From NCBI GenBank assembly GCA_022564545.1, contig JADFLG010000001.1, positions 1 to 64,000 of the forward strand: a stretch of DNA of 64,000 bases. The letters are read 5' to 3'. The position numbers and the translations under genes were made by a program. Shown piece by piece: positions 1 through 64,000 of this stretch; position 1 is the first letter of the stretch, and the number at the start of each line of letters is the position of its first letter. This DNA is from Chloroflexota bacterium. GTDB lineage: Bacteria; Chloroflexota; Dehalococcoidia; Lucifugimonadales; Lucifugimonadaceae. Below the pieces are notes generated by a model. It had not been told where the DNA came from and made no database searches. It worked only from the letters and a program-made list of their open reading frames with translations.

Positions 1-240
1 GATGGCTGGATAGTGCACGCCGTCAGTTCTGACGACTCTGGTGACATCCACATCGTCAACACATGGAAATCATTGGAGAAAATGCACCAGGCGTTTGTCA
101 GCCGACCTGTGCCAGTAATGCAAAAGATTGGCATTCCGGCGCCGCGGGCTGAGATTTATCCCGCCCATAACGTAAATGTTTTTTCAACGACTGTTCAGGA
201 ACGCACGTCAGCCTCCGGTAACGATCGTCGAGCCCCTTGA
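1..240 (+). CDS. C-terminal part of a small uncharacterised protein (cut by window edge)
   Basis: An open frame runs from the first base to TGA at 238-240, so the gene begins outside the window. The visible 79 residues start DGWIVHAV and continue with a short beta-alpha-beta-like pattern (HIVNTWKSLE, then a helix with MHQAF, then a proline-rich strand ending AEIYPAHNV). That layout resembles the end of a ferredoxin-like dimeric alpha/beta barrel protein of the antibiotic-biosynthesis monooxygenase type, but this is a fold impression, not a family match. The last 20 residues look disordered. It is convergent with ftsK on the other strand. Function is not assignable from this fragment. Confidence 0.5.
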   Translation, partial: DGWIVHAVSSDDSGDIHIVNTWKSLEKMHQAFVSRPVPVMQKIGIPAPRAEIYPAHNVNVFSTTVQERTSASGNDRRAP

Positions 241-286
241 TTTGCAATCGCTTTTCAACCTCAGGATCGACCGCAGTTCTTCCTAT

Positions 287-432
287 AAGTCGTCCGACGA
301 CGCCCGAAGCCCTGCCCGGCTTCCCCACTGGTCGACGCTAATTCCGTTGCCAACAGGCCCTGGCGTGCCCCGCGGAGCTGCATAGGCGACTTGCTCACGC
401 CAGTCATCTGGCAAGTCGTCCGACGACGCCCG
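287..432. repeat. 20-bp direct repeat pair
   Basis: The 20-bp sequence AAGTCGTCCGACGACGCCCG occurs at 287-306 and exactly again at 413-432, in the convergent gap between the first partial gene and ftsK. No gene is visible in this gap (241-460). The second copy overlaps the hairpin at 387-418. Confidence 0.8.
387..418 (-). terminator. Bulged hairpin downstream of ftsK
   Basis: Outer arms CGACTT (387-392) and AAGTCG (413-418) enclose inner arms GCCAG (399-403) and CTGGC (408-412), with a 4-base loop. It lies about 45 bases past the ftsK stop on the minus strand, so a terminator role is possible. There is no clear U-tract, so this is a structural call only. Confidence 0.35.
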
Positions 433-460
433 GAGCTAACGCCCACGCCCGGCGCTAACG

Positions 461-2824
461 CTAAAGCACAGGTCGTGGCTTGCCGGGTTCACCCGCGCCC
501 ACGACGCCCGAGTCTTCCAGCTCGTCCATCAGCCGGGCTGCGCGCGGGTACCCGATCCGCAGACGACGCTGGAGCAATGAGACCGACAGCGTTTTCTGCG
601 ACTGTGTGAGGTCCACCGCCTGGTCGATAAGCGAATCAGTGCCGGAACCGAAGCTGGAAGACGGCCCCGCCTCGGCACCCGCTTCGTCATACGACACGTG
701 CAACTCGGGCAGCGCCGGACCGCCCGAGTTCCGCCATGCAGTCACGACGCCCTCGATTTCCTCGTCTTTCAGGAACGCGCCCTGGACGCGCGACGGCTTG
801 GGCCTGTCGATCGGCATGTAGAGCATGTCGCCACGGCCGAGCAGCTTCTCGGCACCGGGCGAATCGAGGATAGTCCGGGAGTCGATCTGCGACATCACCG
901 CGAACGAAATGCGGCTCGGGAAGTTCGCCTTGATCAACCCGGTCACCACGTCCACAGACGGCCGCTGCGTCGCCACCACCAGGTGTACGCCCGTCGCCCG
1001 TCCCAGTTGAGCAAGGCGAACGAGCAGCCGCTCCACCTCGCCGGCTCCGGTCAGCATCAGGTCGGCCAGTTCATCGACCAGGATGACGAGGTAAGGTATC
1101 TTCTTCTTTGCCTTGTCGTTGTACGCCGCGATGTTCTTCACACTCGCGCCTTCGAGTTGGCGGAAGCGGCCCATCATCTCGTCAACCAGGGACTTCAAGA
1201 CGATTATTGCACGGTCGGTTTCGACCACTACCGGGGTGTAGAGGTGCGGAATGCCCTGGTACGGCGTCAGTTCCACTCTCTTCGGGTCGATCATCACGAA
1301 CCGGACTTCGAGCGGCGTTTTTGTCATGATGAGACCTGTGATGATCGCGTTCATGCAAACGCTCTTGCCGGAACCCGTCGACCCGGCCACGAGCATGTGC
1401 GGCATGCGCGAGAGATCGGCTATTACAGGCTCTCCGCCGCTGCCAAGACCCAGCGGCACGGGCAACGCGGCGGAATCTTTAAAATTGTTCCATTCCGGTG
1501 TGTCCATGACCGAACGCAGGGTCACCTGCGTCGGGTGAGCGTTCGGCACTTCGATGCCAACCACCGATTCGCCCGGCACCGGCGCTTCAAATCGAAGGCT
1601 GGGAGTGGCGAGCGCCAGCGCGATGTCCTTCTCACGGGCGAGAATCGTATCGACTCGGACCCGTTGACCGGCGCTCTCCTCCGACCGGCCCTTCCACCCC
1701 GGACTGAGCCCGTACATCGTGACCGTCGGCCCCTGCCGCACCTGGTCAACGCTCACGTCGATCCCAAACTGCTGCAGCGATTGCACGACACGCGCGCTGG
1801 TCCGTTCGATCTCTTCCTGTGTAATGCCGCCCGGCCTGGCGATCGCCAGCATTTCAGGGTCCGGCAGGTGCCACGGGTAGCGCTGCGCCGCGGAGTAGTC
1901 GGGGAGCGGCATCGAGACTTCGCCGGCGGCCTCGACCTCACCGGGCGTCGGGTAGGCGACGGTGATGGGAGCTGCGGGGTCTTCAGCCGTTCGCTCGACG
2001 AGTTTCGACTGCTCCGGGTCCCGTTCGTAATTTTGCCCCTCTCCCGGCCCTTCAGAAGTGGCGGCCCCACCAGGTGCCGCGGTCGCAGACGCGCCGTTCG
2101 TTGCCCCGGCGACCGCCCGTGAGTCGGCATGTGCTTTCTGGTCGGCTTCGTACGCAGCTCTGTCGGCAGCTTGCAAGGCCTTCGCCTGCGATCGCTCGTA
2201 CCGCCAGTTTTCAAACCGGCGGTTCAGTACGACAACGCCAGCCGCAGTCATTACGTACGCCACGAGCAGCAGTCGAAGCGTCCCCGCGCCGGTGCGCTTC
2301 GACGCACTCGGCGAGTAGACGACAAACGCAACGACCAGCAGGCCGGCTACTCGTGCCCAGGCGGCGGCGTATTCAGATATCGAAACGTCGAACCGGCTCC
2401 ACTCAAGCGGCAATCGCGAGATTGCCATGCCGACATCGCCGCCGTACGTGTCGCCACTGAAAGATGCCAGTGGAGCGTAGAAAATCCCAAGCCCGCCAGA
2501 TATCGCAAGTCCAAGCGCCAGCGACGATATTATCCAGCGCCATCGGCCGACCAGCACCGAGCGGTTGAACAGCCCGAAAAACAAAACCGGCACCAGCCAG
2601 AGACCCAGCGGCACCGCCGACCAACCGACAAGTGTTCCAGCATCTTCCCGGTACCAGATGTATGCGACTGCCGCGATCACCCCCAGTGCGACCGCGAACC
2701 GTAATTGCGGTGGCGCCGAGGCAATGAGCCAGGCGACGCCCTTCAGCGCCGACCCGGCCAGTCGTGCGGCGTTCCTGGCCGTCTTCTTTACGGCTGATGT
2801 TTTCGGTGTGGTTTTAGACGTCAA
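461..2824 (-). CDS. ftsK: DNA translocase FtsK/SpoIIIE
   Basis: This is a membrane-anchored hexameric DNA pump that moves chromosome termini through the division septum. The 787-residue product has hydrophobic segments in the first ~190 residues, a low-complexity Ala/Gly/Glu linker (about 215-290), and then the motor. Walker A AGSTGSGKS is near residue 460 and Walker B LVILVDELADLM near 545. The last ~65 residues form the winged-helix gamma domain that reads KOPS/SRS-type sequences (LLQRRLRIGYPRAARLMDEL). The start codon overlaps the end of the RNase J gene by 11 bases, so the two are translationally coupled. Family membership is certain; whether it is the division or the sporulation paralogue cannot be told. 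Confidence 0.96.
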   Translation of the reverse strand: MTSKTTPKTSAVKKTARNAARLAGSALKGVAWLIASAPPQLRFAVALGVIAAVAYIWYREDAGTLVGWSAVPLGLWLVPVLFFGLFNRSVLVGRWRWIISSLALGLAISGGLGIFYAPLASFSGDTYGGDVGMAISRLPLEWSRFDVSISEYAAAWARVAGLLVVAFVVYSPSASKRTGAGTLRLLLVAYVMTAAGVVVLNRRFENWRYERSQAKALQAADRAAYEADQKAHADSRAVAGATNGASATAAPGGAATSEGPGEGQNYERDPEQSKLVERTAEDPAAPITVAYPTPGEVEAAGEVSMPLPDYSAAQRYPWHLPDPEMLAIARPGGITQEEIERTSARVVQSLQQFGIDVSVDQVRQGPTVTMYGLSPGWKGRSEESAGQRVRVDTILAREKDIALALATPSLRFEAPVPGESVVGIEVPNAHPTQVTLRSVMDTPEWNNFKDSAALPVPLGLGSGGEPVIADLSRMPHMLVAGSTGSGKSVCMNAIITGLIMTKTPLEVRFVMIDPKRVELTPYQGIPHLYTPVVVETDRAIIVLKSLVDEMMGRFRQLEGASVKNIAAYNDKAKKKIPYLVILVDELADLMLTGAGEVERLLVRLAQLGRATGVHLVVATQRPSVDVVTGLIKANFPSRISFAVMSQIDSRTILDSPGAEKLLGRGDMLYMPIDRPKPSRVQGAFLKDEEIEGVVTAWRNSGGPALPELHVSYDEAGAEAGPSSSFGSGTDSLIDQAVDLTQSQKTLSVSLLQRRLRIGYPRAARLMDELEDSGVVGAGEPGKPRPVL

Positions 2825-4490
2825 TGGCGCTGGTGATTATCAATGGCCGCCTCTTGGTGCGGCGATTCAGGAAACTGCCCACTGTGGTGCGCACAATTCG
2901 CTCGACCTCGGCCCACTCTACCGGCTTCTTCAAAGACCGGTCAAGGACGGGAATCAACGCGTCTTCAGCTTCGCGTAAAAGCTGGTCGGCATCCTCTGTG
3001 TGAACGAAACCGGCTGAAACGATTTTTGGCTTGCCTACCAGCGATCCATCTACGGAGTTCCGCGAGAACGCCACGGTGACGACGCCGTTGTGCGAAAGAG
3101 AACGACGTTCGACCACCACGTTGCCAGACTCGTCCCACATGCCCAGCCCGTGAACGAAGATGTGGCCCGCTTCGACGTGATCGACCACTTTGCCCGATTC
3201 ATCGTCCAGCTCCAGCACATCGCCATCGGTCAGCAGGAACACGTTTTCTTTTTCAACACCGGTCGCCCTGGCGAGGTCGGCGTGCGCCTTCAGCATTCGG
3301 TATTCACCGTGAAGCGGCACGAAATACTTTGGCCGCGTGACATTGAGCAGCATCCGTAATTCTTCTTTTCGGGCGTGACCGGGCACGTGGGTACGCTGTT
3401 CGCGGTTTGTGATGACCCTCGCGCCAAGCCGAATGAGATCGTTGATCGATTCGTTTACCGGCATTTCGTTGCCAGGGATCGTGTTGGCCGACATGATGAC
3501 GGTGTCTCCGTCCTTGATCCTGATGTCGCGGTGGTCATTGCGGGACATCCTGACGAGACCTGACTGCGGCTCGCCCTGGCTTCCCGTCGTGAGGATCAAC
3601 ACCTTGTGGTCGGGCAGGCTGTTCGCCTCGGCCGAGGTGATCGTCAAATCGCCCGAGATGTCGAGGTGACCCAGTTCGCGGGCGATTTTAGTGTTGTTGA
3701 CCATACTGCGACCAAGGATGCAGAGTTTCCGGTCATGGGCCATGCAGGCATCGGCAATGATCTGGATTCGCGCAATCTGCGATGCAAAGCTAGACACGAT
3801 GACCCGTCCCTGAGCAGCGCCTATGAGCCTGGGCAGGCTCTCGACCACTTCGCGGTCCGAAGGGCAGTATCCCTCTTCCTCCGCATAGGTCGAATCGGAC
3901 ATCACCAGCAGCGCACCGTCCTGGCATATATCGGCAATTACGCCCAGGTCGGACGGGCTGCCGATCACCGGGGAGTTGTCGATTTTGAAATCGCCGGTGT
4001 GAATCACGACCCCGGCCGGCGTGTCGATTGCGATGCCCATCGAGTCGGGAACCGAGTGACAAACGCTGAACCATTCGACTGTCAGGCCGCCAATCTGGTG
4101 TTGTTCGCCGGGGCGGATCAGGCGCAGGTCTGTCTCGTCTCGCATACGGGCCTGCCGCAGTTTATCGTGCAGCAGCTCGTGCGCCATTGCCGGGGCGAAC
4201 ACCGGCACGGAAAGTCGATTCAACAAGTGCGGTACCGCGCCAATATGGTCTTCGTGGCCGTGGGTAATTAGCAGCGCACGGACGCGGGCGGAGTTTTCTT
4301 CAAGGTAGTCCATGTCGGGGATCACCACGTCGATGCCCGGCATGTTCCACTCGGGGAACAGCACTCCGGCGTCGATCACGACGATATCGTCGACTGTTTC
4401 GAGGACCATCATGTTCTTGCCGATCTCGCCAAGACCGCCAAGCGGCAAGACGCGTATCCACGGTGCGTCGGTACTTTTTTTGGTTGTCAT
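2814..4490 (-). CDS. rnj: Ribonuclease J
   Basis: Metallo-beta-lactamase/beta-CASP ribonuclease with 5'-3' exo- and endonuclease activity, central to mRNA decay and rRNA maturation in bacteria that lack RNase E. At 558 residues it is full length for the family. The metal-binding motif THGHEDHIG is near residue 75, and further ligands are in HTGDFKID and the C-terminal VPLHGEYRML. The beta-CASP insert with SSFASQIARI is visible. It lies between the uracil-DNA glycosylase gene upstream and ftsK, whose start overlaps its end. No obvious Shine-Dalgarno precedes the ATG. Confidence 0.96.
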   Translation of the reverse strand: MTTKKSTDAPWIRVLPLGGLGEIGKNMMVLETVDDIVVIDAGVLFPEWNMPGIDVVIPDMDYLEENSARVRALLITHGHEDHIGAVPHLLNRLSVPVFAPAMAHELLHDKLRQARMRDETDLRLIRPGEQHQIGGLTVEWFSVCHSVPDSMGIAIDTPAGVVIHTGDFKIDNSPVIGSPSDLGVIADICQDGALLVMSDSTYAEEEGYCPSDREVVESLPRLIGAAQGRVIVSSFASQIARIQIIADACMAHDRKLCILGRSMVNNTKIARELGHLDISGDLTITSAEANSLPDHKVLILTTGSQGEPQSGLVRMSRNDHRDIRIKDGDTVIMSANTIPGNEMPVNESINDLIRLGARVITNREQRTHVPGHARKEELRMLLNVTRPKYFVPLHGEYRMLKAHADLARATGVEKENVFLLTDGDVLELDDESGKVVDHVEAGHIFVHGLGMWDESGNVVVERRSLSHNGVVTVAFSRNSVDGSLVGKPKIVSAGFVHTEDADQLLREAEDALIPVLDRSLKKPVEWAEVERIVRTTVGSFLNRRTKRRPLIITSAIDV

Positions 4491-4579
4491 ACGTGTCGAA
4501 TGGTGCCAGCCGGGGCACTGCGCGTCTGCTACCGGACAGCGGATCGAGCAGCCCGGAGCGGAACATATCTGGCGTAGTC

Positions 4580-5323
4580 CTAGAAAAACCCCAGCTGGCG
4601 GTCTCCTTTTTCTTCTTCTGTTGTTTCGTTCTCGATAAGTGGTTCAGATAATGATGCGCCGACTTCGAGCGCTTCCGGCTGCTGTCCGCTCGCCGGCTCT
4701 TGCTGCGATGCCCCCGGCGATACCCTCAGAGATTCCCTCAGGGCCTCGGGGAGCCGGAGTACGTCTTCCTCGAGGTCGCGTTTTATCGCAGGATTTCTCA
4801 GTGCCGCCGCGGGATGGTAGAGCGGAAACAGGATTCGGTCGTTCCACCGCAGTATCTTCCCGTGGTCCTTCGAGATCTTCCCGTCCGGGTAAAACCGCAA
4901 ATACGAGTGGCGGCCCAGCGTGACAATGACTTTAGGGTTTAGCAGCTCCATTTGCCGTTCTAAATAAGGACGGCATGCAGCGACTTCGTCGGGCTGCGGG
5001 TCGCGGTTGTCGGGCGGGCGGCACTTCACCACGTTGGTGATAAACACATCTTCGCGGGACAGCGGGACCTTGGCCAGTAGTTCGTCGAGCAACTTCCCTG
5101 AACGACCCACGAAAGGCAAACCCTGCTGGTCTTCGTAAAATCCCGGGCCTTCGCCAATGATCAGGATGCTGGCGACCGGCGAGCCATCGCCCGGCACGGC
5201 GTTCGTCCTGCTGGAATGCAACCGGCACTTTGTGCAGGTCCGCACGGCATCGGCCAGCTCCTCGATGGAGTTCCAGGCAGGGGGGCCAGGAGAGCCAGTG
5301 GAGCCAGTGGAGGAGATTGTCAA
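4580..5323 (-). CDS. Family 4 uracil-DNA glycosylase (Fe-S type)
   Basis: Removes uracil from DNA to begin base-excision repair. The 247-residue protein shows the family-4 marks. An N-terminal CTKCRLH supplies two of the four cysteines that bind a 4Fe-4S cluster. The active-site motif GEGPG comes next, then GLPFVGRSG, NVVKCRPPDNRDP with a third cysteine, a later cysteine in AACRPYL, and the C-terminal motif HPAAAL. The family core ends near residue 195. The last ~50 residues are a polar Glu/Ser-rich tail ending QLGFF, which may be a disordered protein-binding tail. It lies upstream of rnj in the same direction, with a 89-base gap. Confidence 0.93.
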   Translation of the reverse strand: MTISSTGSTGSPGPPAWNSIEELADAVRTCTKCRLHSSRTNAVPGDGSPVASILIIGEGPGFYEDQQGLPFVGRSGKLLDELLAKVPLSREDVFITNVVKCRPPDNRDPQPDEVAACRPYLERQMELLNPKVIVTLGRHSYLRFYPDGKISKDHGKILRWNDRILFPLYHPAAALRNPAIKRDLEEDVLRLPEALRESLRVSPGASQQEPASGQQPEALEVGASLSEPLIENETTEEEKGDRQLGFF

Positions 5324-5722
5324 TGCGAAGCGACCCGATGAATACCGCAGGACCCGATTGGGCCCGAAAAAGTCACCGTCAAGTTATCACAGCGCCAGAA
5401 TAAAGATTAATAACAAAACATGCCGGCACCGCTTGCACGGGAATCGAGGGGGCCAATCCGAGTGTCGGCATCTGGTGCTTGTCCTGCCCTCCCTCCGAAT
5501 CTCGGAGGGAGTTAGAGGGTGGCTATCTCCTCACGCACGGGGAGCAACTTTGCGACCGTCTCTGTTGGGGGTACCACGTCGTGGGAACCGGGTCCGAACG
5601 CAAAAATATTCGGCAACAAAAAACCGCACCGTTCTCAGAATAATGGAGATAAACGAGAGGACCGGGGCGGTCGCTTGTTGGAGCGCTACTTGCTCGATCG
5701 CAAGTTGCTCGATCGGAACGGG
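5324..5722. other. Gene-poor gap with one strong hairpin
   Basis: No supportable gene. A perfect 10-bp stem CTCCCTCCGA / TCGGAGGGAG with a 3-base loop lies at 5489-5511, about 210 bases past the acpP stop. It is one of several CTCCC...GGGAG intergenic hairpins in the window and may end the acpP transcript. Confidence 0.6.
5489..5511. repeat. CTCCC/GGGAG hairpin
   Basis: Perfect 10-bp inverted repeat with loop ATC. It is similar in style to the hairpins at about 19886, 23807 and 45287, which also lie only in intergenic gaps. It could act as a bidirectional terminator or be a small dispersed repeat. Confidence 0.7.
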
Positions 5723-5980
5723 CTAGTCGGAGATTCCGCGATCGCTCAGGTACTTAACGGCGTCCTGAACGGTCTTGATACTTTCAGCGTCTTCGTCCGA
5801 GATCTCAAGGGGCTGGTCGTCAGAACCAAATTCCTCTTCGATCGCCATAATCAACTCAACAACGTCGAGAGAGTCGGCATTCAGGTCTTCGGTAAAGGAA
5901 GATTCGGCCGAAACGTCTGAGGCATCAACACTGAGCTTGTCGACCGCTATGTCGCGGACTCGATCCAACACACTGGCCAT
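5723..5980 (-). CDS. acpP: Acyl carrier protein
   Basis: Carries growing fatty-acyl chains on a phosphopantetheine arm for type II fatty acid synthesis in the cytoplasm. It is 85 residues, acidic and the expected length. The attachment serine sits in the [17 protein letters not shown] motif near residue 37. The upstream gene order on the same strand (DUF177, L32, FabD, NusB) matches the common rpmF-fab cluster. The start ATG is preceded by a G-rich stretch that can serve as a Shine-Dalgarno. Confidence 0.97.
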
Positions 5981-6074
5981 TTACATCAACCCCCGAAAGG
6001 TCGCGCGGGACGGCCGTCCCGCTCAAACTTGTAATAACAAACAACGTCGACCACGCGTATGGCCGAACGGCAAC

Positions 6075-6611
6075 TTATCGTAGCAGAGCACCGAGCACTC
6101 CGTTCACGAATTTTGGCGACGAATCCGACCCGAACAACCGGGCCAGTTCGACGGCTTCGTTCGCCACTACCTTTTCCGGAGCGGCGTCACTCATTTCCAA
6201 CTCGGCCAGCGCCACTCGCAGCACATTCCGGTCGACGAGCGCCATCTGCTCGGGGGGAAACTGGGACGCAACCCTGGCAATGCGTGAGTCCAGCTCGTTT
6301 CGCTGTTCCTCGCAAACCGTTACGAGACGGGTCGCAAAGTCGATTTCTTCTTCGCTCAGCCCCCGCTCCGTGGCGAGGCGTGTGACCGAGGCGACGGCAG
6401 GGTGGCCGGATGCGTCGGATTCGTAAAGCGCCTGGACCACGGCGGCGCGGGAGCCTGTGCGCCCGCCACGAATCGACGGGTCGTTTTCACCAACGGGTTC
6501 GCCCTCGACAAGGGCGTCGAGGCGGTCTGGTTCGTGTGTTGTGAATTTAGATTTGCCAGGAGACACAGAAAATCGGCCTCGTCGGCCCGATCGGCCAGCA
6601 AAAATTGTCAT
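6075..6611 (-). CDS. nusB: Transcription antitermination factor NusB
   Basis: All-helical protein that binds boxA RNA with NusE (S10) and supports antitermination of rRNA operons. The conserved core starts at about residue 50 with SRAAVVQALYESDASG and ends with the family signature PEKVVANEAVELARLF and SPKFVNGVLGALL. About 50 polar residues precede the core, so this start may be too early. An in-frame GTG some 45 bases downstream is the only plausible alternative I see. It lies between fabD and acpP on the same strand. Confidence 0.9.
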   Translation of the reverse strand: MTIFAGRSGRRGRFSVSPGKSKFTTHEPDRLDALVEGEPVGENDPSIRGGRTGSRAAVVQALYESDASGHPAVASVTRLATERGLSEEEIDFATRLVTVCEEQRNELDSRIARVASQFPPEQMALVDRNVLRVALAELEMSDAAPEKVVANEAVELARLFGSDSSPKFVNGVLGALLR

Positions 6612-6833
6612 TCTGAACTTGCCTGCCCTGAGTACATCCTGAGCTTGACGCAGGGCGGAGTCGAATGGGATTCAGGACCCCTCTGCACCCCTGAAAAATC
6701 GGCATCGGCATCACTCGTAATCGCATCGACCAATCATTCCAGAATATCAATGAGGGGAGGTCCGGTTATGGGCGAACAGGTGCCACGACCAGAATTAAAG
6801 CTTTGAAACCGCCACCGCCAGGGTCTTCGGAAC

Positions 6834-7775
6834 TTACGACGCGCTTGCGTATGCGAGCACCGAAGCGAAATCACCAATGCTGGTGATGCTCGCTCCCCGG
6901 TCGATCCTCTTCACCATTCCGGAGAGTATTCGGCCATGGCCGATCTCGTAGAAGCTCTGGATTCCATCGTCAAGCATGAACCTGATGGTGTTGTTCCACT
7001 GCACACACGAAGTCAGCTGCAATCGGAGCTCTTCGCGAACTTCCTCGCCGGTGTTTAGCGACCGTGCCGCCACGTTGCCGATGAGCGGAACGAACGGGTC
7101 GTGGAATGCAAGTGAGTCGATAACGGCGTTCAGCCCGTGCTGGGCCGGGCTCATCAGGCCCGAGTGGAAGGCGCCGCCGACCTGTAGTGGAATAGCCTTC
7201 CTGGCGCCTCGGACAGTGGCGATGTCGATAGCCATTGCGAGGCTGCGGTGGTCACCGCCGAGAATGACCTGGTCGGCGGTGTTGATCGTGGACATCTGCG
7301 CGCCGGACTCCCGGCAGATTTCCTCGGCGGTAATTTCGTCGATGCCGATAAGGGCGACCATGCCGCCGGGCCGTTCTTCACATGCAACCTGCATCAGTCG
7401 GCCGCGTTCAAGGACCAGTTTTACGGCATCTGTAACACTCAACACGCCCGAAACGGCAAGGGCAGAATACTCGCCCAGGCTGTGCCCGGCAGTGGCGTTC
7501 GGAATCTGGAGGACGCCGGTCGCTTCCTCCATTGCCCGCCACGTTGCGATCGAAGTCGCCAGGATCGCTGGCTGAGCGTTTTCGGTCCGGGTCAGCTCTT
7601 CGGCAGGGCCTTCAAATATCGTGGTCGTGAGCTTGCGACCCAGGATGTCGTCGATTTCATCGAACACATCGCGTGCCGCGATCGAGTTCAGGTACAGGTC
7701 TTTTCCCATTCCCACGGCCTGTGAGCCCTGGCCAGGGAATAAAAACGCTATCTTCGAAGTGGTCTTTGTAGTCAT
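6834..7775 (-). CDS. fabD: Malonyl-CoA:ACP transacylase FabD
   Basis: Transfers malonyl from CoA to acyl carrier protein, supplying the extender unit for fatty acid synthesis. The 313-residue length is typical. The N-terminal FLFPGQGSQ motif and the nucleophilic-serine motif GHSLGEYSAL are clear, and the catalytic His is in GGAFHSGLM. A strong Shine-Dalgarno (GGGGGGAG) lies just upstream of the ATG. The neighbours rpmF (31-base gap) and DUF177 suggest one transcript. A 222-base gap containing no gene separates it from nusB. Confidence 0.96.
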   Translation of the reverse strand: MTTKTTSKIAFLFPGQGSQAVGMGKDLYLNSIAARDVFDEIDDILGRKLTTTIFEGPAEELTRTENAQPAILATSIATWRAMEEATGVLQIPNATAGHSLGEYSALAVSGVLSVTDAVKLVLERGRLMQVACEERPGGMVALIGIDEITAEEICRESGAQMSTINTADQVILGGDHRSLAMAIDIATVRGARKAIPLQVGGAFHSGLMSPAQHGLNAVIDSLAFHDPFVPLIGNVAARSLNTGEEVREELRLQLTSCVQWNNTIRFMLDDGIQSFYEIGHGRILSGMVKRIDRGASITSIGDFASVLAYASAS

Positions 7776-7805
7776 ATGGGAACGACTCCCCCCGAGTGGT
7801 TCTTG

Positions 7806-8063
7806 CTAGGACTCTGAGTCTTCAGATGCCGCCCCGGCTGCGACTGCGACCGGTTGCACCTTTTCGAGAAGGTTCGTCTGGGGCCAGTCGCCCCGCATCG
7901 TGCGACCCTTGAAGTTTCCGCACTCCGGGCAGGCGATGTGCGGCTGGATTACTTCCCGCCGCGAACATGGACAGATAGAGAGCGCCGGCAGCTTGATTGC
8001 GTTGTGGGCGTTCCTGCCGCCCTTGCGGGCCCGGGTATGTTTTTTCTTTGGTAGTGGTGCCAT
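7806..8063 (-). CDS. rpmF: Ribosomal protein L32
   Basis: Component of the large ribosomal subunit. The N-terminal MAPLPKKKHTRARKGGRN is the L32 signature. The zinc-ribbon region reads CPCSRREVIQPHIACPECG. The first knuckle is Cys-x-Cys rather than the usual Cys-x-x-Cys, while the second knuckle CPEC is normal. At 85 residues it is longer than the usual ~60 because of a C-terminal tail. It lies in the classic DUF177-rpmF-fabD order. Confidence 0.94.
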   Translation of the reverse strand: MAPLPKKKHTRARKGGRNAHNAIKLPALSICPCSRREVIQPHIACPECGNFKGRTMRGDWPQTNLLEKVQPVAVAAGAASEDSES

Positions 8064-8093
8064 TTTTGTTGTTCAGTTGGGCGATAGGCCCGA

Positions 8094-8663
8094 TCAACCG
8101 GAGGATTCTGCGCCTTCAACCATCAATCCCGCAAGAGCTTCCCAGCGCGGGTCGATTGAATTTTGGGCGCAGGTACATTGAATTTCGTTGCGATTTACTG
8201 TGCAAACAGGGCAAATTCCGAGACAGTCGTCTTTGCAAAGTGGGGCGATCTGTGTTGCGCCCGTAAGCGCCTGGCCGAGGACCTCGCGCAGATCAAGGAA
8301 ATTTTGCTCGTCGATAAAAAGCGCCGGGTCGTAAAAACCGTCCTCATCCTGTGAACGGTCTTTCCGGCCACCCATCAAGTCGGCGTTTTTCGGAATGAAC
8401 TCCTCTTCCAGTGCAACGCTCACGTTCACAGTTGCCGGTTCAAGGCACCTGCTGCACGATGCGTGCGTTACAGCTTCAATATCAGCAGTTACCAGCACAG
8501 TCCTGTCAGTCTTCATCATCCGGACCGGACCGCTGATCTGTGTGAAGGAGCTTCGCTTTTGCCCCTGGCCGCCATGACCAAAAGTCAATCGCTCGTTCTC
8601 AATTTCGTGCTGACGACTCTCGCCCGGCTTCCCGGACAACAGCCCCGAAACGTTGTAGATCAT
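8094..8663 (-). CDS. yceD: YceD/DUF177 family protein
   Basis: Conserved partner of rpmF, linked to 23S rRNA accumulation in other bacteria. Cysteines in SCSRCLEP mid-protein and the C-terminal region CKDDCLGICPVC are typical of Gram-positive-style members that may bind zinc. A TTG three codons upstream (8672) is an alternative start. I prefer ATG at 8663 (MIYNVSGLL) because it begins directly with the conserved first strand. It heads the rpmF-fabD run. Confidence 0.9.
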   Translation of the reverse strand: MIYNVSGLLSGKPGESRQHEIENERLTFGHGGQGQKRSSFTQISGPVRMMKTDRTVLVTADIEAVTHASCSRCLEPATVNVSVALEEEFIPKNADLMGGRKDRSQDEDGFYDPALFIDEQNFLDLREVLGQALTGATQIAPLCKDDCLGICPVCTVNRNEIQCTCAQNSIDPRWEALAGLMVEGAESSG

Positions 8664-8784
8664 GTGACCCAAAACCCCGTGTCAGGACTCTTAAAGGTCA
8701 AAATGGCACTTAGTGAAAGTGCGCACAATCGATAACTGTATGTGCGGGCGCACACGTGAGCAAGCGTTGACAAGAGGGGGTAGT

Positions 8785-8851
8785 GTTTGCTTGCGAGTGG
8801 TGGGCGATTGCACTGGGTGTAAACCGCAATCCGCTACCGGGTATGTCAAAC
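8785..8851. repeat. REP/MITE-like element, copy 1
   Basis: One of four related elements (others at 10338, 13999 and a fragment at 16146). It begins GTTTGCTTGCGAGTGG and ends GTATGTCAAAC, so GTTTG and CAAAC are terminal inverted repeats. The interior carries the GATTGCA and CCGCTACCGG blocks shared by the copies. Confidence 0.75.
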
Positions 8852-8966
8852 GGGCTCCGGGCAACTCGCGGGGATGCGCGAGACTATAGGAACGTTCAAC
8901 TGCATCGCACGTGGCTCCGTTGACACGATTGAAATACGCTTTGAATCCACCACGTAACGCAATCGC

Positions 8967-9087
8967 TGTCATTCTGTGGGTCAGACCCGGCCAGCAAATA
9001 CCAGCACTAATATCGTCACTGTCATTCCGTGGGTCAGGCCTGGCCACGAAATACCAGCATTAATATCACCACTGTCATTCCGACTGG
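8967..9087. repeat. 53-bp tandem repeat, about 2.3 units
   Basis: Units begin CTGTCATTC at 8967, 9020 and 9073. Units 1 and 2 are both 53 bp and differ at a handful of positions (for example GACCCGGCC versus GGCCTGGCC). The third stops after about 15 bp and runs into a TGTCATTCCGACTGGAACGG segment. Confidence 0.8.
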
Positions 9088-9169
9088 AACGGAGGAATCT
9101 AACGTCGGCATGCCGCCAGTAACCGCACGAACGCAACAACCTGTTCGCGTCCGGCAGCCGTCACCTGCA

Positions 9170-9413
9170 TCGTCCGCTCGAACGTCCACACGGTATCCCA
9201 CGCCAGATCGCAGCACGAACGAAAGAATCCCGGCAGACGTGCGGAACTGAAGAAGCGAAGCGACGCGTTCAAAGAGTCGGAGAGACGGAAGCGCGGGTTC
9301 GGAACGGTCAAACCCGGAGTGTTCGCCGGTGAGCGGCGCAAAGGCGGCCTGATCGGCGCACCGCCCTCCACAAAACTCTGGACGGGCTCAAAGCAAAAGA
9401 GGTTGTTCACTTG
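9170..9413. repeat. Paralogous segment, copy A (ends at the HAD start codon)
   Basis: Homologous to copy B at about 15485-15724. In one frame copy A reads VSHARSQHERKNP and copy B reads VSHARLQHERENP. Both end with AAAGCAAAAGAGGTTGTT, followed within three bases by a start codon. The AAAGAGG inside that block is well placed as a Shine-Dalgarno for the downstream gene. Confidence 0.7.
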
Positions 9414-10031
9414 ACCAATAACCAGATCAAGCTGGCAGTATTCGATGTCGATGGAACCCTTTTGCGCGGCGACACGGCGTGTCTCTGGATTGCCCGGCGA
9501 CTCAGCAAGTACGACCGAATGCTCGAATTGGAGCAATCGCGTGGCAAGCCCGACGTGAGTGCAGCACGTGAAGAGATGGCGTCGTGGTACAGGGGGTCGA
9601 CACCCGACGCACTGCTGGCCGATCTCGAAGGGTTCCCATGGGCACCCGGGCTGTTCGAAGGGATGCGGATGCTGCGCGACGCGGGCGTGAAAATAGCACT
9701 CGCTTCCGTGGGCTGGGAATTCGTAGTCAAAAGAATCGCCGAAGAAATTGGCGCTCAGTGGACACTGGCCACAAAACTCGATTTTTCGACTGGTGATATC
9801 GGCCACGCGTGGAGCGAGCACAAGGTAACGTTCGCATCTGACCTGGCGACCGAGTTGAAAATCGACCATGAGTCTATCGCGGCTGTAGGAGATAGCGACG
9901 GCGACTCCCAAATGCTCGACTACGCGGGTCTCGCAATCTTCGTCGGTCCTTCACTCCCGCCAGGCAAAAATTACCTGCATATGCCGTCGGCCGACATACG
10001 TGATATCGCGGCAGCGATTCTCAAGGGCTGA
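9411..10031 (+). CDS. HAD-superfamily phosphatase (SerB-like, subclass IB)
   Basis: A probable phosphomonoesterase. The 206-residue protein has HAD motif I VFDVDGTLLRGD at residue ~9, with both catalytic aspartates. A helical cap follows, then motif II ALASVGW near residue 100 and motif III/IV GDSDGDSQML near 162. The order resembles phosphoserine phosphatase and related archaeal-type HAD-IB enzymes; the substrate is not decidable. The TTG start at 9411 has AAAGAGG 8-9 bases upstream, contributed by repeat copy A. It lies alone on the plus strand at the edge of the accessory region. Confidence 0.85.
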   Translation: MTNNQIKLAVFDVDGTLLRGDTACLWIARRLSKYDRMLELEQSRGKPDVSAAREEMASWYRGSTPDALLADLEGFPWAPGLFEGMRMLRDAGVKIALASVGWEFVVKRIAEEIGAQWTLATKLDFSTGDIGHAWSEHKVTFASDLATELKIDHESIAAVGDSDGDSQMLDYAGLAIFVGPSLPPGKNYLHMPSADIRDIAAAILKG

Positions 10032-10500
10032 AAACCAGGGTTGGATTGCATCTCGGTTCGGGCTGCGACCTTAACCGAGTACGAATGATGAGACACACCC
10101 AACACGAAGTATTTCGAGATCCGGACAGGTATGGCGGATGGTCCGCCAACACAAAAGGAATTTCGCGATGCGTTCTCGACACTCGAAGTAATCAGCCTGG
10201 TAATCGTCAAAACGGCCGCAGATTCTCACGGCAAACCACCTGCCAGGCCTGAAATGTGGAACGCAATTCAGTTCCACGGACGAAAACCACCAATTGAGTC
10301 AGAACACCCGAAAACAAAAGTAACCCTTGAAACCGTTCCGTTTGCTTGCGAGTGGCGGGGGATTGCAATGGATGTAACCCCCAATCCGCTATCGGGTACG
10401 TCAAACGGTTCCATACAAATACAAAGTCCCGACCAGTTGATCGAGCCCCGTACTTCCCACCGTTAACTCGGTCATGCGTGACGCGAACCGAAAGTAACAG
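10032..10500. other. Gap with REP-like copy 2
   Basis: No gene supported. The best-preserved copy of the REP/MITE-like element is at 10338-10408. The rest shows no motif I recognise. Confidence 0.6.
10338..10408. repeat. REP/MITE-like element, copy 2
   Basis: Begins CCGTTTGCTTGCGAGTGG and ends TACGTCAAACGG, so it has a perfect 7-bp terminal inverted repeat CCGTTTG/CAAACGG. The interior GGGGGATTGCA and CCCCCAATCC blocks can pair imperfectly into a long hairpin. Confidence 0.8.
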
Positions 10501-12600
10501 TTATTCAATCGCCGCCGGTCGTTGGCGGGCAGATCGTCGCCACGCGTACAAACCCAGTATCAGAATGACCCCGATCAGAACCCAAACAAGTTGCTGAACT
10601 GGAACGACCTGTTCGATAACGCCTGCAGGTGCACCGAACTGTTCCAACAACTCAAGCCGCTGTTGCAGATTCGCGATTTGACTCTCCTGGGCCGCTATCT
10701 GGGCTTCCCTCTCGTCCACTATCTGGTAGAGACCCTGGATCGCCGCCAGCGCCACACCGTCTGCATCTACCACACTGATGCGCCGCTCGTCCTCGCCCAC
10801 GCCGAATGCCGCCGCGAAATCCTGAGCTGCCGGGCCGATGTGCCGCACGCCATCCTGGGTCTTGTAGCTGTATGTGGCGATCGGAACGCCAAGCAGCCGT
10901 TCGAGGATCTCCCTTTGATTCACCGCCGAGAAGTTGGTTTTTGCGTTGCGGTCGCTGAGCGATGAGAAGGACCCGGAGCCAGCAGGCAGAGTCACACCGG
11001 TGGTTGCGCCGGGGTCCGAGAAAAAGGTCATCCCACCGGATGCACGTACAACGAACTGGTCAGGCCCGGTCGATGAAAGTGCCGAACCGGTCGAGTCGGC
11101 CCACACGAACGTCCCGTTGTCGACCGCTTTGGCCTTGAGACCGGCCGCGACGCTGAAAGCGCCAGAAGCCTCATTCTGCTGGCCTCCGGGGACCGTTGAG
11201 TACAGCCCGCTCGCCAGGTTGTCCTTACCGCCACCAACGGTAGCCCACCGGCCGGAAGACGTGTTCGACTCACCGCCGCCAACGGTGGCGAACTCGTCAC
11301 TTGCCGCATTGCCCGCGCCACCGCCCACGACCGAGGATAATCCTCCGGCAGTGTTGAATCCCCCGCCGCCGACCGTCGATCTAACGCCAGCGGCGGTGTT
11401 GCTGTCGCCGCCGCCAATGCTCGCACTACCACCGTAGGTCTCGTTGAACTGACCTCCCCCAATAACCGACAAAGCTCCACCTGCGTAGTTCTCTTCGCCT
11501 CCACCAATTGTGGTGGTCGACGCGTCGGCAAGGTTGAAAAAGCCGCCTCCTATCGTCGCTCCAGTTTCGAACGCTTCATTGAAAGCGCCACCGCCTATCG
11601 TCACGTTTTCCGCAAAAGCAACGACAGAGTTGCTGCTGTCACCACCTATCACGTTCGGACCGCCAACCTTCGGCTCGAGCCTGAAGGCCCGGACGCCATT
11701 TACGAAAAACTCGAGCGGCTGGTCGTCGGTCGTTCCAACGAAATCGATCCCGGCGGTCGTCCCTGCGTTGCCGTCAAGGGACCACGTGCCGGCCCCGGTG
11801 GACGGAAGACCGGCTGACCCTGGTTTTCCTTGAGGTCCTTCAATGCCAGGCGCACCAGGAGCACCGTCAGCGCCTGCTGGTCCTGCCGGTCCCGTTGGTC
11901 CGCCGGCGCCCGCCGGACCGAAGATCGCCCAGGAAATCGCGGTTTCATTCTGCTTGCAATCCAGTGGGCCATCAACGATTCGGATGTTTTTCTTCTTGGC
12001 ACAAGCGTGGATGGTGTCGGCACTCGCGGTACTGTCGGCAGCCCCGGAGGCCTCACCGTTGTACTGCATGATCAGCTTTTGTGGGTCGCCGAGCTCACAG
12101 AGAGGTCCCGAAAAATCCCCGGCGTCTTCTCCCTCGTCGTTGACGAAACCCACGATCACGAGACTTCCAAACTGGTCCCCCAGGGTCAGGTCCCGGGAAC
12201 AGGACGTGTGAAACTCAACCGTCTGGATGAGTTCGTCCGCATTCGAGTTCGGTGGGGCACTGAAGACGAACACGTGCGTGGTCGACGAAAGCTTAGTCGA
12301 TCCTGCCAGCAAAGCATCGATAGTGAACTCTCCGCCAAGCTCGACAATTCCGTCGAACCAAACTTTGGCGGCAGGGTCGCTCGGAGCGGACTTATTGGTC
12401 GCCAGAATGCGTACCGGAGTAGTGAACGCCGGGTCGCCGGTCACAATAACTTTTTTGTCGCCGTTGTGGTCGTCCCCGCCACCGCCCTGGCTTGGGTTGG
12501 CGAACACGTCGCCACCAACCGTGAAGATAGCGGCTGCGACACCCAACAGCGCTACGAAACGAACCACGTCCAGGAATCTGATCGATGTGAAGAAACGCAT
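10501..12600 (-). CDS. Large surface protein: signal peptide, collagen stretch, YadA-like head repeats, S74 chaperone domain, C-terminal membrane anchor
   Basis: The 699-residue product starts with a hydrophobic signal segment (VALLGVAAAIFTVGG). A beta-rich domain follows (about 45-220) that ends with the motif CKQNETAISWAIFGPAG, often seen just before bacterial collagen repeats. A short collagen run (GPAGPAGADGAPGAPG) comes next. About ten copies of a ~15-residue GGGxxNxA(S/G)G repeat like the YadA/trimeric-autotransporter head span about 320-480. An intramolecular-chaperone peptidase S74-type domain begins SDRNAKTNFSAV, with a helix containing LAAIQGLYQIV. A coiled coil follows, then one C-terminal membrane helix (VWVLIGVILILGLYAW) and basic residues. 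I infer a trimeric, membrane-tethered fibre displayed outside the cell. Confidence 0.85.
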   Translation of the reverse strand: MRFFTSIRFLDVVRFVALLGVAAAIFTVGGDVFANPSQGGGGDDHNGDKKVIVTGDPAFTTPVRILATNKSAPSDPAAKVWFDGIVELGGEFTIDALLAGSTKLSSTTHVFVFSAPPNSNADELIQTVEFHTSCSRDLTLGDQFGSLVIVGFVNDEGEDAGDFSGPLCELGDPQKLIMQYNGEASGAADSTASADTIHACAKKKNIRIVDGPLDCKQNETAISWAIFGPAGAGGPTGPAGPAGADGAPGAPGIEGPQGKPGSAGLPSTGAGTWSLDGNAGTTAGIDFVGTTDDQPLEFFVNGVRAFRLEPKVGGPNVIGGDSSNSVVAFAENVTIGGGAFNEAFETGATIGGGFFNLADASTTTIGGGEENYAGGALSVIGGGQFNETYGGSASIGGGDSNTAAGVRSTVGGGGFNTAGGLSSVVGGGAGNAASDEFATVGGGESNTSSGRWATVGGGKDNLASGLYSTVPGGQQNEASGAFSVAAGLKAKAVDNGTFVWADSTGSALSSTGPDQFVVRASGGMTFFSDPGATTGVTLPAGSGSFSSLSDRNAKTNFSAVNQREILERLLGVPIATYSYKTQDGVRHIGPAAQDFAAAFGVGEDERRISVVDADGVALAAIQGLYQIVDEREAQIAAQESQIANLQQRLELLEQFGAPAGVIEQVVPVQQLVWVLIGVILILGLYAWRRSARQRPAAIE

Positions 12601-12825
12601 TTGAGACTCTCCCCGAACGTCACTGAGACAGACGCTCGATAACTACCCGTTATGTCGCGGTTCGGTGATTCTAATACGTTCCCGACCCTCTGGCTGCGGC
12701 ATGTGATCGGTCGGCATTCGCCGCAAAAGACAGCATTTCCCTCGGACGAAACCCCTTGCCTGTGGACGGCGGAATCCGTACTGAAATTCAGCAGTACGGA
12801 TTCCGCCGACAGCTACAATCCATCC
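12601..12825. other. Divergent upstream region
   Basis: Lies between the minus-strand surface-protein gene and the broken NUDIX copy on the plus strand. Its main feature is the 16-bp perfect inverted repeat at 12768-12807. No gene is visible. Confidence 0.6.
12768..12807. repeat. Perfect 16-bp inverted repeat
   Basis: Arm GGCGGAATCCGTACTG (12768-12783) pairs perfectly with CAGTACGGATTCCGCC (12792-12807) around an 8-base loop. It sits upstream of both flanking genes, so it does not look like a simple terminator. There is no T-tract. It could be an operator, a cruciform or a small element remnant. Confidence 0.9.
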
Positions 12826-13215
12826 ATGACCCACGACAAAAGCGAACCTCCGTGGCTTCGTTGGGGGCAGGGAATTGCAGGCGATAGCCCAGAACGGCCT
12901 GGCGTTTGATGCAAATCCGTACGATGTAGAGCGCTGTCAGCAAATCCGTTCGATCGCCGCCGAAATGATTGCCCCACATGTCGATGCTGATGCGGACACC
13001 GTAGTCGACTACTTTCTGCAAGAGACCGGCTACGCGACGCCAAAGCTCGACTGCCGCGGCGTTGTCTGGAACCCCGACGGCAAGGCCCTGCTCGTCAAAG
13101 GGACTGCCGACGAAAAATGGACTCTGCCCGGCGGGTGGATGGACGTCAACCTGACGCCCGCGGAAAACGTCGAGCGAGAGATTCTGGAGGAGTCAGGACT
13201 CACCACTCGCTCAAA
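12826..13215 (+). pseudogene. Broken duplicate of the NUDIX hydrolase at 14144
   Basis: From about 12811 to 13206 the sequence is nearly identical to 14129-14525, including the upstream AGCTACAATCCA block and the ATG. One extra A at 12869 shifts the frame after the WLRWG motif. An in-frame TTG at 12875 could restart translation just past it. Homology stops abruptly right after REILEESGL, inside the Nudix box, and unrelated sequence follows. The second half of the catalytic domain is therefore missing and the product cannot be a normal enzyme. The intact paralogue lies 1.3 kb downstream, on the far side of the VTT-type gene. Confidence 0.88.
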
Positions 13216-13355
13216 ACGACGCCTTGAAATGCCCGAAACCTGGACTGGTCTAACCGGTATCCCTGTACTACCGGTTTTAGTACATCCGTCCCTGAACAAA
13301 CACCGATATTTGCTGTGTCATGACGTTGTAGACAACGGGTCGTGGAGGCAGCGTC

Positions 13356-13970
13356 ATGCAGGTAATCCAGGCGAATTTCTCATCCACCAATTGGAGCGGC
13401 CGCCGGAAGCTGCTCGTCGCCGGTGCGGTCATGTTCATCGCTCTGGTGCTGGCTTTCTACGACGATGTCCACGTTGACCCGGGCACCGTCCTCACGTTCG
13501 GATACGTTGCGGTTTTCATCATCCCGATGATCGCCAGCCTGACCTTACTGTTCCCACTACCAGTGTTTCCAATCATCTTCCTTGCTGGAAGCATGCTGGA
13601 CCCGGTCACCACAGGGCTCCTGGCGGCAGCCGGAATGACTGTTGGGATGGCCGCCACATACTTCGTCGCCGCCTCGGGTCAGGACGCTGTACAGAGTTCC
13701 ATCGCCAACCGGAGCGGAATTGCAGGACGCCTGGCGCAAAAGTTCCTGGGTGGTTTCGAGCGCCGGCCGGCCCTTGCGTCGTTCTTGATGTCTGCGATTC
13801 CGGGTCCGCATTTTTCGTTCTCCGGTCTGGTAGCCGGCGCCGCGGGAGTCCCGTGGCGGACCTACTTCCTTTACACGTTTCTTGGCAGAATTGTAGTCAT
13901 GCTGCCGTTGGCATTCGCAGGCAAGTTCGCCGCCGAGAAGGTCCAATCGCTCGGCTGGATCACCGTGTGA
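13356..13970 (+). CDS. VTT/SNARE-associated (DedA-like) membrane protein
   Basis: An integral membrane protein of 204 residues with four or five hydrophobic segments (for example LLVAGAVMFIALVLAF, VAVFIIPMIASLTLLF and GLLAAAGMTVGMAATYFVAA). The region GFERRPALASFLMSAIPGP is followed by SFSGLVAGAAGVPWRTYF. An Arg and Pro-Gly before a glycine-rich re-entrant-like segment are features of the VTT (DedA/TVP38) superfamily. The ATG has a good Shine-Dalgarno GGAGG at 13344-13348. It lies between the two NUDIX copies. Exact transport or lipid-scrambling role unknown. Confidence 0.72.
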   Translation: MQVIQANFSSTNWSGRRKLLVAGAVMFIALVLAFYDDVHVDPGTVLTFGYVAVFIIPMIASLTLLFPLPVFPIIFLAGSMLDPVTTGLLAAAGMTVGMAATYFVAASGQDAVQSSIANRSGIAGRLAQKFLGGFERRPALASFLMSAIPGPHFSFSGLVAGAAGVPWRTYFLYTFLGRIVVMLPLAFAGKFAAEKVQSLGWITV

Positions 13971-13998
13971 GGCCCTGAACTCGGTGTGCAACGCGGTC

Positions 13999-14068
13999 CC
14001 GTTTGCTTGCGTGTGAGGTGGGATTGCACCGGGCGTCAACCGCTGTCCGCTACCGGATATGTCACTGG
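13999..14068. repeat. REP/MITE-like element, copy 3
   Basis: Begins CCGTTTGCTTGCGTGTGAGG and carries the shared GGGATTGCA and CCGCTACCGG blocks. The right terminal repeat has decayed (GTCACTGGGC instead of GTCAAACGG). It lies just downstream of the VTT-type gene and before the intact NUDIX gene. Confidence 0.75.
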
Positions 14069-14143
14069 GCGAACGCCACGTAGTGCAACATCGTCCCATT
14101 GCTTCACGTCTGATTCGGTGTTGCCAATAGCTACAATCCAACC

Positions 14144-14773
14144 ATGACCCACGATAAAAGCGAACCTCCGTGGCTTCGTTGGGGGCGGGAATTGCAGGCG
14201 ATAGCCCAGAACGGCCTCGCGTTTGATGCAAATCCGTACGATGTAGAGCGCTATCAGCAAATACGTTCGATCGCCGCCGAAATGATTGCCCCACATGTCG
14301 ATGCCGATGCGGATACCGTCGTCGATTACTTTCTGAAAGAGACCGGCTACGCGACGCCAAAAATCGATTGCCGGGGCGTTGTCTGGAACACCGATGGCAA
14401 AGTCCTGCTCGTCAAAGGGACTGCCGACGAAAAATGGACGCTGCCCGGGGGATGGATGGACGTCAACTATTCACCTGCAGAGAACGTCGAACGGGAGATC
14501 CTGGAGGAGTCAGGCCTCGCCACTCGGGCGACGAGAATAATCGCCCTGTATGACAAACGAAAACACTACCATCGCATCGTTCACATCTACCAGGTCTTTT
14601 TCGAATGCCTGCTGATAAGCGGTGAACTCCGTACGAGCACCGAGACATCAGACGTCGGGTTCTTTGGCCGGGACGAGATTCCAGAACTTTCTCTCGAACG
14701 TGTATCTCCGGATCAACTCACGCAGGCATTTCACTTCCACGACAACCCGGACGCCCCCCTAATATTCGATTGA
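14144..14773 (+). CDS. NUDIX hydrolase with N-terminal Nudix_N domain
   Basis: Hydrolyses nucleoside diphosphates linked to another moiety. The first ~65 residues (WLRWGRELQAIAQNGLAF, then DVERYQQIRSIAAEM) match the Nudix_N domain found in ADP-ribose/CDP-choline-type hydrolases. The Nudix box GGWMDVNYSPAENVEREILE lies at about 122-141, with the REILEESG metal ligands intact. The usual first Glu is replaced, as is common in this subgroup. The putative -10 box TACAAT (14132-14137) lies 6 bases before the ATG and there is no Shine-Dalgarno, so the message may be leaderless. A truncated, frameshifted duplicate lies at 12826. Confidence 0.9.
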   Translation: MTHDKSEPPWLRWGRELQAIAQNGLAFDANPYDVERYQQIRSIAAEMIAPHVDADADTVVDYFLKETGYATPKIDCRGVVWNTDGKVLLVKGTADEKWTLPGGWMDVNYSPAENVEREILEESGLATRATRIIALYDKRKHYHRIVHIYQVFFECLLISGELRTSTETSDVGFFGRDEIPELSLERVSPDQLTQAFHFHDNPDAPLIFD

Positions 14774-14958
14774 TTCGATTCAACGGAAAAGTGGATCGAA
14801 ACCCCTGACAAATATTAGTTGAAATTACCGCGCCATCCACCTCCTCAAAACACGACCTGGGCGACCCGTATTATCAGGAAGGTCCATAGTGCTGCCGCCG
14901 ATCCGAGCGCACATTGCCACGCGACGACCATGTTGCGGAACATTCAGGGAGGTCGAAG

Positions 14959-15504
14959 TTGAACACGGAAGAGCATGTGTATCAAGATCTCTTCGATCGC
15001 TCGCTGCTTCATCAAACCGAGCACGGTGACGGTTGCACGGTGTTCCCAACTCCACAGGCTCCGCTATGGGCGATGATGGCGGCCGCTCTATCGGTTACGC
15101 GGGTGCTTGAAATCGGATGCGGCATTGGCTACCAGACCGCCTGCCTCGCCTCTGCCGCGCCAGACGTGCTTGTCGAAACCATCGAAAACGACCCGTTGCA
15201 TGCCGACCTCGCTCAGGCAGAATTCGAGCGACTTGGACTGTCGAACAGGATCACGATCCTGCGCGGGGATGCAGAGTCCTTTCTTCCCGATCTTGACGGC
15301 CCGTACGGACTTGTCATGGAGGACGCCGGAATCGACTATGACCGCTGGCTGCCAGACCTGACACGATTGACCGGGCGGGGAGGTCTGTTGATTACGAGCC
15401 AGCTTGCAGGAAGGCTGCCCGGCTGGGACCCTCGACTGCCAACTGAAGCGCTGACGATTGTCCGGGCGAATTTCAGCTACCCACATGCCGAGTCGAGAAC
15501 CTGA
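14959..15504 (+). CDS. SAM-dependent methyltransferase (O-methyltransferase/PCMT-like)
   Basis: A class I Rossmann methyltransferase of 181 residues from the TTG start I prefer. That start is backed by GGGAGGTC about 7 bases upstream; an in-frame ATG at 14914 lacks such a site. Motif I VLEIGCGIGYQTACLAS binds SAM, with the acidic ETIENDP at the end of strand 2 and ILRGDAESFLPDL as the next motif. The N-terminal CTVFPTPQAPLWAMMAAA helps to place substrate. The overall shape resembles protein-isoaspartate or catechol-type O-methyltransferases. Substrate unknown. The stop overlaps the start of repeat copy B. Confidence 0.8.
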   Translation: MNTEEHVYQDLFDRSLLHQTEHGDGCTVFPTPQAPLWAMMAAALSVTRVLEIGCGIGYQTACLASAAPDVLVETIENDPLHADLAQAEFERLGLSNRITILRGDAESFLPDLDGPYGLVMEDAGIDYDRWLPDLTRLTGRGGLLITSQLAGRLPGWDPRLPTEALTIVRANFSYPHAESRT

Positions 15505-15724
15505 CCCACCCGGTGTCTCACGCTCGCCTGCAGCATGAGCGGGAGAATCCTCGCAAACGTGAAAGACTGAACAAAGAACAGGAAGCGTTCGACAAACGGA
15601 AGTAACCGCGATTCGGCTCGGCACCAATCGGCGTGTTTGCAGGATTACTACGCACCAGGCTGATCGGCACACAACCATTCAAGAAACTCTGGAAGCAATC
15701 AAAGCAAAAGAGGTTGTTTAAGTG
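15485..15724. repeat. Paralogous segment, copy B (ends at a NUDIX start codon)
   Basis: Homologous to copy A at about 9170-9413. Shared reading TC-V-x5-H-VSHAR-QHER-NP is visible in one frame, with a stop in copy B where copy A stays open. The 3' end AAACTCTGGAAGCAATCAAA then GCAAAAGAGGTTGTT matches copy A almost base for base up to the start codon. Confidence 0.7.
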
Positions 15725-16132
15725 AGCGCGACGCCAGTCATGAGATTTTCCGGTGTTGTGCTATGGAAGGAAGACCTTGTTCTTCTGCAGAAACGATCTT
15801 TTCAGGCCAAATTGTTACCGGGTCGCTGGGGAGTGTTTGGAGGGCATATTGAGGACGGTGAATCACCGATCCAAACAGCTGTGCGGGAGATCGAGGAAGA
15901 GTTGTCGGTTTCACTCGACCCAAACCAGCTGCGGGAGCTGTGCACCCTCAGGGTTCAGCGGATGAACGCACTGTATGTAGCCCACTATTACTCGTCGAGA
16001 ATTCCGGTGTCGTTGAAGGACATGTCTCTCCGAGAAGGAATCGGATTTTCACTCTGGTCGATGGATGAAATCCCGCAACTTCACCTCGCTCACGAGGATT
16101 TCACCGCCGTGCAGACTCACTTCGGTAGTTGA
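15722..16132 (+). CDS. NUDIX hydrolase (MutT-like)
   Basis: A compact single-domain NUDIX protein of 136 residues. The Nudix box reads GGHIEDGESPIQTAVREIEE, with the canonical G, E, RE and EE positions all present, so it should be catalytically competent. GTG start at 15722; the Shine-Dalgarno AAAGAGG comes from repeat copy B. The substrate (oxidised nucleotides, dinucleoside polyphosphates or sugar nucleotides) cannot be chosen. It is unrelated in sequence detail to the other NUDIX protein at 14144. Confidence 0.88.
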   Translation: MSATPVMRFSGVVLWKEDLVLLQKRSFQAKLLPGRWGVFGGHIEDGESPIQTAVREIEEELSVSLDPNQLRELCTLRVQRMNALYVAHYYSSRIPVSLKDMSLREGIGFSLWSMDEIPQLHLAHEDFTAVQTHFGS

Positions 16133-16145
16133 CGAACTGAGCTAG

Positions 16146-16175
16146 TGCTTACGAGTGGCGGAGGATTGCATCCAG
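16146..16175. repeat. REP/MITE-like element, fragment (copy 4)
   Basis: A short stretch GTGCTTACGAGTGGCGGAGG then ATTGCATCC matches the left third of copies 1-3. The right part is absent. It is the last copy I can see. Confidence 0.5.
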
Positions 16176-16207
16176 TAGGCGAAGGTCACCCCTCCACCAC
16201 CGCACCC

Positions 16208-16807
16208 TCAAAACAGGGCCTGAAAGACCCGGGCTATCAGAAGGGTGAAAATCGCGATTCCCGCGCCGGCAACGCCCTGGGCCGCAATGGCCACGTTACC
16301 CCACCTTCGGCCTCTGGCTCGAAGCGTGAACACAACGACAGCACCCAGCAGGACGTATACAGGGACTGCGTTGATCGCACTCATAAGGTGCAGCGCGAGG
16401 TATTCGTTACCCTCGAATGTGGAGGCGGCTTTGGCCAGGTCGTACCTCCACGCGTCTGCGCCCGGTCCCGTTCGAGCGGCGTCAACCCACAATTGCGACA
16501 CGGCCCACGTTCGTGCGGCCAGCATCCCGAAAGCTGCGGCAAGAATGATGCCATGCCTTCCCCTGCTGACGATCGCCGCCCCGCCAACAAGTCCGACCCA
16601 ACCCAGCTCTACCAGCGGACCCGACACGGCAACGACCACACGTTGCCAATCGCTCGTGAACGGGACCACCTGGGTCACCTGCACGAATTCGTATCGAGGC
16701 CACTCGCCGGTCATCGCCTTTATCACGATGACGTGAGCCAGTTCGTGCACCGTTGCGCCTATGGCAAGTGCAGCGAACCCTGCGATCACGTATTTCAAAC
16801 GAAGCAT
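16208..16807 (-). CDS. Membrane protein with HExxH motif (M50-like)
   Basis: About 199 residues and largely hydrophobic with five or six membrane segments. I place the start at ATG 16807 (MLRLKYVIAG) because it begins the first membrane helix; the frame stays open upstream without hydrophobic sequence. The motif ATVHELAHVIVIKAMTGEWP in the first helix has the zinc-binding HExxH of site-2-protease-like peptidases. I do not see a clear NPxG or LDG second motif, so it may be an inactive or distant M50 relative. It is divergent from the lipoprotein gene at 16886. Confidence 0.6.
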   Translation of the reverse strand: MLRLKYVIAGFAALAIGATVHELAHVIVIKAMTGEWPRYEFVQVTQVVPFTSDWQRVVVAVSGPLVELGWVGLVGGAAIVSRGRHGIILAAAFGMLAARTWAVSQLWVDAARTGPGADAWRYDLAKAASTFEGNEYLALHLMSAINAVPVYVLLGAVVVFTLRARGRRWGNVAIAAQGVAGAGIAIFTLLIARVFQALF

Positions 16808-16885
16808 CGGTCCGGAACCTAACACATATCGGCCGACGGTCTGATCGCTGGCGGTCCGGGCACACAGAGGGTTCGCCTGCCGTCG

Positions 16886-17431
16886 TTGCACCGGAACATT
16901 CTCTGTCCCAGGTGTGAGACGATATTGCGCCGTGGAGGTATTGGCCTGAGCAGGCCGGTTCTATGCGCTGCGGCGTTGTTTCTAACCATCGCAAGCGCCG
17001 CCTGCGGTTCTGATTCCGGTGCTGGCGGCGTCGCGAGTTCGGGTGATGTGAGCGAGTTTGGCTTTGAGACTTCGATCATCGCCAGTCCGGACCGCGTTTA
17101 CACGATCGACGATGTGAAGACCACCGGCTGGAAGTCATCGAAAGAATTACCGGCAGAATCGCTGCAAGGCGTTTCAGCCGTCTGGTTCGGGTTCTACCAG
17201 CAGAAAAACCTGGAAGTCTGGATCTACGGATCGCATGAAGAAGCGAAACGGCCTGGCACCGCGCCAGCCGAAGAGATCGTGGCTGCAACCCGCGGCGTGA
17301 GCGGCCGCGGGGCCGGGCCCTGCATGAAGCAGACGACCCATTTCGGGGCGTTCGGCGTGATCGGCAACCTGGTGGTCCTGTGCGAAACCGATGTGGCGGT
17401 CTGCGAGAATCTCGCCAACGCCCTGCCGTAG
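16886..17431 (+). CDS. Predicted lipoprotein, unknown function
   Basis: A 181-residue product whose segment RPVLCAAALFLTIASAACGS is a lipoprotein signal with lipobox ASAAC. The mature part starts CGSDSGAGG and contains a mixed alpha/beta domain with two further cysteines (GPCMKQ and VVLCETDVAVCENL). About 20 residues, including CPRC, precede the signal, so an in-frame TTG near 16925 is a likely alternative start. Family not recognised. Probably exported and tethered to the outer face of the membrane. Confidence 0.7.
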   Translation: MHRNILCPRCETILRRGGIGLSRPVLCAAALFLTIASAACGSDSGAGGVASSGDVSEFGFETSIIASPDRVYTIDDVKTTGWKSSKELPAESLQGVSAVWFGFYQQKNLEVWIYGSHEEAKRPGTAPAEEIVAATRGVSGRGAGPCMKQTTHFGAFGVIGNLVVLCETDVAVCENLANALP

Positions 17432-17452
17432 TTCTGAAGTTCTGTAAAGCTC

Positions 17453-17992
17453 ATGAAATCAGAAAAATTTGAAATAACGTTCCGACCCATCGGGACTGAG
17501 GACGTGCCGAATCTTGTGCGATGGCAGCGAGATGCAGAGACGGCGCGCTGGTACTGGGATGTCGTTGATCTGTCGGACGGAGAGCTGAAACGCAAGTGGA
17601 CTGAAATCGCTAAAAAAACGGAATCGAAAACCGATCGATTCATCATCGTGGTCAATGGGCACGATATTGGCGAAATTCAGGTCGCAAACCTGCGCGACTA
17701 CCCCGAAGCTGCCGCCGAAGTGGGCATTCCGAACGCAGCGAGTGCGGACCTGTTCATCGGAGAGCCAGCATGGAGAGATCGTGGAATCGGCTCGCGCGCC
17801 CTTCGCCAGTTCGCAGACAAGATTGTTTTCTCACGTCCGGGAATAGAAACCTGCACCATCGATCCTGAGCCTGAAAATACAAGGGCCATCCGAAGCTACG
17901 AAAAAGCCGGTTTTACCTACGTGAGGACGTATCACTCGGCGGAAGGCGACGTGGATGCCTATCTCATGCGGCGTGATCGCGGGCAGGACTAA
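17453..17992 (+). CDS. GNAT family N-acetyltransferase (RimJ/AAC(6')-like)
   Basis: Acetyl-CoA-dependent acyltransferase of 179 residues. It starts ITFRPIGTEDVPNLVRWQRD, a typical first strand for the RimJ/RimL and aminoglycoside 6'-acetyltransferase subgroup. The acetyl-CoA loop is DRGIGSRALRQF near residue 107, and the last motif NTRAIRSYEKAGF near 142 is complete. The substrate is unknown and proximity to drug-like genes is absent. It follows the lipoprotein gene by 21 bases on the same strand. Confidence 0.87.
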   Translation: MKSEKFEITFRPIGTEDVPNLVRWQRDAETARWYWDVVDLSDGELKRKWTEIAKKTESKTDRFIIVVNGHDIGEIQVANLRDYPEAAAEVGIPNAASADLFIGEPAWRDRGIGSRALRQFADKIVFSRPGIETCTIDPEPENTRAIRSYEKAGFTYVRTYHSAEGDVDAYLMRRDRGQD

Positions 17993-18008
17993 AATTGTCG
18001 GGATTGCC

Positions 18009-18416
18009 ATGTCCCAACTTCCGATTGATCATCCAGAACGACTCCTCAAATTCAGGGGCAACGTCCGTTTGTGGGAAGACCAGATCGATCGACGAGCAAA
18101 GGTGATTAGCCGCATTCGATACGAGGAAGACGGCCGATGGATCTGGCAGGGGCAGACGAAGACGGCCCGTGGGCAGAAGTACCCGCAACTGAGCCTGGGT
18201 GTTGGAAAGGGTTTGCGATACCTCGCCAACGCCCGACATGTGGTCTTCTACCTTGCAAACGGATGGGTCGATTCGAAAGCGCAGCAGTATCGATCAAGAG
18301 ACGGCGACCCTATGAACGTCCACCCGCAAAACCTCGTGCCAGTCCCGCCTGTTCACAAGACTCGGTCTAACAGTTCGCTGTGGAGCGTGAAGCAGCTTCG
18401 AAGCTACTTCGGGTAA
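18009..18416 (+). CDS. HNH-endonuclease-like small protein
   Basis: A 135-residue protein. The layout GRWIWQGQTKTARGQKYP, then a strand-helix pair with NARHVVFYLANG, then DGDPMNVHPQNLVPV, follows the HNH_3 homing-endonuclease pattern (G-W-W-G, R-H-R-x-A-Y, N-P-x-H-L). The usual HxC/CxNP zinc-finger cysteines are missing, so catalysis is doubtful. It lies a little upstream of the orphan DNA methyltransferase, separated by a minus-strand VOC gene. Could be a phage or homing relic. Confidence 0.55.
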   Translation: MSQLPIDHPERLLKFRGNVRLWEDQIDRRAKVISRIRYEEDGRWIWQGQTKTARGQKYPQLSLGVGKGLRYLANARHVVFYLANGWVDSKAQQYRSRDGDPMNVHPQNLVPVPPVHKTRSNSSLWSVKQLRSYFG

Positions 18417-18442
18417 GCCGTTGACCGTCTGATTGGCTCGGC

Positions 18443-18802
18443 TTACGAGTGCTGTTCCAGGGACAGGCGGTTGCCTTCAGGGTCGCGTAGTTTGGCCGAT
18501 TTCACACCCGGCGCCACCTCATAAATCGGTTCGACGTCGAATCCTTTTTCTTTGAGGTCGAACGCTGCGAAATCCAGATCGTCGACCTTGATCGAAAGAA
18601 TCACGGAACCGCTTGTTCGTACTTCGCCCCCGCCGTGAATCGCCAACTGACAGGCGCCAGACTTGAGCGTGACCCAGTTTTCTTGAGCTAAATTCGCTTC
18701 CGATTCCGGATAAGTGACTGCGAAACCCAGCACGTCCCGGTAGAACTTCACCAATCGTCCCACGTTGTTTGCCACGATAATTACCTGAAATAAATCAGCC
18801 AT
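18443..18802 (-). CDS. Glyoxalase/VOC-superfamily protein
   Basis: A 119-residue vicinal-oxygen-chelate fold protein. It starts LFQVIIVANNVGRLVKFYRD, the common VOC strand-helix opening. It continues VLGFAVTYPESE, then SGACQLAIHGGGE, then the second half with DDLDFAAFDLKEKGFDVEP and ends AKLRDPEGNRLSLEQ. The last motif (RDPEGN) carries the usual Glu ligand region. Members include dioxygenases, isomerases and resistance proteins; the reaction is not decidable here. Confidence 0.85.
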   Translation of the reverse strand: MADLFQVIIVANNVGRLVKFYRDVLGFAVTYPESEANLAQENWVTLKSGACQLAIHGGGEVRTSGSVILSIKVDDLDFAAFDLKEKGFDVEPIYEVAPGVKSAKLRDPEGNRLSLEQHS

Positions 18803-19007
18803 CTTGTTCGTCTCCGGGGGGTCTTTTTTCCATCCAGTGACTTCGAAGATAACTCAGAATATACAGCCTGTCTCACAAACGTTTTCACCTAAAACATTTC
18901 GCGGGATGCGATCAATTCAAAGGCTGTTAATATTCCCGGGGCAGTGTTAACTTTTTAGAAGATGACCGGTCTGGTCTCCATGGTTCACCTCAGCGCCCCG
19001 AAGTTCG

Positions 19008-19865
19008 ATGCAACCCAACTCGATAATCCTTGCCGACAACCTTGAATACTTGAGCAGCGTGCCCGATAACTCGGTGATCCTGGTCTACATCGACCCCCCC
19101 TTCAATACGGGAGGCCAGCAGTCGATCACCCGTGTCAAGACCGTGCGCGACGAGGACGGTGACCGGACGGGATTCGGCGGCAACAGGTACCGGACAGAGC
19201 GGCAGGGCAGCAGCTCCTACCTCGACGCCTTCGACGACTACATTGGCTTCCTCACACCCCGCATCGAAGAAGCACGCCGTGTGCTGACCCAGAACGGCTC
19301 GTTGTTCCTGCACGTCGACCAGCACGAGTCCCACTACTGCAAGGTGCTGCTCGACAAGGTATTCGGTCGCAAATCGTTCATCAACGAAATCATCTGGTCA
19401 TACGACTACGGCGGGCGCTCAAGGAAAAAGTGGCCCACCAAGCACGACACGATATTCTGGTACGCGGTCGACCCCGACGACTACACGTTCAACGCCGATG
19501 CAATCGACCGCATCCCGTACATGGCGCCGGGCCTGGTCGGCAAGGAAAAGGCCGCGAGGGGCAAGATCCCGACCGACGTGTGGTGGCAGACGATCGTGCC
19601 GACTAACAGCAAAGAACGAACGGGCTACCCGACCCAGAAACCGCTGGCGATACTGGAGCGAATCGTAAAAGTCCATTCGAACCCCGGCGACCTGGTGCTG
19701 GACTTTTTCGCTGGTTCCGGGACGACCGGCGTTGCGGCTGCCAGGAACGACCGGCGTTTCGTGCTTGTCGACTCGAACCCCGAGGCGGTGCAGGTGGCCG
19801 CAAAGCGCCTGACCGAATATGCGCCGGAGTGCGTGGGCTTTACGCCAGAGCCGCAGGTGGTTTGA
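19008..19865 (+). CDS. Orphan DNA methyltransferase (N6-adenine or N4-cytosine, beta class)
   Basis: Transfers a methyl group from SAM to an exocyclic base amino group in DNA. The 285-residue protein has catalytic motif IV YIDPPFNTG near residue 28. A variable middle region is the likely target-recognition domain. SAM-binding motif I LDFFAGSGTTGVAA lies near residue 232, giving the beta-class order (IV first, I last). The GYPTQKPLAILERIV motif X is just before motif I. No restriction endonuclease is adjacent; only the HNH-like gene lies nearby. It could be a solitary regulatory or epigenetic methylase. Confidence 0.92.
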   Translation: MQPNSIILADNLEYLSSVPDNSVILVYIDPPFNTGGQQSITRVKTVRDEDGDRTGFGGNRYRTERQGSSSYLDAFDDYIGFLTPRIEEARRVLTQNGSLFLHVDQHESHYCKVLLDKVFGRKSFINEIIWSYDYGGRSRKKWPTKHDTIFWYAVDPDDYTFNADAIDRIPYMAPGLVGKEKAARGKIPTDVWWQTIVPTNSKERTGYPTQKPLAILERIVKVHSNPGDLVLDFFAGSGTTGVAAARNDRRFVLVDSNPEAVQVAAKRLTEYAPECVGFTPEPQVV

Positions 19866-19885
19866 GGTGGTGGATAGTCCAGTCC

Positions 19886-19994
19886 CCTCTCCCTGCCAGG
19901 GAAGGAGAACACCCGCTGCCCACCTGGTCGGCCCTCCCGATCCAGCCGGCACCGATCCAGCCGGAGAAAACGTGCCAATGGCACCCATTGGCAC
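19886..19994. terminator. Hairpins between DNA methyltransferase and acyl-CoA dehydrogenase
   Basis: A perfect 10-bp stem GTGCCAATGG / CCATTGGCAC with loop CAC lies at 19972-19994, two bases from the acyl-CoA dehydrogenase stop. A CTCTCCC...GGGAAGG hairpin lies at about 19886-19910. The two genes converge here, so these probably act as terminators. A short tandem ATCCAGCCGG lies between them. Confidence 0.6.
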
Positions 19995-19995
19995 A

Positions 19996-21156
19996 CTAAA
20001 TGTCCCCGATCAGCGCCCTTGAAATCACCAGGCGCTGGATCTCCGACGTCCCCTCGTAAATCTCGGTCACCCGCTGGTCCCGGTAAATCCGCTCCACCAC
20101 CGACGGCTTGAAATAGCCCACCCCGCCGTGAATCTGCAGCGCCTTGCTTGCGATTCGGCCAGCAGCCTCCGACGCATACAGCTTCGCCATTGCCGACTCT
20201 TTCCCGTGGGGAAGCCCCTCGTCATACAGGGCGGCCGCACGATAAGTCAGCAAACGCGCCGCATCCAGCTCGGTCGCCATATCCGCCAGCATGAACTGGA
20301 TCGCCTGCCGGGTAGCCAGCACACGGCCGAACGTCTCGCGCTGCTTCGCATAGGAAAGCGCCGCCTCCAGCGCACCCTTCGCAAGGCCCAGGCACTGCGC
20401 CGCGATCATGATCCTGCTCGAATCGAGAATCTTCAATGCGATTCGATAGCCCTCGCCCTCCTCGCCGAGCCGGTTCCCGACGGGGATGCGGCAATCATCG
20501 AACACCAGCTCGGCCGTCGCGCAGCCCTTCATGCCCATCTTGCCGTGCTGCGGATTAACGGTGAATCCCGGCGTTCCCTTCTCGACCACCACCGCAGTTA
20601 CGCCCCGATGCCCGGCGGCCCTGTCATGGTTGGTGAACACAGAAAAAACGTCCGCAACCGCGCCGTTCGTGCAGAACAGCTTCGAGCCGTTCAGAATGTA
20701 TTCGTCCTTGCCTTCGGCGCTCTTGGCTCGTGTGAGCGAAGTCTCAAGTGCCAGCGCATCGGAGCCGGTTCCTGCCTCGGTCAGTGCAAACGCGGCGATC
20801 TTCTGGCCTGAAGCCAGCGACGGCAGCCATCTCTGGCGCTGCTCGTCCGACCCGGCCTGGTTGATCGTCTGTGACCCGAGCGAAACGTGCGTGATAAGCA
20901 CCGTGCTGGTCGACCCGCAGGCTGCTGCAACCTCTTCCAGCACCACCATGAAGTCCCGGTACCCGCCGCCCGAACCGCCAAACTCCTCGGGAATCGTCAT
21001 CCCGGTAAGGCCCAGCTCAGCGAGTCCGCGGAACTGGTCGATCGGGAACTCTTCCAGGGTGTCTACTTCATCGGCACGGGGGGCCAGCTTCTCGGCGGCG
21101 AACTCTCGCACCGTCGTTGCCAGCATGGTTTGCTGTTCGGTGTAGAACGGCTGCAT
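19996..21156 (-). CDS. Acyl-CoA dehydrogenase
   Basis: FAD enzyme that oxidises acyl-CoA to trans-2-enoyl-CoA and passes electrons to ETF. It is 386 residues, the normal length. The middle beta domain has ALTEAGTGSDALAL, a typical substrate and FAD contact. The C-terminal signature QIHGGVGYFKPSVVERIYRD and YEGTSEIQRLVISR are complete; the Glu of YEGT is the catalytic base in short/branched-chain enzymes. It stands alone on the minus strand, divergent from ruvC. Confidence 0.95.
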   Translation of the reverse strand: MQPFYTEQQTMLATTVREFAAEKLAPRADEVDTLEEFPIDQFRGLAELGLTGMTIPEEFGGSGGGYRDFMVVLEEVAAACGSTSTVLITHVSLGSQTINQAGSDEQRQRWLPSLASGQKIAAFALTEAGTGSDALALETSLTRAKSAEGKDEYILNGSKLFCTNGAVADVFSVFTNHDRAAGHRGVTAVVVEKGTPGFTVNPQHGKMGMKGCATAELVFDDCRIPVGNRLGEEGEGYRIALKILDSSRIMIAAQCLGLAKGALEAALSYAKQRETFGRVLATRQAIQFMLADMATELDAARLLTYRAAALYDEGLPHGKESAMAKLYASEAAGRIASKALQIHGGVGYFKPSVVERIYRDQRVTEIYEGTSEIQRLVISRALIGDI

Positions 21157-21376
21157 ATCCGAACCTTTTTAGAAATCTCGTGATTGCTCTGGTCTGGGCA
21201 CTAAAATTCGATTCGTAAAGATACACCGGTGCGGGTAAAATCGATCACCCCTGAAACGTCATGTCTGCTTCGAGATCGAGCGGGATAAGACTAGACTCCG
21301 CAACTGGATTCGCCCTTATTTTCTCGTCCCATATTTTCGCCTCAGGGCACCCGTGCTCGGAGATCGGATTTGCCAC

Positions 21377-21883
21377 TTGCGAATACTCGGAATCGACCCC
21401 GGACTGACCAACACCGGCTACGGTGTGATCGATATTGTCGACCGTGACTATCGGGCGGTCGAGGGCGGGGTGGTCCGCACGAAATCGGGTGTGCCGATGG
21501 AGCAGCGACTGTACACGATCTACTCGGCGATTCGAGACGTAATCCAGGAGTTCAAGCCCGACGCGGTGGCGATCGAAGATCTTCACTCGCACGCCCGTTT
21601 CGTAAAGACTGCCATTCTGCTGGGCCATGCAAGGGGCGTCGTGGTCATGGCCGCCGGCGAAGCTGATCTGCCTGTGTTCAACTACCAGCCGACCCGGGCA
21701 AAGAACGTCGTGACCGGTTCGGGCAGGGCCGGCAAAGATCAGGTTCGGCAGGCAGTGGCCTCACACCTGAAAAACCCCGACGCTGCGAAAAACGAACACG
21801 TCGCCGACGCCTTTTCTATCGCCATCTGCCATGCGATCATGGCCGACAGCCCCGCAGTCGCAGCGATAGAGGCCGCAAAGTAA
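21377..21883 (+). CDS. ruvC: Holliday junction endonuclease RuvC
   Basis: Resolves four-way DNA junctions as a dimer in recombination repair. From the TTG at 21377 it reads MRILGIDPGLTNTGYGVI, matching the family start, about 168 residues in all. A GTG eight codons upstream is possible but adds no conserved residues. Catalytic acids are in GIDPG, AIEDLH and HVADAFSIA. It heads a compact ruvC-ruvA-ruvB set. Confidence 0.94.
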   Translation: MRILGIDPGLTNTGYGVIDIVDRDYRAVEGGVVRTKSGVPMEQRLYTIYSAIRDVIQEFKPDAVAIEDLHSHARFVKTAILLGHARGVVVMAAGEADLPVFNYQPTRAKNVVTGSGRAGKDQVRQAVASHLKNPDAAKNEHVADAFSIAICHAIMADSPAVAAIEAAK

Positions 21884-21886
21884 CCA

Positions 21887-22531
21887 GTGATCAACTACCT
21901 GACAGGAACCGTACGGAGCCTCACCCGCGACCCGGCGAAGGTCGTGATCGTCGCCGGGGGCGTCGGATACGAGGTCAGCCTGCCGACCTACGTCTACCAG
22001 TCGCTGGCCAACGACGGTATTCGCGAGGGCTCAGAGATCGAGCTGGAGATCTACTACCACGTTACCGAGCGACAGCCGAAGCCGATGCTGGTCGGTTTTC
22101 GCCACCCGAGCGAGAAGGACTTTTTCGAGCAGCTGATCCAGGTGGAAGGGATTGGTCCTGCCAAGGCTGCGACGGCGCTTGTATTCCCGGTTTCGACCAT
22201 TGCGTCGGCTATCGAAACCGAAGACCTGGGGGCGCTTCAGCGATTGCCCGGGATCGGCAGCCGGGCGGCCCAGAAGATCGTCGCAACACTCCGCGGCAAG
22301 GTGGCTGCAACCGCACTTTTGCAAGACGCTGGCATTTCCGAGCAGGGCCACGCCCCGCCACCCGCCGACGCACGCTCGGAAGCGGTCGAGGCGCTGGTCA
22401 CACTCGGGTATCGTCCGACAGAGGCACGGGACAAGGTCGAAGATGCCATTCGCCGTGTACCGGACGTAATTGACGATTTGCAGAAGCTGATGCGCGAAGT
22501 GTTCAGGGCACAGGTCTCGCAGCAGGAGTAA
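21887..22531 (+). CDS. ruvA: Holliday junction branch migration protein RuvA
   Basis: DNA-binding tetramer that loads the RuvB motor onto junctions. GTG start 3 bases after ruvC. The 214-residue product has the OB-fold domain (INYLTGTVRSL), two helix-hairpin-helix motifs (LIQVEGIGPAKAATAL and LQRLPGIGSRAAQKIV), and the C-terminal RuvB-binding helix bundle (AVEALVTLGYRPTEA). Operon with ruvC and ruvB. Confidence 0.96.
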   Translation: MINYLTGTVRSLTRDPAKVVIVAGGVGYEVSLPTYVYQSLANDGIREGSEIELEIYYHVTERQPKPMLVGFRHPSEKDFFEQLIQVEGIGPAKAATALVFPVSTIASAIETEDLGALQRLPGIGSRAAQKIVATLRGKVAATALLQDAGISEQGHAPPPADARSEAVEALVTLGYRPTEARDKVEDAIRRVPDVIDDLQKLMREVFRAQVSQQE

Positions 22532-22611
22532 GAATCGGCACTCCCCCGAAAACAGGTGGAAGCCAGATAAATTCCCCGACGCAGTATTTGACGAAATAAC
22601 GGAGCGAACAG

Positions 22612-23787
22612 TTGGCTTCAGGGACAAAAAAACAAGAAAAGGCAGATGAAAACGGGCGAGAGCGGATAGTCCAGGCGACCACCCCTGCCCCCGGTCCTGA
22701 AAACTCTGGCGATGACGCCGGTATGACCGCTGGTGAGCAGGCCCAAGAAGAACGCGCCCGACAGCTCGCCGAAAACCCTGCTGACCCGGTCGTTGCCGAA
22801 GAACGGATGGCCCGCGACCTGCGCCCGCGCCATTTCCGGGATTACGTCGGCCAGAAAGCGGTGGTCGACAGTATTTCGATAGCGGTCCTGGCAGCCAGAA
22901 AGCGCGGCGACACGCTCGACCACGCCCTGTTCCACGGTCCGCCCGGACTCGGCAAGACCACCATCGCCCACATAATCGCCCGTGAGCTCGACTCCACGTT
23001 GGTCCACACATCAGGCCCGGCACTGGAGCGACCGGCGGATGTGGTTGGTCTGCTTTCGAACCTGAAGACCGGCGACGTGCTGTTCATCGACGAGATTCAC
23101 CGGCTGTCGCACGCGGTCGAAGAGTATCTCTACTCGGCCATGGAAGATTTCCGCATCGACTTCATGACCGGTTCGGGTGCCTTCGCAAAGAGCATCAACC
23201 TGCCCTTGCAACCGTTCACACTGATCGGCTCGACGACCCGTGCAGGCATGCTGAGCGCTCCACTGCGCGAACGGTTCGGCCTTTCGTACCACCTCGACTT
23301 CTACTCGACCGAGGAACTCACCCAAATAGTGACCCGCTCGGCCGGGATCCTCGATGTCGACATCGACAGCGAGGGGGCGTTTGAAATCGCCAGACGGTCG
23401 CGCGGGACGCCGCGAATATCAAACCGCCTGTTGCGTCGTGTCAGGGACTACGCCGAGGTCCGGCATACCGGTGCGGTCGATAAGTCTGTGGCGTCGGAGG
23501 CACTGGGAATCGAGGGCGTCGATTCGCTTGGCCTTGACCGGCTCGACCGGCTGTACCTGACGACACTCTCAAAGAACTACCAGGGTGGCCCGGCGGGAAT
23601 ACAGGCACTCGCCGCGACAATCAACGAAGACCAGCAGACGCTTGAGGATGTCGTCGAACCGTTTCTACTGAAGATCGGCTTCATCGTGCGAACGCCGCAG
23701 GGACGCCGTACAACGCCCGAAGGGTTCGAGCACCTCGGTCTGCAGCCGGGGCTCGACGGCCCAGCGGGCCAGGGAACGTTACTTTAG
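22612..23787 (+). CDS. ruvB: Holliday junction ATP-dependent helicase RuvB
   Basis: Hexameric AAA+ motor that drives branch migration. TTG start. The product is 391 residues, longer than the usual ~340 because of a ~55-residue polar N-terminal extension. The core starts LRPRHFRDYVGQKAVVDS. Walker A HGPPGLGKTT, Walker B LFIDEIHRLS, the sensor region GSTTRAGMLSAPLRERFG and the C-terminal winged helix (IGFIVRTPQGRRTT) are all present. Separated from ruvA by 80 bases with no terminator. Confidence 0.96.
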   Translation: MASGTKKQEKADENGRERIVQATTPAPGPENSGDDAGMTAGEQAQEERARQLAENPADPVVAEERMARDLRPRHFRDYVGQKAVVDSISIAVLAARKRGDTLDHALFHGPPGLGKTTIAHIIARELDSTLVHTSGPALERPADVVGLLSNLKTGDVLFIDEIHRLSHAVEEYLYSAMEDFRIDFMTGSGAFAKSINLPLQPFTLIGSTTRAGMLSAPLRERFGLSYHLDFYSTEELTQIVTRSAGILDVDIDSEGAFEIARRSRGTPRISNRLLRRVRDYAEVRHTGAVDKSVASEALGIEGVDSLGLDRLDRLYLTTLSKNYQGGPAGIQALAATINEDQQTLEDVVEPFLLKIGFIVRTPQGRRTTPEGFEHLGLQPGLDGPAGQGTLL

Positions 23788-23806
23788 GGGTTGGCTCAGC
23801 ATTCCA

Positions 23807-23832
23807 GTTCCTTCTCACCCGGGGGAAGGAAC
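23807..23832. terminator. Hairpin between ruvB and the ABC exporter genes
   Basis: Arms GTTCCTTC (23807-23814) and GAAGGAAC (23825-23832) with a CCC/GGG-rich apex. It lies between convergent genes, with a second CTCTCC...GGGAGG-type hairpin about 23866-23883. Probably a bidirectional terminator. Confidence 0.55.
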
Positions 23833-23891
23833 TAACCACGCCGGTCGATGTATTTTGAGACAGCCTCTCCGGGGCAGGGAGGAAAACACCC

Positions 23892-25784
23892 CTACGTCGC
23901 CGATTCCTGCGCGGCCTGCGTGGCCCGCTGGATCAACTCGTCGGGAATGTCGTCGAACGAGGCATAATTCATCGAGTACAGGTGGGCGTAGAGACCACCA
24001 AGTTCCATCAACTCGTCGTGGTGGCCCGTCTCGATAATCCTGCCGTCCTGCAGCACGATAATGCGGTCGGCGCTCCGGATAGTCGCCAGCCGGTGGGCGA
24101 TCACCATACCGGTGCGACCTTCCAACAACCGGTGAAGCGCCTGCTGAATCAGCATTTCGGTATACGAATCGATGCTTGCCGTCGCCTCGTCGAGGATCAG
24201 AATCTTGGCGTCCGCAACGATCGCCCGGGCGAACGAGATCAACTGACGCTGCCCGAGCGACAGGTTTCCACCCCGCTGCTCAAGCTCGGTCTCGTACCCG
24301 TCGGGAAGCTTCATGATGAACTCGTGTGCACCCACGGCCCGGGCAGCTTCGACAATACCTTCGCGGGTCGCATCGTCTTTTGCGTACTTGATGTTCTCGA
24401 AAATCGTGCCTGAGAACAGGAACGGCTCCTGCAGCACCATCGCCACCTGTTTGCCGAGCGAATCCAGCGTCACGTCCCGGACATCGTGGCCGCCGACCTT
24501 CACCGAGCCTTCCCAGACATCGTAGAAGCGGTGAAGCAGCGCCGTGGTCGAAGTCTTGCCGGACCCGGTCGGCCCAACCAGGGCCACCGTTTCACCGGGC
24601 TTCACCTTGAAACTAATGTCCTTCAGAATCGGCTGGTCTGGAAAATATCCGAACGTCACATTTTCGAACTCAATCGAGCCGTCGATGTCCTCAAGCACGA
24701 TGGCGTTTGGCTTGTCCTTGATATCGACCGGAACGTCGATCACCTCGAAAATTCGTTCACCGGAAGCCATTGCGCGCTGCAAAACGTTGTAGTGCATCGT
24801 CAGCGAGCGGATCGGGTCGAAGAACCGCTGCACGAACAGGACGAAGGCGACCATCACACCGGTTTCAATCGTTCCACCCAGCACAAAAAAGCCGCCCATG
24901 ACCACAACAATTGCCATCGCCGCACCCGTGAGAGTGTCGACGATCGGCAGCATCATCACACCGAGCTTGGAAGCCAGGTTTGCAGCGCGGAGGTTGTCCG
25001 AAGCCCGGATGTCGAAAAGGTCGTAGTTCACGTATTCGCGTGACATCCCCTGCACGACCCGGACGCCGTTGATGTTTTCGGCAAGCGCACCGCTCACAAT
25101 CGAAGACGTGACGCGGGCCCGCAGGAACGCACGCCTGGCGAAGGGCAGCCAGATGATCCGGACGATCAGCAGGGTCGGCAGGACGGCGAGGGTCATCAGG
25201 CCCAGCCGCCAGTCGAGCCAGACCATCGCCCCGATAATCCCGACCAGCAGCACCAGGTCACCAATGGCAAACACGGCCGTCTCGACGAATTCCTGCAGGG
25301 CGGCAACATCACCCTGCAGCCGCGACATCAGCTTCCCGATTTCGGTTTTGTCCATGAACGAGAGCGAAATCCGCTGAAGGTGCAGGTACATCGCACGGCG
25401 CATGTCGAACAGAATTCGTTCCGCTACCCGGCCGACGATCAATTCCTGAAAGAAGTTCGCAATGAAGTTAAATCCGACGGCGACAAGGAATACGATCACC
25501 AGCATTGCCAGTCTCGATCGATCGGGAGCGCCTTCAGATAGTGCTTCGTCATAGACGCTTTTGACGATCAACGGGAATGTTATTGACGAGACCGTGAATA
25601 CGAGCACGGCCGCGATCGCGACAAAAAGCAACTTCCTGTACACCGCGACGTACTTGATGAAGCGTCCGACGACCTGGCCGTTGAATGCCTCGCCAAACAC
25701 TTCCTCATCGGTGGTTGGTCCCCGGCGAATCGAAGCCTTCGGCGGGATTTCGTGGGTGCGCTCGCTGAACCGTCTGGTTGCCAT
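23892..25784 (-). CDS. ABC exporter, membrane plus ATPase fusion (subunit B)
   Basis: Half-transporter of 630 residues. An N-terminal extension of about 45 residues is followed by a six-helix membrane domain (about 45-345) and a C-terminal ATPase with Walker A GPTGSGKTST, signature LSLGQRQLISFARA and Walker B ILILDEATASID. The signature reads LSLGQ rather than LSGGQ. The previous gene on this strand ends on this start codon (they share base 25784), so the two halves are made together and likely form a heterodimer. Substrate (lipid, peptide or drug) unknown. Confidence 0.93.
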   Translation of the reverse strand: MATRRFSERTHEIPPKASIRRGPTTDEEVFGEAFNGQVVGRFIKYVAVYRKLLFVAIAAVLVFTVSSITFPLIVKSVYDEALSEGAPDRSRLAMLVIVFLVAVGFNFIANFFQELIVGRVAERILFDMRRAMYLHLQRISLSFMDKTEIGKLMSRLQGDVAALQEFVETAVFAIGDLVLLVGIIGAMVWLDWRLGLMTLAVLPTLLIVRIIWLPFARRAFLRARVTSSIVSGALAENINGVRVVQGMSREYVNYDLFDIRASDNLRAANLASKLGVMMLPIVDTLTGAAMAIVVVMGGFFVLGGTIETGVMVAFVLFVQRFFDPIRSLTMHYNVLQRAMASGERIFEVIDVPVDIKDKPNAIVLEDIDGSIEFENVTFGYFPDQPILKDISFKVKPGETVALVGPTGSGKTSTTALLHRFYDVWEGSVKVGGHDVRDVTLDSLGKQVAMVLQEPFLFSGTIFENIKYAKDDATREGIVEAARAVGAHEFIMKLPDGYETELEQRGGNLSLGQRQLISFARAIVADAKILILDEATASIDSYTEMLIQQALHRLLEGRTGMVIAHRLATIRSADRIIVLQDGRIIETGHHDELMELGGLYAHLYSMNYASFDDIPDELIQRATQAAQESAT

Positions 25785-27556
25785 TACGACGCGCCCCCCT
25801 CGTCGTCCAGTGGGTGGCTGTCTTCGCTCGGCCGGATCTGCAATTCGTAGAGATCGTTGTAGTGCCCGCCCAGTGCCAGCAGTTCGTCGTGGGTGCCGCG
25901 TTCCACGATCTTTCCCTCGTCGATGAAGAGGATTTCGTCCGCATGCATCAATGAACTGAGGCGGTGGGAAATGATGATGGTCGCACGGTCCTTCGTCAAT
26001 TCCGCCAGGGCGGCGCGGATACGCTGTTCGGTCGCCGCGTCGATAGCGGCCGTCGAATCGTCGAACACAATCAACCTGGGTTTCAGCATTATCGACCGTG
26101 CGATAGATAGCCGCTGGCGCTGCCCGCCTGAAAGCGAAACGCCACGCTCGCCGACCATCGTGTCGTACCCGCCCGGCAACCGCTCGATGTAGTCACCGAG
26201 CTGGGCGTACTGGGATGCCAGTTCCACGCGGTCGTCGGGCGCCCACGGGTCACCGTAGGCAACGTTGTGTTCGACTGAGGCTGTAAACAGGAACGTGTCC
26301 TGCTCGACAACGCCGACCGCCCTTCGCAGCGACTCGAGTTTTATGTCACGCAAGTCCTGACCATCGATCGTGATATACCCGTCGACCGGGTCGTAGAAGC
26401 GCGGTACCAGGTGGGCGATGGTCGATTTGCCACTGCCGGGAGGTCCGACGATGCCCACCGTATGGCCCGGCTGCACCTTGAAGGACACGCCGTTCAGCGT
26501 GTGTTCGCCCTCGTACCCGAAGCTCACATTGTGGAATTCGAGCACGCCCTCGGTGATCTCAAGGTCCTTTGCGCCCGGTTTGTCCTGAATGTCGGGCTCA
26601 AGGTCGAGCACGGAAAACAACCGGCCCCCCGACGCCGCGCCGCGGGCATAGCCGTTCACCATCATTCCGATCTGGCGGACCGGTTGCAGCAAGATGCTCA
26701 TGAATGCCAGGAACTGGGTCAAACCCCCGGCAGTCATCTCTCCATCGATCACTCGTAGACCGCCGACCCAGAGCACCGCCGCCATCGCCAGCATGAACGC
26801 CAGGCTCATTAGCGAAATGTTCGTTGCGCGAATCCCGACCTGGATGTTTGCGAGTGACAGCGCTTCGTTCGAAGCGCCGTCGAATTTCATCATCTCGTGC
26901 TTTTGGGATGCAAATGCCCGTACCACGCGTATTCCGCCGAGGTTCTCGTCCATCACCTTGGTAAGCGAAGAGAGTTTTTCCTGGAGCGAGTACCAGTTAG
27001 ACCGCAGGCGCAGACGTGCAACAGTCGCCCGCCATGCAACGAACGGCACGAAACTCAGGCTGATCAGTCCGAGCTGCAGGTCTTTGGTCAGCATCAGGTA
27101 CATACCGGTGCCGATCAAAACGACGAGGAAAACTGAGCGCAGCAGGGCCGTCTGTACGAACATGCGGACACCTTCGACATCGAGGATGCCGCGCGTGATC
27201 AGGTCTCCCGTGTGCACGCCGGCGTGGTAGCTAAACGACAGCCGCTGCAACTTCTCGTAGTACAGCATGCGCAGTTCATACCCGATGTGCTGACCGATCG
27301 ATTCGCCCATGTAGTTCTGGACCATGGCCGAGAAGCCGCGTCCGACAGACACCGCAAACAGGAGAATTGCGGTAAGGACGAGCGCATCTTTCGCTCTGGC
27401 GTCGGCGTCGCCAAACAGGTTGTTTGCGGTGTCGACGGCGTTGCCGATCAGGATGGGAATCGCAAGCTGGAAACCGGCGGCGAAGAATATGGCGACGAGT
27501 CCAATCGCCAGTCGCCACCTGTAATGCAGCGCCATGCGCGTGATGCGCACATACAC
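25784..27556 (-). CDS. ABC exporter, membrane plus ATPase fusion (subunit A)
   Basis: Half-transporter of 590 residues with a six-helix domain beginning MALHYRWRLAIGLVAIFFA. The ATPase has Walker A GPPGSGKSTI, signature VSLSGGQRQRLSIARS and Walker B LIVFDDSTAAID. The residue after the Walker B aspartate is Asp instead of Glu, the hallmark of the degenerate catalytic site in heterodimeric exporters. Its partner has the normal Glu but an altered signature. That asymmetry supports a TM287/288-like heterodimer. Confidence 0.93.
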   Translation of the reverse strand: MYVRITRMALHYRWRLAIGLVAIFFAAGFQLAIPILIGNAVDTANNLFGDADARAKDALVLTAILLFAVSVGRGFSAMVQNYMGESIGQHIGYELRMLYYEKLQRLSFSYHAGVHTGDLITRGILDVEGVRMFVQTALLRSVFLVVLIGTGMYLMLTKDLQLGLISLSFVPFVAWRATVARLRLRSNWYSLQEKLSSLTKVMDENLGGIRVVRAFASQKHEMMKFDGASNEALSLANIQVGIRATNISLMSLAFMLAMAAVLWVGGLRVIDGEMTAGGLTQFLAFMSILLQPVRQIGMMVNGYARGAASGGRLFSVLDLEPDIQDKPGAKDLEITEGVLEFHNVSFGYEGEHTLNGVSFKVQPGHTVGIVGPPGSGKSTIAHLVPRFYDPVDGYITIDGQDLRDIKLESLRRAVGVVEQDTFLFTASVEHNVAYGDPWAPDDRVELASQYAQLGDYIERLPGGYDTMVGERGVSLSGGQRQRLSIARSIMLKPRLIVFDDSTAAIDAATEQRIRAALAELTKDRATIIISHRLSSLMHADEILFIDEGKIVERGTHDELLALGGHYNDLYELQIRPSEDSHPLDDEGGAS

Positions 27557-27850
27557 ACCTGCCGATCTCGATCCTTCGACAGGTCTTGACGATGTGCCGG
27601 CAGCTTTGCCTGCCGGTGCAACCTCGCTTATAGCCGTAATGAACCCTCCGCGTTATCAAGTCACAGCAAATAAGCATCGCGCAGAGAGGATTAGTTTGCG
27701 CACCGGTTCAAACACGAATTTTCATCACTGTGCAGGGCTGCAGGCGATTCGCGATAAACTCGGTGCAATCTATTATCCTCAGTGGTGGTCAAAGTAATGG
27801 AACTTTGACGAGCCCCGTCGCTGTCCTGACCGGCGCGGCGATCCGAATTC
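27557..27850. other. Divergent promoter region
   Basis: Lies between the ABC exporter pair (minus) and the acetyltransferase (plus). A 7-bp hairpin CCGGCAG/CTGCCGG is near 27594-27613. No gene is visible. Promoters for both directions should be here, but I cannot pick them with confidence. Confidence 0.5.
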
Positions 27851-28771
27851 ATGACCCTTTCCGATCCCGAAAACATGGTCGCAGGCGCGCTTTCCGATCT
27901 CGAATCGGGCAACGCAATGAGCGATTCAAAATCCGCAGGCTCAACGCGATCGCCGAAGGGCCCGGCCAGGAACGAATATTCGGTTCGCCCCGCCACGGCG
28001 GGCGATGCCGCGATGCTCGAGAGTATTGAACGCGAGGCGTTTCCCGGTCTGACGCCCGTCACGCGCATTTCACACGATCTCACACGCGAAAACGGGCTTT
28101 ACCTTGCCGCGGTCCGAAAGTGGCACCCCGACGACAAACAGATGGGTCCGAGGTTCGCGATTGCGACCAGGGCCGAAAAGGAAGACGAACGCTTCACGGC
28201 CCGTGTGAAACGGAACCTCGACAGGTTCCTGCTCGATTATGTGAGCCGGCCGAAGCTGCCGCCCGACTACATTGCCGGGTTCGCCGGCCTCTGGTTCGTG
28301 CTCGACGAAGCCCACGTTGTGGTGATCGGTCTGAGGGAAGTCGACCGCAGCAAAGGCATTGGCGAACTGCTCCTTATCAGCGGCATTGAACAGGCTGTGG
28401 AGAACGGTTCCCGAGTGGTAACACTGGAGGTTCGCAAATCTAACTCGGTGGCGATCGAGCTGTACAGGAAATACGGGTTCCAGGAAGTGGGACTGCGCCG
28501 CAGGTACTACTCCGACGACGGGGAAGATGCGGTAATAATGACCACCCCCCCGGTGCAAAGCGACGACTTCCAGGCGCACTTCACGCGTCTGGTTGAGCAA
28601 CATGCCGCAAAATGGGGATGGGTGGCACGTCCGGGTTACAGTGGTCCCGAAGAACCTCAGGATGGAGAATCCGAAAATCTCGAAGGGCCCGGAGACTCTG
28701 AAGGCTCTCTGCACGACGACCCGGACGAGCCAGAAATTCCCGGACAGGGTGAAGCCCCGACCGGCGGCTAG
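27851..28771 (+). CDS. GNAT acetyltransferase with acidic C-terminal tail (RimI-like)
   Basis: The GNAT domain starts YSVRPATAGDAAMLESIERE at about residue 38 and runs to about residue 230. Acetyl-CoA loop DRSKGIGELLLISGIEQA and the final motif NSVAIELYRKYGFQEVGLR followed by RRYY are RimI-like, consistent with N-alpha-acetylation of a ribosomal or other protein. A ~50-residue insert between the first strands is unusual. The last ~50 residues are Glu/Asp/Pro/Gly-rich and probably disordered. An ATG at 27917 is an alternative start that would remove a non-conserved leader. Confidence 0.83.
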   Translation: MTLSDPENMVAGALSDLESGNAMSDSKSAGSTRSPKGPARNEYSVRPATAGDAAMLESIEREAFPGLTPVTRISHDLTRENGLYLAAVRKWHPDDKQMGPRFAIATRAEKEDERFTARVKRNLDRFLLDYVSRPKLPPDYIAGFAGLWFVLDEAHVVVIGLREVDRSKGIGELLLISGIEQAVENGSRVVTLEVRKSNSVAIELYRKYGFQEVGLRRRYYSDDGEDAVIMTTPPVQSDDFQAHFTRLVEQHAAKWGWVARPGYSGPEEPQDGESENLEGPGDSEGSLHDDPDEPEIPGQGEAPTGG

Positions 28772-28773
28772 CC

Positions 28774-29577
28774 TCAGCTTTGTGGGATGACGAAGAAGAA
28801 AAACACCAGAATCGCGGCGAGAGACAGGCTGACGGCCCACGTTGCCCATTGCCTTTGGACGGATTTGAAGTGTTCCACTGAACGCCACTTTTTACCACGC
28901 CACGCCAGTTCGTTTCCACGAAATCCCAAAAACACACTCGCACAAATCACGACGATCAGGCGGATCGGGACCGGCAAGAACGCTGCACCAAACAGCAGTG
29001 CGGTAAACGGCACTCCTGAAAATATGCCCCAGATGGGGGTCACCAGGAACGCTGCCCAGTTCCACCGTTTTATCTCCCGGGGAACCTCCGCACCCTTCAT
29101 CCCCGAAGTGTTCGCCACCGGTTCATCGGACGTCGCCGGGCCGTCCGCCGCTGGCGCAGGCCCGCCTCTGGAACCTGGCCCCGCACCGGACAACGAACCA
29201 GATGCCGGTCCGCGTAAATCGGTCCGTTCGTCTTTCGGTTCTCTTACAGGCGCCGGCACAGAGATCGGGTTGAGATCAGCCTGGTATGTGCTGGCAGTCC
29301 GTGCGGCCTTTGCCTGCGCCGCGGGTGATATTCGAACCGCATCGTTCATCTCGGTGCCGCACACCCAGCAGTACACCGCACGAGTGTTGTTCGCGCCACC
29401 GCACCTGGCGCACGAAACGAGCCCCGCGGGCGAAGCGGTGTCGGTGTCGACCGCGATCAGCCGCTCACCACAGCGAGTGCACGAATAGCCGTCCCCTGCG
29501 TTTTCGGTCCCGCAGTGGCTGCAAAACATGTGATCGTCACCGATCGTCTGATCTATTTCGTCTGATTGATCTGGCAT
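28774..29577 (-). CDS. Zinc-ribbon membrane protein
   Basis: The 267-residue protein opens with two zinc ribbons: CSHCGTENAGDGYSCTRCGE near residue 18 and CARCGGANNTRAVYCWVCG near 55. A low-complexity Pro/Gly/Ala linker follows (about 100-160). The C-terminal hydrophobic part has three likely membrane segments (WAAFLVTPIWGIFSGV, then LFGAAFLPVPIRLIVVICAS, and one at the end) of the kind seen in proteins that pair a ribbon with a small membrane domain. Function unknown. It converges on the acetyltransferase gene, whose stop is 2 bases away. Confidence 0.7.
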   Translation of the reverse strand: MPDQSDEIDQTIGDDHMFCSHCGTENAGDGYSCTRCGERLIAVDTDTASPAGLVSCARCGGANNTRAVYCWVCGTEMNDAVRISPAAQAKAARTASTYQADLNPISVPAPVREPKDERTDLRGPASGSLSGAGPGSRGGPAPAADGPATSDEPVANTSGMKGAEVPREIKRWNWAAFLVTPIWGIFSGVPFTALLFGAAFLPVPIRLIVVICASVFLGFRGNELAWRGKKWRSVEHFKSVQRQWATWAVSLSLAAILVFFFFVIPQS

Positions 29578-29714
29578 ATATGGATAAGTTTAGAGATGTT
29601 GACGCAATAATGCCGTGGTTCGCACCTTGAGTTGGGGCCGAGTGTGACACCCGGCACCGGGGTTACGAGTGCAGATAACGACCGGGATTTCCAGGATTCA
29701 GGTTTTGAGAACAA

Positions 29715-30626
29715 CTACAGGTCTGAAACGTCCAGGTCGAGCGCCTGCAGCAAGTCGTCAAGCTCAGCGCGAGTCGCGTCGTCAATTACCGGGCTTGGCG
29801 GTCGGACGTATGCAGTATCGATCAGGCCACGGCGCTTGATGATCTCCTTCCGGATGGCGAGGCCGATCCCCACCGAGTTTTCATATCGAATCAGCGGCAA
29901 CCATGAGTAGAAAATACTTCTAGCCCGTTCCGCGTCGCCCGCGGCAATATATTTGTGAACGGCCACAAGGACCTCGGGGTAGGCGAACCCGGTCATCGTG
30001 CCGATCGCTCCCCGCCGGAGTTCCTCAAACAGGAAAGCTCCCCCAAGCCCCCCGAAAATGCCCATGCTCCCACCGGTCGACTCGATCACGCGCGTAATCT
30101 TTTGCGGAGTCGGTGGGTCTTCCAGTTTCAGGTATTTTGCATCCGGCAGCTCCTCGTGCAACCTGGCGATAAACGCCGGGTCAAGGTAGACCCCTGTCTG
30201 GTCTGGCAGGTCCTGTACAACAATCGGGATCCGGGTCACCTCCTGCGCTGCCGCGTAGTAGGCGTAGGTCGACCCGGGATTCGGTTTTGCCATTCTGGCC
30301 GGGGCGACCATCACCGCAGTTGCACCGGCCGACTGGGCGTCCTGCACCCTGACGGCCAGCGCTCGCCCGCTCTCGGCACTAACACCCACAGTTACCGTTA
30401 CATCGTCCCTGGCGGCAGCGACCACAGCATCAATGATCGGCCCCCGCTCCGAATCGGTCAGCCGGTGGGCCTCCCCCATCACGCCGAGCGTCACTACTCC
30501 GGTGCAACCGGCCCTCTTAGCGCAGTCGACCAGTCGCGAGAACGCCGCCGTGTCGATATTGCCGTTTGCATCGAATGGTGTGGGCAGCATGAAATGAATG
30601 CCGTCCAGTTCCCTGTTTGCCGTCAA
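29715..30626 (-). CDS. DapA-family aldolase (dihydrodipicolinate synthase-like)
   Basis: TIM-barrel lyase of the DHDPS/NAL family, 303 residues. The N-terminal LPTPFDANGNID and GVVTLGVMGEAHRLTDSER are family motifs. The Schiff-base lysine is most likely the one in AKYLKLEDPP near residue 165. It differs clearly from the biosynthetic DapA at 62789, which lies in a lysine operon, so this paralogue probably acts on another 2-oxo acid. TTG start, with GGGGGAG a few bases upstream. Divergent from the sulfite/nitrite reductase leader. Confidence 0.88.
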   Translation of the reverse strand: MTANRELDGIHFMLPTPFDANGNIDTAAFSRLVDCAKRAGCTGVVTLGVMGEAHRLTDSERGPIIDAVVAAARDDVTVTVGVSAESGRALAVRVQDAQSAGATAVMVAPARMAKPNPGSTYAYYAAAQEVTRIPIVVQDLPDQTGVYLDPAFIARLHEELPDAKYLKLEDPPTPQKITRVIESTGGSMGIFGGLGGAFLFEELRRGAIGTMTGFAYPEVLVAVHKYIAAGDAERARSIFYSWLPLIRYENSVGIGLAIRKEIIKRRGLIDTAYVRPPSPVIDDATRAELDDLLQALDLDVSDL

Positions 30627-30777
30627 GTTGGAACTCCCCCGGCCGTTATCGGAAATTGCCTGATATTCGTAGCGAACCAGCGTATGGTGATCTCGTTACA
30701 GACACGGCGCAAGTAATGCTCGACCAACAATCAGAGCGACCCGAAAGCCACATACGCGCCATCGATGGTTCACAATT

Positions 30778-30786
30778 TGCTAAAAT
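30778..30786 (+). promoter_or_regulatory. Extended -10 promoter of the reductase leader
   Basis: TGCTAAAAT at 30778-30786 fits the TGnTAnnnT extended -10 pattern; there is no good -35. The expected start of transcription is about 30792-30795, at or beside the leader-peptide ATG. The transcript would therefore be leaderless or nearly so. Confidence 0.5.
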
Positions 30787-30794
30787 CCAAACAT

Positions 30795-30842
30795 ATGAAG
30801 AACGCACACCGGCTTCTCGACTGCATTTGTACTGGCCGCTAG
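30795..30842 (+). CDS. 15-residue Cys-containing leader peptide
   Basis: ATG to TAG frame encoding MKNAHRLLDCICTGR. Codons 10 and 12 are cysteine (TGC at 30822, TGT at 30828), directly upstream of alternative RNA stems and a sulfite/nitrite reductase gene. Short leaders with a basic-Leu-Asp segment and C-terminal cysteines before sulfur-assimilation genes are known in Actinobacteria. The position and content point to a ribosome-stalling sensor of charged tRNA-Cys. Translation itself is inferred. Confidence 0.65.
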   Translation: MKNAHRLLDCICTGR

Positions 30843-30844
30843 GA

Positions 30845-30906
30845 CGGGGTGTACATTCGCGCTTGAGTGATTTGACCCCGCCCACCAACGAGTTAGCGGG
30901 GTTTTT
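30845..30906 (+). promoter_or_regulatory. Transcription attenuator: antiterminator and terminator stems
   Basis: Terminator: ACCCCGC (30875-30881) pairs with GCGGGGT (30896-30902), followed by TTTTT at 30902-30906. Antiterminator: CGGGGT at 30845-30850, three bases after the leader stop codon, can pair instead with ACCCCG at 30875-30880. A ribosome held at the Cys codons would leave 30845-30850 free and favour read-through. One that reaches the stop would cover it and allow termination. Confidence 0.65.
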
Positions 30907-30976
30907 CTATTGGGACAGGCAATCAATTTCCAACCCCCTCCAGAAGAACGATTCATAGAAAAAGAGGTTCCTGACG

Positions 30977-32767
30977 GTGACCACCAGTAGTGTTAGTGCA
31001 AGGGACTGGGTCCCGAATCCAGATAGCGCCGGTGTCCTGAAGATCGACGGTCCCGAACTCGCCAACTTCGAAGACCAGGTAAAGCTGTTCCAGGCCGGCG
31101 AAAAGGACGAGATCGAATTCCTGCGGTTCCGGCTTCGCCAGGGCGTGTACGGCCAGCGGCAGCCCGACCTCCAGATGATTCGAGTAAAGATCCCGTTTGG
31201 CGGTGTGACTGCCGATCAGATGGACGTCCTTGGCGAAGTGGCCGAGAAATACACTCCGCTGAAAAAAGGCCACATCACGACTCGCGAAAACATTCAGTAC
31301 CACCACGTCCCGCTGGCCGAGACGCCGGAGTTGCTGCGCCTCCTCGGCGATACCGGTCTCTCGACCCGGGAAGCCTGCGGAAACACGGTTCGAAACGTCG
31401 TGGCCCACCCTTCGGCAGGTGTTTCCAAAGACGAAGTATTCGATGTGACCCCGTACTCGGTAGCTTATTCCCGCTACTTCCTGCGGCACCCAACCACGCA
31501 GAACATGCCCCGGAAGTCGAAGACGGCTTTCTCCGGTTCGGAATTGGACGAGGCGATGGTGCTAATGCACGACGTCGGCCTGGTCGCCAGGGTCCGGGAC
31601 GGCAAGCGTGGATTCAAGATCGTCATTGGCGGCGGCCTGTCCACGAAAGCAATAATGGCGAAGACCCTGAGCGAGTTCGTGCCGGTCGAAGATTTCCTCA
31701 TCCACTGTGAAGCGGTCCTCCGTATCTTCAACCGGCAGGATGAAGAGCGGAAGAGCATCATGAAGGCCCGCATCAAGTTCACGGTCGAACGACTCGGAAT
31801 CGAGAAGTTCCGCGAAATGGTCGATGAAGAGCTTCGTGGCGAGTGGGCGAAAAAGCAGATCGACCTCGACTCCCTGATGTTTATCGACGATGAAGAGGCC
31901 GACGCTCCCGGCGTTCCGGCCAATGCGACCCCAGAGCCGAACGACGATGCTGCATATAGCGAGTGGAAACGGACCAGCGTCGTCGAGCAGCGACAGGATG
32001 GCTTCAGCATGGTGTACGTCCGTGTCGAACGCGGCGACATTTATGCTAACCAGTGGTCCCAACTTGCCGACGTCGCACGCACGTTCGCCGGCGGCCGGGC
32101 CCGCGTCGACCAGCAGCAAAACCTGGTCTATCGCTGGGTCCGCAACGAATCGCTTTACGATATCTACCAGGCACTCGGTGCAATCGGCTTCAGCGTGGCT
32201 GGCCGGGAGACCATCCGCGACATCGTGACCTGCCCGGGCACCGACTCCTGCAAGCTGGGTATTACATCTTCGATGGGCCTCAACAAGGCGCTCGGTGAAG
32301 CCATCGACGCGATGGGCGATATCGACCCGCTGGTCGAAAAGATGCACATCAAGGCAAGCGGTTGCCCGAACTCGTGCGGCCAGCACCACCTTGCCAGCAT
32401 CGGGTTCCACGGCGCTGTGATGAAGGGTCCCGGAGGCCAGGTCCCGGCATACGAGTTGTTTCTTGGCGGACGTTCGACAGAAGCGGGCGGCACCAAGATC
32501 GGCACCCGTGTCAGGGCCCGAATTCCCGCCAGGCGCGCACCAGAAGCCCTCAAGTCGATCATCGACACATACGTTGCGAACCGCAAGGAGGGTGAGGTGT
32601 TTGCCGACTTCATCGAACGCTTCGGTGTCGATCACTTTGAGGAAGTGTTCGGCAAGATGAAGCAGGAAGTCGGCCCGCTCGACCGGGACCACATTCAGAC
32701 CTACATGGACTGGGGAAAAACCGTGGTCTACAAGCTGGAACGCGGCGAGGGCGAGTGCGCGGTCTAG
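30977..32767 (+). CDS. Ferredoxin-dependent sulfite/nitrite reductase
   Basis: Siroheme enzyme that reduces sulfite to sulfide (or nitrite to ammonia) with six electrons from ferredoxin. At 596 residues it contains both halves of the duplicated fold. Siroheme/4Fe-4S cysteines are in CPGTDSCKLG near residue 418 and CPNSCGQHH near 463. Arg/Lys residues that bind the anionic substrate are in KKGHITTRENIQYHH. GTG start with AAAGAGG 9 bases upstream. The Cys-codon leader upstream favours sulfite as the physiological substrate. Sequence alone does not settle NirA versus Sir. Confidence 0.92.
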   Translation: MTTSSVSARDWVPNPDSAGVLKIDGPELANFEDQVKLFQAGEKDEIEFLRFRLRQGVYGQRQPDLQMIRVKIPFGGVTADQMDVLGEVAEKYTPLKKGHITTRENIQYHHVPLAETPELLRLLGDTGLSTREACGNTVRNVVAHPSAGVSKDEVFDVTPYSVAYSRYFLRHPTTQNMPRKSKTAFSGSELDEAMVLMHDVGLVARVRDGKRGFKIVIGGGLSTKAIMAKTLSEFVPVEDFLIHCEAVLRIFNRQDEERKSIMKARIKFTVERLGIEKFREMVDEELRGEWAKKQIDLDSLMFIDDEEADAPGVPANATPEPNDDAAYSEWKRTSVVEQRQDGFSMVYVRVERGDIYANQWSQLADVARTFAGGRARVDQQQNLVYRWVRNESLYDIYQALGAIGFSVAGRETIRDIVTCPGTDSCKLGITSSMGLNKALGEAIDAMGDIDPLVEKMHIKASGCPNSCGQHHLASIGFHGAVMKGPGGQVPAYELFLGGRSTEAGGTKIGTRVRARIPARRAPEALKSIIDTYVANRKEGEVFADFIERFGVDHFEEVFGKMKQEVGPLDRDHIQTYMDWGKTVVYKLERGEGECAV

Positions 32768-32807
32768 GTCGCACGAGCTGGCCCGGATCGAAACCAATTA
32801 GAAGCGA

Positions 32808-32843
32808 AAATCGGGCGGCTGCTTTACTGCAGCCGCCCGATTT
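32808..32843. terminator. Strong bidirectional terminator
   Basis: A 15-bp stem AAATCGGGCGGCTGC (32808-32822) / GCAGCCGCCCGATTT (32829-32843) with loop TTTACT, 41 bases after the reductase stop and 38 before the stop of the convergent membrane-protein gene. A/T-ended arms serve both strands. Confidence 0.85.
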
Positions 32844-32880
32844 GGTTTGTGCGTCAATCAGAACCCGATCGGCGCCCGCG

Positions 32881-33417
32881 TTACTTTTTGTCCTGGCCCC
32901 GATCATCCGGGTCGGGGTCGTCAACAGGCGGTCCGAACTCGATGATCTTTCCTCGGTCTCTGGGGCCGTCAGAATCTGACAGGTCGGGTCTTTCTTCGAT
33001 GCGTCGTCCTCGCCAGTATTTCACCTGCGGTTCATTGCCTGTCGAGCCCCGAGATGGCCGATCGCCGGTGCTCCGCGGCAATGCTCGCCCGAATTTTCGC
33101 CCGAAAGAACTGCCGCCCTTGCGGAACCACAACACATAGCCGATCGCCACCATAAGAGCCCCGATTACGGCCAGCGGCAGTTTCGCGATGGGAGTGAACG
33201 CGGCAACTGCGAGAATAATCACCCCAAGAATGATTGCGCTGCCGGGATTGAACCTGATTGAGCCCGACATTCCGGGCGACTTGCGCTTGGGAACCGTTGG
33301 CGAAAAGGGCTCGAACTGCCTTTGCCGAAGTGGTTTAGACTTCGTTTCGCCTTCCGATTTCTCGATAATTTCGTCTATTTCGCGTTCGAACCTGGTTTTG
33401 TTGGGCATTGGGGACAT
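32881..33417 (-). CDS. Small membrane protein, unknown
   Basis: 178 residues. About 60 polar residues with basic patches (KPLRQRQFEPF, PKRKSPG) are followed by two close membrane helices, SAIILGVIILAVAAFTP and LPLAVIGALMVAIGYVLWF. A basic then acidic tail ends DPDPDDRGQDKK. No family recognised. It is divergent from the HemQ-like gene. Confidence 0.6.
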   Translation of the reverse strand: MSPMPNKTRFEREIDEIIEKSEGETKSKPLRQRQFEPFSPTVPKRKSPGMSGSIRFNPGSAIILGVIILAVAAFTPIAKLPLAVIGALMVAIGYVLWFRKGGSSFGRKFGRALPRSTGDRPSRGSTGNEPQVKYWRGRRIEERPDLSDSDGPRDRGKIIEFGPPVDDPDPDDRGQDKK

Positions 33418-33514
33418 CTGCCTGAACGCTATGAAACCGCGTTGCTATACTCGGAAAACCTCTGCTTCAATCATCGCGCAACGCAACCCGCTTCTGTACG
33501 TACTTCATAAAAAA

Positions 33515-34186
33515 ATGCCAGATATCGAGTACGGCAATTTCGTGAAAATCAGTCTGTTCAAACTCGGACAGGGCTTCCGGCTGCTCGATGCCGACGAGCG
33601 GGAACAGGGTAAACAGGAATTTGCTGCGGCAATTGACGAACTTTCGTCAACCCACCAGATCCTGAGTTACAGCACGGTCGGAACACGTGCCGATGCCGAC
33701 TTGATGCTCGTGCAAGACTCGCCGTCCATCGAGACGTTTCACGCAACCGCCAGTCGAATCAACGCCACACTGATGGGCCGCTACCTGGAGCAGCCATACT
33801 CATATCTCTCGATCAGGCGCAAGAGCCGGTACAAGCACGGCGGTGGTGCCGCCGACCCCAGAGACGATTACAAGTACCTGATCATCTATCCGATGACCAA
33901 GACACGGCCCTGGTACGAACGGTCAATGGAAGACCGCCAGAAGATGATGAATGACCATTTTCGGGTCGGCAAAAAATACCCGATGGTGAAAATCAACACC
34001 ACCTACGCATTCGGTCTCGATGACACCGAGTTTGTGCTCGGCTTCGAAATGGACGACCCGTCCGACTTCGTTTCGCTGGTTATGGACCTGCGTGAAGTGC
34101 CCGTCGCCCAGTACACGGCCACCGAGATACCGATCTTCACCACCATCCGCATGCCGATCGCTGAAGCCCTCGACGCAATGACCTAG
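33515..34186 (+). CDS. hemQ: HemQ-like coproheme decarboxylase (chlorite dismutase fold)
   Basis: In monoderm bacteria this enzyme oxidatively decarboxylates coproheme III to heme b. From ATG 33515 (MPDIEYGNFVKISL) it is 223 residues, typical of the family. Conserved regions include YSYLSIRRKSRYKH, the proximal-His segment MNDHFRVGKKYPMVK and NTTYAFGLDDTEFVLGFE, which is the most diagnostic stretch. An ATG at 33431 would add 28 non-conserved residues. It ends at a strong terminator. Confidence 0.87.
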   Translation: MPDIEYGNFVKISLFKLGQGFRLLDADEREQGKQEFAAAIDELSSTHQILSYSTVGTRADADLMLVQDSPSIETFHATASRINATLMGRYLEQPYSYLSIRRKSRYKHGGGAADPRDDYKYLIIYPMTKTRPWYERSMEDRQKMMNDHFRVGKKYPMVKINTTYAFGLDDTEFVLGFEMDDPSDFVSLVMDLREVPVAQYTATEIPIFTTIRMPIAEALDAMT

Positions 34187-34258
34187 GCAATGGTCCAGGC
34201 ATCGCCCCCGGGGTGATGACGCCTCAGGCCGAACAAGACCGGACCAGCACAAACAAAA

Positions 34259-34296
34259 GCCCCGGCCTGACCGCTCTGGCCTCCGGGGCATTTTTT
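34259..34296 (+). terminator. Rho-independent terminator after hemQ
   Basis: GCCCCGG (34259-34265) / CCGGGGC (34283-34289) with an inner partly paired loop, followed by A and six T residues. It can also serve the convergent ferredoxin gene. Confidence 0.85.
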
Positions 34297-34327
34297 ACAC
34301 GCATTCTTTTTTTCTGCCAACGCTCTT

Positions 34328-34597
34328 TTAAATAGCGTTTTGGCCCGGCTCCGACGAGTCGTAGTCGTAATCGTAATTCAGCTTGACGAACTCTTGCTGA
34401 TCATCAGGTACCTGGTCCTCAGGGAAAATAGCGTCGACAGGGCAAACTGGCTCGCATGCCGCGCAGTCGATGCATTCGTCAGGGCTTATAAAAAGCTGGT
34501 TGTCACCGGGCTTGGAGTAAATGCAATCGACCGGGCATACGTCCACGCACGCACCGTCCAATACGTCAACGCAATCTTTCGCGATGATGTAGGTCAT
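34328..34597 (-). CDS. fdxA: 7Fe-type ferredoxin (3Fe-4S plus 4Fe-4S)
   Basis: Small soluble electron carrier of 89 residues. The first cluster motif CVDVLDGACVDVCPVDCIY has the spacing of a 3Fe-4S site. The second, CIDCAACEPVCPVDAIF, is a regular 4Fe-4S site. The tail is acidic. It is a candidate donor for the sulfite/nitrite reductase encoded 1.6 kb away, which is an inference from proximity only. Confidence 0.93.
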   Translation of the reverse strand: MTYIIAKDCVDVLDGACVDVCPVDCIYSKPGDNQLFISPDECIDCAACEPVCPVDAIFPEDQVPDDQQEFVKLNYDYDYDSSEPGQNAI

Positions 34598-34827
34598 CCG
34601 TTGAGGCTCCTGTAAAGCTGCGACCGGATCCGTTTACTAACTGGTTTGGTCATCTCTGAAATAAAATCACGTAACATCTTACGCGCAATTCCGCTGCGGA
34701 TTATACGTTTGCGAGACCCGCAGCGAACAGCTTCCCCCGACCGCGAAATCGCGGGATGTGACAGGCCGAAAAAAGCCGAAACAGAGATAGGTGACAATCA
34801 GCGCCGCAAACCTGGCACCGCCGTGTC

Positions 34828-35187
34828 TTAGTGACCGCCACCGCCGCCACACCCGCAACCACCGCCGCCACAGGCGCAGCCGGACGAGAAATTGGGGTTG
34901 GAGATTACGAAACCTGAGCGCTCGAAGCCCTCGACGTAGTCGATGCTCGAACCCTCAAGTAGCGGCGCGCTCTCGTCATCGATAAGCACTTTGACCGTGC
35001 CTTCGATAACTCTGTCCGACTCCGAGGGGCTTTCCTCAAGCCCGAACTGATAATCGACGCCACCGTGAGGCGTTGTGACAACAGCGATGCGGAGGTACTG
35101 GCCCTCGGCGTCCTGCTCGTCAAGAACTTCAAGCAACTTGGTGGTTGCTGCATCGGTGAACTCTAAAACGGTCTTTGATGCGACCAT
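34828..35187 (-). CDS. A-type Fe-S carrier-like protein (HesB/IscA family), divergent
   Basis: 119 residues with the A-type fold: LEFTDAATTKLLEVLDEQ at the N-terminus, then QYLRIAVVTTPHGGVDYQFG, IDDESAPLLEGSSIDYV, and the end FVISNPNFSSGCACGGGGCG. Family members use three cysteines. Here the first, normally in the GGCSG segment, is replaced (HGGVDY), while the C-terminal Cys-x-Cys is present and followed by a second Cys-x-Cys and a Gly-rich end with a final His. It probably still concerns Fe-S or metal handling. The ligand set is unusual. Confidence 0.82.
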   Translation of the reverse strand: MVASKTVLEFTDAATTKLLEVLDEQDAEGQYLRIAVVTTPHGGVDYQFGLEESPSESDRVIEGTVKVLIDDESAPLLEGSSIDYVEGFERSGFVISNPNFSSGCACGGGGCGCGGGGGH

Positions 35188-35506
35188 TGCCTACTCCAGA
35201 TGTCCTCAAAGTGCACGTAAGCGAACTGTAACTACTACTTTACGCGCTTATTTGGTGAAAAGCACATATTGCGGAAGTAGAACGTTTGCCACTAAATCTT
35301 CACCTGAAGACATCGACCGCATGCCCCCGACGAATGTTAACCGGCGGTACCATTATCGAGCGTGGAAGGGTTTCGCCAGAATTAAAACCGACGAAATCGC
35401 CGCGACTCGGAAATGAATTCGATCACTTCCAGGAACGTTATGTGCGAACGCCCGTACGTTCAGTGTAGACTCCGGAACCCGGTTAAGAAAATTGGACAAA
35501 GCTCGA
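35188..35506. other. Intergenic gap
   Basis: Divergent region between the HesB-like gene and the Lrp-type regulator. A TGTAGACT box at about 35463-35470 could be the regulator's -10. I see no gene, repeat or strong hairpin. Confidence 0.5.
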
Positions 35507-35947
35507 ATGGATGAACTCGACCGAAAGATTATTACCCTTCTGGAAGGCAACGGGCGTGCTTCGAACGCCAGGATCGCCCGTGATGTTGGTGTTAGCGAGG
35601 GAACAGTGCGCCGGCGCCTGAAGCGCCTTATCAGCGAACAGATCATCAATGTTGTGGCGCTTCCCGATCCCAGAAAGCTGGGATATGAGTCCGAAGCCCT
35701 TATCGGCGTGCAGGTAGACCCTGACAAGGTCGATGCCGTGGCTGTGAAGATGGCGAACCTTGAGCACACGCGCTGGGTGACTATCACAACCGGCACCTAC
35801 GACGTATTTGCCTGGGCCACCCTGCCAAACTCTGAGGCGCTCGGTCGCTTTCTGCGTGATCAAGTCGGTGCCATCGAAGGCGTGCGCCGTACCGAAACCT
35901 TCGTCAGCCTCCAGGTAATGAAGCGAGAGTCCGGAATACTCGCGTAA
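35507..35947 (+). CDS. Lrp/AsnC-family transcriptional regulator
   Basis: Feast/famine-type DNA-binding protein. From ATG 35507 it reads MDELDRKIITLLEGNGRAS and gives 146 residues, the family norm. A TTG five codons upstream is possible. The N-terminal winged helix has NARIARDVGVSEGTVRRRLK as the helix-turn-helix. The C-terminal RAM domain contains TGTYDVFAWATLPN, which normally binds an amino-acid effector. It stands just upstream of bioY; a regulatory link is conceivable but unsupported. Confidence 0.92.
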   Translation: MDELDRKIITLLEGNGRASNARIARDVGVSEGTVRRRLKRLISEQIINVVALPDPRKLGYESEALIGVQVDPDKVDAVAVKMANLEHTRWVTITTGTYDVFAWATLPNSEALGRFLRDQVGAIEGVRRTETFVSLQVMKRESGILA

Positions 35948-36165
35948 CTTGCGGGATTATGGTGCCAGGAGCGAGGTGCCTCGTTCCGGCGTGGGTGCCT
36001 CGTTTTGGTTAATCCGTTTCGGGCGCCACGAAATATAATCAATCTCCGTCGTCTGGAATCCGACCAAGGTCCATGAAAGATTTGCGGTCAGGGTGGGGTG
36101 CATATTAAAAGTCGCGGAACGACCCCCCTCCCCAATAAAATCACGGAGTCATCACGGAGACAATA

Positions 36166-36798
36166 ATGCAGCAGACCGCAGTAACAGCCAACCGGTACGG
36201 TCCGCTAACCCTCATGGGTCCGGCCGAACCATCGCTTCTCGACCGCCTGGTGCCCGGCGCGAACGTCTGGCACAGGTCAGCGGCCGTGGTGATCGGAATA
36301 ATCGTGGTTTCGCTCCTCGCACAGGCACGCTTTTATCTGCCCGGCAACCCGGTGCCAATTACGCTGCAGGGGTTTGGCGTACTAATGCTTGGCAGTGTGC
36401 TCGGCTGGCGGCTCGGACTCGCTTCTGCAATCGGTTACTACCTGGTGGGGATGGCCGGACTCCCCGTATTCGCCAACAGCAACGAAGGTTGGGACTATGT
36501 GATTCATGGGGTCACCGGTGGCTATCTGCTCGGTTTCATCCTTTCCGCGGGTGTGGTCGGGTATCTTTCACAGCGCGGCTGGAACCGGGGGCGGAGCCTC
36601 TGGCCGATACTCCTCGGTTCACTCCTCATTTACCTCCCCGCACTGATCTGGCTGTCGATATTCGACTTCTCATGGCCGGCCGATGGCGAATTGTTCTCGG
36701 CTGCCATGTACCCGTTCATGCCAGGTGACATCGTGAAACTGATGGCTGCTGCTGCGGTCACAGGTGGGTTGTGGCGTTTCGTGGACAACAGGCGGTAA
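36166..36798 (+). CDS. bioY: Biotin transporter BioY
   Basis: Substrate-binding S component of an ECF-type biotin importer. It is 210 residues with about six membrane helices. The family region YLPGNPVPITLQGFGVLMLG and VGMAGLPVFANSNEGWDYV are clear. No EcfA/EcfT genes are next to it, so it either works alone or shares an energising module encoded elsewhere. I found no biotin-repressor palindrome upstream. Confidence 0.9.
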   Translation: MQQTAVTANRYGPLTLMGPAEPSLLDRLVPGANVWHRSAAVVIGIIVVSLLAQARFYLPGNPVPITLQGFGVLMLGSVLGWRLGLASAIGYYLVGMAGLPVFANSNEGWDYVIHGVTGGYLLGFILSAGVVGYLSQRGWNRGRSLWPILLGSLLIYLPALIWLSIFDFSWPADGELFSAAMYPFMPGDIVKLMAAAAVTGGLWRFVDNRR

Positions 36799-36870
36799 CC
36801 CGTATTAGTCCTCTGGCCCCTGGTCTCTGGCCCTGGTCACCCCTTTAGCTGAACGAATGGGAAAATTACG

Positions 36871-38670
36871 GTGTACAAGGACACGAACTGCGGCGAACCG
36901 CGGGAATCGACGGTAGGCTCGCAGATCACTGTCGCCGGTTGGGTCCACAGGCGGCGCGACCACGGCAGCCTGATATTTATCGATCTGCGCGACCGCAGCG
37001 GACTGCTACAGGTCGTCTTCAACCCCGAGTATTCAGGGTCAGCCCATGAACTCGCCGGCAGCCTGCGGTCGGAATGGGTAGTGCAGATAACCGGGAAAGT
37101 CGTAAAGCGCCTGCCGGGAGCCGAAAACCCGGAGCTTCCAACCGGGGCGGTCGAGCTTTCTGTCACCGGCCTGGTCATCCTCAACCGGTCGCTTACACCC
37201 CCGTTCGAGATTTCCGACGACATCGATGTTGACGACAACACCCGGCTGAAGTACCGCTTTATCGACCTGCGCCGCCCGCGGATGCAAAAACTGCTCAGGC
37301 TCAGGCACAGGGTCACTCACATGATGTGGGACTTCCTGACCGGCAAGGGCTTCATCCATGTCGAAACCCCAATCCTCATCAAGAGCACTCCTGAAGGCGC
37401 TCGCGACTACGTCGTTCCGAGCCGTATTCACCCCGGCGAGTTCTACGCGCTGCCGCAATCTCCGCAACAGCTGAAACAACTGCTGATGGTCTCTGGCGTG
37501 GAACGATACTTTCAGATCGCCCGTTGTTTCCGTGACGAAGACCTCCGGGCCGACCGCCAACCGGAACACACACAACTCGATCTCGAGATGTCGTTCGTGC
37601 ACCAGGACGACGTCATGGCGATTGTCGAAGAGCTTTACACGCTGATCGTCGATGAAACCGTCCCGGGCTCCACGATCTCCAGGCCGTTCCCCCGGCTGAC
37701 CTATGCCGAGTCGATGGAGCGGTTCGGCACCGACAAGCCCGACCTCCGGTTCGGTATGGAGCTATCGACCATTACCGAAACCGCCGCGAGTTCCGATGCC
37801 CGTGTCTTCCAGGCCGTTGTCAGTTCTGGAGGGACGATCAGGGGCTTCGCGGCTCCCGGTTGCGGCAACTATGGTCGTCGCGACACAGACCGGCTTGTCG
37901 AATTTGCAAAGTCGAGCGGCGCGCAGGGCCTCGTCTTTATCGCGATTGACGAAAGCGCGGCATCGATCGACGCTCTTGAAGACGACCACATCAAGTCGCC
38001 GCTCAAGAAATTCCTGTCGGTCGATGTCGTAAAGCGGCTCGCAAACGAGATGGGCGCAAAGCCCGGCGACCTGATGCTCATCGTCGCGGGCACCGCCAGG
38101 CTGGTCAACACCGTCCTCTCGAATCTCCGCAACGAAATGGCGCGTCGGCTAGAGCTTGTCGACAACAAGGACTTCTCGTTTGTATGGGTCTACGATTTCC
38201 CGTTGTTCGAGTGGGACGACGACCTGGACAAATGGGAGCCAGCTCACCACGTGTTCTCGTCGCCCAAGAAAGAACACATGCAGTATCTCGACACCGACCC
38301 CGGCAAAGTGCTGGCCGACCTGTACGACCTGGTTTGCAACGGCGAAGAAATGGGTTCCGGAAGCATCCGTATTCACGACAAGGACATTCAGACCAGGGTC
38401 TTTGGCGTCATTGGCTACACCGAGGATGAAATCAGCGAGCGGTTTGGCCAGCTCCTGACCGCGTTCACATACGGCGCTCCGCCGCATGGTGGCATGGGAC
38501 TTGGTCTCGACCGATTAGTTGCCGTGCTCGCTGGAGAACGGGCGATTCGCGAGGTCATCGCCTTCCCGAAAACCCAATCGGCCATCGATCCGCTGTTCGA
38601 AGCTCCATCGCCTATCACCGACGAACAACTCGAAGAGTTGCACATACGCGTCGTAATGCCGAAAACCTAG
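36871..38670 (+). CDS. aspS: Aspartyl-tRNA synthetase
   Basis: Class II aminoacyl-tRNA synthetase of 599 residues with the bacterial architecture. An N-terminal OB anticodon domain (VAGWVHRRRDHGSLIFIDLR) is followed by motif 2 RYFQIARCFRDEDLRADRQP. The bacterial GAD insertion lies about 290-420. Motif 3 GLGLDRLVAVLAG is near the end. GTG start. It is bacterial-type; whether it also charges tRNA-Asn is not decidable here. Confidence 0.96.
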   Translation: MYKDTNCGEPRESTVGSQITVAGWVHRRRDHGSLIFIDLRDRSGLLQVVFNPEYSGSAHELAGSLRSEWVVQITGKVVKRLPGAENPELPTGAVELSVTGLVILNRSLTPPFEISDDIDVDDNTRLKYRFIDLRRPRMQKLLRLRHRVTHMMWDFLTGKGFIHVETPILIKSTPEGARDYVVPSRIHPGEFYALPQSPQQLKQLLMVSGVERYFQIARCFRDEDLRADRQPEHTQLDLEMSFVHQDDVMAIVEELYTLIVDETVPGSTISRPFPRLTYAESMERFGTDKPDLRFGMELSTITETAASSDARVFQAVVSSGGTIRGFAAPGCGNYGRRDTDRLVEFAKSSGAQGLVFIAIDESAASIDALEDDHIKSPLKKFLSVDVVKRLANEMGAKPGDLMLIVAGTARLVNTVLSNLRNEMARRLELVDNKDFSFVWVYDFPLFEWDDDLDKWEPAHHVFSSPKKEHMQYLDTDPGKVLADLYDLVCNGEEMGSGSIRIHDKDIQTRVFGVIGYTEDEISERFGQLLTAFTYGAPPHGGMGLGLDRLVAVLAGERAIREVIAFPKTQSAIDPLFEAPSPITDEQLEELHIRVVMPKT

Positions 38671-38752
38671 CGCCACGCAAGCATGTTGTCACTCTCGAAA
38701 ATCGACGGCCCGAAATTGCGTCTCTGAGTTACAATCGAAACTGGTCCAAATC

Positions 38753-38776
38753 AAGGAGCGCCCCGCGGCGCTCCTT
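38753..38776 (+). terminator. Hairpin between aspS and tig
   Basis: A perfect 10-bp stem AAGGAGCGCC / GGCGCTCCTT with loop CCGC, ending in TTT. It may end the aspS transcript. A TACAAT box at about 38731-38736 just upstream could instead place it in the 5' leader of tig. Confidence 0.6.
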
Positions 38777-38844
38777 TAATGCACGGCTGTGCACGGCTAC
38801 GCACGGCATGTCCGTTGCCCCGGCTGAGTGTTTCGGAGTACCCG

Positions 38845-40242
38845 TTGAAAGTCACTCGCGACGATTCGGAAAATGGTCAGGCAGTCCTCCACATTGAAGT
38901 AGAAGAAGATCGTGTGGAGCGTCATCTCCAGCGAGCGCATCAGAAAGTTTCGGCGCGTGTAAACATCCCCGGCTTTCGGAGGGGCAAGGCCCCCCGGCGA
39001 ATCGTCGAACGGTTCGTCGGTCGCGACTACCTGTTCGAAGAGGCAATGGAAACCCTGGTCCCCGAGGCCGTCGACGTGGCGGTTGAAGAATCGGACATCC
39101 AGGGGACTCATACACCCCCCCGGGTCGACGTTGTCGAACGCGCGCCCGTTGTGAAAATCGAAGCCACAGTCGCGCTTCCACCCAAAGCCACACTTGGTGA
39201 TTACAGAGAGCTCGTATTCGGCGACCAGTTTGAAAAGGTCACGGACGAACAGGTGGAAGAGCAGGTCGAGCAGGTACGCGAGTCACAGGCGACATGGGAA
39301 CCGGTGAGCCGGGCTTCCAGGATGGGTGATCTGTTGACGATATCCGCCAGAGGGCTGGTGGACGGCGAAGAGTTCTCGAATATCAAAGACGGCGTGTACC
39401 TGGTCGAGTCCGGGAGCAAGATTCCGGTGCCCGGTTTTGCGGAGCAGCTGAAGGGCCTGAAAGAGGGCGACTCCAGGGAATTTGAACTGCCGGTCCCCGG
39501 CGACTACCCGGACGAAAAATCCGCCGGAAAGACTGCCCAATTTACCGTCGACGTGTCGGCAGTGAAGAAAAAAGAATTGCCCGAACTGACCGACGCTCTG
39601 GTGGCGTCACTGGGTGAAAACTTCAAGACGGTTGCGGAGTTGCGAACCCGAATTAGCGAAAAACTCGAGGCGGAGGCGAAGGACGGTCTGCGAAGATCGT
39701 TGGAAGAAAAGATCGTCGATGCGCTGGTCGAGGGCGCGGAGTTCGTCATCTCGCCAATGATCATCGACCATGAAGCTGAGCACGTGCTGGACGACCAGCA
39801 ACGACAACTGGCCCGGTACGACATCGATTTTCGGCAGTATCTAGAGGGGATCGGAAAATCGAACGACGAAATTGTTGCTGAAGCAAAGGATTCCGCCGAG
39901 CTCCGGCTGAAGCGTTCTCTGGTTATCGACACGCTGGTCGAATCGGAAGAACCGACTGTCAGCGACGAGGATATTGCAGCCGAAATTGCTGTCATGAAGG
40001 AGTCACCCCGGTACGCAACTGAAGACCTGGACACCGACGAGACACGGGATGCGGTCCGACAAGTACTGCTCCGCCGCACAGTTATGGACCATGTGATCGA
40101 ACAGACGCACAAGCCCGGGGCTGCCGACCAGCTGACGGTTAAGAAATCGACAACCACACAGGCCAAAAATATCACCGCAACAAGCCCGGCCGGCGCTGCA
40201 AGGGTCAAGACCCCGCGCAGAGCCGCCAGGATTGAACAGTAA
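38845..40242 (+). CDS. tig: Trigger factor
   Basis: Ribosome-bound folding chaperone and peptidyl-prolyl isomerase. I choose the TTG at 38845 ([18 protein letters not shown]) because it begins the first conserved strand and has GGAG at 38835-38838; the frame is open for 22 further codons upstream. The product is 465 residues. Ribosome-docking signature [18 protein letters not shown] is near residue 44, the FKBP-like PPIase domain follows at about 150-240, and the arm domain after that. It is followed by clpP and clpX, the standard tig-clpP-clpX order. The C-terminus has a basic tail. Confidence 0.94.
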
Positions 40243-40351
40243 GTTGCCGGGAGCGTCAACAATCGATTCCGAATTGACGATTCCTGGCCCGAGCCGAATT
40301 GAAGCCGGCATGTCTGAAAACCCAGAAAATCCAGAAAGCAAGGAGAATTCA

Positions 40352-40963
40352 ATGTTGCATCTTCCCGAAAGCATCGTCCCGATGGTTATCGAGACCGGTG
40401 CGCGAGGCGAACGGGCTTACGACATCTATTCCCTTCTCCTGAAGGAGCGAATTGTCTTCCTCGGCACGCCTATCAACGCCCAGATCGCCAACCTGATCGT
40501 GGCGCAACTCCTGTTCCTCGCACGGGAAGATTCGGAAAAGGACATCAACCTGTACATCAACTCGCCGGGCGGGGACGTGTACTCAGGCATGGCCATTTAC
40601 GACACTATGCAGTACGTTCCCTGCGATATCGCCACTTTCTCAATTGGCCTGTGCGCCAGCATGGGGACCGTGCTGCTGACGGCTGGGACCGCGGGCAAGA
40701 GATACGCCATGCCCAACTCAACAATCCATATGCACCAGCCGTTGAGCGGTACACAGGGCCAGGCAACGGACATCGAGATTCACGCAAGGGAGGTCCTGCG
40801 CGTTCAAGATCGGCTGCGCCAGATTATCGCTGACCATACGGGTCAGTCTTATGAGCGCATTGCGCGCGATTCCGACCGTGATTTCTGGTTGAATGCCGAA
40901 CAGGCAACTGAATACGGGCTGGTCGACGAGGTCCTGCATCCCGATACGCCGGCTTCCAAATAG
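40352..40963 (+). CDS. clpP: ATP-dependent Clp protease proteolytic subunit
   Basis: Serine peptidase that forms the two-ring Clp chamber. From ATG 40352, which has AAGGAG 8 bases upstream, the protein is 203 residues and begins [14 protein letters not shown]. The frame is open upstream into the end of tig, but that part is not conserved. Catalytic Ser is in [14 protein letters not shown], His in [13 protein letters not shown], and Asp in the [13 protein letters not shown] region. Confidence 0.96.
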
Positions 40964-41018
40964 ACCCTTTTCGACCACTCGGACTCGCTAATTTCGCAGT
41001 AGGCTAGATACGTAATCA

Positions 41019-42323
41019 ATGACGACTGAAAAAACAAACGGCGGCGACGACGGATCCTCATCCGGCGACGCTTATTCGTGTTCGTTTTGCGGCAAGCCTC
41101 AGGAAAGCGTCCGAAGGCTAATCGCGGGACCCTCGAAGATCTTCATCTGCAACGAATGTGTTGGCAGGTGTCAGCAGATCATCGCCGACGATCAGCCTAT
41201 TGTTAAGCCCCATACCAAGCCGACCACGCCGCGCGACATGTTCGAGATGCTCAACGAATACGTCATCGGGCAGGAACGTGCAAAGCGGGTTATCTCGGTC
41301 GGCGTCTACAACCATTACAAGCGGATCTGGTTCGGCACGGAAGACCCCGACGTCGAACTCCAGAAGACGAACGTCATGCTTGTTGGGCCGACCGGTTGCG
41401 GCAAGACCCACCTGGCCCAGACGCTTGCACGAATCCTCGATGTGCCGTTTGCTATTACAGACGCAACCTCGCTTACGGAGGCCGGGTACGTCGGTGAAGA
41501 TGTCGAAAACATACTGCTCCGTTTGATCCAGGACGCCCAGTTCGACATCGCACGGGCCGAGCAGGGCATCATCTACATCGACGAAATCGACAAGATCGCC
41601 CGCAAATCGGCCAACCCGTCTATCACCCGTGACGTTTCGGGTGAGGGCGTGCAGCAGGCACTGCTCAAAATCCTGGAGGGCGCTGTTGTCAACGTCCCGC
41701 CGCAGGGGGGCCGCAAGCACCCGCACCAGGAATTCCTGCAGATCGACACGTCGAACATCCTGTTCATCCTTGGTGGTGCGTTCGACGGCCTTGAAGAAAT
41801 CATCAAGACACGGCAGACCAAGGACGTAACCTCCATTGGTTTCAAGTCTCTGGGCAGGGCGAATAATGAAAAAATTGCCGACTATACCGCTGTCGAACCG
41901 GCTGACCTGCTCCTCTTTGGATTTATCCCGGAATTCATAGGCCGGGTGCCCCTGGTCGTTGGCCTCGCGGACCTCGACCACGAAGAGCTGATCCAGGTTC
42001 TCACCGAGCCGAAGAACGCGTTGATCCGCCAGTACGAAGCGTTGTTCAAGATGGACGGTGTGGAGCTCGAATTCGATAAGGCCTCACTCGATGCGACCGC
42101 CAGGCTTTCTCGCGAACGCAAGGCGGGAGCACGTGGCCTGCGCGCGATCGTCGAAGAGCTTCTCGTCGACGTGATGTATGAACTGCCCTCAATGGAAGGC
42201 GTCGCCAAGTGCATCATCAGCGAAGACACGGTCACCAACAATAACTGGCCCATACTTCTCGACGAGAACGGCAACCGGGTCGACGGCGAATTGCCAGACA
42301 GCAAGCAAACTGCTGCGGCATAG
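41019..42323 (+). CDS. clpX: ATP-dependent Clp protease unfoldase ClpX
   Basis: AAA+ unfoldase that feeds ClpP, 434 residues. The N-terminal zinc-binding domain is [20 protein letters not shown] then CNECVGRC. Walker A is [12 protein letters not shown], Walker [12 protein letters not shown], the ClpP-contact loop is in the [14 protein letters not shown] region, and sensor 2 is in [18 protein letters not shown] box 8 bases before the ATG and the lack of a Shine-Dalgarno allow a leaderless transcript. It ends at a terminator. Confidence 0.97.
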
Positions 42324-42346
42324 CCGGCTTGCACAGGATATGAAAG

Positions 42347-42378
42347 AAAGCCCCGGTGCACCGCCGGGGCTTTTTGTT
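42347..42378 (+). terminator. Rho-independent terminator after clpX
   Basis: AAAGCCCCGG (42347-42356) / CCGGGGCTTT (42364-42373) with a 7-base loop, running into TTTTTGTTG. Located 23 bases past the clpX stop. Confidence 0.88.
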
Positions 42379-42767
42379 GTCTAAGTTATTTGGACGAGTA
42401 GGCCGAGTCGTCTCTCCCCGTAATTCCCATAGAGGTTGTTAGCGTGGCGCTCGCCCTGCATCCCCCACCTCGCCTCCGGTTCGCGCCGCTGCCACGCCTT
42501 CTTCCCGCCCGCTACAACACCCTCTTCTCGATCTCTGCCTCGCTCATTTCCCGACCCCTGCGGAGGGACCAACGTCCAACACAGGAAGACTCAATCGAAT
42601 CAGCCGGCGCCTGCCCTGTCATCATCCGTTGCACCGACGCGCCAGAACGTATCTCAGCGCCACGAACCGTTTGAAAGATAACCGCTTCGACGAATCTGCC
42701 TGCGTCGCTCCACTCCGGTCGGGAAATCGACGGGGTGCCGGTTGGGATAGCTGGAAGCACGGCGGCG
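42379..42767. other. Unexplained gap after clpX
   Basis: No gene I can support. The minus strand has short open frames (for example a 93-codon one ending near 42512) with no recognisable domain, and one stretch around 42400-42480 reads GERHANNLYGNYGERRLGLL in a neighbouring frame. This could be the remnant of a degraded gene or a genome-specific intergenic repeat. Confidence 0.4.
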
Positions 42768-43592
42768 CTAGCTACCGGCAGCCCGCTCCACAACCGGGGT
42801 GAGGTCCGCGACCTCTCCGGCTCCGGTGGGGTCGATACGTCCGGCGGCCACTGCCTTGAGAGTCTCGATCAGCAATGGCCGTTCCCGGAGCAAACCTGCG
42901 TTGCGGATCGCCCTGAACAGCGGTAAATCTTCGCCCGGGTCCTTCTTCAAAGCATGCAACTCGGAGCCGGTAATCTCGGCCCAGAGGGGATCAAAACCTT
43001 CGCCTCGCACAGAGAACCTCGAGGTCGCAAGCACCGGGCCCTCGTCGACATCTTCGGTCGATACGTGAACCATCGCCCCGGTCTCGTCCAGCCCCCCGCC
43101 GATCACGTCCCATACGGCCTGCTGCCACATTCCAATAGTCCCGCCGGGCAGCGCCGGGTGGAGGTTCAGTGTGAGGTACTCAGAGCAGAGCAGCGGGGCG
43201 ATCAGCATGTATCCCGCCTGAACCGCAATGTCGGCGCTGTACGGGCGCAACAGGCCGATTGCCGCCCTGTCGAAATCCTCGCGCAACTCGGGCCACGGCC
43301 TGTTGTCGTGCGACCGCCTGAAATCGCGTGACGAAAGCGTCACAAGTGGGATAGCGCGCGACTCAACGAGCCCGAGATACCGGTCCGTAAGATCATTTTG
43401 GCCCCTGGCCCGGTTGACGAACACAAAAGCGAATTCAACGGGTAAATCACCGGAATCTCTGGCATCCAGTGCTGATTTCAGGAGGCCGTACGATCCTTCG
43501 CCGCGACCGGTGGAGAACCAGCCGATCTTGAGCGTTTTTTTTGTGTTGCCAGAACTGTTCGGGGAGCCGCCAATATTTCCTGTTGCCGTCAC
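42768..43592 (-). CDS. Formyltransferase-fold protein (PurN/Fmt-like)
   Basis: 274 residues. The core IGWFSTGRGEGSYGLLKSAL opens a Rossmann-like formyltransferase domain. Catalytic residues of the GART/Fmt fold are visible as Asn and His in LTLNLHPALPGGTIG and Asp in TEDVDEGPVL. The C-terminal ~80 residues differ from PurN. Glycinamide-ribonucleotide formyltransferase or another N10-formyl-THF-dependent enzyme is possible. No other purine genes are nearby. It ends 3 bases before xseB in the reverse order, so they may share a transcript. Confidence 0.75.
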   Translation of the reverse strand: MTATGNIGGSPNSSGNTKKTLKIGWFSTGRGEGSYGLLKSALDARDSGDLPVEFAFVFVNRARGQNDLTDRYLGLVESRAIPLVTLSSRDFRRSHDNRPWPELREDFDRAAIGLLRPYSADIAVQAGYMLIAPLLCSEYLTLNLHPALPGGTIGMWQQAVWDVIGGGLDETGAMVHVSTEDVDEGPVLATSRFSVRGEGFDPLWAEITGSELHALKKDPGEDLPLFRAIRNAGLLRERPLLIETLKAVAAGRIDPTGAGEVADLTPVVERAAGS

Positions 43593-43595
43593 AGG

Positions 43596-43871
43596 TTACG
43601 CGTCCTCGTCTTCCGAATCGTCATCATCCTGGACGAGGTTCATCTGCTCGGCGAAGTTGGCCTGTAGCCGGGTGATTTTCAACTCGGCCGACGAAAGGAT
43701 TTCGTTGCACTTCGTCGCCAGTTTCATTCCCGACTCGAACAGATTGGTCGCCTCGTCCAACGAAAGGCCACCTCCCTCAAGCTTGCGCACCACCTCCTCG
43801 AGGCTGGCGAACGCGTTCTCGAAGGATTTTGCGGCAGGTTTCGCACCCTGTTGTTCTGTCGTTTCGACCAT
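43596..43871 (-). CDS. xseB: Exodeoxyribonuclease VII small subunit
   Basis: 91 residues. The core SFENAFASLEEVVRKLEGGG followed by LSLDEATNLFESGMKL is the XseB signature. It forms a multi-subunit complex with XseA that degrades single-stranded DNA. The C-terminal tail is highly acidic (DDDDSEDEDA). It follows xseA on the minus strand after a 100-base gap. Confidence 0.95.
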   Translation of the reverse strand: MVETTEQQGAKPAAKSFENAFASLEEVVRKLEGGGLSLDEATNLFESGMKLATKCNEILSSAELKITRLQANFAEQMNLVQDDDDSEDEDA

Positions 43872-43971
43872 GTCGATTCTGACGCTTGGGCCATGTCTGT
43901 TCCGGTGTTGTCGAACGGACGCTAATTGTATCTACTGGTTGATAAAACTGGATGGAGAGCAGCGGTAATTC

Positions 43972-45246
43972 TTAAGATTTACTTGCTCCGTCACCCCTGG
44001 CTTCGTCGTCTGGCAAACCTTCGACGGTAGTGTTGTCAACAGTCGCGTCGACAGAACCATCGGCGAAAGTAACTGCCATCCTGTCGCCTGCTGCGAACTG
44101 CGAGGCACTGATAGCGGCGCTCCCATCGGCAAGACGTGTAATCGTGTAACCACGGCGGAGGATCTTTGCGGGACCGAGAGCGCTCAGGGAAGCCTCGACA
44201 GTTGCAAGGCGCAGCTTCGATGATTCCACGAGCCTCTGTCCTGCCAGCCGTGCCCTGGTCAAAAGATCGTCGATGCGTTGCCTCGGCAACGTGGTGTCGG
44301 GAACCCTCAGGTTCATACGGTCGACTGCAAGCTCGAACTGCGACCGGTTGTCCCGGATGCTCCTGCCTATGATTTCGTCGATTCGTGCGGCGAAACCGGC
44401 CACATCGCCGGCCAGGTCGGCAACTGCAGGCGCAACGATTTCGGCAGCCGCCGACGGTGTTGGCGCACGCACGTCGGCCACCAGGTCGGCAATGGTCGTA
44501 TCTGTTTCGTGACCAATTGCGCTGATCACCGGAACATTGCTTGCAAATATGGCCCGGGCGACGACTTCTTCGTTGAACGACCAGAGGTCTTCCAACGATC
44601 CGCCGCCCCTCGCCACGATCGCGACGTCAATATCGTCGAGCGAGTTAAGAGCCCGGAACGCCTGGACGATTTCGTCTGCCGCTTTCTCACCCTGGACCGA
44701 CGTGGGAATAAGAACAACCTCGGCCAGCGGGTACCTGCGCGTGAGCACGTTCAGGATGTCCTGTATGACAGCCCCCGTGGGCGATGTAATGACCGCGATT
44801 CGGGCGGGTAAATATGGGAGCTGTCGTTTGCGGCCAGGCTCGAACAGGCCCTCGGTTTCGAGTCGCCTGCGCATCTCCTCGAACGCTTTTTGGAGAGCGC
44901 CAACCCCGTCTGGCTCGACCTGGTCGACGTAAAACTGCAGGTCGCCGCGGGCTGTATAGAGCGAGATCCGTCCGTGACAGATCACCTGCGACCCGTCGGT
45001 GAGGAACTGGCCGCCCCGGCCCGGACGAAACATTACGCACCGCAGCACCGATTGTTCGTCGCGGAGCGCGAAGTAATGGTGACCCGAAGCGGGGTTCCGG
45101 TATCCCGAAACTTCACCCACCACCATCAAGTCGGCGAGCCGGGGGTCCGACTCAAGGCTCGATTTCAGGTACTCGGCCACCGCGCTAACGGTGTAGGCCG
45201 TCTGCTGCGTGACGGTATCCTGGCCGGTATCTTCAGAACTGGTCAT
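43972..45246 (-). CDS. xseA: Exodeoxyribonuclease VII large subunit
   Basis: 424 residues. The N-terminal OB fold (MVVGEVSGYRNPASGHHYF) is followed by the catalytic domain with IAVITSPTGAVIQDILNVL, VARGGGSLEDLWSFNEE and SAIGHETDTTIADLVAD. The C-terminal coiled-coil region is next, ending at GPAKILRRGYTITR. All are complete, so this should be active with XseB. Confidence 0.96.
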   Translation of the reverse strand: MTSSEDTGQDTVTQQTAYTVSAVAEYLKSSLESDPRLADLMVVGEVSGYRNPASGHHYFALRDEQSVLRCVMFRPGRGGQFLTDGSQVICHGRISLYTARGDLQFYVDQVEPDGVGALQKAFEEMRRRLETEGLFEPGRKRQLPYLPARIAVITSPTGAVIQDILNVLTRRYPLAEVVLIPTSVQGEKAADEIVQAFRALNSLDDIDVAIVARGGGSLEDLWSFNEEVVARAIFASNVPVISAIGHETDTTIADLVADVRAPTPSAAAEIVAPAVADLAGDVAGFAARIDEIIGRSIRDNRSQFELAVDRMNLRVPDTTLPRQRIDDLLTRARLAGQRLVESSKLRLATVEASLSALGPAKILRRGYTITRLADGSAAISASQFAAGDRMAVTFADGSVDATVDNTTVEGLPDDEARGDGASKS

Positions 45247-45286
45247 TCACGCATTCTTTCACAGCCGGATGTACTCGCATGTTGGA

Positions 45287-45417
45287 CTCCCTCTCCTCGG
45301 GGAGAGGGTTGGGGTGAGGGGGAATGTCGGTGAGTAGAAATTATGCTCTCAATGGCCACCACTTCACCGCTGAAAGCATTCCCCCTCAACCTAACCTTCT
45401 CCCCCAGGGAGAAGGAA
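45287..45417. repeat. MITE-like inverted-repeat element (~131 bp)
   Basis: Left arm 45287-45326 (CCCTCTCC...GTGAGGGGGAATG) and right arm 45377-45415 (CATTCCCCCTCA...GGGAGAAGG) are imperfect inverted copies of about 40 bp around a ~50-bp core. It lies between xseA and efp. Each arm also folds on itself (CTCTCC/GGAGAG), like the hairpins at 5489, 19886 and 23807. Confidence 0.65.
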
Positions 45418-45451
45418 ATAGACCATAGACCCCACCCGAACCCAACAACAC

Positions 45452-46015
45452 CTACTCGGCTCTTCCCGTGTACTCCCCGGTAGTCGAGTTGACCGTGATC
45501 CGGTCGCCGACCCCGATGAACAACGGGACCTGCAATACCAGACCCGTCGTGGTTGTTGCCGGTTTGGTCGCACCGCTCTGGGTATCGCCGCGCAGACCGA
45601 CCTCGGTCTGTCCGATTTCAAGAACAACCGATGACGGCACCTCGACAGAAAGCGGCACCCCCTTGTACATCATCACTTCGATCGTGTCGCCCTCTGAAAT
45701 GTACTTCAGGGCGTCGCCAAGAACTTCAGCTGTCATGGCGAACTGCTCGAAGGTTTCGGTGTCCATGAAGTTGTACATATCGCCATCCGGGTACAGGTAC
45801 TGCACCGTCGGGGTTTCGGTTTCAGCGCGTGTCAGCTTCTGGTTACCCTGCAGCTTCCTCTCGTAAACGTTGCCGGTGGTGACCTGGCGGACCTTCAGTG
45901 TGAGAGTCGGCGGGGCCTTGGGTGCCTGCCGGTGCTGCCACTCAAGAATCTGGTAGACCTCGTCATCCAGGATGATGGTCATGTTTCGGCGAATTTCACT
46001 GGAAGAAATTGTCAT
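45452..46015 (-). CDS. efp: Elongation factor P
   Basis: Relieves ribosome stalling at polyproline. I take the ATG at 46015 (MTISSSEIRRNMTIILDDE), which gives 187 residues, the family length; the frame is open upstream without conserved sequence. The three beta-barrel domains are recognisable, with GVGDRITVNSTTGEYTGRA at the end. The functional loop near residue 32, usually PGKGGA or similar, reads APKAPPT here. A lysine is kept but the glycines are replaced by prolines and alanines. It lies in the common aroQ-pepP-efp order. Confidence 0.93.
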   Translation of the reverse strand: MTISSSEIRRNMTIILDDEVYQILEWQHRQAPKAPPTLTLKVRQVTTGNVYERKLQGNQKLTRAETETPTVQYLYPDGDMYNFMDTETFEQFAMTAEVLGDALKYISEGDTIEVMMYKGVPLSVEVPSSVVLEIGQTEVGLRGDTQSGATKPATTTTGLVLQVPLFIGVGDRITVNSTTGEYTGRAE

Positions 46016-46120
46016 CGCTGTGTTTGGACACCCTTTGTCTCTGGCCTGGATTCGACTGCGGCTAGGGCTTGATCGGGCAACAACCGCGGCCAGGCCAGCA
46101 AAATTCAACAACTGAAGATA

Positions 46121-47206
46121 TTAGAACTTCATTTTAGCGGCATGACTCAACACGCGAGCCTTGCCGTCTTCCAGGACCACAACGTCCTCGATACGCACGC
46201 CACCCCAGCCGGGGATGTAGATGCCTGGCTCGATCGTAAACGGCATCCCGTTTTCGAGCTTGCCTTTGGCGTTCGGCCCAACCCCCGGGTTTTCGTGTAC
46301 TTCCAGGCCCAGCCCGTGCCCCAGGCTGTGGCCGAACTCGTTTTCGTGACCCGCTTCTGTAATGATTTTCCGTGCTATGGCGTCGCACTCTTCACCTGTC
46401 ATGCCGGCCTCGACCATCGAAATTGCCGCCAGTTGGGCAGTCAGAACGATGTCGTAGACGCGCTTCATTTCGTCGTCCGCCTCGCCGAGGACCACGGTGC
46501 GGGTCAGGTCTGAACAGTAGCCCTGGTAACGGGCGCCACAGTCGAAAACGATCGTCTGTCCTTCCGCCAGTGGCGTGTCGCTGGTCGCGTGATGAGGCCG
46601 TGCAGCATTTGGCCCCGCCGCAACTATCGTGTCGAAAGAAATCGACTCCGCACCCAACTCCCTGACAGCCTTTTCGAATATCCAGGCAGCCTCTTTTTCG
46701 GTCATTCCGGCCACGAGTTGAGAGACGGTCTCCTCGAACGCCCGGTCGCCAATGTCGATGGCGCGTTGCAAAAGCTCCAGTTCTTCGGGGTCTTTGTACG
46801 CACGGAGGCCCACTCCGATGCCTGTTGTCGGCTTCAACTCGGGATCAGCGTCGCCTTCCTTGAGCGCCTTCTTGAACCGCTCGAGGGTGCCGACCGTCAT
46901 GTCGTCTGCCTCGAAGCCCAGCGTCTTTATCTCGAACTCGTTGACCAGCTTCGGCAGCCAGTCGGGCTTGTTGCCAATGCGGTCGACCCGCCATCCCGGA
47001 GCCTGTTGTGCAGCCAGTTCGGTGTAGCGAAAGTCGGTGCAAATCACCGCCTCGTCCTGGGTCACAAAAAGGTAACCGGCACTGCTAACAAACCCGGAAA
47101 TATACCGGCGGTTCTCATCGTTGCTCAGAAACAGCGCATCCAGGTCGTCTTTGGCGATGCGTTCGCGAAGTTTCTGGACACGCGCGGGAAATCGGAAATC
47201 GCTCAC
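46121..47206 (-). CDS. pepP: Xaa-Pro aminopeptidase (M24 family)
   Basis: Metallo-aminopeptidase of 361 residues that cleaves a residue before proline. The pita-bread domain starts at about residue 140. The five metal ligands are in IVFDCGARYQGYCSDLTRTV (two Asp), EFGHSLGHGLGLEVHE (His), PFTIEPGIYI (Glu) and RIEDVVVLE (Glu). Gene order aroQ-pepP-efp is widely conserved. Confidence 0.95.
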   Translation of the reverse strand: MSDFRFPARVQKLRERIAKDDLDALFLSNDENRRYISGFVSSAGYLFVTQDEAVICTDFRYTELAAQQAPGWRVDRIGNKPDWLPKLVNEFEIKTLGFEADDMTVGTLERFKKALKEGDADPELKPTTGIGVGLRAYKDPEELELLQRAIDIGDRAFEETVSQLVAGMTEKEAAWIFEKAVRELGAESISFDTIVAAGPNAARPHHATSDTPLAEGQTIVFDCGARYQGYCSDLTRTVVLGEADDEMKRVYDIVLTAQLAAISMVEAGMTGEECDAIARKIITEAGHENEFGHSLGHGLGLEVHENPGVGPNAKGKLENGMPFTIEPGIYIPGWGGVRIEDVVVLEDGKARVLSHAAKMKF

Positions 47207-47230
47207 TGCGAGGTTACTCCGTCAGAAAAA

Positions 47231-47683
47231 CTAGCTGTTGACGACCGACGCCAAATGGTCGAGGGCGTAAATGTACCCGGCCGGGCCGAATCCTGCCAAC
47301 TGCCCGATCGCCTTCGAAGCGAACACCGACCTCTGCCGGAACCTTTCGCGGGCATGGATGTTCGACAGGTGGACCTCGATGAACGGCAAACCGGCGTCCA
47401 GCAGCGCATCAAGTATCGAGTACCCGACCTGTGTTAGCGCGCCGGCGTTGATGATTACCCCGCTGGCCCCGGTTGACGATTCCTGGATGAAGTCGACTAT
47501 CGAACCCTCGTGGTTCGACTGGAAGAACTTTACTTCGACGCCAAGCTCGGAAGCCCTGGCAGAAATATCGCCCTCAATATCGGCCAGCGTCTTTGTGCCG
47601 TAGAGCGAGTTGTCACGCTTGCCAAGGTTGTTCAGGTTCGGCCCATTTATTACAAGAATCGTTGCTGGCAAATTGCGCCCCAC
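47231..47683 (-). CDS. aroQ: 3-dehydroquinate dehydratase, type II
   Basis: Third step of the shikimate pathway. The 150-residue protein begins ILVINGPNLNNLGKRDNSLY, with the catalytic Tyr and flexible-loop Arg. It continues with FFQSNHEGSIVDFIQE, INAGALTQVGYSILDALL and PFIEVHLSNIHARERFR, which holds the catalytic His. Dodecameric in other species. It is upstream of pepP by 24 bases. Confidence 0.96.
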   Translation of the reverse strand: MGRNLPATILVINGPNLNNLGKRDNSLYGTKTLADIEGDISARASELGVEVKFFQSNHEGSIVDFIQESSTGASGVIINAGALTQVGYSILDALLDAGLPFIEVHLSNIHARERFRQRSVFASKAIGQLAGFGPAGYIYALDHLASVVNS

Positions 47684-47752
47684 GGCAATCGGGTGTTTCG
47701 TTGGTCCGTTAGTTAGATCAGGTGAACGGCCACGGCCCGCGAAACAAGCGTA

Positions 47753-48760
47753 CTACGTTGCGTCGCTCGAATTCTTACTGTTCGCCCTTGGATGGGCGCC
47801 CCTGTTTGCCCTGGGATGCGCAGCAAGGTAAACGCGGCGCGCCTGCTCGGTCGATACGTGTGTGTAAATCTGGGTAGTGGCCGGGCTGCTGTGACCCAGC
47901 AGGTCCTGGACGACCCTTAGATCGGCCCCACCGTCAAGCAAGTGGGTGGCGAAACTGTGGCGGATAGAATGTGTGTGGAAATCGGGGTCGAGCCCCGCCG
48001 CCAGTGCGTACTTTTTCACGGTCCGCTGAACCGAGCGGGCCGACAGCCTGCCCCCGGACTGGTTCATCCAGACCGCCGCATCAGACCGGCGGCTCGTGAA
48101 TTTTGGCCTGACATCGGCAAGATACCGTTCGAGCCAGCGGACACTGTGATCGCCAATCAGGGCCACACGCGGCTTCGAACCCTTGCCGATAACCCGGACC
48201 TCTTTTGACTTTAAGTCGAGATCGCCCAGGTCCATTGCGGTGACTTCCGAAACACGAAGACCCGCGGCATAAAGCAGTTCGAGCAGAGCGCGGTCCCTGA
48301 TTCCTGGGTCAGTGGCGACGTCCGGTCCGTCGAGCAGCCGGTCGATCTCAAAGCTTGAAGCGACGGCAGGCAGCCTCTTTTCTCGCCGCGGGCCGGCCAC
48401 AAGACCGGTCTGATCGATTTCGATCACGCCCGTTTGTCGCAGGAATCGAAAAAACGATTTCAGGGCAGATAGCTTTCGTAAAACGCTGTTCCTGCTGAAC
48501 CCCAGTGTCATCAGCCACGCCAGGTATCCGCGCAGGAACAGACGGTCGACCCTGGCAAGGTCGGATATGTCCTGCTCGCCAAGGTATTCGATGAGCGGAA
48601 CGAGGTCGTTTACGTAATTGCGGACGGTATGGTCAGCGAGCTGCCGCGTCGTGGCGATGTGGTCTGCATATTCGCGGACCTGCCTTGAATATCTGGGGAA
48701 CCGGGCCTGCTGCAGGGCATCCTCCATGGCAGGCGACGGCAATTGCCCGGTAGTCGTCAT
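47753..48760 (-). CDS. Tyrosine recombinase XerC/XerD-like
   Basis: Site-specific recombinase of 335 residues that resolves chromosome dimers in the housekeeping role. The N-terminal SAM-like domain (EYADHIATTRQLADHTVRNY) is followed by the catalytic domain with Arg in YAAGLRVSEVTAMDL, HTHSIRHSFATHLLDGGADL (His-x-x-Arg), GHSSPATTQIYTHVS and the Tyr nucleophile. The C-terminus adds a duplicated AHPRAN motif not usual in the family. The gene next to topA and near ftsK's functional partners favours a dif-type role over a mobile integrase. Confidence 0.9.
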   Translation of the reverse strand: MTTTGQLPSPAMEDALQQARFPRYSRQVREYADHIATTRQLADHTVRNYVNDLVPLIEYLGEQDISDLARVDRLFLRGYLAWLMTLGFSRNSVLRKLSALKSFFRFLRQTGVIEIDQTGLVAGPRREKRLPAVASSFEIDRLLDGPDVATDPGIRDRALLELLYAAGLRVSEVTAMDLGDLDLKSKEVRVIGKGSKPRVALIGDHSVRWLERYLADVRPKFTSRRSDAAVWMNQSGGRLSARSVQRTVKKYALAAGLDPDFHTHSIRHSFATHLLDGGADLRVVQDLLGHSSPATTQIYTHVSTEQARRVYLAAHPRANRGAHPRANSKNSSDAT

Positions 48761-48796
48761 TGTGGGACCGCCTGCCAGGCGGTCCCGAGGACCCGG

Positions 48797-50896
48797 CTAC
48801 TTCGACACGGCTTTTGCCCTGCGCTTCGACTTAGCGGCAGTCTTGCCGTTCGACGAGCGTTTTTTGCCGCGTGATCCGCGTTTCGCTTCGGCCTCGGCTG
48901 CAACCGCGGCAGCTGCCTCAGGGTGCACAATTGCGCACTTCTCCATCGCAGTCTTCCAGGCGATCTCCCAGTTTTCCTTGACCTCGCCCGAGGTGCGTTC
49001 GCCGGGGCGGGTCGAGATTGCAACACGGCATTCCGGGAACCTTCCGCACGACAAAAACTTGCCATAGCGTCCACTGCGAATAACAAGATAGTCTCCGCCT
49101 TCGCACTTTTCGTCGCTCTTTTGGACAAGCTTTTTGCGGTCAACCCGTTCGGCCTTTTCAAATGTATCCTCGACCGCTTTCTCAAACGGGCCGAAGAACT
49201 CCCGCAGCATCTCGACCCAGTCTTGTTCGCCCTCGGCGACAGAGTCCAACTTCGACTCCATTTCCGAAGTGAAGCCGATGTCCATGATGTTCGGGAAGTG
49301 CTCTGTGAGGAAGTCCGACACCGTGGTACCCAGCGGGGTCGGCTTGAACCGCGACTTCTCCCGGTCGACATACTGCCTTCGTTCGATTGTGCCCACGATC
49401 GAGGCATACGTGCTAGGGCGGCCAATCCCCTGTTCCTCCAAAAATCGGATCAGGTTCGCCTCGGTAAACCGTGGCGGCGGCTGGGTGAACCTCTGATCGG
49501 CGTTCACCTTCTTCTTTGTCGGCGCATCGCCCTCTTCCATGGCTGGCAACCGCTTGTTCTCTTCGTCTTCATCGTCCTCGTCGCGAGTCTCGATGTAGAG
49601 TTTTCGGTGGCCGTCGAACTTGATGACCGAACCCACTGCCCGGACTGTGTGCACGTTGCCATTGGGCGCAGTCGCCGTAATATCCACACTCGTGTTGTCG
49701 ACGATGGCGTCAGTCATCTGACTGGAGATCGTCCGCTTCCAGATCAACGTGTAAAGACGGAGCTGCTCACTTGACAGGAACGGTGCGACTTTTTCCGGGG
49801 TGTTGCTCGCGGCCGTCGGCCTGATGGCCTCGTGGGCCTCCTGTGCCGACTTGCTCTTCGTGCGGTAGCGCCGGGGACCGGAAGTGTACTGTGGGCCGTA
49901 TGTCGATCTGATAAATGACTCGGCCTCTGCAAGTGCGTTTGCAGCCAGGTTCGTTGAGTCGGTACGCATGTAAGTGATCAGGCCAACGGGGTCGGAGCTG
50001 CCGAGTTCGATTCCTTCGTAGAGATCCTGGGCGATGCGCATCGTGCGCTGGGCGCTGAACCGGAACGAACGCGCCGCCTGTTGCTGAAGCGTGCTCGTCG
50101 TGAACGGTTCGCGCGGTCGTTGCCTGGCCTCTCGCCGGGTCACCTTCGAAACGACATATCTAGATGCGTCGAGATCGTCCTTGATCCCGGTCGCGGTTGC
50201 CGCGTTGTCGACTACGGGCTTGCCTTTTTGGCCTGCGACAGCACTTAGTGCGGCTCTGAAATTGCGACCACGCGTCTCGGCCACTGCCTCAAGGTCGACG
50301 GTAATTATCCAGTATTCCTCTGGTTTGAACGCTGTTATTTCACGTTCGCGGTCGACGATCATCCTGAGTGCCACGGACTGGACCCTACCGGCCGATAGTC
50401 CGCGCCTGACTTTGCTCCACAGAACCGGGCTGAGCTTGTAGCCAACGATGCGGTCGAGCAGTCGGCGCGCCTGTTGAGCGTTCACCAACTGCATGTCAAT
50501 TTCGCGCGGGTTGGCGAAGGCTTCTGCCACGGCGGCATCGGTGATCTCGTGGAATACAACCCGCTTGAGGTTTTTCACCTTGCCAAGGCCTGCCGCCTCG
50601 ACCAGGTGCCAGGAAATTGCTTCGCCCTCACGGTCGGGGTCGGTCGCCAGGTAAACCGAATCCGCCTGTTTTGCGGCCTTCTTTATTTCGGCGATAAGCG
50701 TCGCCCGCCCGCGCACATTCACATATTCGGGCTTGAAGTCGTTTTCGACATCTATACCCAGCGTCTTCTCCGGCAGGTCACGAACGTGCCCCATCGACGC
50801 CTTGACGACATATTTGTCGCCCAAAAACCGGCCTACGGTTCGGGCCTTCGCCGGAGATTCGACGATGACCAGGTCTCGCTTTGACGAATTCGCCAA
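48797..50896 (-). CDS. topA: DNA topoisomerase I
   Basis: Relaxes negative supercoils. It is 699 residues. The Toprim domain opens LVIVESPAKARTVGRFLG and contains YLATDPDREGEAISWHL. The active-site Tyr is in GLITYMRTDSTNLA near residue 312. Only one C-terminal zinc-ribbon-like module remains (KCEGGDYLVIRSGRYGKFL then CGRFPEC), and its first knuckle is degenerate. An Arg/Lys-rich tail follows. Same-strand neighbours are dprA upstream and xerC downstream. Confidence 0.96.
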   Translation of the reverse strand: MANSSKRDLVIVESPAKARTVGRFLGDKYVVKASMGHVRDLPEKTLGIDVENDFKPEYVNVRGRATLIAEIKKAAKQADSVYLATDPDREGEAISWHLVEAAGLGKVKNLKRVVFHEITDAAVAEAFANPREIDMQLVNAQQARRLLDRIVGYKLSPVLWSKVRRGLSAGRVQSVALRMIVDREREITAFKPEEYWIITVDLEAVAETRGRNFRAALSAVAGQKGKPVVDNAATATGIKDDLDASRYVVSKVTRREARQRPREPFTTSTLQQQAARSFRFSAQRTMRIAQDLYEGIELGSSDPVGLITYMRTDSTNLAANALAEAESFIRSTYGPQYTSGPRRYRTKSKSAQEAHEAIRPTAASNTPEKVAPFLSSEQLRLYTLIWKRTISSQMTDAIVDNTSVDITATAPNGNVHTVRAVGSVIKFDGHRKLYIETRDEDDEDEENKRLPAMEEGDAPTKKKVNADQRFTQPPPRFTEANLIRFLEEQGIGRPSTYASIVGTIERRQYVDREKSRFKPTPLGTTVSDFLTEHFPNIMDIGFTSEMESKLDSVAEGEQDWVEMLREFFGPFEKAVEDTFEKAERVDRKKLVQKSDEKCEGGDYLVIRSGRYGKFLSCGRFPECRVAISTRPGERTSGEVKENWEIAWKTAMEKCAIVHPEAAAAVAAEAEAKRGSRGKKRSSNGKTAAKSKRRAKAVSK

Positions 50897-50930
50897 CTGT
50901 TCAACACCTCTTGCAAGAAAATAACTTCAA

Positions 50931-52142
50931 TCATTTCGAAATCACCGGGCGTTCTTTGTCCACAGTGAACTGCATCGTGCCAACCTGCCGGGCCGAACCC
51001 CGCAGTTCGAGCATTGCGAGGACCGAGCTAACCGCCGCTGCAGCCACCCCCAGAGCCCTCGTAATGTCGTCTACGTGCATCGGGCCTTCAGCGTTTTCGA
51101 GAAGATCAAGCACACGCTGCTCGACATTTAAACCATTGTTATCGCGCGCGAGGTTGTCAAGTGCGTTCTTGCCAGCATCGGTCAGTGTCTTGTCTGCCGC
51201 GGTCGTCGCGGACGCTGCGGCTACTCGGCCAACCGTTGTAGGTAACGCCTGGTCGCCAGGCGGCTTCGCGTCGATGCTCAATTCTTCGAGAATGTCGTCT
51301 GCTGACACCGTCAATTTCGCACCCTGCTGAATGAGCCAGTTGGTGCCTTTGCTTTTTTCGCTCAATGCACTTCCCGGAACAGCGAACACGTCCCGGTTTT
51401 GCTCAAGCGCCCAGCTCACGGTCAGCATTGCACCGCTCTTGAACGCTGCCTCGACGACGAGTACGCCGTGGCACAGGCCGCTGATGACCCGGTTGCGGCG
51501 GGGGAAGTGCTGTGGCAGCGCGCTCACCCCGGCCGGATACTCGGTTAACAGGGCTCCGTCCTGAACAATCTTCTCTGCCAGCGGGACGTGCCGTTGCGGA
51601 TATATCCGGTCGAGCCCCGAGCCAAGGACTGCTATCGTGCGGCCACCGGCTTCGAGGGCAGCCTTGTGGGACGCGGTGTCGATGCCCCGCGCCAGTCCCG
51701 ATACGATCGTGACGCCCGCTCTCGCCAGGTCGTACGAAAGGCGTCGGGTCATCTCGAACCCGTACGGAGTCGCATCACGTGAACCGACCACGGCGATGGC
51801 ATGTTCGTCGGCCGCGAACACTCCACTCTTGCCCCTCAGGTAAATCACGCTCGGGGCCAGCGGTGTTTCGGCAAGCCTGGCAGGGTATTCGGGATGACGC
51901 AGGTGAATCGCCCGAATGTCGAGCCGGTCCAGTGCCCCCATCACCTCGTCGGGCTCGTTCGCATCACGAAACCGATCGGTCTCGGCCGCAACCTTTGGCC
52001 CAACGCCAGCGGCTATCAGCTCCGAAACAGGTGCGCGCCATGCCGACTCCATATCGCCGAACCGCGCTTCAAGTTTGGCGAAAGTCGCCGGACCTATCCC
52101 GGAAACCTGATGGAACGCTACCCAGTACTTAATATCGTTCAT
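50931..52142 (-). CDS. dprA: DNA processing protein DprA/Smf
   Basis: Loads RecA on incoming single-stranded DNA during transformation. I take the ATG at 52142 (MNDIKYWVAFHQVSGIGP), giving 403 residues; the longer open frame runs back into a tRNA gene. An N-terminal helix-hairpin-helix (VSGIGPATFAKLEARFG) is followed by the Rossmann-like domain with AVVGSRDATPYG, TIVSGLARGIDTASHKAAL, PRRNRVISGLCHGVLVVEA and GSGLDRIYP, then a C-terminal winged helix. It precedes topA, as in many genomes. Confidence 0.94.
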   Translation of the reverse strand: MNDIKYWVAFHQVSGIGPATFAKLEARFGDMESAWRAPVSELIAAGVGPKVAAETDRFRDANEPDEVMGALDRLDIRAIHLRHPEYPARLAETPLAPSVIYLRGKSGVFAADEHAIAVVGSRDATPYGFEMTRRLSYDLARAGVTIVSGLARGIDTASHKAALEAGGRTIAVLGSGLDRIYPQRHVPLAEKIVQDGALLTEYPAGVSALPQHFPRRNRVISGLCHGVLVVEAAFKSGAMLTVSWALEQNRDVFAVPGSALSEKSKGTNWLIQQGAKLTVSADDILEELSIDAKPPGDQALPTTVGRVAAASATTAADKTLTDAGKNALDNLARDNNGLNVEQRVLDLLENAEGPMHVDDITRALGVAAAAVSSVLAMLELRGSARQVGTMQFTVDKERPVISK

Positions 52143-52319
52143 GCGGGGAATAATGGCCCATCTCAACGATTTATGGCAAGTACCAATGGCACACGCCCAC
52201 GTCACGGGCCACATAGAGAAGGGCCGGTAGCAGGCGCAGGGGCCTGCACTACGGCCAAAGAAAACGCCAGAAAAACGCCTGTGAGAACAGGCAATGGCCA
52301 GAACTATGACAGGTAGAAA

Positions 52320-52409
52320 TGGCGGAGAGGACAGGATTCGAACCTGCGGTGAGCTTGCACCCACACACGCTTTCCAGGCGTGCCCATTAAGCCGCTCTGG
52401 CACCTCTCC
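52320..52409 (-). tRNA. tRNA-Ser (GGA)
   Basis: Acceptor arms GGAGAGG / CCTCTCC pair over seven bases, followed by discriminator G and an encoded CCA (52320-52322). The anticodon loop CTGGAAA gives anticodon GGA, reading UCC/UCU. A long variable arm (GTGGGTGCAAGCTCACC) confirms the class II serine type. The T-arm holds GGTTCGAATCC. Confidence 0.95.
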
Positions 52410-52418
52410 GCGTGATCG

Positions 52419-52619
52419 CTACCTCGTAGCTTGCCAGGCCACCATCTCTTCTTCACTATCGAAATAGTGATACTCGATCTGCTGCGGCTCACCAACCGGC
52501 ATAAGTCCGGTTGCCACTGTCCGCTTCGGCTCGTCGTCCTGGAACGCCATCACTGCCACGGCGGTCGTCGCCGCCAGCACGGCCAACAGTAAAACAAAAA
52601 GAACCGCTCGCTTCGCCAT
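52419..52619 (-). CDS. Small exported or membrane-anchored protein, unknown
   Basis: A 66-residue product from ATG 52619, which has GGAGGAA about 7 bases upstream; the longer open frame overlaps a tRNA. It starts MAKRAVLFVLLLAVLAATTA, a signal-anchor or signal peptide. A polar acidic part ends with HYFDSEEEMVAWQATR. It is set between two serine tRNA genes. No family recognised. The strong Shine-Dalgarno makes expression likely. Confidence 0.65.
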   Translation of the reverse strand: MAKRAVLFVLLLAVLAATTAVAVMAFQDDEPKRTVATGLMPVGEPQQIEYHYFDSEEEMVAWQATR

Positions 52620-52648
52620 CGCAACTTCCTCCAGCGTGCGTGCGTGTC

Positions 52649-52738
52649 TGGCGAAGAGGGCGGGATTCGAACCCGCGATATGCGGATGCATATACCGGTT
52701 TTCGAGACCGGCGCCTTCAGCCACTCAGCCACCTCTCC
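52649..52738 (-). tRNA. tRNA-Ser (CGA)
   Basis: Acceptor GGAGAGG pairs with CCTCTTC (one G-T wobble), followed by G and an encoded CCA (52649-52651). Anticodon loop CTCGAAA gives anticodon CGA, reading UCG. A long variable arm is present (TATATGCATCCGCATATC). The T-arm has GGTTCGAATCC. Confidence 0.95.
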
Positions 52739-52987
52739 GCGCCCGTCAACTATAACAATCGGACCTCTCGATTCGGTGGTTGAAAATCGTGGTAAGGCCG
52801 CGTTTACCAGACGTTGTCGGAGCTAAGCGTAACTGAACATGTTGACGCAGAATAACCATAATCTTTAAGATGGAACCTGCTGTCGACCAATATCACCGCT
52901 TATTAGTACAGGCTTACAACAGGGCACGCCGTATCCCGTGAAACTCGATCACGGGGGGTGGTGCCGTCTGTTTCCGGGCATATCTGA
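52739..52987. other. Gap between tRNA-Ser and glmU
   Basis: No gene. A 7-bp hairpin CCCGTGA / TCACGGG lies at about 52937-52957 in the presumed glmU leader. It does not match a riboswitch consensus I know. Confidence 0.45.
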
Positions 52988-54367
52988 ATGTCTGAAAACG
53001 GTGGTCGAAAGATGACCACCACAGGAATTATCCTCGCTGCCGGCAAGGGCGCGCGGATGCGATCGACCACCCCGAAGTCGCTTCACAAGGTCGCGGGACT
53101 GACACTGGTCGGTCACGGGATTCGCACCATGCGGGCCGCAGGTATCGATGACGTGATCGTTGTGGCCTCCCAGGACCTGGCTGAATCGCCGGAGTTCAAA
53201 GACGCACTTGCGTTCAACACACGGCCCGATATACGGCTTGCCATCCAGGCCGAGCAACAAGGCACTGCCGATGCCCTGAACGCGGCGCGAACAGCCGCGT
53301 CTGAAGCGGGCACAATTGTAGTTGCACCCGTGGATACGGTCCTTGTCACCGGCGAAATTGTCCGGCAAATGCTGAAAGTCCACGGCGATTCCGATGCAGC
53401 GGCAACGGTGCTCGGAGCGCGGGTAGACAACCCGGCAGGGCTTGGCAGGATAAAACTCGGTGCCACGGGACGACCCGTTGCGGTTGTCGAAGAACACGAG
53501 GCGGACGATGAGTCACTGGAAAACAACCTGGTCAATACCGCCTGGTACTGCTTTGACAACAGGTGGATATGGGACGAACTCGACTTGATACAGGCTGCCG
53601 ATACGGGAGAAATGTACCTGCCCCGCGTGATTGAAGCCGCGTCTGGCATCGAACGGTCCGCAATTGTCGTGACGGCCGACGCGGAAACCGGTCTTGGGAT
53701 CAACGACCGTGTGCAACTTGCTAACGTAGAACGGATCATGCGTCGTCGGATAAACGAATCGCACATGAAAAACGGCGTGACGCTGCAAGATCCCGCGACC
53801 ACGTACATCGACATAGACGTCGAGATAGGCCGTGACACAAAAATTGGGGCGGGGACTCAACTGGGGACAGGCGTGAAAATTGGCACGGCTGTCGTGATCG
53901 GCCCGAACACCCAGATCCATTCAAGTGAAATTCGTGACGGGGCCACGGTAGACGGCGCCCGCGTGATCGATTCCCTCGTAGGCGAAGGTGCTATTGTCGG
54001 GTCCAACTCTCTGCTGCGCGCCGGTTCTGAGCTCAAGCCCCTCTCGAGGGTCGGCAACCTCGCTGAAATCAAAAACTCGGTAATTGGCGCGGGCTCGCAT
54101 GTGTCTCATTTCAGCTACATAGGTGACGCGACGGTTGGCGAAAACGTGAATATCGGGGCGGGCACCATTACCTGCAACTACGACGGCAAAGATAAGCATC
54201 CGACGGTGATTCACGATGGGGCGTCGATCGGTTCGAGTACCATGCTGATCGCCCCTGTCACCATCGGAAAGTTGGCGAAAACCGGCGCGGGCTCAGTGGT
54301 GCGGATGGATGTCGCGCCGGGCGACACGGTCGCCGGAGTGCCGGCCAAATCTATAAAGTCGAAATGA
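52988..54367 (+). CDS. glmU: Bifunctional GlmU (GlcNAc-1-P uridylyltransferase / GlcN-1-P acetyltransferase)
   Basis: Makes UDP-GlcNAc for peptidoglycan and surface sugars. The product is 459 residues. The N-terminal pyrophosphorylase has ILAAGKGARMRSTTPKSLHK, AEQQGTADALNAA and VNTAWYCFDN. The C-terminal left-handed beta helix has many hexapeptide repeats (IGAGTQLGTGVKIG) and acetyltransferase motif NYDGKDKHPTVIHDGASIGS. The start may be ATG 53012 (MTTTGIILAAG), eight codons later, which is closer to the conserved strand; neither has a clear Shine-Dalgarno. Confidence 0.94.
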   Translation: MSENGGRKMTTTGIILAAGKGARMRSTTPKSLHKVAGLTLVGHGIRTMRAAGIDDVIVVASQDLAESPEFKDALAFNTRPDIRLAIQAEQQGTADALNAARTAASEAGTIVVAPVDTVLVTGEIVRQMLKVHGDSDAAATVLGARVDNPAGLGRIKLGATGRPVAVVEEHEADDESLENNLVNTAWYCFDNRWIWDELDLIQAADTGEMYLPRVIEAASGIERSAIVVTADAETGLGINDRVQLANVERIMRRRINESHMKNGVTLQDPATTYIDIDVEIGRDTKIGAGTQLGTGVKIGTAVVIGPNTQIHSSEIRDGATVDGARVIDSLVGEGAIVGSNSLLRAGSELKPLSRVGNLAEIKNSVIGAGSHVSHFSYIGDATVGENVNIGAGTITCNYDGKDKHPTVIHDGASIGSSTMLIAPVTIGKLAKTGAGSVVRMDVAPGDTVAGVPAKSIKSK

Positions 54368-54416
54368 CAATTCGATCTGGGCACAATGTATTTACGTTGT
54401 GCAGGAAACAAAGGAA

Positions 54417-54503
54417 ATGACTGGAAAATTAGAAGATCCCGATAGTACGGGCCAACCCCCGGATACGAACCGGCAGATTACAGATGTTGAGGTGCACGCG
54501 TAA
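54417..54503 (+). CDS. 28-residue small ORF coupled to the CBS-domain protein
   Basis: ATG at 54417 preceded by AAAGGA. The frame encodes MTGKLEDPDSTGQPPDTNRQ and then eight more residues. Its TAA stop overlaps the ATG of the next gene (TAATG at 54501-54505). This looks like a translational-coupling leader or a true small protein. It is hydrophilic and has no recognised family. Confidence 0.5.
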   Translation: MTGKLEDPDSTGQPPDTNRQITDVEVHA

Positions 54504-55819
54504 TGGCATCTGAACTTTTGTCACTGCTGATACTGATTATTTCTGGCGGGTTGTTCTTCCTGGTCGCACTGGCCATTTCCTCGCTCGGAACCCGCATCAA
54601 CCCGCTTCCGTCCACGGCGCGTAACCTGAACGGAAACACCGGTGGCAGCAACAACGGGAGCGGGAATGCCGATGACGAGCACGACCACGATCACGGTTTC
54701 GCGGGTCGACTCAAGGCCGAGGCGACCCTGATAGGCCGAAGTCTGCAGGCTGCCGCTCTAATGTCGGCAGCCCTCGCGGTGTTCGCAATTTTTGAATCGG
54801 CGAGCGGCGACGCCGGGTCGGGCTTGCAGATGGCGCTCAGCGGGGTACTGGCAGCTGCGGGGGCGATTTCCTTGCAGTTGATCGCATCTGGACTTTCCGG
54901 ATTTCAGCGCAACTGGTCGAGGACGATTAGCCGACCGACCGGCACGATCATGCGCTGGATAAGCGTAATTCCAGGCATCTCCAGCGGAGTCGACTTCTCG
55001 CTCTCCCGGGGCCGCGGCGAAGTCGCCGTTGGCGAAGACGTGTCGGCGGCGCTTCAAGAGAGCCTGGATTTTCTCGAAGAGTCAGTAATTCCTGCAGATA
55101 AAAACGAGCTGAGAATGATCCGCGGGATCCTGCGGATGGACACCGTGAAGGTTCGCGAAATCATGGTGCCCCGTGTCGATATGAACACATCTCCGGCTGC
55201 CGCCAGCATCGGGGCCATCGCCGATTTAATGTCGGTAGGCGGTCACAGCAAGATTCCGGTGTACGGGGATAGTGTCGATTCGATTGCGGGTGTTGTTTTT
55301 GCCCGCGACGTGCTATCAGCATTGGACAATGGCGCTGACCCCGATAGCCCCGTGGAAGACCTCGCCCGACCCGCACTGCACGTCCCTGAGTCGCAGAGCC
55401 TTGAACGGCTGCTCAGGCAGCTGCAGGAGCACCGTACGGGCCTTGCGATCGTCGTCGATGAATACGGCGGAGTGTCGGGTCTCGTAACGGTCACGGACCT
55501 GATTGAAGAGATCGTTGGCGAGTTGATCGACGAGTTTGATGTCGACGGCCCCGAAGTCGAATCTATCGGTGCCACAGAAATGGTTGCCGACGCCGGAGCT
55601 TCAATCGACACCATGAATCAGACCCTCGGTACTTCGATAGTTGCCGACGGGTTCGACACTGTGGGTGGGCTGGTCTATCGCGAATTAGGAAAAATGCCAT
55701 CGCCCGGCGATACCGTGTTGGTCGAAGGACTGAGAATTTCGGTTCAATCGGTCATCGGGCGGAGAATACGGCGTGTCAAAGTTGAGCTGGTCGAGCCGCA
55801 GCATACCGACGTGAACTAG
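54503..55819 (+). CDS. CNNM/CorC-like membrane protein with CBS pair
   Basis: 438 residues. The N-terminal hydrophobic region has three or four membrane segments (LLILIISGGLFFLVALAI first) and a His/Asp-rich loop DDEHDHDHG that could bind metal. The cytoplasmic part has MRMIRGILRMDTVKVREIMV-type sequence (residues ELRMIRGILRM), MVPRVDMNTSPAAAS, a CBS pair (VYGDSVDSIAGVVFARDVL and VVDEYGGVSGLVTVTDLIEE), and the C-terminal CorC/HlyC domain (GFDTVGGLVYRELGKMPSPG). Likely a divalent-cation efflux or regulatory protein. Confidence 0.88.
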   Translation: MASELLSLLILIISGGLFFLVALAISSLGTRINPLPSTARNLNGNTGGSNNGSGNADDEHDHDHGFAGRLKAEATLIGRSLQAAALMSAALAVFAIFESASGDAGSGLQMALSGVLAAAGAISLQLIASGLSGFQRNWSRTISRPTGTIMRWISVIPGISSGVDFSLSRGRGEVAVGEDVSAALQESLDFLEESVIPADKNELRMIRGILRMDTVKVREIMVPRVDMNTSPAAASIGAIADLMSVGGHSKIPVYGDSVDSIAGVVFARDVLSALDNGADPDSPVEDLARPALHVPESQSLERLLRQLQEHRTGLAIVVDEYGGVSGLVTVTDLIEEIVGELIDEFDVDGPEVESIGATEMVADAGASIDTMNQTLGTSIVADGFDTVGGLVYRELGKMPSPGDTVLVEGLRISVQSVIGRRIRRVKVELVEPQHTDVN

Positions 55820-56413
55820 CTGTAAGCTGCGCGTCAATGTCGGCCGGTGCTGCCGGTGCCCCCGGCGCCGCCTGTGCCAGCAGACAGGACACGTCAGGCC
55901 CAATTCATAAATGGCTACCGGCACGCCCTCGACCCCGTCGGGAAGTTCCTCGACCAGCACCCAGCCGTGAAACTCATAAAAACACCTGGCACCGGTATTT
56001 GCGGCGATCACCCCGAGCACCACTCGACTGAAGTTTTGCTCGCGAATGTAATCGAGGGACCTCCGCATCAACAGGGTGCCGACGCCCTTTCCGGTAACTC
56101 CCGGTACCACGTGAATGCGTGTTAATTCAGCGCCGTTTTACTCCAATTCAAATTCAGGTACTTCAGATCGGGCGACCCGCACGATGCCGACTGCTTCGTC
56201 CCCGTTTCGTGCGATCAGGGTCGATTCACCATCGGCCGCTGAACCGAGCGTTTCCTGCCACCCGGAAAGGTAGTCATCAAGCCGCCTGGAGTTTAGCCAA
56301 CGCTCGGATACGAACGGCGCGAATGACACGGTGTGACTCAGAAAATGCAGCCGCGCAACCGATTCGTAGTCATCGAGTGTCGCACGTTGAATTGTCGGTA
56401 TATCTGAAGTCAT
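55685..56413 (-). pseudogene. GNAT acetyltransferase interrupted by an in-frame stop
   Basis: One reading frame holds both halves of a GNAT domain. The first half, IQRATLDDYESVARLHFLSH to VGIVRVARSEVPEFELE, ends at TAA (56138-56140). The same frame then continues NGAELTRIHVVPGVTGKGVG and on through NTGARCFYEFHGWVLVEELP and VPVAIYELGLT. The acetyl-CoA loop lies after the stop, so neither half is a complete enzyme. The frame also lacks a natural stop after the domain (about 55890) and runs on into the antisense of the neighbouring gene. Confidence 0.85.
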
Positions 56414-56501
56414 CGCCCCGGCGTCCTCGGTGCCAGTCGGACTGGTTGCAAGGCCAGGCAGGCTGCAGGCCCAAGCAGGCTGCAGGCACGGTTAAGCGAA
56501 G

Positions 56502-56526
56502 ACGCCCCGGTTGGACCGGGGCGTCT
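56502..56526 (-). terminator. Terminator of the collagen-like lipoprotein gene
   Basis: Arms GACGCCCCGG and CCGGGGCGTC around a 5-base loop, about 25 bases past the lipoprotein stop on the minus strand. The T-tract on the minus strand is weak. Confidence 0.65.
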
Positions 56527-56548
56527 AAGGAATCCAGAGATTCAGCGG

Positions 56549-57214
56549 TTACTTATCGATCAGCATGAATACTGTCGCACCGCGATTACCCTGATCACCG
56601 GTTGCGGTGACCGTGTACAGCATGCCTGCCTCATAGCCGTCCAGATCAACGGTGAGTGTGAATGCTCCGTTCTCGTTTGCGACCGTGGTTGAAAAGTTAG
56701 TTCTAGAGATCGAACCTGACAGAAGAACGTCAAATCCACCCTTCTTCGTCGCAACAGAGATCCTCTCATCTTTGGCATAGCCACCACCGATAATGGTGAT
56801 TTTAGCTGTGCCGCCAGTTATCCCGGCAACGCCGACACCAGTACCGTTGGCGTCGAGAACCATGATTCCAGCAACGTTGGTTGTGCCATCAGCGCCACTG
56901 TCGCCCGTGGGGCCTGTGGCGCCTGTCGCACCATCATTACCGGCTTGACCAGTGGCGCCCGGGTTACCGGGCTCACCAGGAGCACCAGGAGCACCGGCCG
57001 CGCCAGGATCTCCAGCATCACCTGGGTTACCAGGTTCACCGGGAGCACCAGCCGGACCAGCCGCACCCGGTGCGCCCGAGTTACCGGGGAGTCCAGGTGC
57101 GCCAGTCGCGCCAACCTGACCGCGATCTCCCTGACACGCGACTGCCGCCAAGAGGGCGAACATCGTAACAATCAATAGGAAGACCTTTAGTCTTCCGCGG
57201 AGCAGACCTGTCAT
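56549..57214 (-). CDS. Collagen-like lipoprotein
   Basis: 221 residues. The signal RLKVFLLIVTMFALLAAVAC ends in lipobox AAVAC. The mature protein is CQGDRGQVGATGAPG followed by about 27 Gly-x-y triplets (for example GAPGEPGNPGDAGDPGAAG), probably a triple helix. After about residue 110 a beta-sandwich-like domain begins (IMVLDANGTGVGVAGITGG) and runs to the C-terminus. I infer a short trimeric stalk with a globular tip, tethered to the membrane. It is a second collagen-containing surface protein besides the one at 10501. Confidence 0.83.
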   Translation of the reverse strand: MTGLLRGRLKVFLLIVTMFALLAAVACQGDRGQVGATGAPGLPGNSGAPGAAGPAGAPGEPGNPGDAGDPGAAGAPGAPGEPGNPGATGQAGNDGATGATGPTGDSGADGTTNVAGIMVLDANGTGVGVAGITGGTAKITIIGGGYAKDERISVATKKGGFDVLLSGSISRTNFSTTVANENGAFTLTVDLDGYEAGMLYTVTATGDQGNRGATVFMLIDK

Positions 57215-57685
57215 TGGGCTCCGTCCTCCAGTCTAATATTTGAATACCCGTGCCGAGAGCAGCAGCAAAGCTCACCTCGTTCGGAGATGAGCGTAATCCC
57301 CGCGCATTACGCGCGAATTACTGCTGCAGCAAGTGGCGTTCCGGACGCAATGTTATTCGGGAAATTTCTTCACTGTCAAGGTGGTGAGGTTCGGCTTACA
57401 GTGCGTTTTTCACATCAACTGATTGGCATTGGGCTGATTTCTGCCAGTTTACGCGGGCGAAATTGAGCCAGTTTTATGCCGCAACACCATCGGGTGTCAA
57501 TCGAGACCACCGGCATGAACGCCCTCCGCGAGAGCATTTAAAACGCCAGTCTTCGTGATATTCTTCTCGGGTTGTGAGAGCACAAAACGAAATTGAAGTT
57601 ACCAGAATAAGTACAAATCACAGAATCCCATTATTTGGATTGCCGGCCGCGCTAGCCGGGTATTTGCAACTCGGAGAGCCAGAAC
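57215..57685. other. Long divergent gap before rpsO
   Basis: No gene I can support. A 9-bp near-perfect hairpin GCTCACCTC/GAGATGAGC (57272-57294) lies in the leader of the lipoprotein gene. A CCGGC/GCCGG hairpin lies at about 57642-57658, just before rpsO, where S15 autoregulatory structures are often found. Confidence 0.5.
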
Positions 57686-57949
57686 TTGGATAAGTCAGAT
57701 CGCACCGCGGTCATTGAAAAATACCGAACTCACGAAAACGACAACGGCTCGTCGGAAGTTCAGATCGCACTCCTGACATCACGGATTTCCGAGTTGACGG
57801 AGCACCTGCGCGAGCACAAACACGACCACAGCACCCGACGCGGGCTGCTGAAGTTGGTCGGTCAGCGTCGCCGTCTGCTCAACTACCTCAACAGTGAAGA
57901 CGTCAATCGCTACCGGACGCTCCTAAGCAAGCTCGGCCTCCGAAAGTAA
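57686..57949 (+). CDS. rpsO: Ribosomal protein S15
   Basis: Small-subunit protein of 87 residues that binds 16S rRNA helix 22. TTG start with GGAG about 10 bases upstream. Signature regions [20 protein letters not shown] and [20 protein letters not shown] are complete. It is followed by pnp, the universal order. Confidence 0.96.
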
Positions 57950-58263
57950 GCAGGCGTTACCCTTACGGGGACGTTTCTTGTGCCGGGAATATCCGAAGAC
58001 GACGGAATTCCCCGGGCTCGTATGAACGTCGAGATAGCGGGCAGAGATTCAACAGTTGAGTTGCGCACGCACTTGCCCGCGAAGACCCTGCAGCCCCCGC
58101 AAACTCAACGGGCGCACCAGATGAATAATTGTCAGCTTCCCTCACAACAAATGGCACCGGTCCAGGCCGCCGCGGGCGGAATCAGCCGCAGGTCCGGATC
58201 CCCGTGGATAAGTAAGAAGAACTAGTACCCAGAAAAGTAAAATCAGAAGTAGAAACAGACAAC
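57950..58263. other. rpsO-pnp intergenic region
   Basis: 314 bases with no gene. There is only a weak CCC-TTAC-GGG hairpin right after rpsO. In other bacteria this interval holds RNA-processing sites that control pnp, but I see no convincing structure. Confidence 0.5.
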
Positions 58264-60705
58264 ATGATTAACAAATTTGAAATGGAAGTTGGCGGTCGGG
58301 TTCTCGAAATCGAGCACGGTCGAGTGGCCAACCAGGCCGGCGGAGCTGTGACAGTTCGATACGGCGATACCATGCTGCTGGCAACTGCCACAGCATCTAA
58401 AAAATCCCGGCCCGGTGCAGATTTTCTGCCCCTTACGGTCGACGTTGCCGAAAAAGCCTACGCAGCCGGCAAACTCCCTGGGGGGTTCTTCAAACGAGAA
58501 GGCCGACCCAACACCGATGCCATCCTCGCTGCCCGGATGATCGACCGGCCAATCCGCCCACTATTTTCAAAGACGATACACAACGAAATTCAGATCATCA
58601 TTACGATCCTGGCATCCGACAGGGTTAACCCTTACCCGGCGCTCGGAATAATCGGAGCATCCACGGCGCTCGTCATATCAGACATCGCGTTCGACGACCC
58701 GATCGGAGCGTGTGTGATTGGTCTGGTCGAAGGCGAGCTTGTCGTAAACCCCACATACGAAGAACTGCAGACAAGCGACCTTGAACTGTTGGTCGCCGGC
58801 ACAGGCGACGCCACGATGATGGTCGAATCTGGAGCCAACTTCGTTTCCGAGGATGTGCTCCTGGATGCGCTCGAACTTGCACAGGAAGTCAACGGTGCCA
58901 TCGTCGAGCAGATCCAGGAGATCCAGGCGAAAGTCGGTAAGCAAAAGTGGAAAGCCCCCGAAGTTACCGCTGAAGAGAATGCCGCTGAAAAAGCCACGCG
59001 GGAACTGGTCGGTGAAGATTTCATCAGGGCTCTCAAGGAACCCGGCGACAAGGCCGCCGGCAAAAACCGTATCGAAGAGCTGATGGACGACGCCATCGAA
59101 AAGCTCGGGAACGACCACGACCCGGCTCACGTTAAATCGACGCTTTACGCCCTCGAAACCGAGGCGGTGCGCAAGACCATCCTGGAAGACAACATCCGTC
59201 CCGACGGTCGGAAACTCGACGAATTGCGGCCACTGAATTCCGAGGTCGGATACCTTCCTCGCGTCCACGGATCGGGAATTTTCACGCGGGGCGAAACCCA
59301 GATACTTGGCACTCTTACACTTGCGTCGGCAGGTGAGCGCCAACGACTCGACACTTACGGCCTCGAAACCGAGAAGCACTTCATTCATCACTACAACTTC
59401 CCGCCATATTCAACAGGCGAGGCCGGGCGGTTCGGCTTTACCGGACGACGCGAAGTCGGGCACGGCGCACTTGCCGAGCGGGCCCTGCGGCCTGTTGTTC
59501 CAACCCAGGCCGACTTCCCGTACACCATCCGGCTCGTGTCCGAGGCCCTGAGTTCGAACGGATCGACATCGATGGGCAGTGTTTGCGCCGGAACCCTGGC
59601 AATGATGGACGGCGGAGTCCCGATCAAGGCCCCGGTGGCCGGAATCGCCATGGGGCTCATTACCGGGGAAAACGGGAAATACGCGATCCTCACCGATATC
59701 CAGGGTGCGGAAGACCACTCGGGTGATATGGACTTCAAAGTCGCCGGGACCCGTGACGGCGTGACCGCGCTCCAGATGGACATCAAGGTTAAAGGCATCA
59801 CGTTTGCAATCATAGGTGAGGCCCTTCAGCAGGCCCGCGTCGCCCGGCTGCAGATCCTTGACAGCATGGCCGAGGCAATCTCCGATACCCGGGACGACCT
59901 GAGCGAGTACGCACCGCGAATGATCTCGATGAAGATTCCGACCGACAAGATCGGCGCGATTATCGGACCGGGTGGATCGGTCATTCGCGGAATGATCGAC
60001 GAATTTGGCGTCACCATCGATGTGCAGGACGACGGCACGGTCGTTATCGGCTCTCCCGACAAAGACAACGCCGAGAAGGCCGAAAACGCCATCAACGCAC
60101 TGACCAAGGAAATTGAGGTCGGCGATACCTACACCGGCAGGGTTGTGCGGATTATGCCGTTCGGCGCTTTCGTACAGATACTTCCCGGAAAGGACGGGAT
60201 GGTCCACATTAGCGAACTTGCACAGCACCGCGTCCCCGATGTCGAATCGGTGGTCAGCATTGGCGACCAACTGGAAGTGATGGTCATAAACATCGATGGC
60301 ATGGGCCGCATCGACCTTTCGCACCGTGCACTGCTCGAACAGAGCAACGAGGGCGGTGGTGGCGATTCCGACGGCGCGTCCCGGGAAGAAAGCCGTGAGC
60401 CCCGTGACAGGGACGACCGTGGCGAAAGGGGTGCCAGTGGTTACAGGGGCGATCGCGGTGATCGGGGCCCCCGAGGCCGGGGCGGCGATCGTGGAGATCG
60501 CGGCAGCAGAGGTCCGCGGGAGCGAGACCGTGGGCCCAGGTCCGACCGCCGAGACAGACCAGATGTCGGCGACGAACGTCGCGGTCCACGCTCCGACGGG
60601 GACGACGACGGTGCCAGGGACGAACGCAGCGAACGTCGTTCACGGCGACCTGCCGGTGGCTATGATGGGAGCGGACGACGGTCGGGCCCGCCGCGTCGAC
60701 GCTAG
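58264..60705 (+). CDS. pnp: Polynucleotide phosphorylase with long Arg/Gly/Asp tail
   Basis: Phosphorolytic 3'-5' exoribonuclease, 813 residues versus about 700 usually. The two RNase PH domains (KSRPGADFLPLTVDVAEKAY; FGFTGRREVGHGALAERAL), the KH domain (KIGAIIGPGGSVIRGMIDE) and the S1 domain (TYTGRVVRIMPFGAFVQILP) are complete. After about residue 700 comes a ~110-residue disordered tail of RGDRGDRGPRGR-type repeats. This resembles RGG boxes and probably adds nonspecific RNA binding. Confidence 0.96.
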   Translation: MINKFEMEVGGRVLEIEHGRVANQAGGAVTVRYGDTMLLATATASKKSRPGADFLPLTVDVAEKAYAAGKLPGGFFKREGRPNTDAILAARMIDRPIRPLFSKTIHNEIQIIITILASDRVNPYPALGIIGASTALVISDIAFDDPIGACVIGLVEGELVVNPTYEELQTSDLELLVAGTGDATMMVESGANFVSEDVLLDALELAQEVNGAIVEQIQEIQAKVGKQKWKAPEVTAEENAAEKATRELVGEDFIRALKEPGDKAAGKNRIEELMDDAIEKLGNDHDPAHVKSTLYALETEAVRKTILEDNIRPDGRKLDELRPLNSEVGYLPRVHGSGIFTRGETQILGTLTLASAGERQRLDTYGLETEKHFIHHYNFPPYSTGEAGRFGFTGRREVGHGALAERALRPVVPTQADFPYTIRLVSEALSSNGSTSMGSVCAGTLAMMDGGVPIKAPVAGIAMGLITGENGKYAILTDIQGAEDHSGDMDFKVAGTRDGVTALQMDIKVKGITFAIIGEALQQARVARLQILDSMAEAISDTRDDLSEYAPRMISMKIPTDKIGAIIGPGGSVIRGMIDEFGVTIDVQDDGTVVIGSPDKDNAEKAENAINALTKEIEVGDTYTGRVVRIMPFGAFVQILPGKDGMVHISELAQHRVPDVESVVSIGDQLEVMVINIDGMGRIDLSHRALLEQSNEGGGGDSDGASREESREPRDRDDRGERGASGYRGDRGDRGPRGRGGDRGDRGSRGPRERDRGPRSDRRDRPDVGDERRGPRSDGDDDGARDERSERRSRRPAGGYDGSGRRSGPPRRR

Positions 60706-60756
60706 AACCGGATCTTAAGTGACACCGGACTTTGAGTAACGAAAAATAACGACACG

Positions 60757-61572
60757 ATGTCACCGGAAATTACAGTCGCAGTAAACGGCGCACTCGGCAG
60801 GATGGGTTCTACCGTCCTGGCTGCTGCCGCTGCCGAAGACGGTATTACTCCGGTGGGTGGCGCTGATATAGCTGCTACCACCGACACGGTCGCGATTTCC
60901 GGTACAACGGCGTCAGTGCCACTGGCTTCGGACCTGACGGCACTTTTCCAGACCATTACGCCGGATGTCGTCGTCGACTTCACGAATGGCGAGGCGGCAA
61001 AAGAGGCGATCGCCACCTGCGTTGAAGCCGGGGTCAGGGTTGTATCGGGATCGACGGGACTCTCCACCGAAAACCTCGATGAACTCGGTCTGCTGGCGGC
61101 AGAAAAAGGTGTTGGGGTCATCTCGGCTTCCAACTTCGCGCTCGGGGCAGTTGTGCTGATGCACCTTGCTGGCATTGCTTCAAAATATTTCGATTATGCC
61201 GATCTGATCGAGAGCCACCACGAAGCCAAGGTCGATGCCCCTTCCGGAACGGCGCTTTCCATTGCGAAGGCGATGATCGAAGGCCGCGGTTCCCGATTTG
61301 AACAGAACGTTGCAGACTTGCAAACTCTCGCCGGCGCTCGCGGCGGCGATTACGAGGGGATAAACGTTCACAGCGCACGAATGCCCGGCCGGGTCGCTCG
61401 ACATGAGGTCGTCTTCGGGGCCCTCGGCCAGACGCTGACGATCACCCACGACTCGATCAACCGTGAGAGCTTTATGCCCGGTGTGATGCTGGCAGTTAAG
61501 CGCGTGATCAACGAAAATGGGCTCATCGTCGGTCTCGATAACGTTCTCGGCCTCGGCAAACCAAAGCCTTAG
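60757..61572 (+). CDS. dapB: 4-hydroxy-tetrahydrodipicolinate reductase
   Basis: Reduces the DapA product in the lysine/diaminopimelate pathway with NAD(P)H. The product is 271 residues. Nucleotide motif VNGALGRMGSTVLAAAA opens the protein. The catalytic stretch IESHHEAKVDAPSGTAL has the paired His and the Lys, and the C-terminal VFGALGQTLTITHDSINRES is typical. It begins a dapB-asd-dapA run. Confidence 0.95.
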   Translation: MSPEITVAVNGALGRMGSTVLAAAAAEDGITPVGGADIAATTDTVAISGTTASVPLASDLTALFQTITPDVVVDFTNGEAAKEAIATCVEAGVRVVSGSTGLSTENLDELGLLAAEKGVGVISASNFALGAVVLMHLAGIASKYFDYADLIESHHEAKVDAPSGTALSIAKAMIEGRGSRFEQNVADLQTLAGARGGDYEGINVHSARMPGRVARHEVVFGALGQTLTITHDSINRESFMPGVMLAVKRVINENGLIVGLDNVLGLGKPKP

Positions 61573-61708
61573 CCAGCGCTGCCGGGTTTTCGGTATCGCT
61601 GGCAAACCCGGTAATTTTCAAAAAAGTGTTTGGTTGCGTGGGGCTGCTCGACGCGTTCGTCTCGCCAGGGACGTTTGGGGCGACTGCGCAATGTTGTGAG
61701 ACGTTGAA

Positions 61709-62749
61709 ATGAACAGTAACGACCTTAATATTGCGATTGTTGGAGCGACCGGCGCCGCCGGTGGCACTGCTGTCAAATTGCTCCTCGAGCGAGACCATCC
61801 AGCCGAAAAAATCAGGGTCATGGCGTCAGAGAGGTCGGCCGGAAGAAAGATCCCATACGGTAAAGCCGAGTTAACGGTCATCAGGGCGATCCCTGAAGCA
61901 TTCGAAGGCATTGACGCAGCTCTATTCGCCGCAGGGGGGCTGGTCAGCAAGCGGCTGGCCCATAAAGCTGTCGAGCGCGGTGTTTTCGTAATCGACAAGG
62001 GTTCCATATTTCGAATGGACCCAAACATCCCGCTCGTTGTTCCAGAAGTGAACAGCGACGACATTGAGTGGCACCCCGGCATTGTGTCGACGCCCAACTG
62101 CTCGACCACACCACTGGTGATGGTGCTCGACGCACTGCGCAAACTTTCACCTGTGAAGGCTGTAACGGTTGCCACTTACCAGTCGACGACAGGCACCGGG
62201 GTTGCTGCCAATGAAGAGCTGATCGAGCAATCTCGCGCCGTGCTGACGGGTGGCGAGGCGATACCCAATGTTTACCCGCACATAATTGCCTTCAACGTCA
62301 TTCCCCAGGTGGATGACTTCCTCGAAAACGGGTACACGAAGGAAGAACAAAAGATGCTGAACGAATCACGCAAAATCCTGCACGATGATCATTTGCCCAT
62401 ATCTGCGACCTGTGTAAGGGTGCCGGTCGAAATTTCGCACAGCGAATCCGTGCAGATCGAGTTCGAATCGAGTGTCAGCGTCGAGGATGCGTTCCGAGTT
62501 CTTGACGATTACGACGGGGTGAGGGTTGTAGACGACCCCGGCCAGAATCAATACCCTATGCCACTCGAAGCAACCGGTAAGGATGACGTGCTTGTCGGGC
62601 GTATTCGCAAAGACATCGCACACGATCATGGCCTGGTGCTGTGGCTTTCGTGTGACAATCTGCGTAAAGGTGCCGCGTTGAATGCACTGCAAATAATGGA
62701 CGAGGCGTTGCGCAGAGACGCGTTCAGACCGGCGGCGCAGCGAAACTAA
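61709..62749 (+). CDS. asd: Aspartate-semialdehyde dehydrogenase
   Basis: Makes aspartate semialdehyde, the branch-point for lysine, threonine and methionine. The product is 346 residues. NADP motif IAIVGATGAAGGTAVKLLLE opens it. The catalytic Cys is in STPNCSTTPLVMVL near residue 131, and TYQSTTGTGVAANEELIEQ is the phosphate-binding stretch. The C-terminal half carries CVRVPVEISHSESVQIEF with the catalytic His. It is flanked by dapB and dapA. Confidence 0.95.
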   Translation: MNSNDLNIAIVGATGAAGGTAVKLLLERDHPAEKIRVMASERSAGRKIPYGKAELTVIRAIPEAFEGIDAALFAAGGLVSKRLAHKAVERGVFVIDKGSIFRMDPNIPLVVPEVNSDDIEWHPGIVSTPNCSTTPLVMVLDALRKLSPVKAVTVATYQSTTGTGVAANEELIEQSRAVLTGGEAIPNVYPHIIAFNVIPQVDDFLENGYTKEEQKMLNESRKILHDDHLPISATCVRVPVEISHSESVQIEFESSVSVEDAFRVLDDYDGVRVVDDPGQNQYPMPLEATGKDDVLVGRIRKDIAHDHGLVLWLSCDNLRKGAALNALQIMDEALRRDAFRPAAQRN

Positions 62750-62788
62750 AATAGCGAACGCGATTTACCGACGAGAGGTCGGTCACAT

Positions 62789-63691
62789 ATGGCAGAACTG
62801 GGGCGACTCCTGACAGCAATGGTTACACCCTTCACAGAAGAGGGGGATGTCGACTACCCGCGGGCAAGAGAGCTGGCGAAGGCGGTTCTCAAATCGGGTT
62901 CCGACGGGCTTGTGATCGGCGGGACCACCGGTGAAGCACCGGCGATGAACGACGATGAAAAGCTCAGGCTCTACGCGGAGGTCAAGGAAGCGATTGGCGA
63001 GGACGGCGCGGTGATTGCCGGGACGACCGACAACAACACGCGCAACTCGATTGCCGCGTCCCGAGAGGCCGAAAAGGTCGGTGTCGACGCGATATTGATG
63101 ACTGTGCCGGCCTATAACAAACCAACGATGGGTGGCCTGTACCAGCATTTCACCGCGATCGCCGACGCGGTTGGCATCCCCGGAATTCTGTACAACGTTC
63201 CATCACGAACGGCACTGAACATGGATGTCGCGACAATGCTCAGGCTTGCCGAGGTGCCCAATATTATTGGCGTAAAAGAGGCTTCGAGCGATGCCGATCA
63301 GATCGCATTCGTGATCAGGGATTCGCCCGATGGCTTCAGGGTCTGGAGCGGCAACGACAACGAGACGTTCGCAACAATGGCCACTGGCGGATACGGGGTC
63401 GTCAGCGTGGCCGGAAATATTATTAGCGGTCAGATCCAGAAAATGATGGGGCTGCTGCTTGAAGGCGATATCGAGGCCGCGGCGGCGGAGCACCTGCGTT
63501 TGCTCCCCATCTTCAAAGCTCTGTTCATCATCACGAACCCGATCCCGATTCGATATGCACTGAACAGGTCGGGCTTTGACGTTGGACCCGCGCGGTTGCC
63601 CATGATTCCCGAACCTGCCGAACTCGAAGCGTTCAGCAAGCGGTTCGACCCGGTTATGGACCAGTACGAGATTGACCTTTCAGATTCGTAG
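62789..63691 (+). CDS. dapA: 4-hydroxy-tetrahydrodipicolinate synthase
   Basis: Condenses pyruvate with aspartate semialdehyde. The 300-residue TIM barrel has AMVTPFTEEGDVDYPRAREL, the GGTTGEAPAMNDDEK phosphate-like loop, the Tyr in ILYNVPSRTALNM and the Schiff-base Lys in NIIGVKEASSDA. GAGAGG precedes the ATG. Its operon context marks it as the biosynthetic enzyme, in contrast to the paralogue at 29715. Confidence 0.95.
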   Translation: MAELGRLLTAMVTPFTEEGDVDYPRARELAKAVLKSGSDGLVIGGTTGEAPAMNDDEKLRLYAEVKEAIGEDGAVIAGTTDNNTRNSIAASREAEKVGVDAILMTVPAYNKPTMGGLYQHFTAIADAVGIPGILYNVPSRTALNMDVATMLRLAEVPNIIGVKEASSDADQIAFVIRDSPDGFRVWSGNDNETFATMATGGYGVVSVAGNIISGQIQKMMGLLLEGDIEAAAAEHLRLLPIFKALFIITNPIPIRYALNRSGFDVGPARLPMIPEPAELEAFSKRFDPVMDQYEIDLSDS

Positions 63692-63834
63692 ATCGACTGA
63701 CACGGTTCAGTCTGGCCAGTTTGGAACGGTCGAAACAGGGTCCTGAGTTCGAGTGATTTACACGGATACTGGACATTAACCCCATGCCCTGGGCCACCGG
63801 AATATGTCACGCTGAAATCAGCAAAGCTGTTTAG

Positions 63835-64000
63835 ATGACCTGCACGGGAAGCAATCGTTTGGGCACTGACCGAAAAAGCATCGTCGTGATCGGCGGGGGA
63901 AATGGTTCCTCCGTCGCCCTTCGCGGCCTGAAGACACACGACCTGGCCCTGACGGCGATCGTCACCATGTTCGACAGTGGTGGCAGCAGCGGGATTCTGC
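63835..64000 (+). CDS. YvcK/CofD-family protein, N-terminal part (cut by window edge)
   Basis: The first 55 codons are visible. After a short leader comes [18 protein letters not shown], then [19 protein letters not shown], the two glycine-rich motifs of the YvcK (gluconeogenesis factor) / CofD (2-phospho-lactate transferase) superfamily. A TTG at 63859 is an alternative start nearer the motif. YvcK-like proteins bind UDP-GlcNAc and affect cell-wall synthesis; that would fit the GlmU context, but the fragment is too short to choose between YvcK and CofD. Confidence 0.82.

Follow-up and report, generated by a model that had tools for sequence, protein, structure and literature searches.

The Peptidase_S74 domain is best known from phage fibers. 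In MyRF and in the phage proteins, the chain is cut on the N-terminal side of a serine, and the reaction requires both a lysine five residues further on and assembly into a trimer (PMC8326128, PMC3742443, PMC3828593). Cleavage of MyRF is abolished by S587A and by K592A (PMC8326128), and MrfA lacking its transmembrane (TM) segment still cuts itself, slightly more slowly (PMC3828593). In MYRF and MrfA a trimeric cargo is followed by an ICA/S74 domain with the Ser–Lys dyad, a coiled coil and a single TM segment, and cleavage frees the N-terminal trimer from the membrane (PMC3742443, PMC8326128, PMC3828593). The phage chaperones (endosialidase CIMCD, T5 pb1 and phi29/GA-1 gp12) have the same S74 core with Ser-x4-Lys at its N-terminal edge, a beta stalk ahead of it and a coiled coil behind.

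The window, a 64,000-nucleotide stretch from a Chloroflexota bacterium (contig JADFLG010000001.1), encodes a protein that resembles both groups. Its cargo would be an extracellular fiber in an N-out topology, whereas that of MYRF is a DNA-binding domain, and a Pfam scan of the window protein finds no Ndt80-type DNA-binding domain. Unlike the phage versions, which belong to the virion and lack a membrane anchor after the chaperone, it is encoded on the chromosome and carries a signal peptide and a TM helix. A literature search for an S74 fiber with a TM tether found no description, and a trimeric fiber of this kind is apparently undescribed in the literature searched.

Architecture and setting of the window protein

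The domain order, the dyad, the TM helix and the export signal are evident from the sequence (Table 1). The original prediction of a composite fiber is borne out: the chain combines a signal peptide, the CKQNETAISW motif, 13 Gly-X-Y triplets, nine head repeats with degenerate copies, an S74 domain and a predicted TM helix. The Ser/Lys pair proposed at SDRNAK is present as S549-D-R-N-A-K554, with the +5 spacing of the reference dyads (endoNF S911/K916 and MyRF S587/K592), and the anchor does follow the chaperone. The DUF7467 module goes beyond what had been proposed.

Table 1. Features of the S74 fiber gene, with residue numbers and positions in the window
Feature	Residues	Positions	Strand	Basis
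Whole gene, 699 aa	1-699	10501..12600	(-)	ORF from ATG; extent exact
Signal peptide	1-35	12496..12600	(-)	Hydrophobic core ~7-34, ends VFA|NPS; sequence and hydropathy
DUF7467 (PF24269), N-terminal, membrane-distal	44-152	12145..12471	(-)	Pfam, 80.5 bits, cut-off 27
CKQNETAISW motif ahead of collagen stretch	215-224	11929..11958	(-)	Sequence
Collagen-like stretch, 13 Gly-X-Y triplets	228-266	11803..11919	(-)	Triplets plain in sequence
YadA/UspA1-type head repeats	~319-490	11131..11646	(-)	phmmer and sequence period
Beta stalk directly before predicted cleavage site	491-548	10957..11130	(-)	Strands in AlphaFold2 model m543bac4ee865
Peptidase_S74 / intramolecular chaperone core	549-599	10804..10956	(-)	Pfam and fold match to MyRF ICA 7dc3
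Catalytic Ser549, predicted cut N-terminal of it (L548|S549)	549	10954..10956	(-)	Sequence, conservation
Catalytic Lys554	554	10939..10941	(-)	Sequence, conservation
Coiled-coil helix, 47 residues	610-656	10633..10773	(-)	AlphaFold2 helix, model residues 124-170
Predicted TM helix, hydrophobic core 671-687	668-691	10528..10599	(-)	AlphaFold2 and hydropathy
Basic tail RRSARQRPAAIE, presumably cytoplasmic	688-699	10504..10539	(-)	Sequence

Peptidase_S74 (PF13884) scores 37.2 bits in the Pfam scan, against a cut-off of 22, and 41.7 bits in the genome search. Pfam Collagen reaches 19.4 bits over the triplets, under its cut-off of 27.2; a linker separates the triplets from the head. In the head region, nine [IV]GGGxxN copies start between residues 335 and 455 (span 335–469) at a spacing of exactly 15 residues, degenerate copies flank them and the region matches the UspA1 head (3pr7) at E 2e-27 (phmmer). 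These 15-residue repeats are shared with the trimeric autotransporter adhesins YadA and UspA1, which are held in an outer membrane by a beta-barrel anchor, whereas the window protein has one alpha helix and an S74 assembly module. Identity with a trimeric autotransporter was rejected because the Pfam scan finds no YadA_anchor family at E<=1, the TM segment is alpha-helical and the host genome has no Omp85 match.

The C-terminal membrane helix of the original prediction also holds up. The segment has a Kyte–Doolittle peak of 2.29 over 19 residues, which a shuffled tail equals in 2.4% of 10,000 cases, AlphaFold2 places one helix there, and a TM helix lies at the same place in relatives that are 81% and 52% identical (L003 and L004). 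Most TM relatives carry three to five Lys/Arg residues after the helix. AlphaFold2 was run on residues 487–699 with 49 sequences (locus sequences only, three plasmid rows being left out) and gave a single chain with a mean pLDDT of 90 in the order stalk, S74, long helix, TM helix.

The gene lies on the chromosome among housekeeping genes (RNase J, FabD-like, NusB, YceD and HAD), and no phage genes are found among the tested neighbors. It is the only S74 gene that a profile search finds in this genome (2.9 Mb, 93% complete). The protein is rare in its bacterial family (3 of 76 genomes), and across the phylum 20 of 400 Chloroflexota genomes have an S74 domain of any kind. Both family relatives, on contigs L035 (genome G034) and L026 (genome G031) of Chloroflexi MAGs in the casp150 set, have the CKQNETAISW motif. 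We also note that the closest relative (L003/L035) has a frame break at ~4040–4075 of L035, between DUF7467 and the collagen part, which may reflect either faulty sequencing or genuine disruption of the gene.

A prophage or phage-derived tail fiber stranded in the chromosome would account for a domain so typical of phage fibers, and 23 phage records give weak matches that cover at most 45% of the query. The listed phage matches are, however, only 34–46% identical and confined to the core, and close relatives across bacterial chromosomes share a family-specific core. Together with the signal peptide, the TM helix and the housekeeping neighbors, this makes a phage origin scarcely credible.

Dyad and anchor among relatives

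To place the anchor among relatives, the S74 core was located in each ORF by profile, and a TM segment was called where a 17-residue Kyte–Doolittle mean reached at least 1.4 behind the core. The sample was seeded with twelve Chloroflexota C-termini, followed by named loci; loci from Verrucomicrobiota, from the class of the Anaerolineales genome G473 and from plasmids were added. The 144 distinct cores comprise 67 from Chloroflexota, 71 from other named groups and 6 from unnamed bacteria, in a starting sample biased by a query alignment of mostly anchored Chloroflexota proteins, with later draws made by phylum. A TM segment follows the coiled coil in 48 of the 144, all of them among the 67 Chloroflexota cores, and behind none of the 71 cores from other named groups or the 6 from unnamed bacteria (Fisher p 6e-22 for Chloroflexota versus other named groups, uncorrected for kinship). 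Further draws of 246 Planctomycetota and 199 Acidobacteriota genomes contributed another 28 proteins, all of them lacking a TM segment, bringing the other named groups to 0 of 99. Where the host of a sampled relative is named, the anchor is thus confined to Chloroflexota, a point beyond the original prediction, and the S74–coiled coil–TM layout is recurrent in that phylum as judged from sequence.

The association is not absolute. Nineteen Chloroflexota members have no TM segment, and on the best tree the TM label requires 19 changes, of which strongly supported branches make at least four unavoidable, so the anchor was gained or lost more than once; the tree rests on few columns, and a kinship-aware test of TM against phylum is underpowered, with three pairs. 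The sampled haloarchaeal (two) and actinomycete (three) members have no TM segment. L205, an IMG/VR contig classed as viral and of unknown host, encodes an S74 domain with an intact dyad, a short coiled coil and a TM segment with a basic tail, and is the sole anchored form outside named Chloroflexota among those sampled. Two further 'TM' flags from the IMG/VR scan (L247 and L259) were discarded because they stem from stray alignments to the profile that score close to zero.

The unanchored S74 fibers of Verrucomicrobiota, Planctomycetota, Acidobacteriota and others, annotated as 'tail fiber domain-containing protein', have a signal peptide, an intact dyad, the same core (up to ~60% identical over the core) and often head repeats, but they end with the coiled coil. 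A signal peptide-like start is found in 19 of 20 complete TM ORFs and 57 of 67 complete unanchored ORFs. Anchored and unanchored forms are thus alike exported, which suggests that the family commonly ends up with a product free of any membrane anchor. An N-terminal lipid anchor as a general substitute in the unanchored relatives was rejected, a lipobox being present in just 6 of the 67 complete ORFs.

Head repeats occur in 44 of the 48 anchored proteins, and in 5 of these proteins collagen triplets do too. The original claim that the combination is unusual is therefore too strong, the more so since Pithovirus-like giant viruses already have proteins annotated as collagen, YadA-head and S74.

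The dyad is more uniform than the anchor. Both residues are invariant in the anchored proteins (Ser 48/48, Lys 48/48), and the unanchored forms retain Ser in 95 of 96 (one Cys) and Lys in 96 of 96, or 143/144 and 144/144 overall, while loop positions 4, 5 and 7 near the dyad are variable. The equal invariance in the two forms indicates the same constraint on both. It is also what would be expected if the anchored forms use cleavage, and it supports cleavage there, short of proof. Cys replaces the catalytic Ser with Lys kept in L086 (Planctomycetota), and Cys is also found in several IMG/VR copies.

The difficulty for an uncut trimer, in which S74 merely trimerizes and the fiber remains a covalently anchored surface adhesin, lies in this conservation: such a protein has no evident reason to keep Ser and Lys, yet both are invariant in 48 anchored proteins with a variable loop. 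A TM helix right after the chaperone would lend itself to permanent anchoring and the head repeats are adhesin-like, but on balance we regard an uncut tether as distinctly unlikely.

Possible release, retention or sorting

The reading we prefer, to which we give about an even chance, is that of a homotrimeric fiber that is made tethered to the membrane, cuts itself before S549 and so loses its covalent membrane anchor. Trimerization, cleavage, release and adhesion are all steps that we infer. The signal peptide would export the chain and then be removed, and the C-terminal helix would halt in the cytoplasmic membrane with the N-terminus out and the basic tail in. The tether would hold the protomers together during trimerization of the coiled coil and the S74 domain, which would fold the beta stalk, the head repeats and the collagen rod. 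A correct trimer would put Ser549 and Lys554 in register for self-cleavage before Ser549. Residues ~36–548, with DUF7467 at the free end followed by collagen, head and stalk, would then form a stable trimer that no covalent bond ties to the membrane, and the membrane would keep a stub of 151 residues made up of chaperone, coiled coil and TM helix. The original prediction reasoned correctly that cleavage, if it occurs, would free the fiber since the anchor follows the chaperone. The likely role would be that of a surface or extracellular attachment fiber with DUF7467 and the head as its binding parts; for DUF7467, binding is a guess.

The same dyad and TM data apply equally to a fiber that is cleaved but retained, with the trimer either docked to the S74/coiled-coil stub in the membrane or trapped by the cell wall. 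The cleaved halves could stay bound non-covalently. A docking base would give a purpose to a TM helix kept past cleavage, and the C-terminal oligomer of MYRF likewise remains in its membrane (PMC3742443). The chaperone–fiber interface of phage T5 is modest, however (-12 kcal/mol), and T5 pb1 sheds its cleaved chaperone, which the authors propose unmasks its binding site (PMC4690869). Moreover, the unanchored family members have no docking base. We consider retention unlikely, though well worth keeping in mind.

It is also conceivable that the helix and basic tail are a sorting signal, cut by a sortase or exosortase with attachment of the protein to the envelope. The TM segment with its Arg tail has the general shape of such signals. 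The tail of L028, a Thermoflexales relative, matches NCBIfam PFE-CTERM (25.4 bits versus a cut-off of 24), which hints at true sorting signals in some members of the family, and the genome of the window has an XrtG-like exosortase at 91 bits, under the cut-off of 102.75 (L175:708-1412). That gene, however, adjoins its own candidate substrate with a TM segment and an Arg tail, together with a glycosyltransferase-like gene, and the window protein and its tail match no NCBIfam sorting family. The genome of the window (G000) has no sortase match; G034 and G031, which encode the same protein, have a sortase and no exosortase; and neither enzyme was found in G196 (97% complete, with an anchored form), some of the genomes compared being incomplete. 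Self-cleavage upstream would in any case render attachment futile, and we regard sorting as very unlikely.

If the preferred reading of tethered assembly followed by self-cleavage is true, S549A is predicted to keep the fiber on the membrane. The family member Haur_5099 lies on a plasmid of the cultured Herpetosiphon aurantiacus, which could offer a native system provided that it proves to have an anchored copy.

Envelope context and kinship with other S74 proteins

Omp85 was not found in any of 12 Chloroflexota hosts, including that of the window, and all 10 hosts outside Chloroflexota have it. Its absence is consistent with a cell that lacks a standard outer membrane. Chloroflexota share a monoderm gene pattern, although their ultrastructure and envelope type are debated (PMC8871954). 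In such a cell the tether may substitute for a confining periplasm. This would not be a strict rule, since the haloarchaeal and actinomycete members sampled, and some from Chloroflexota, are unanchored.

A Foldseek search with the single-chain model ranks the MyRF ICA (7dc3) first (prob 1.00, E 0.003), with the chaperone of phage GA-1 (3gud) in fourth place (E 0.28); the E-values are weak, probably because the model represents one chain of an intertwined trimer. The top rank of 7dc3 suggested descent of MYRF from the bacterial S74 family. We rejected this because MyRF is detected far better with a profile of phage S74 domains (E 1e-14) than with that of the bacterial family (4e-3). With MyRF closer to phage S74, the shared order of S74, coiled coil and TM segment is best read as convergent. 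Extending the preferred reading to Chloroflexota S74 fibers as a group, the TM helix would hold exported chains until they have trimerized and self-cleavage would shed the fiber, convergent with the release of MYRF from the ER; we hold this generalization tentatively, at somewhat under even. If it is true, bacteria use a phage assembly trick to build and shed trimeric fibers with no need of an autotransporter pore in an outer membrane, and a human transcription factor came to the same domain order independently.

The nearest viral models to the window protein are Pithovirus-like giant-virus proteins, with TM-scores of 0.60–0.68. The BFVD entries A0A481ZDH5, A0A481ZG68 and A0A481ZFW2 (Pithovirus LCPAC404/406) are named as collagen-repeat, YadA-head or S74 proteins, and these, like Solivirus proteins of the same kind, have the same fiber modules but are viral. 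Fiber modules are thus shared with viruses, and the likeness may reflect fiber exchange between bacteria and giant viruses.

Other exported proteins of the family also contain DUF7467 in tandem copies, and some of these proteins have Tat-type starts. The AlphaFold2 model of the window DUF7467 (pLDDT 66, ten sequences) has no convincing match in the PDB. At its N-terminus this copy is without the first strand known from other copies; a similar strand, QKLIMQYNGE, lies 3' of the domain (~12030–12060) and could be a permuted or exchanged strand.

Upstream of the fiber gene, the start of a Nudix hydrolase gene occurs twice (12805–13163 and 14123–14480), in copies that are 91–93% identical and ~1317 bases apart, with a VTT-domain gene between them. 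The reading frame of the first copy diverges past the repeat, which suggests a partial tandem duplication.
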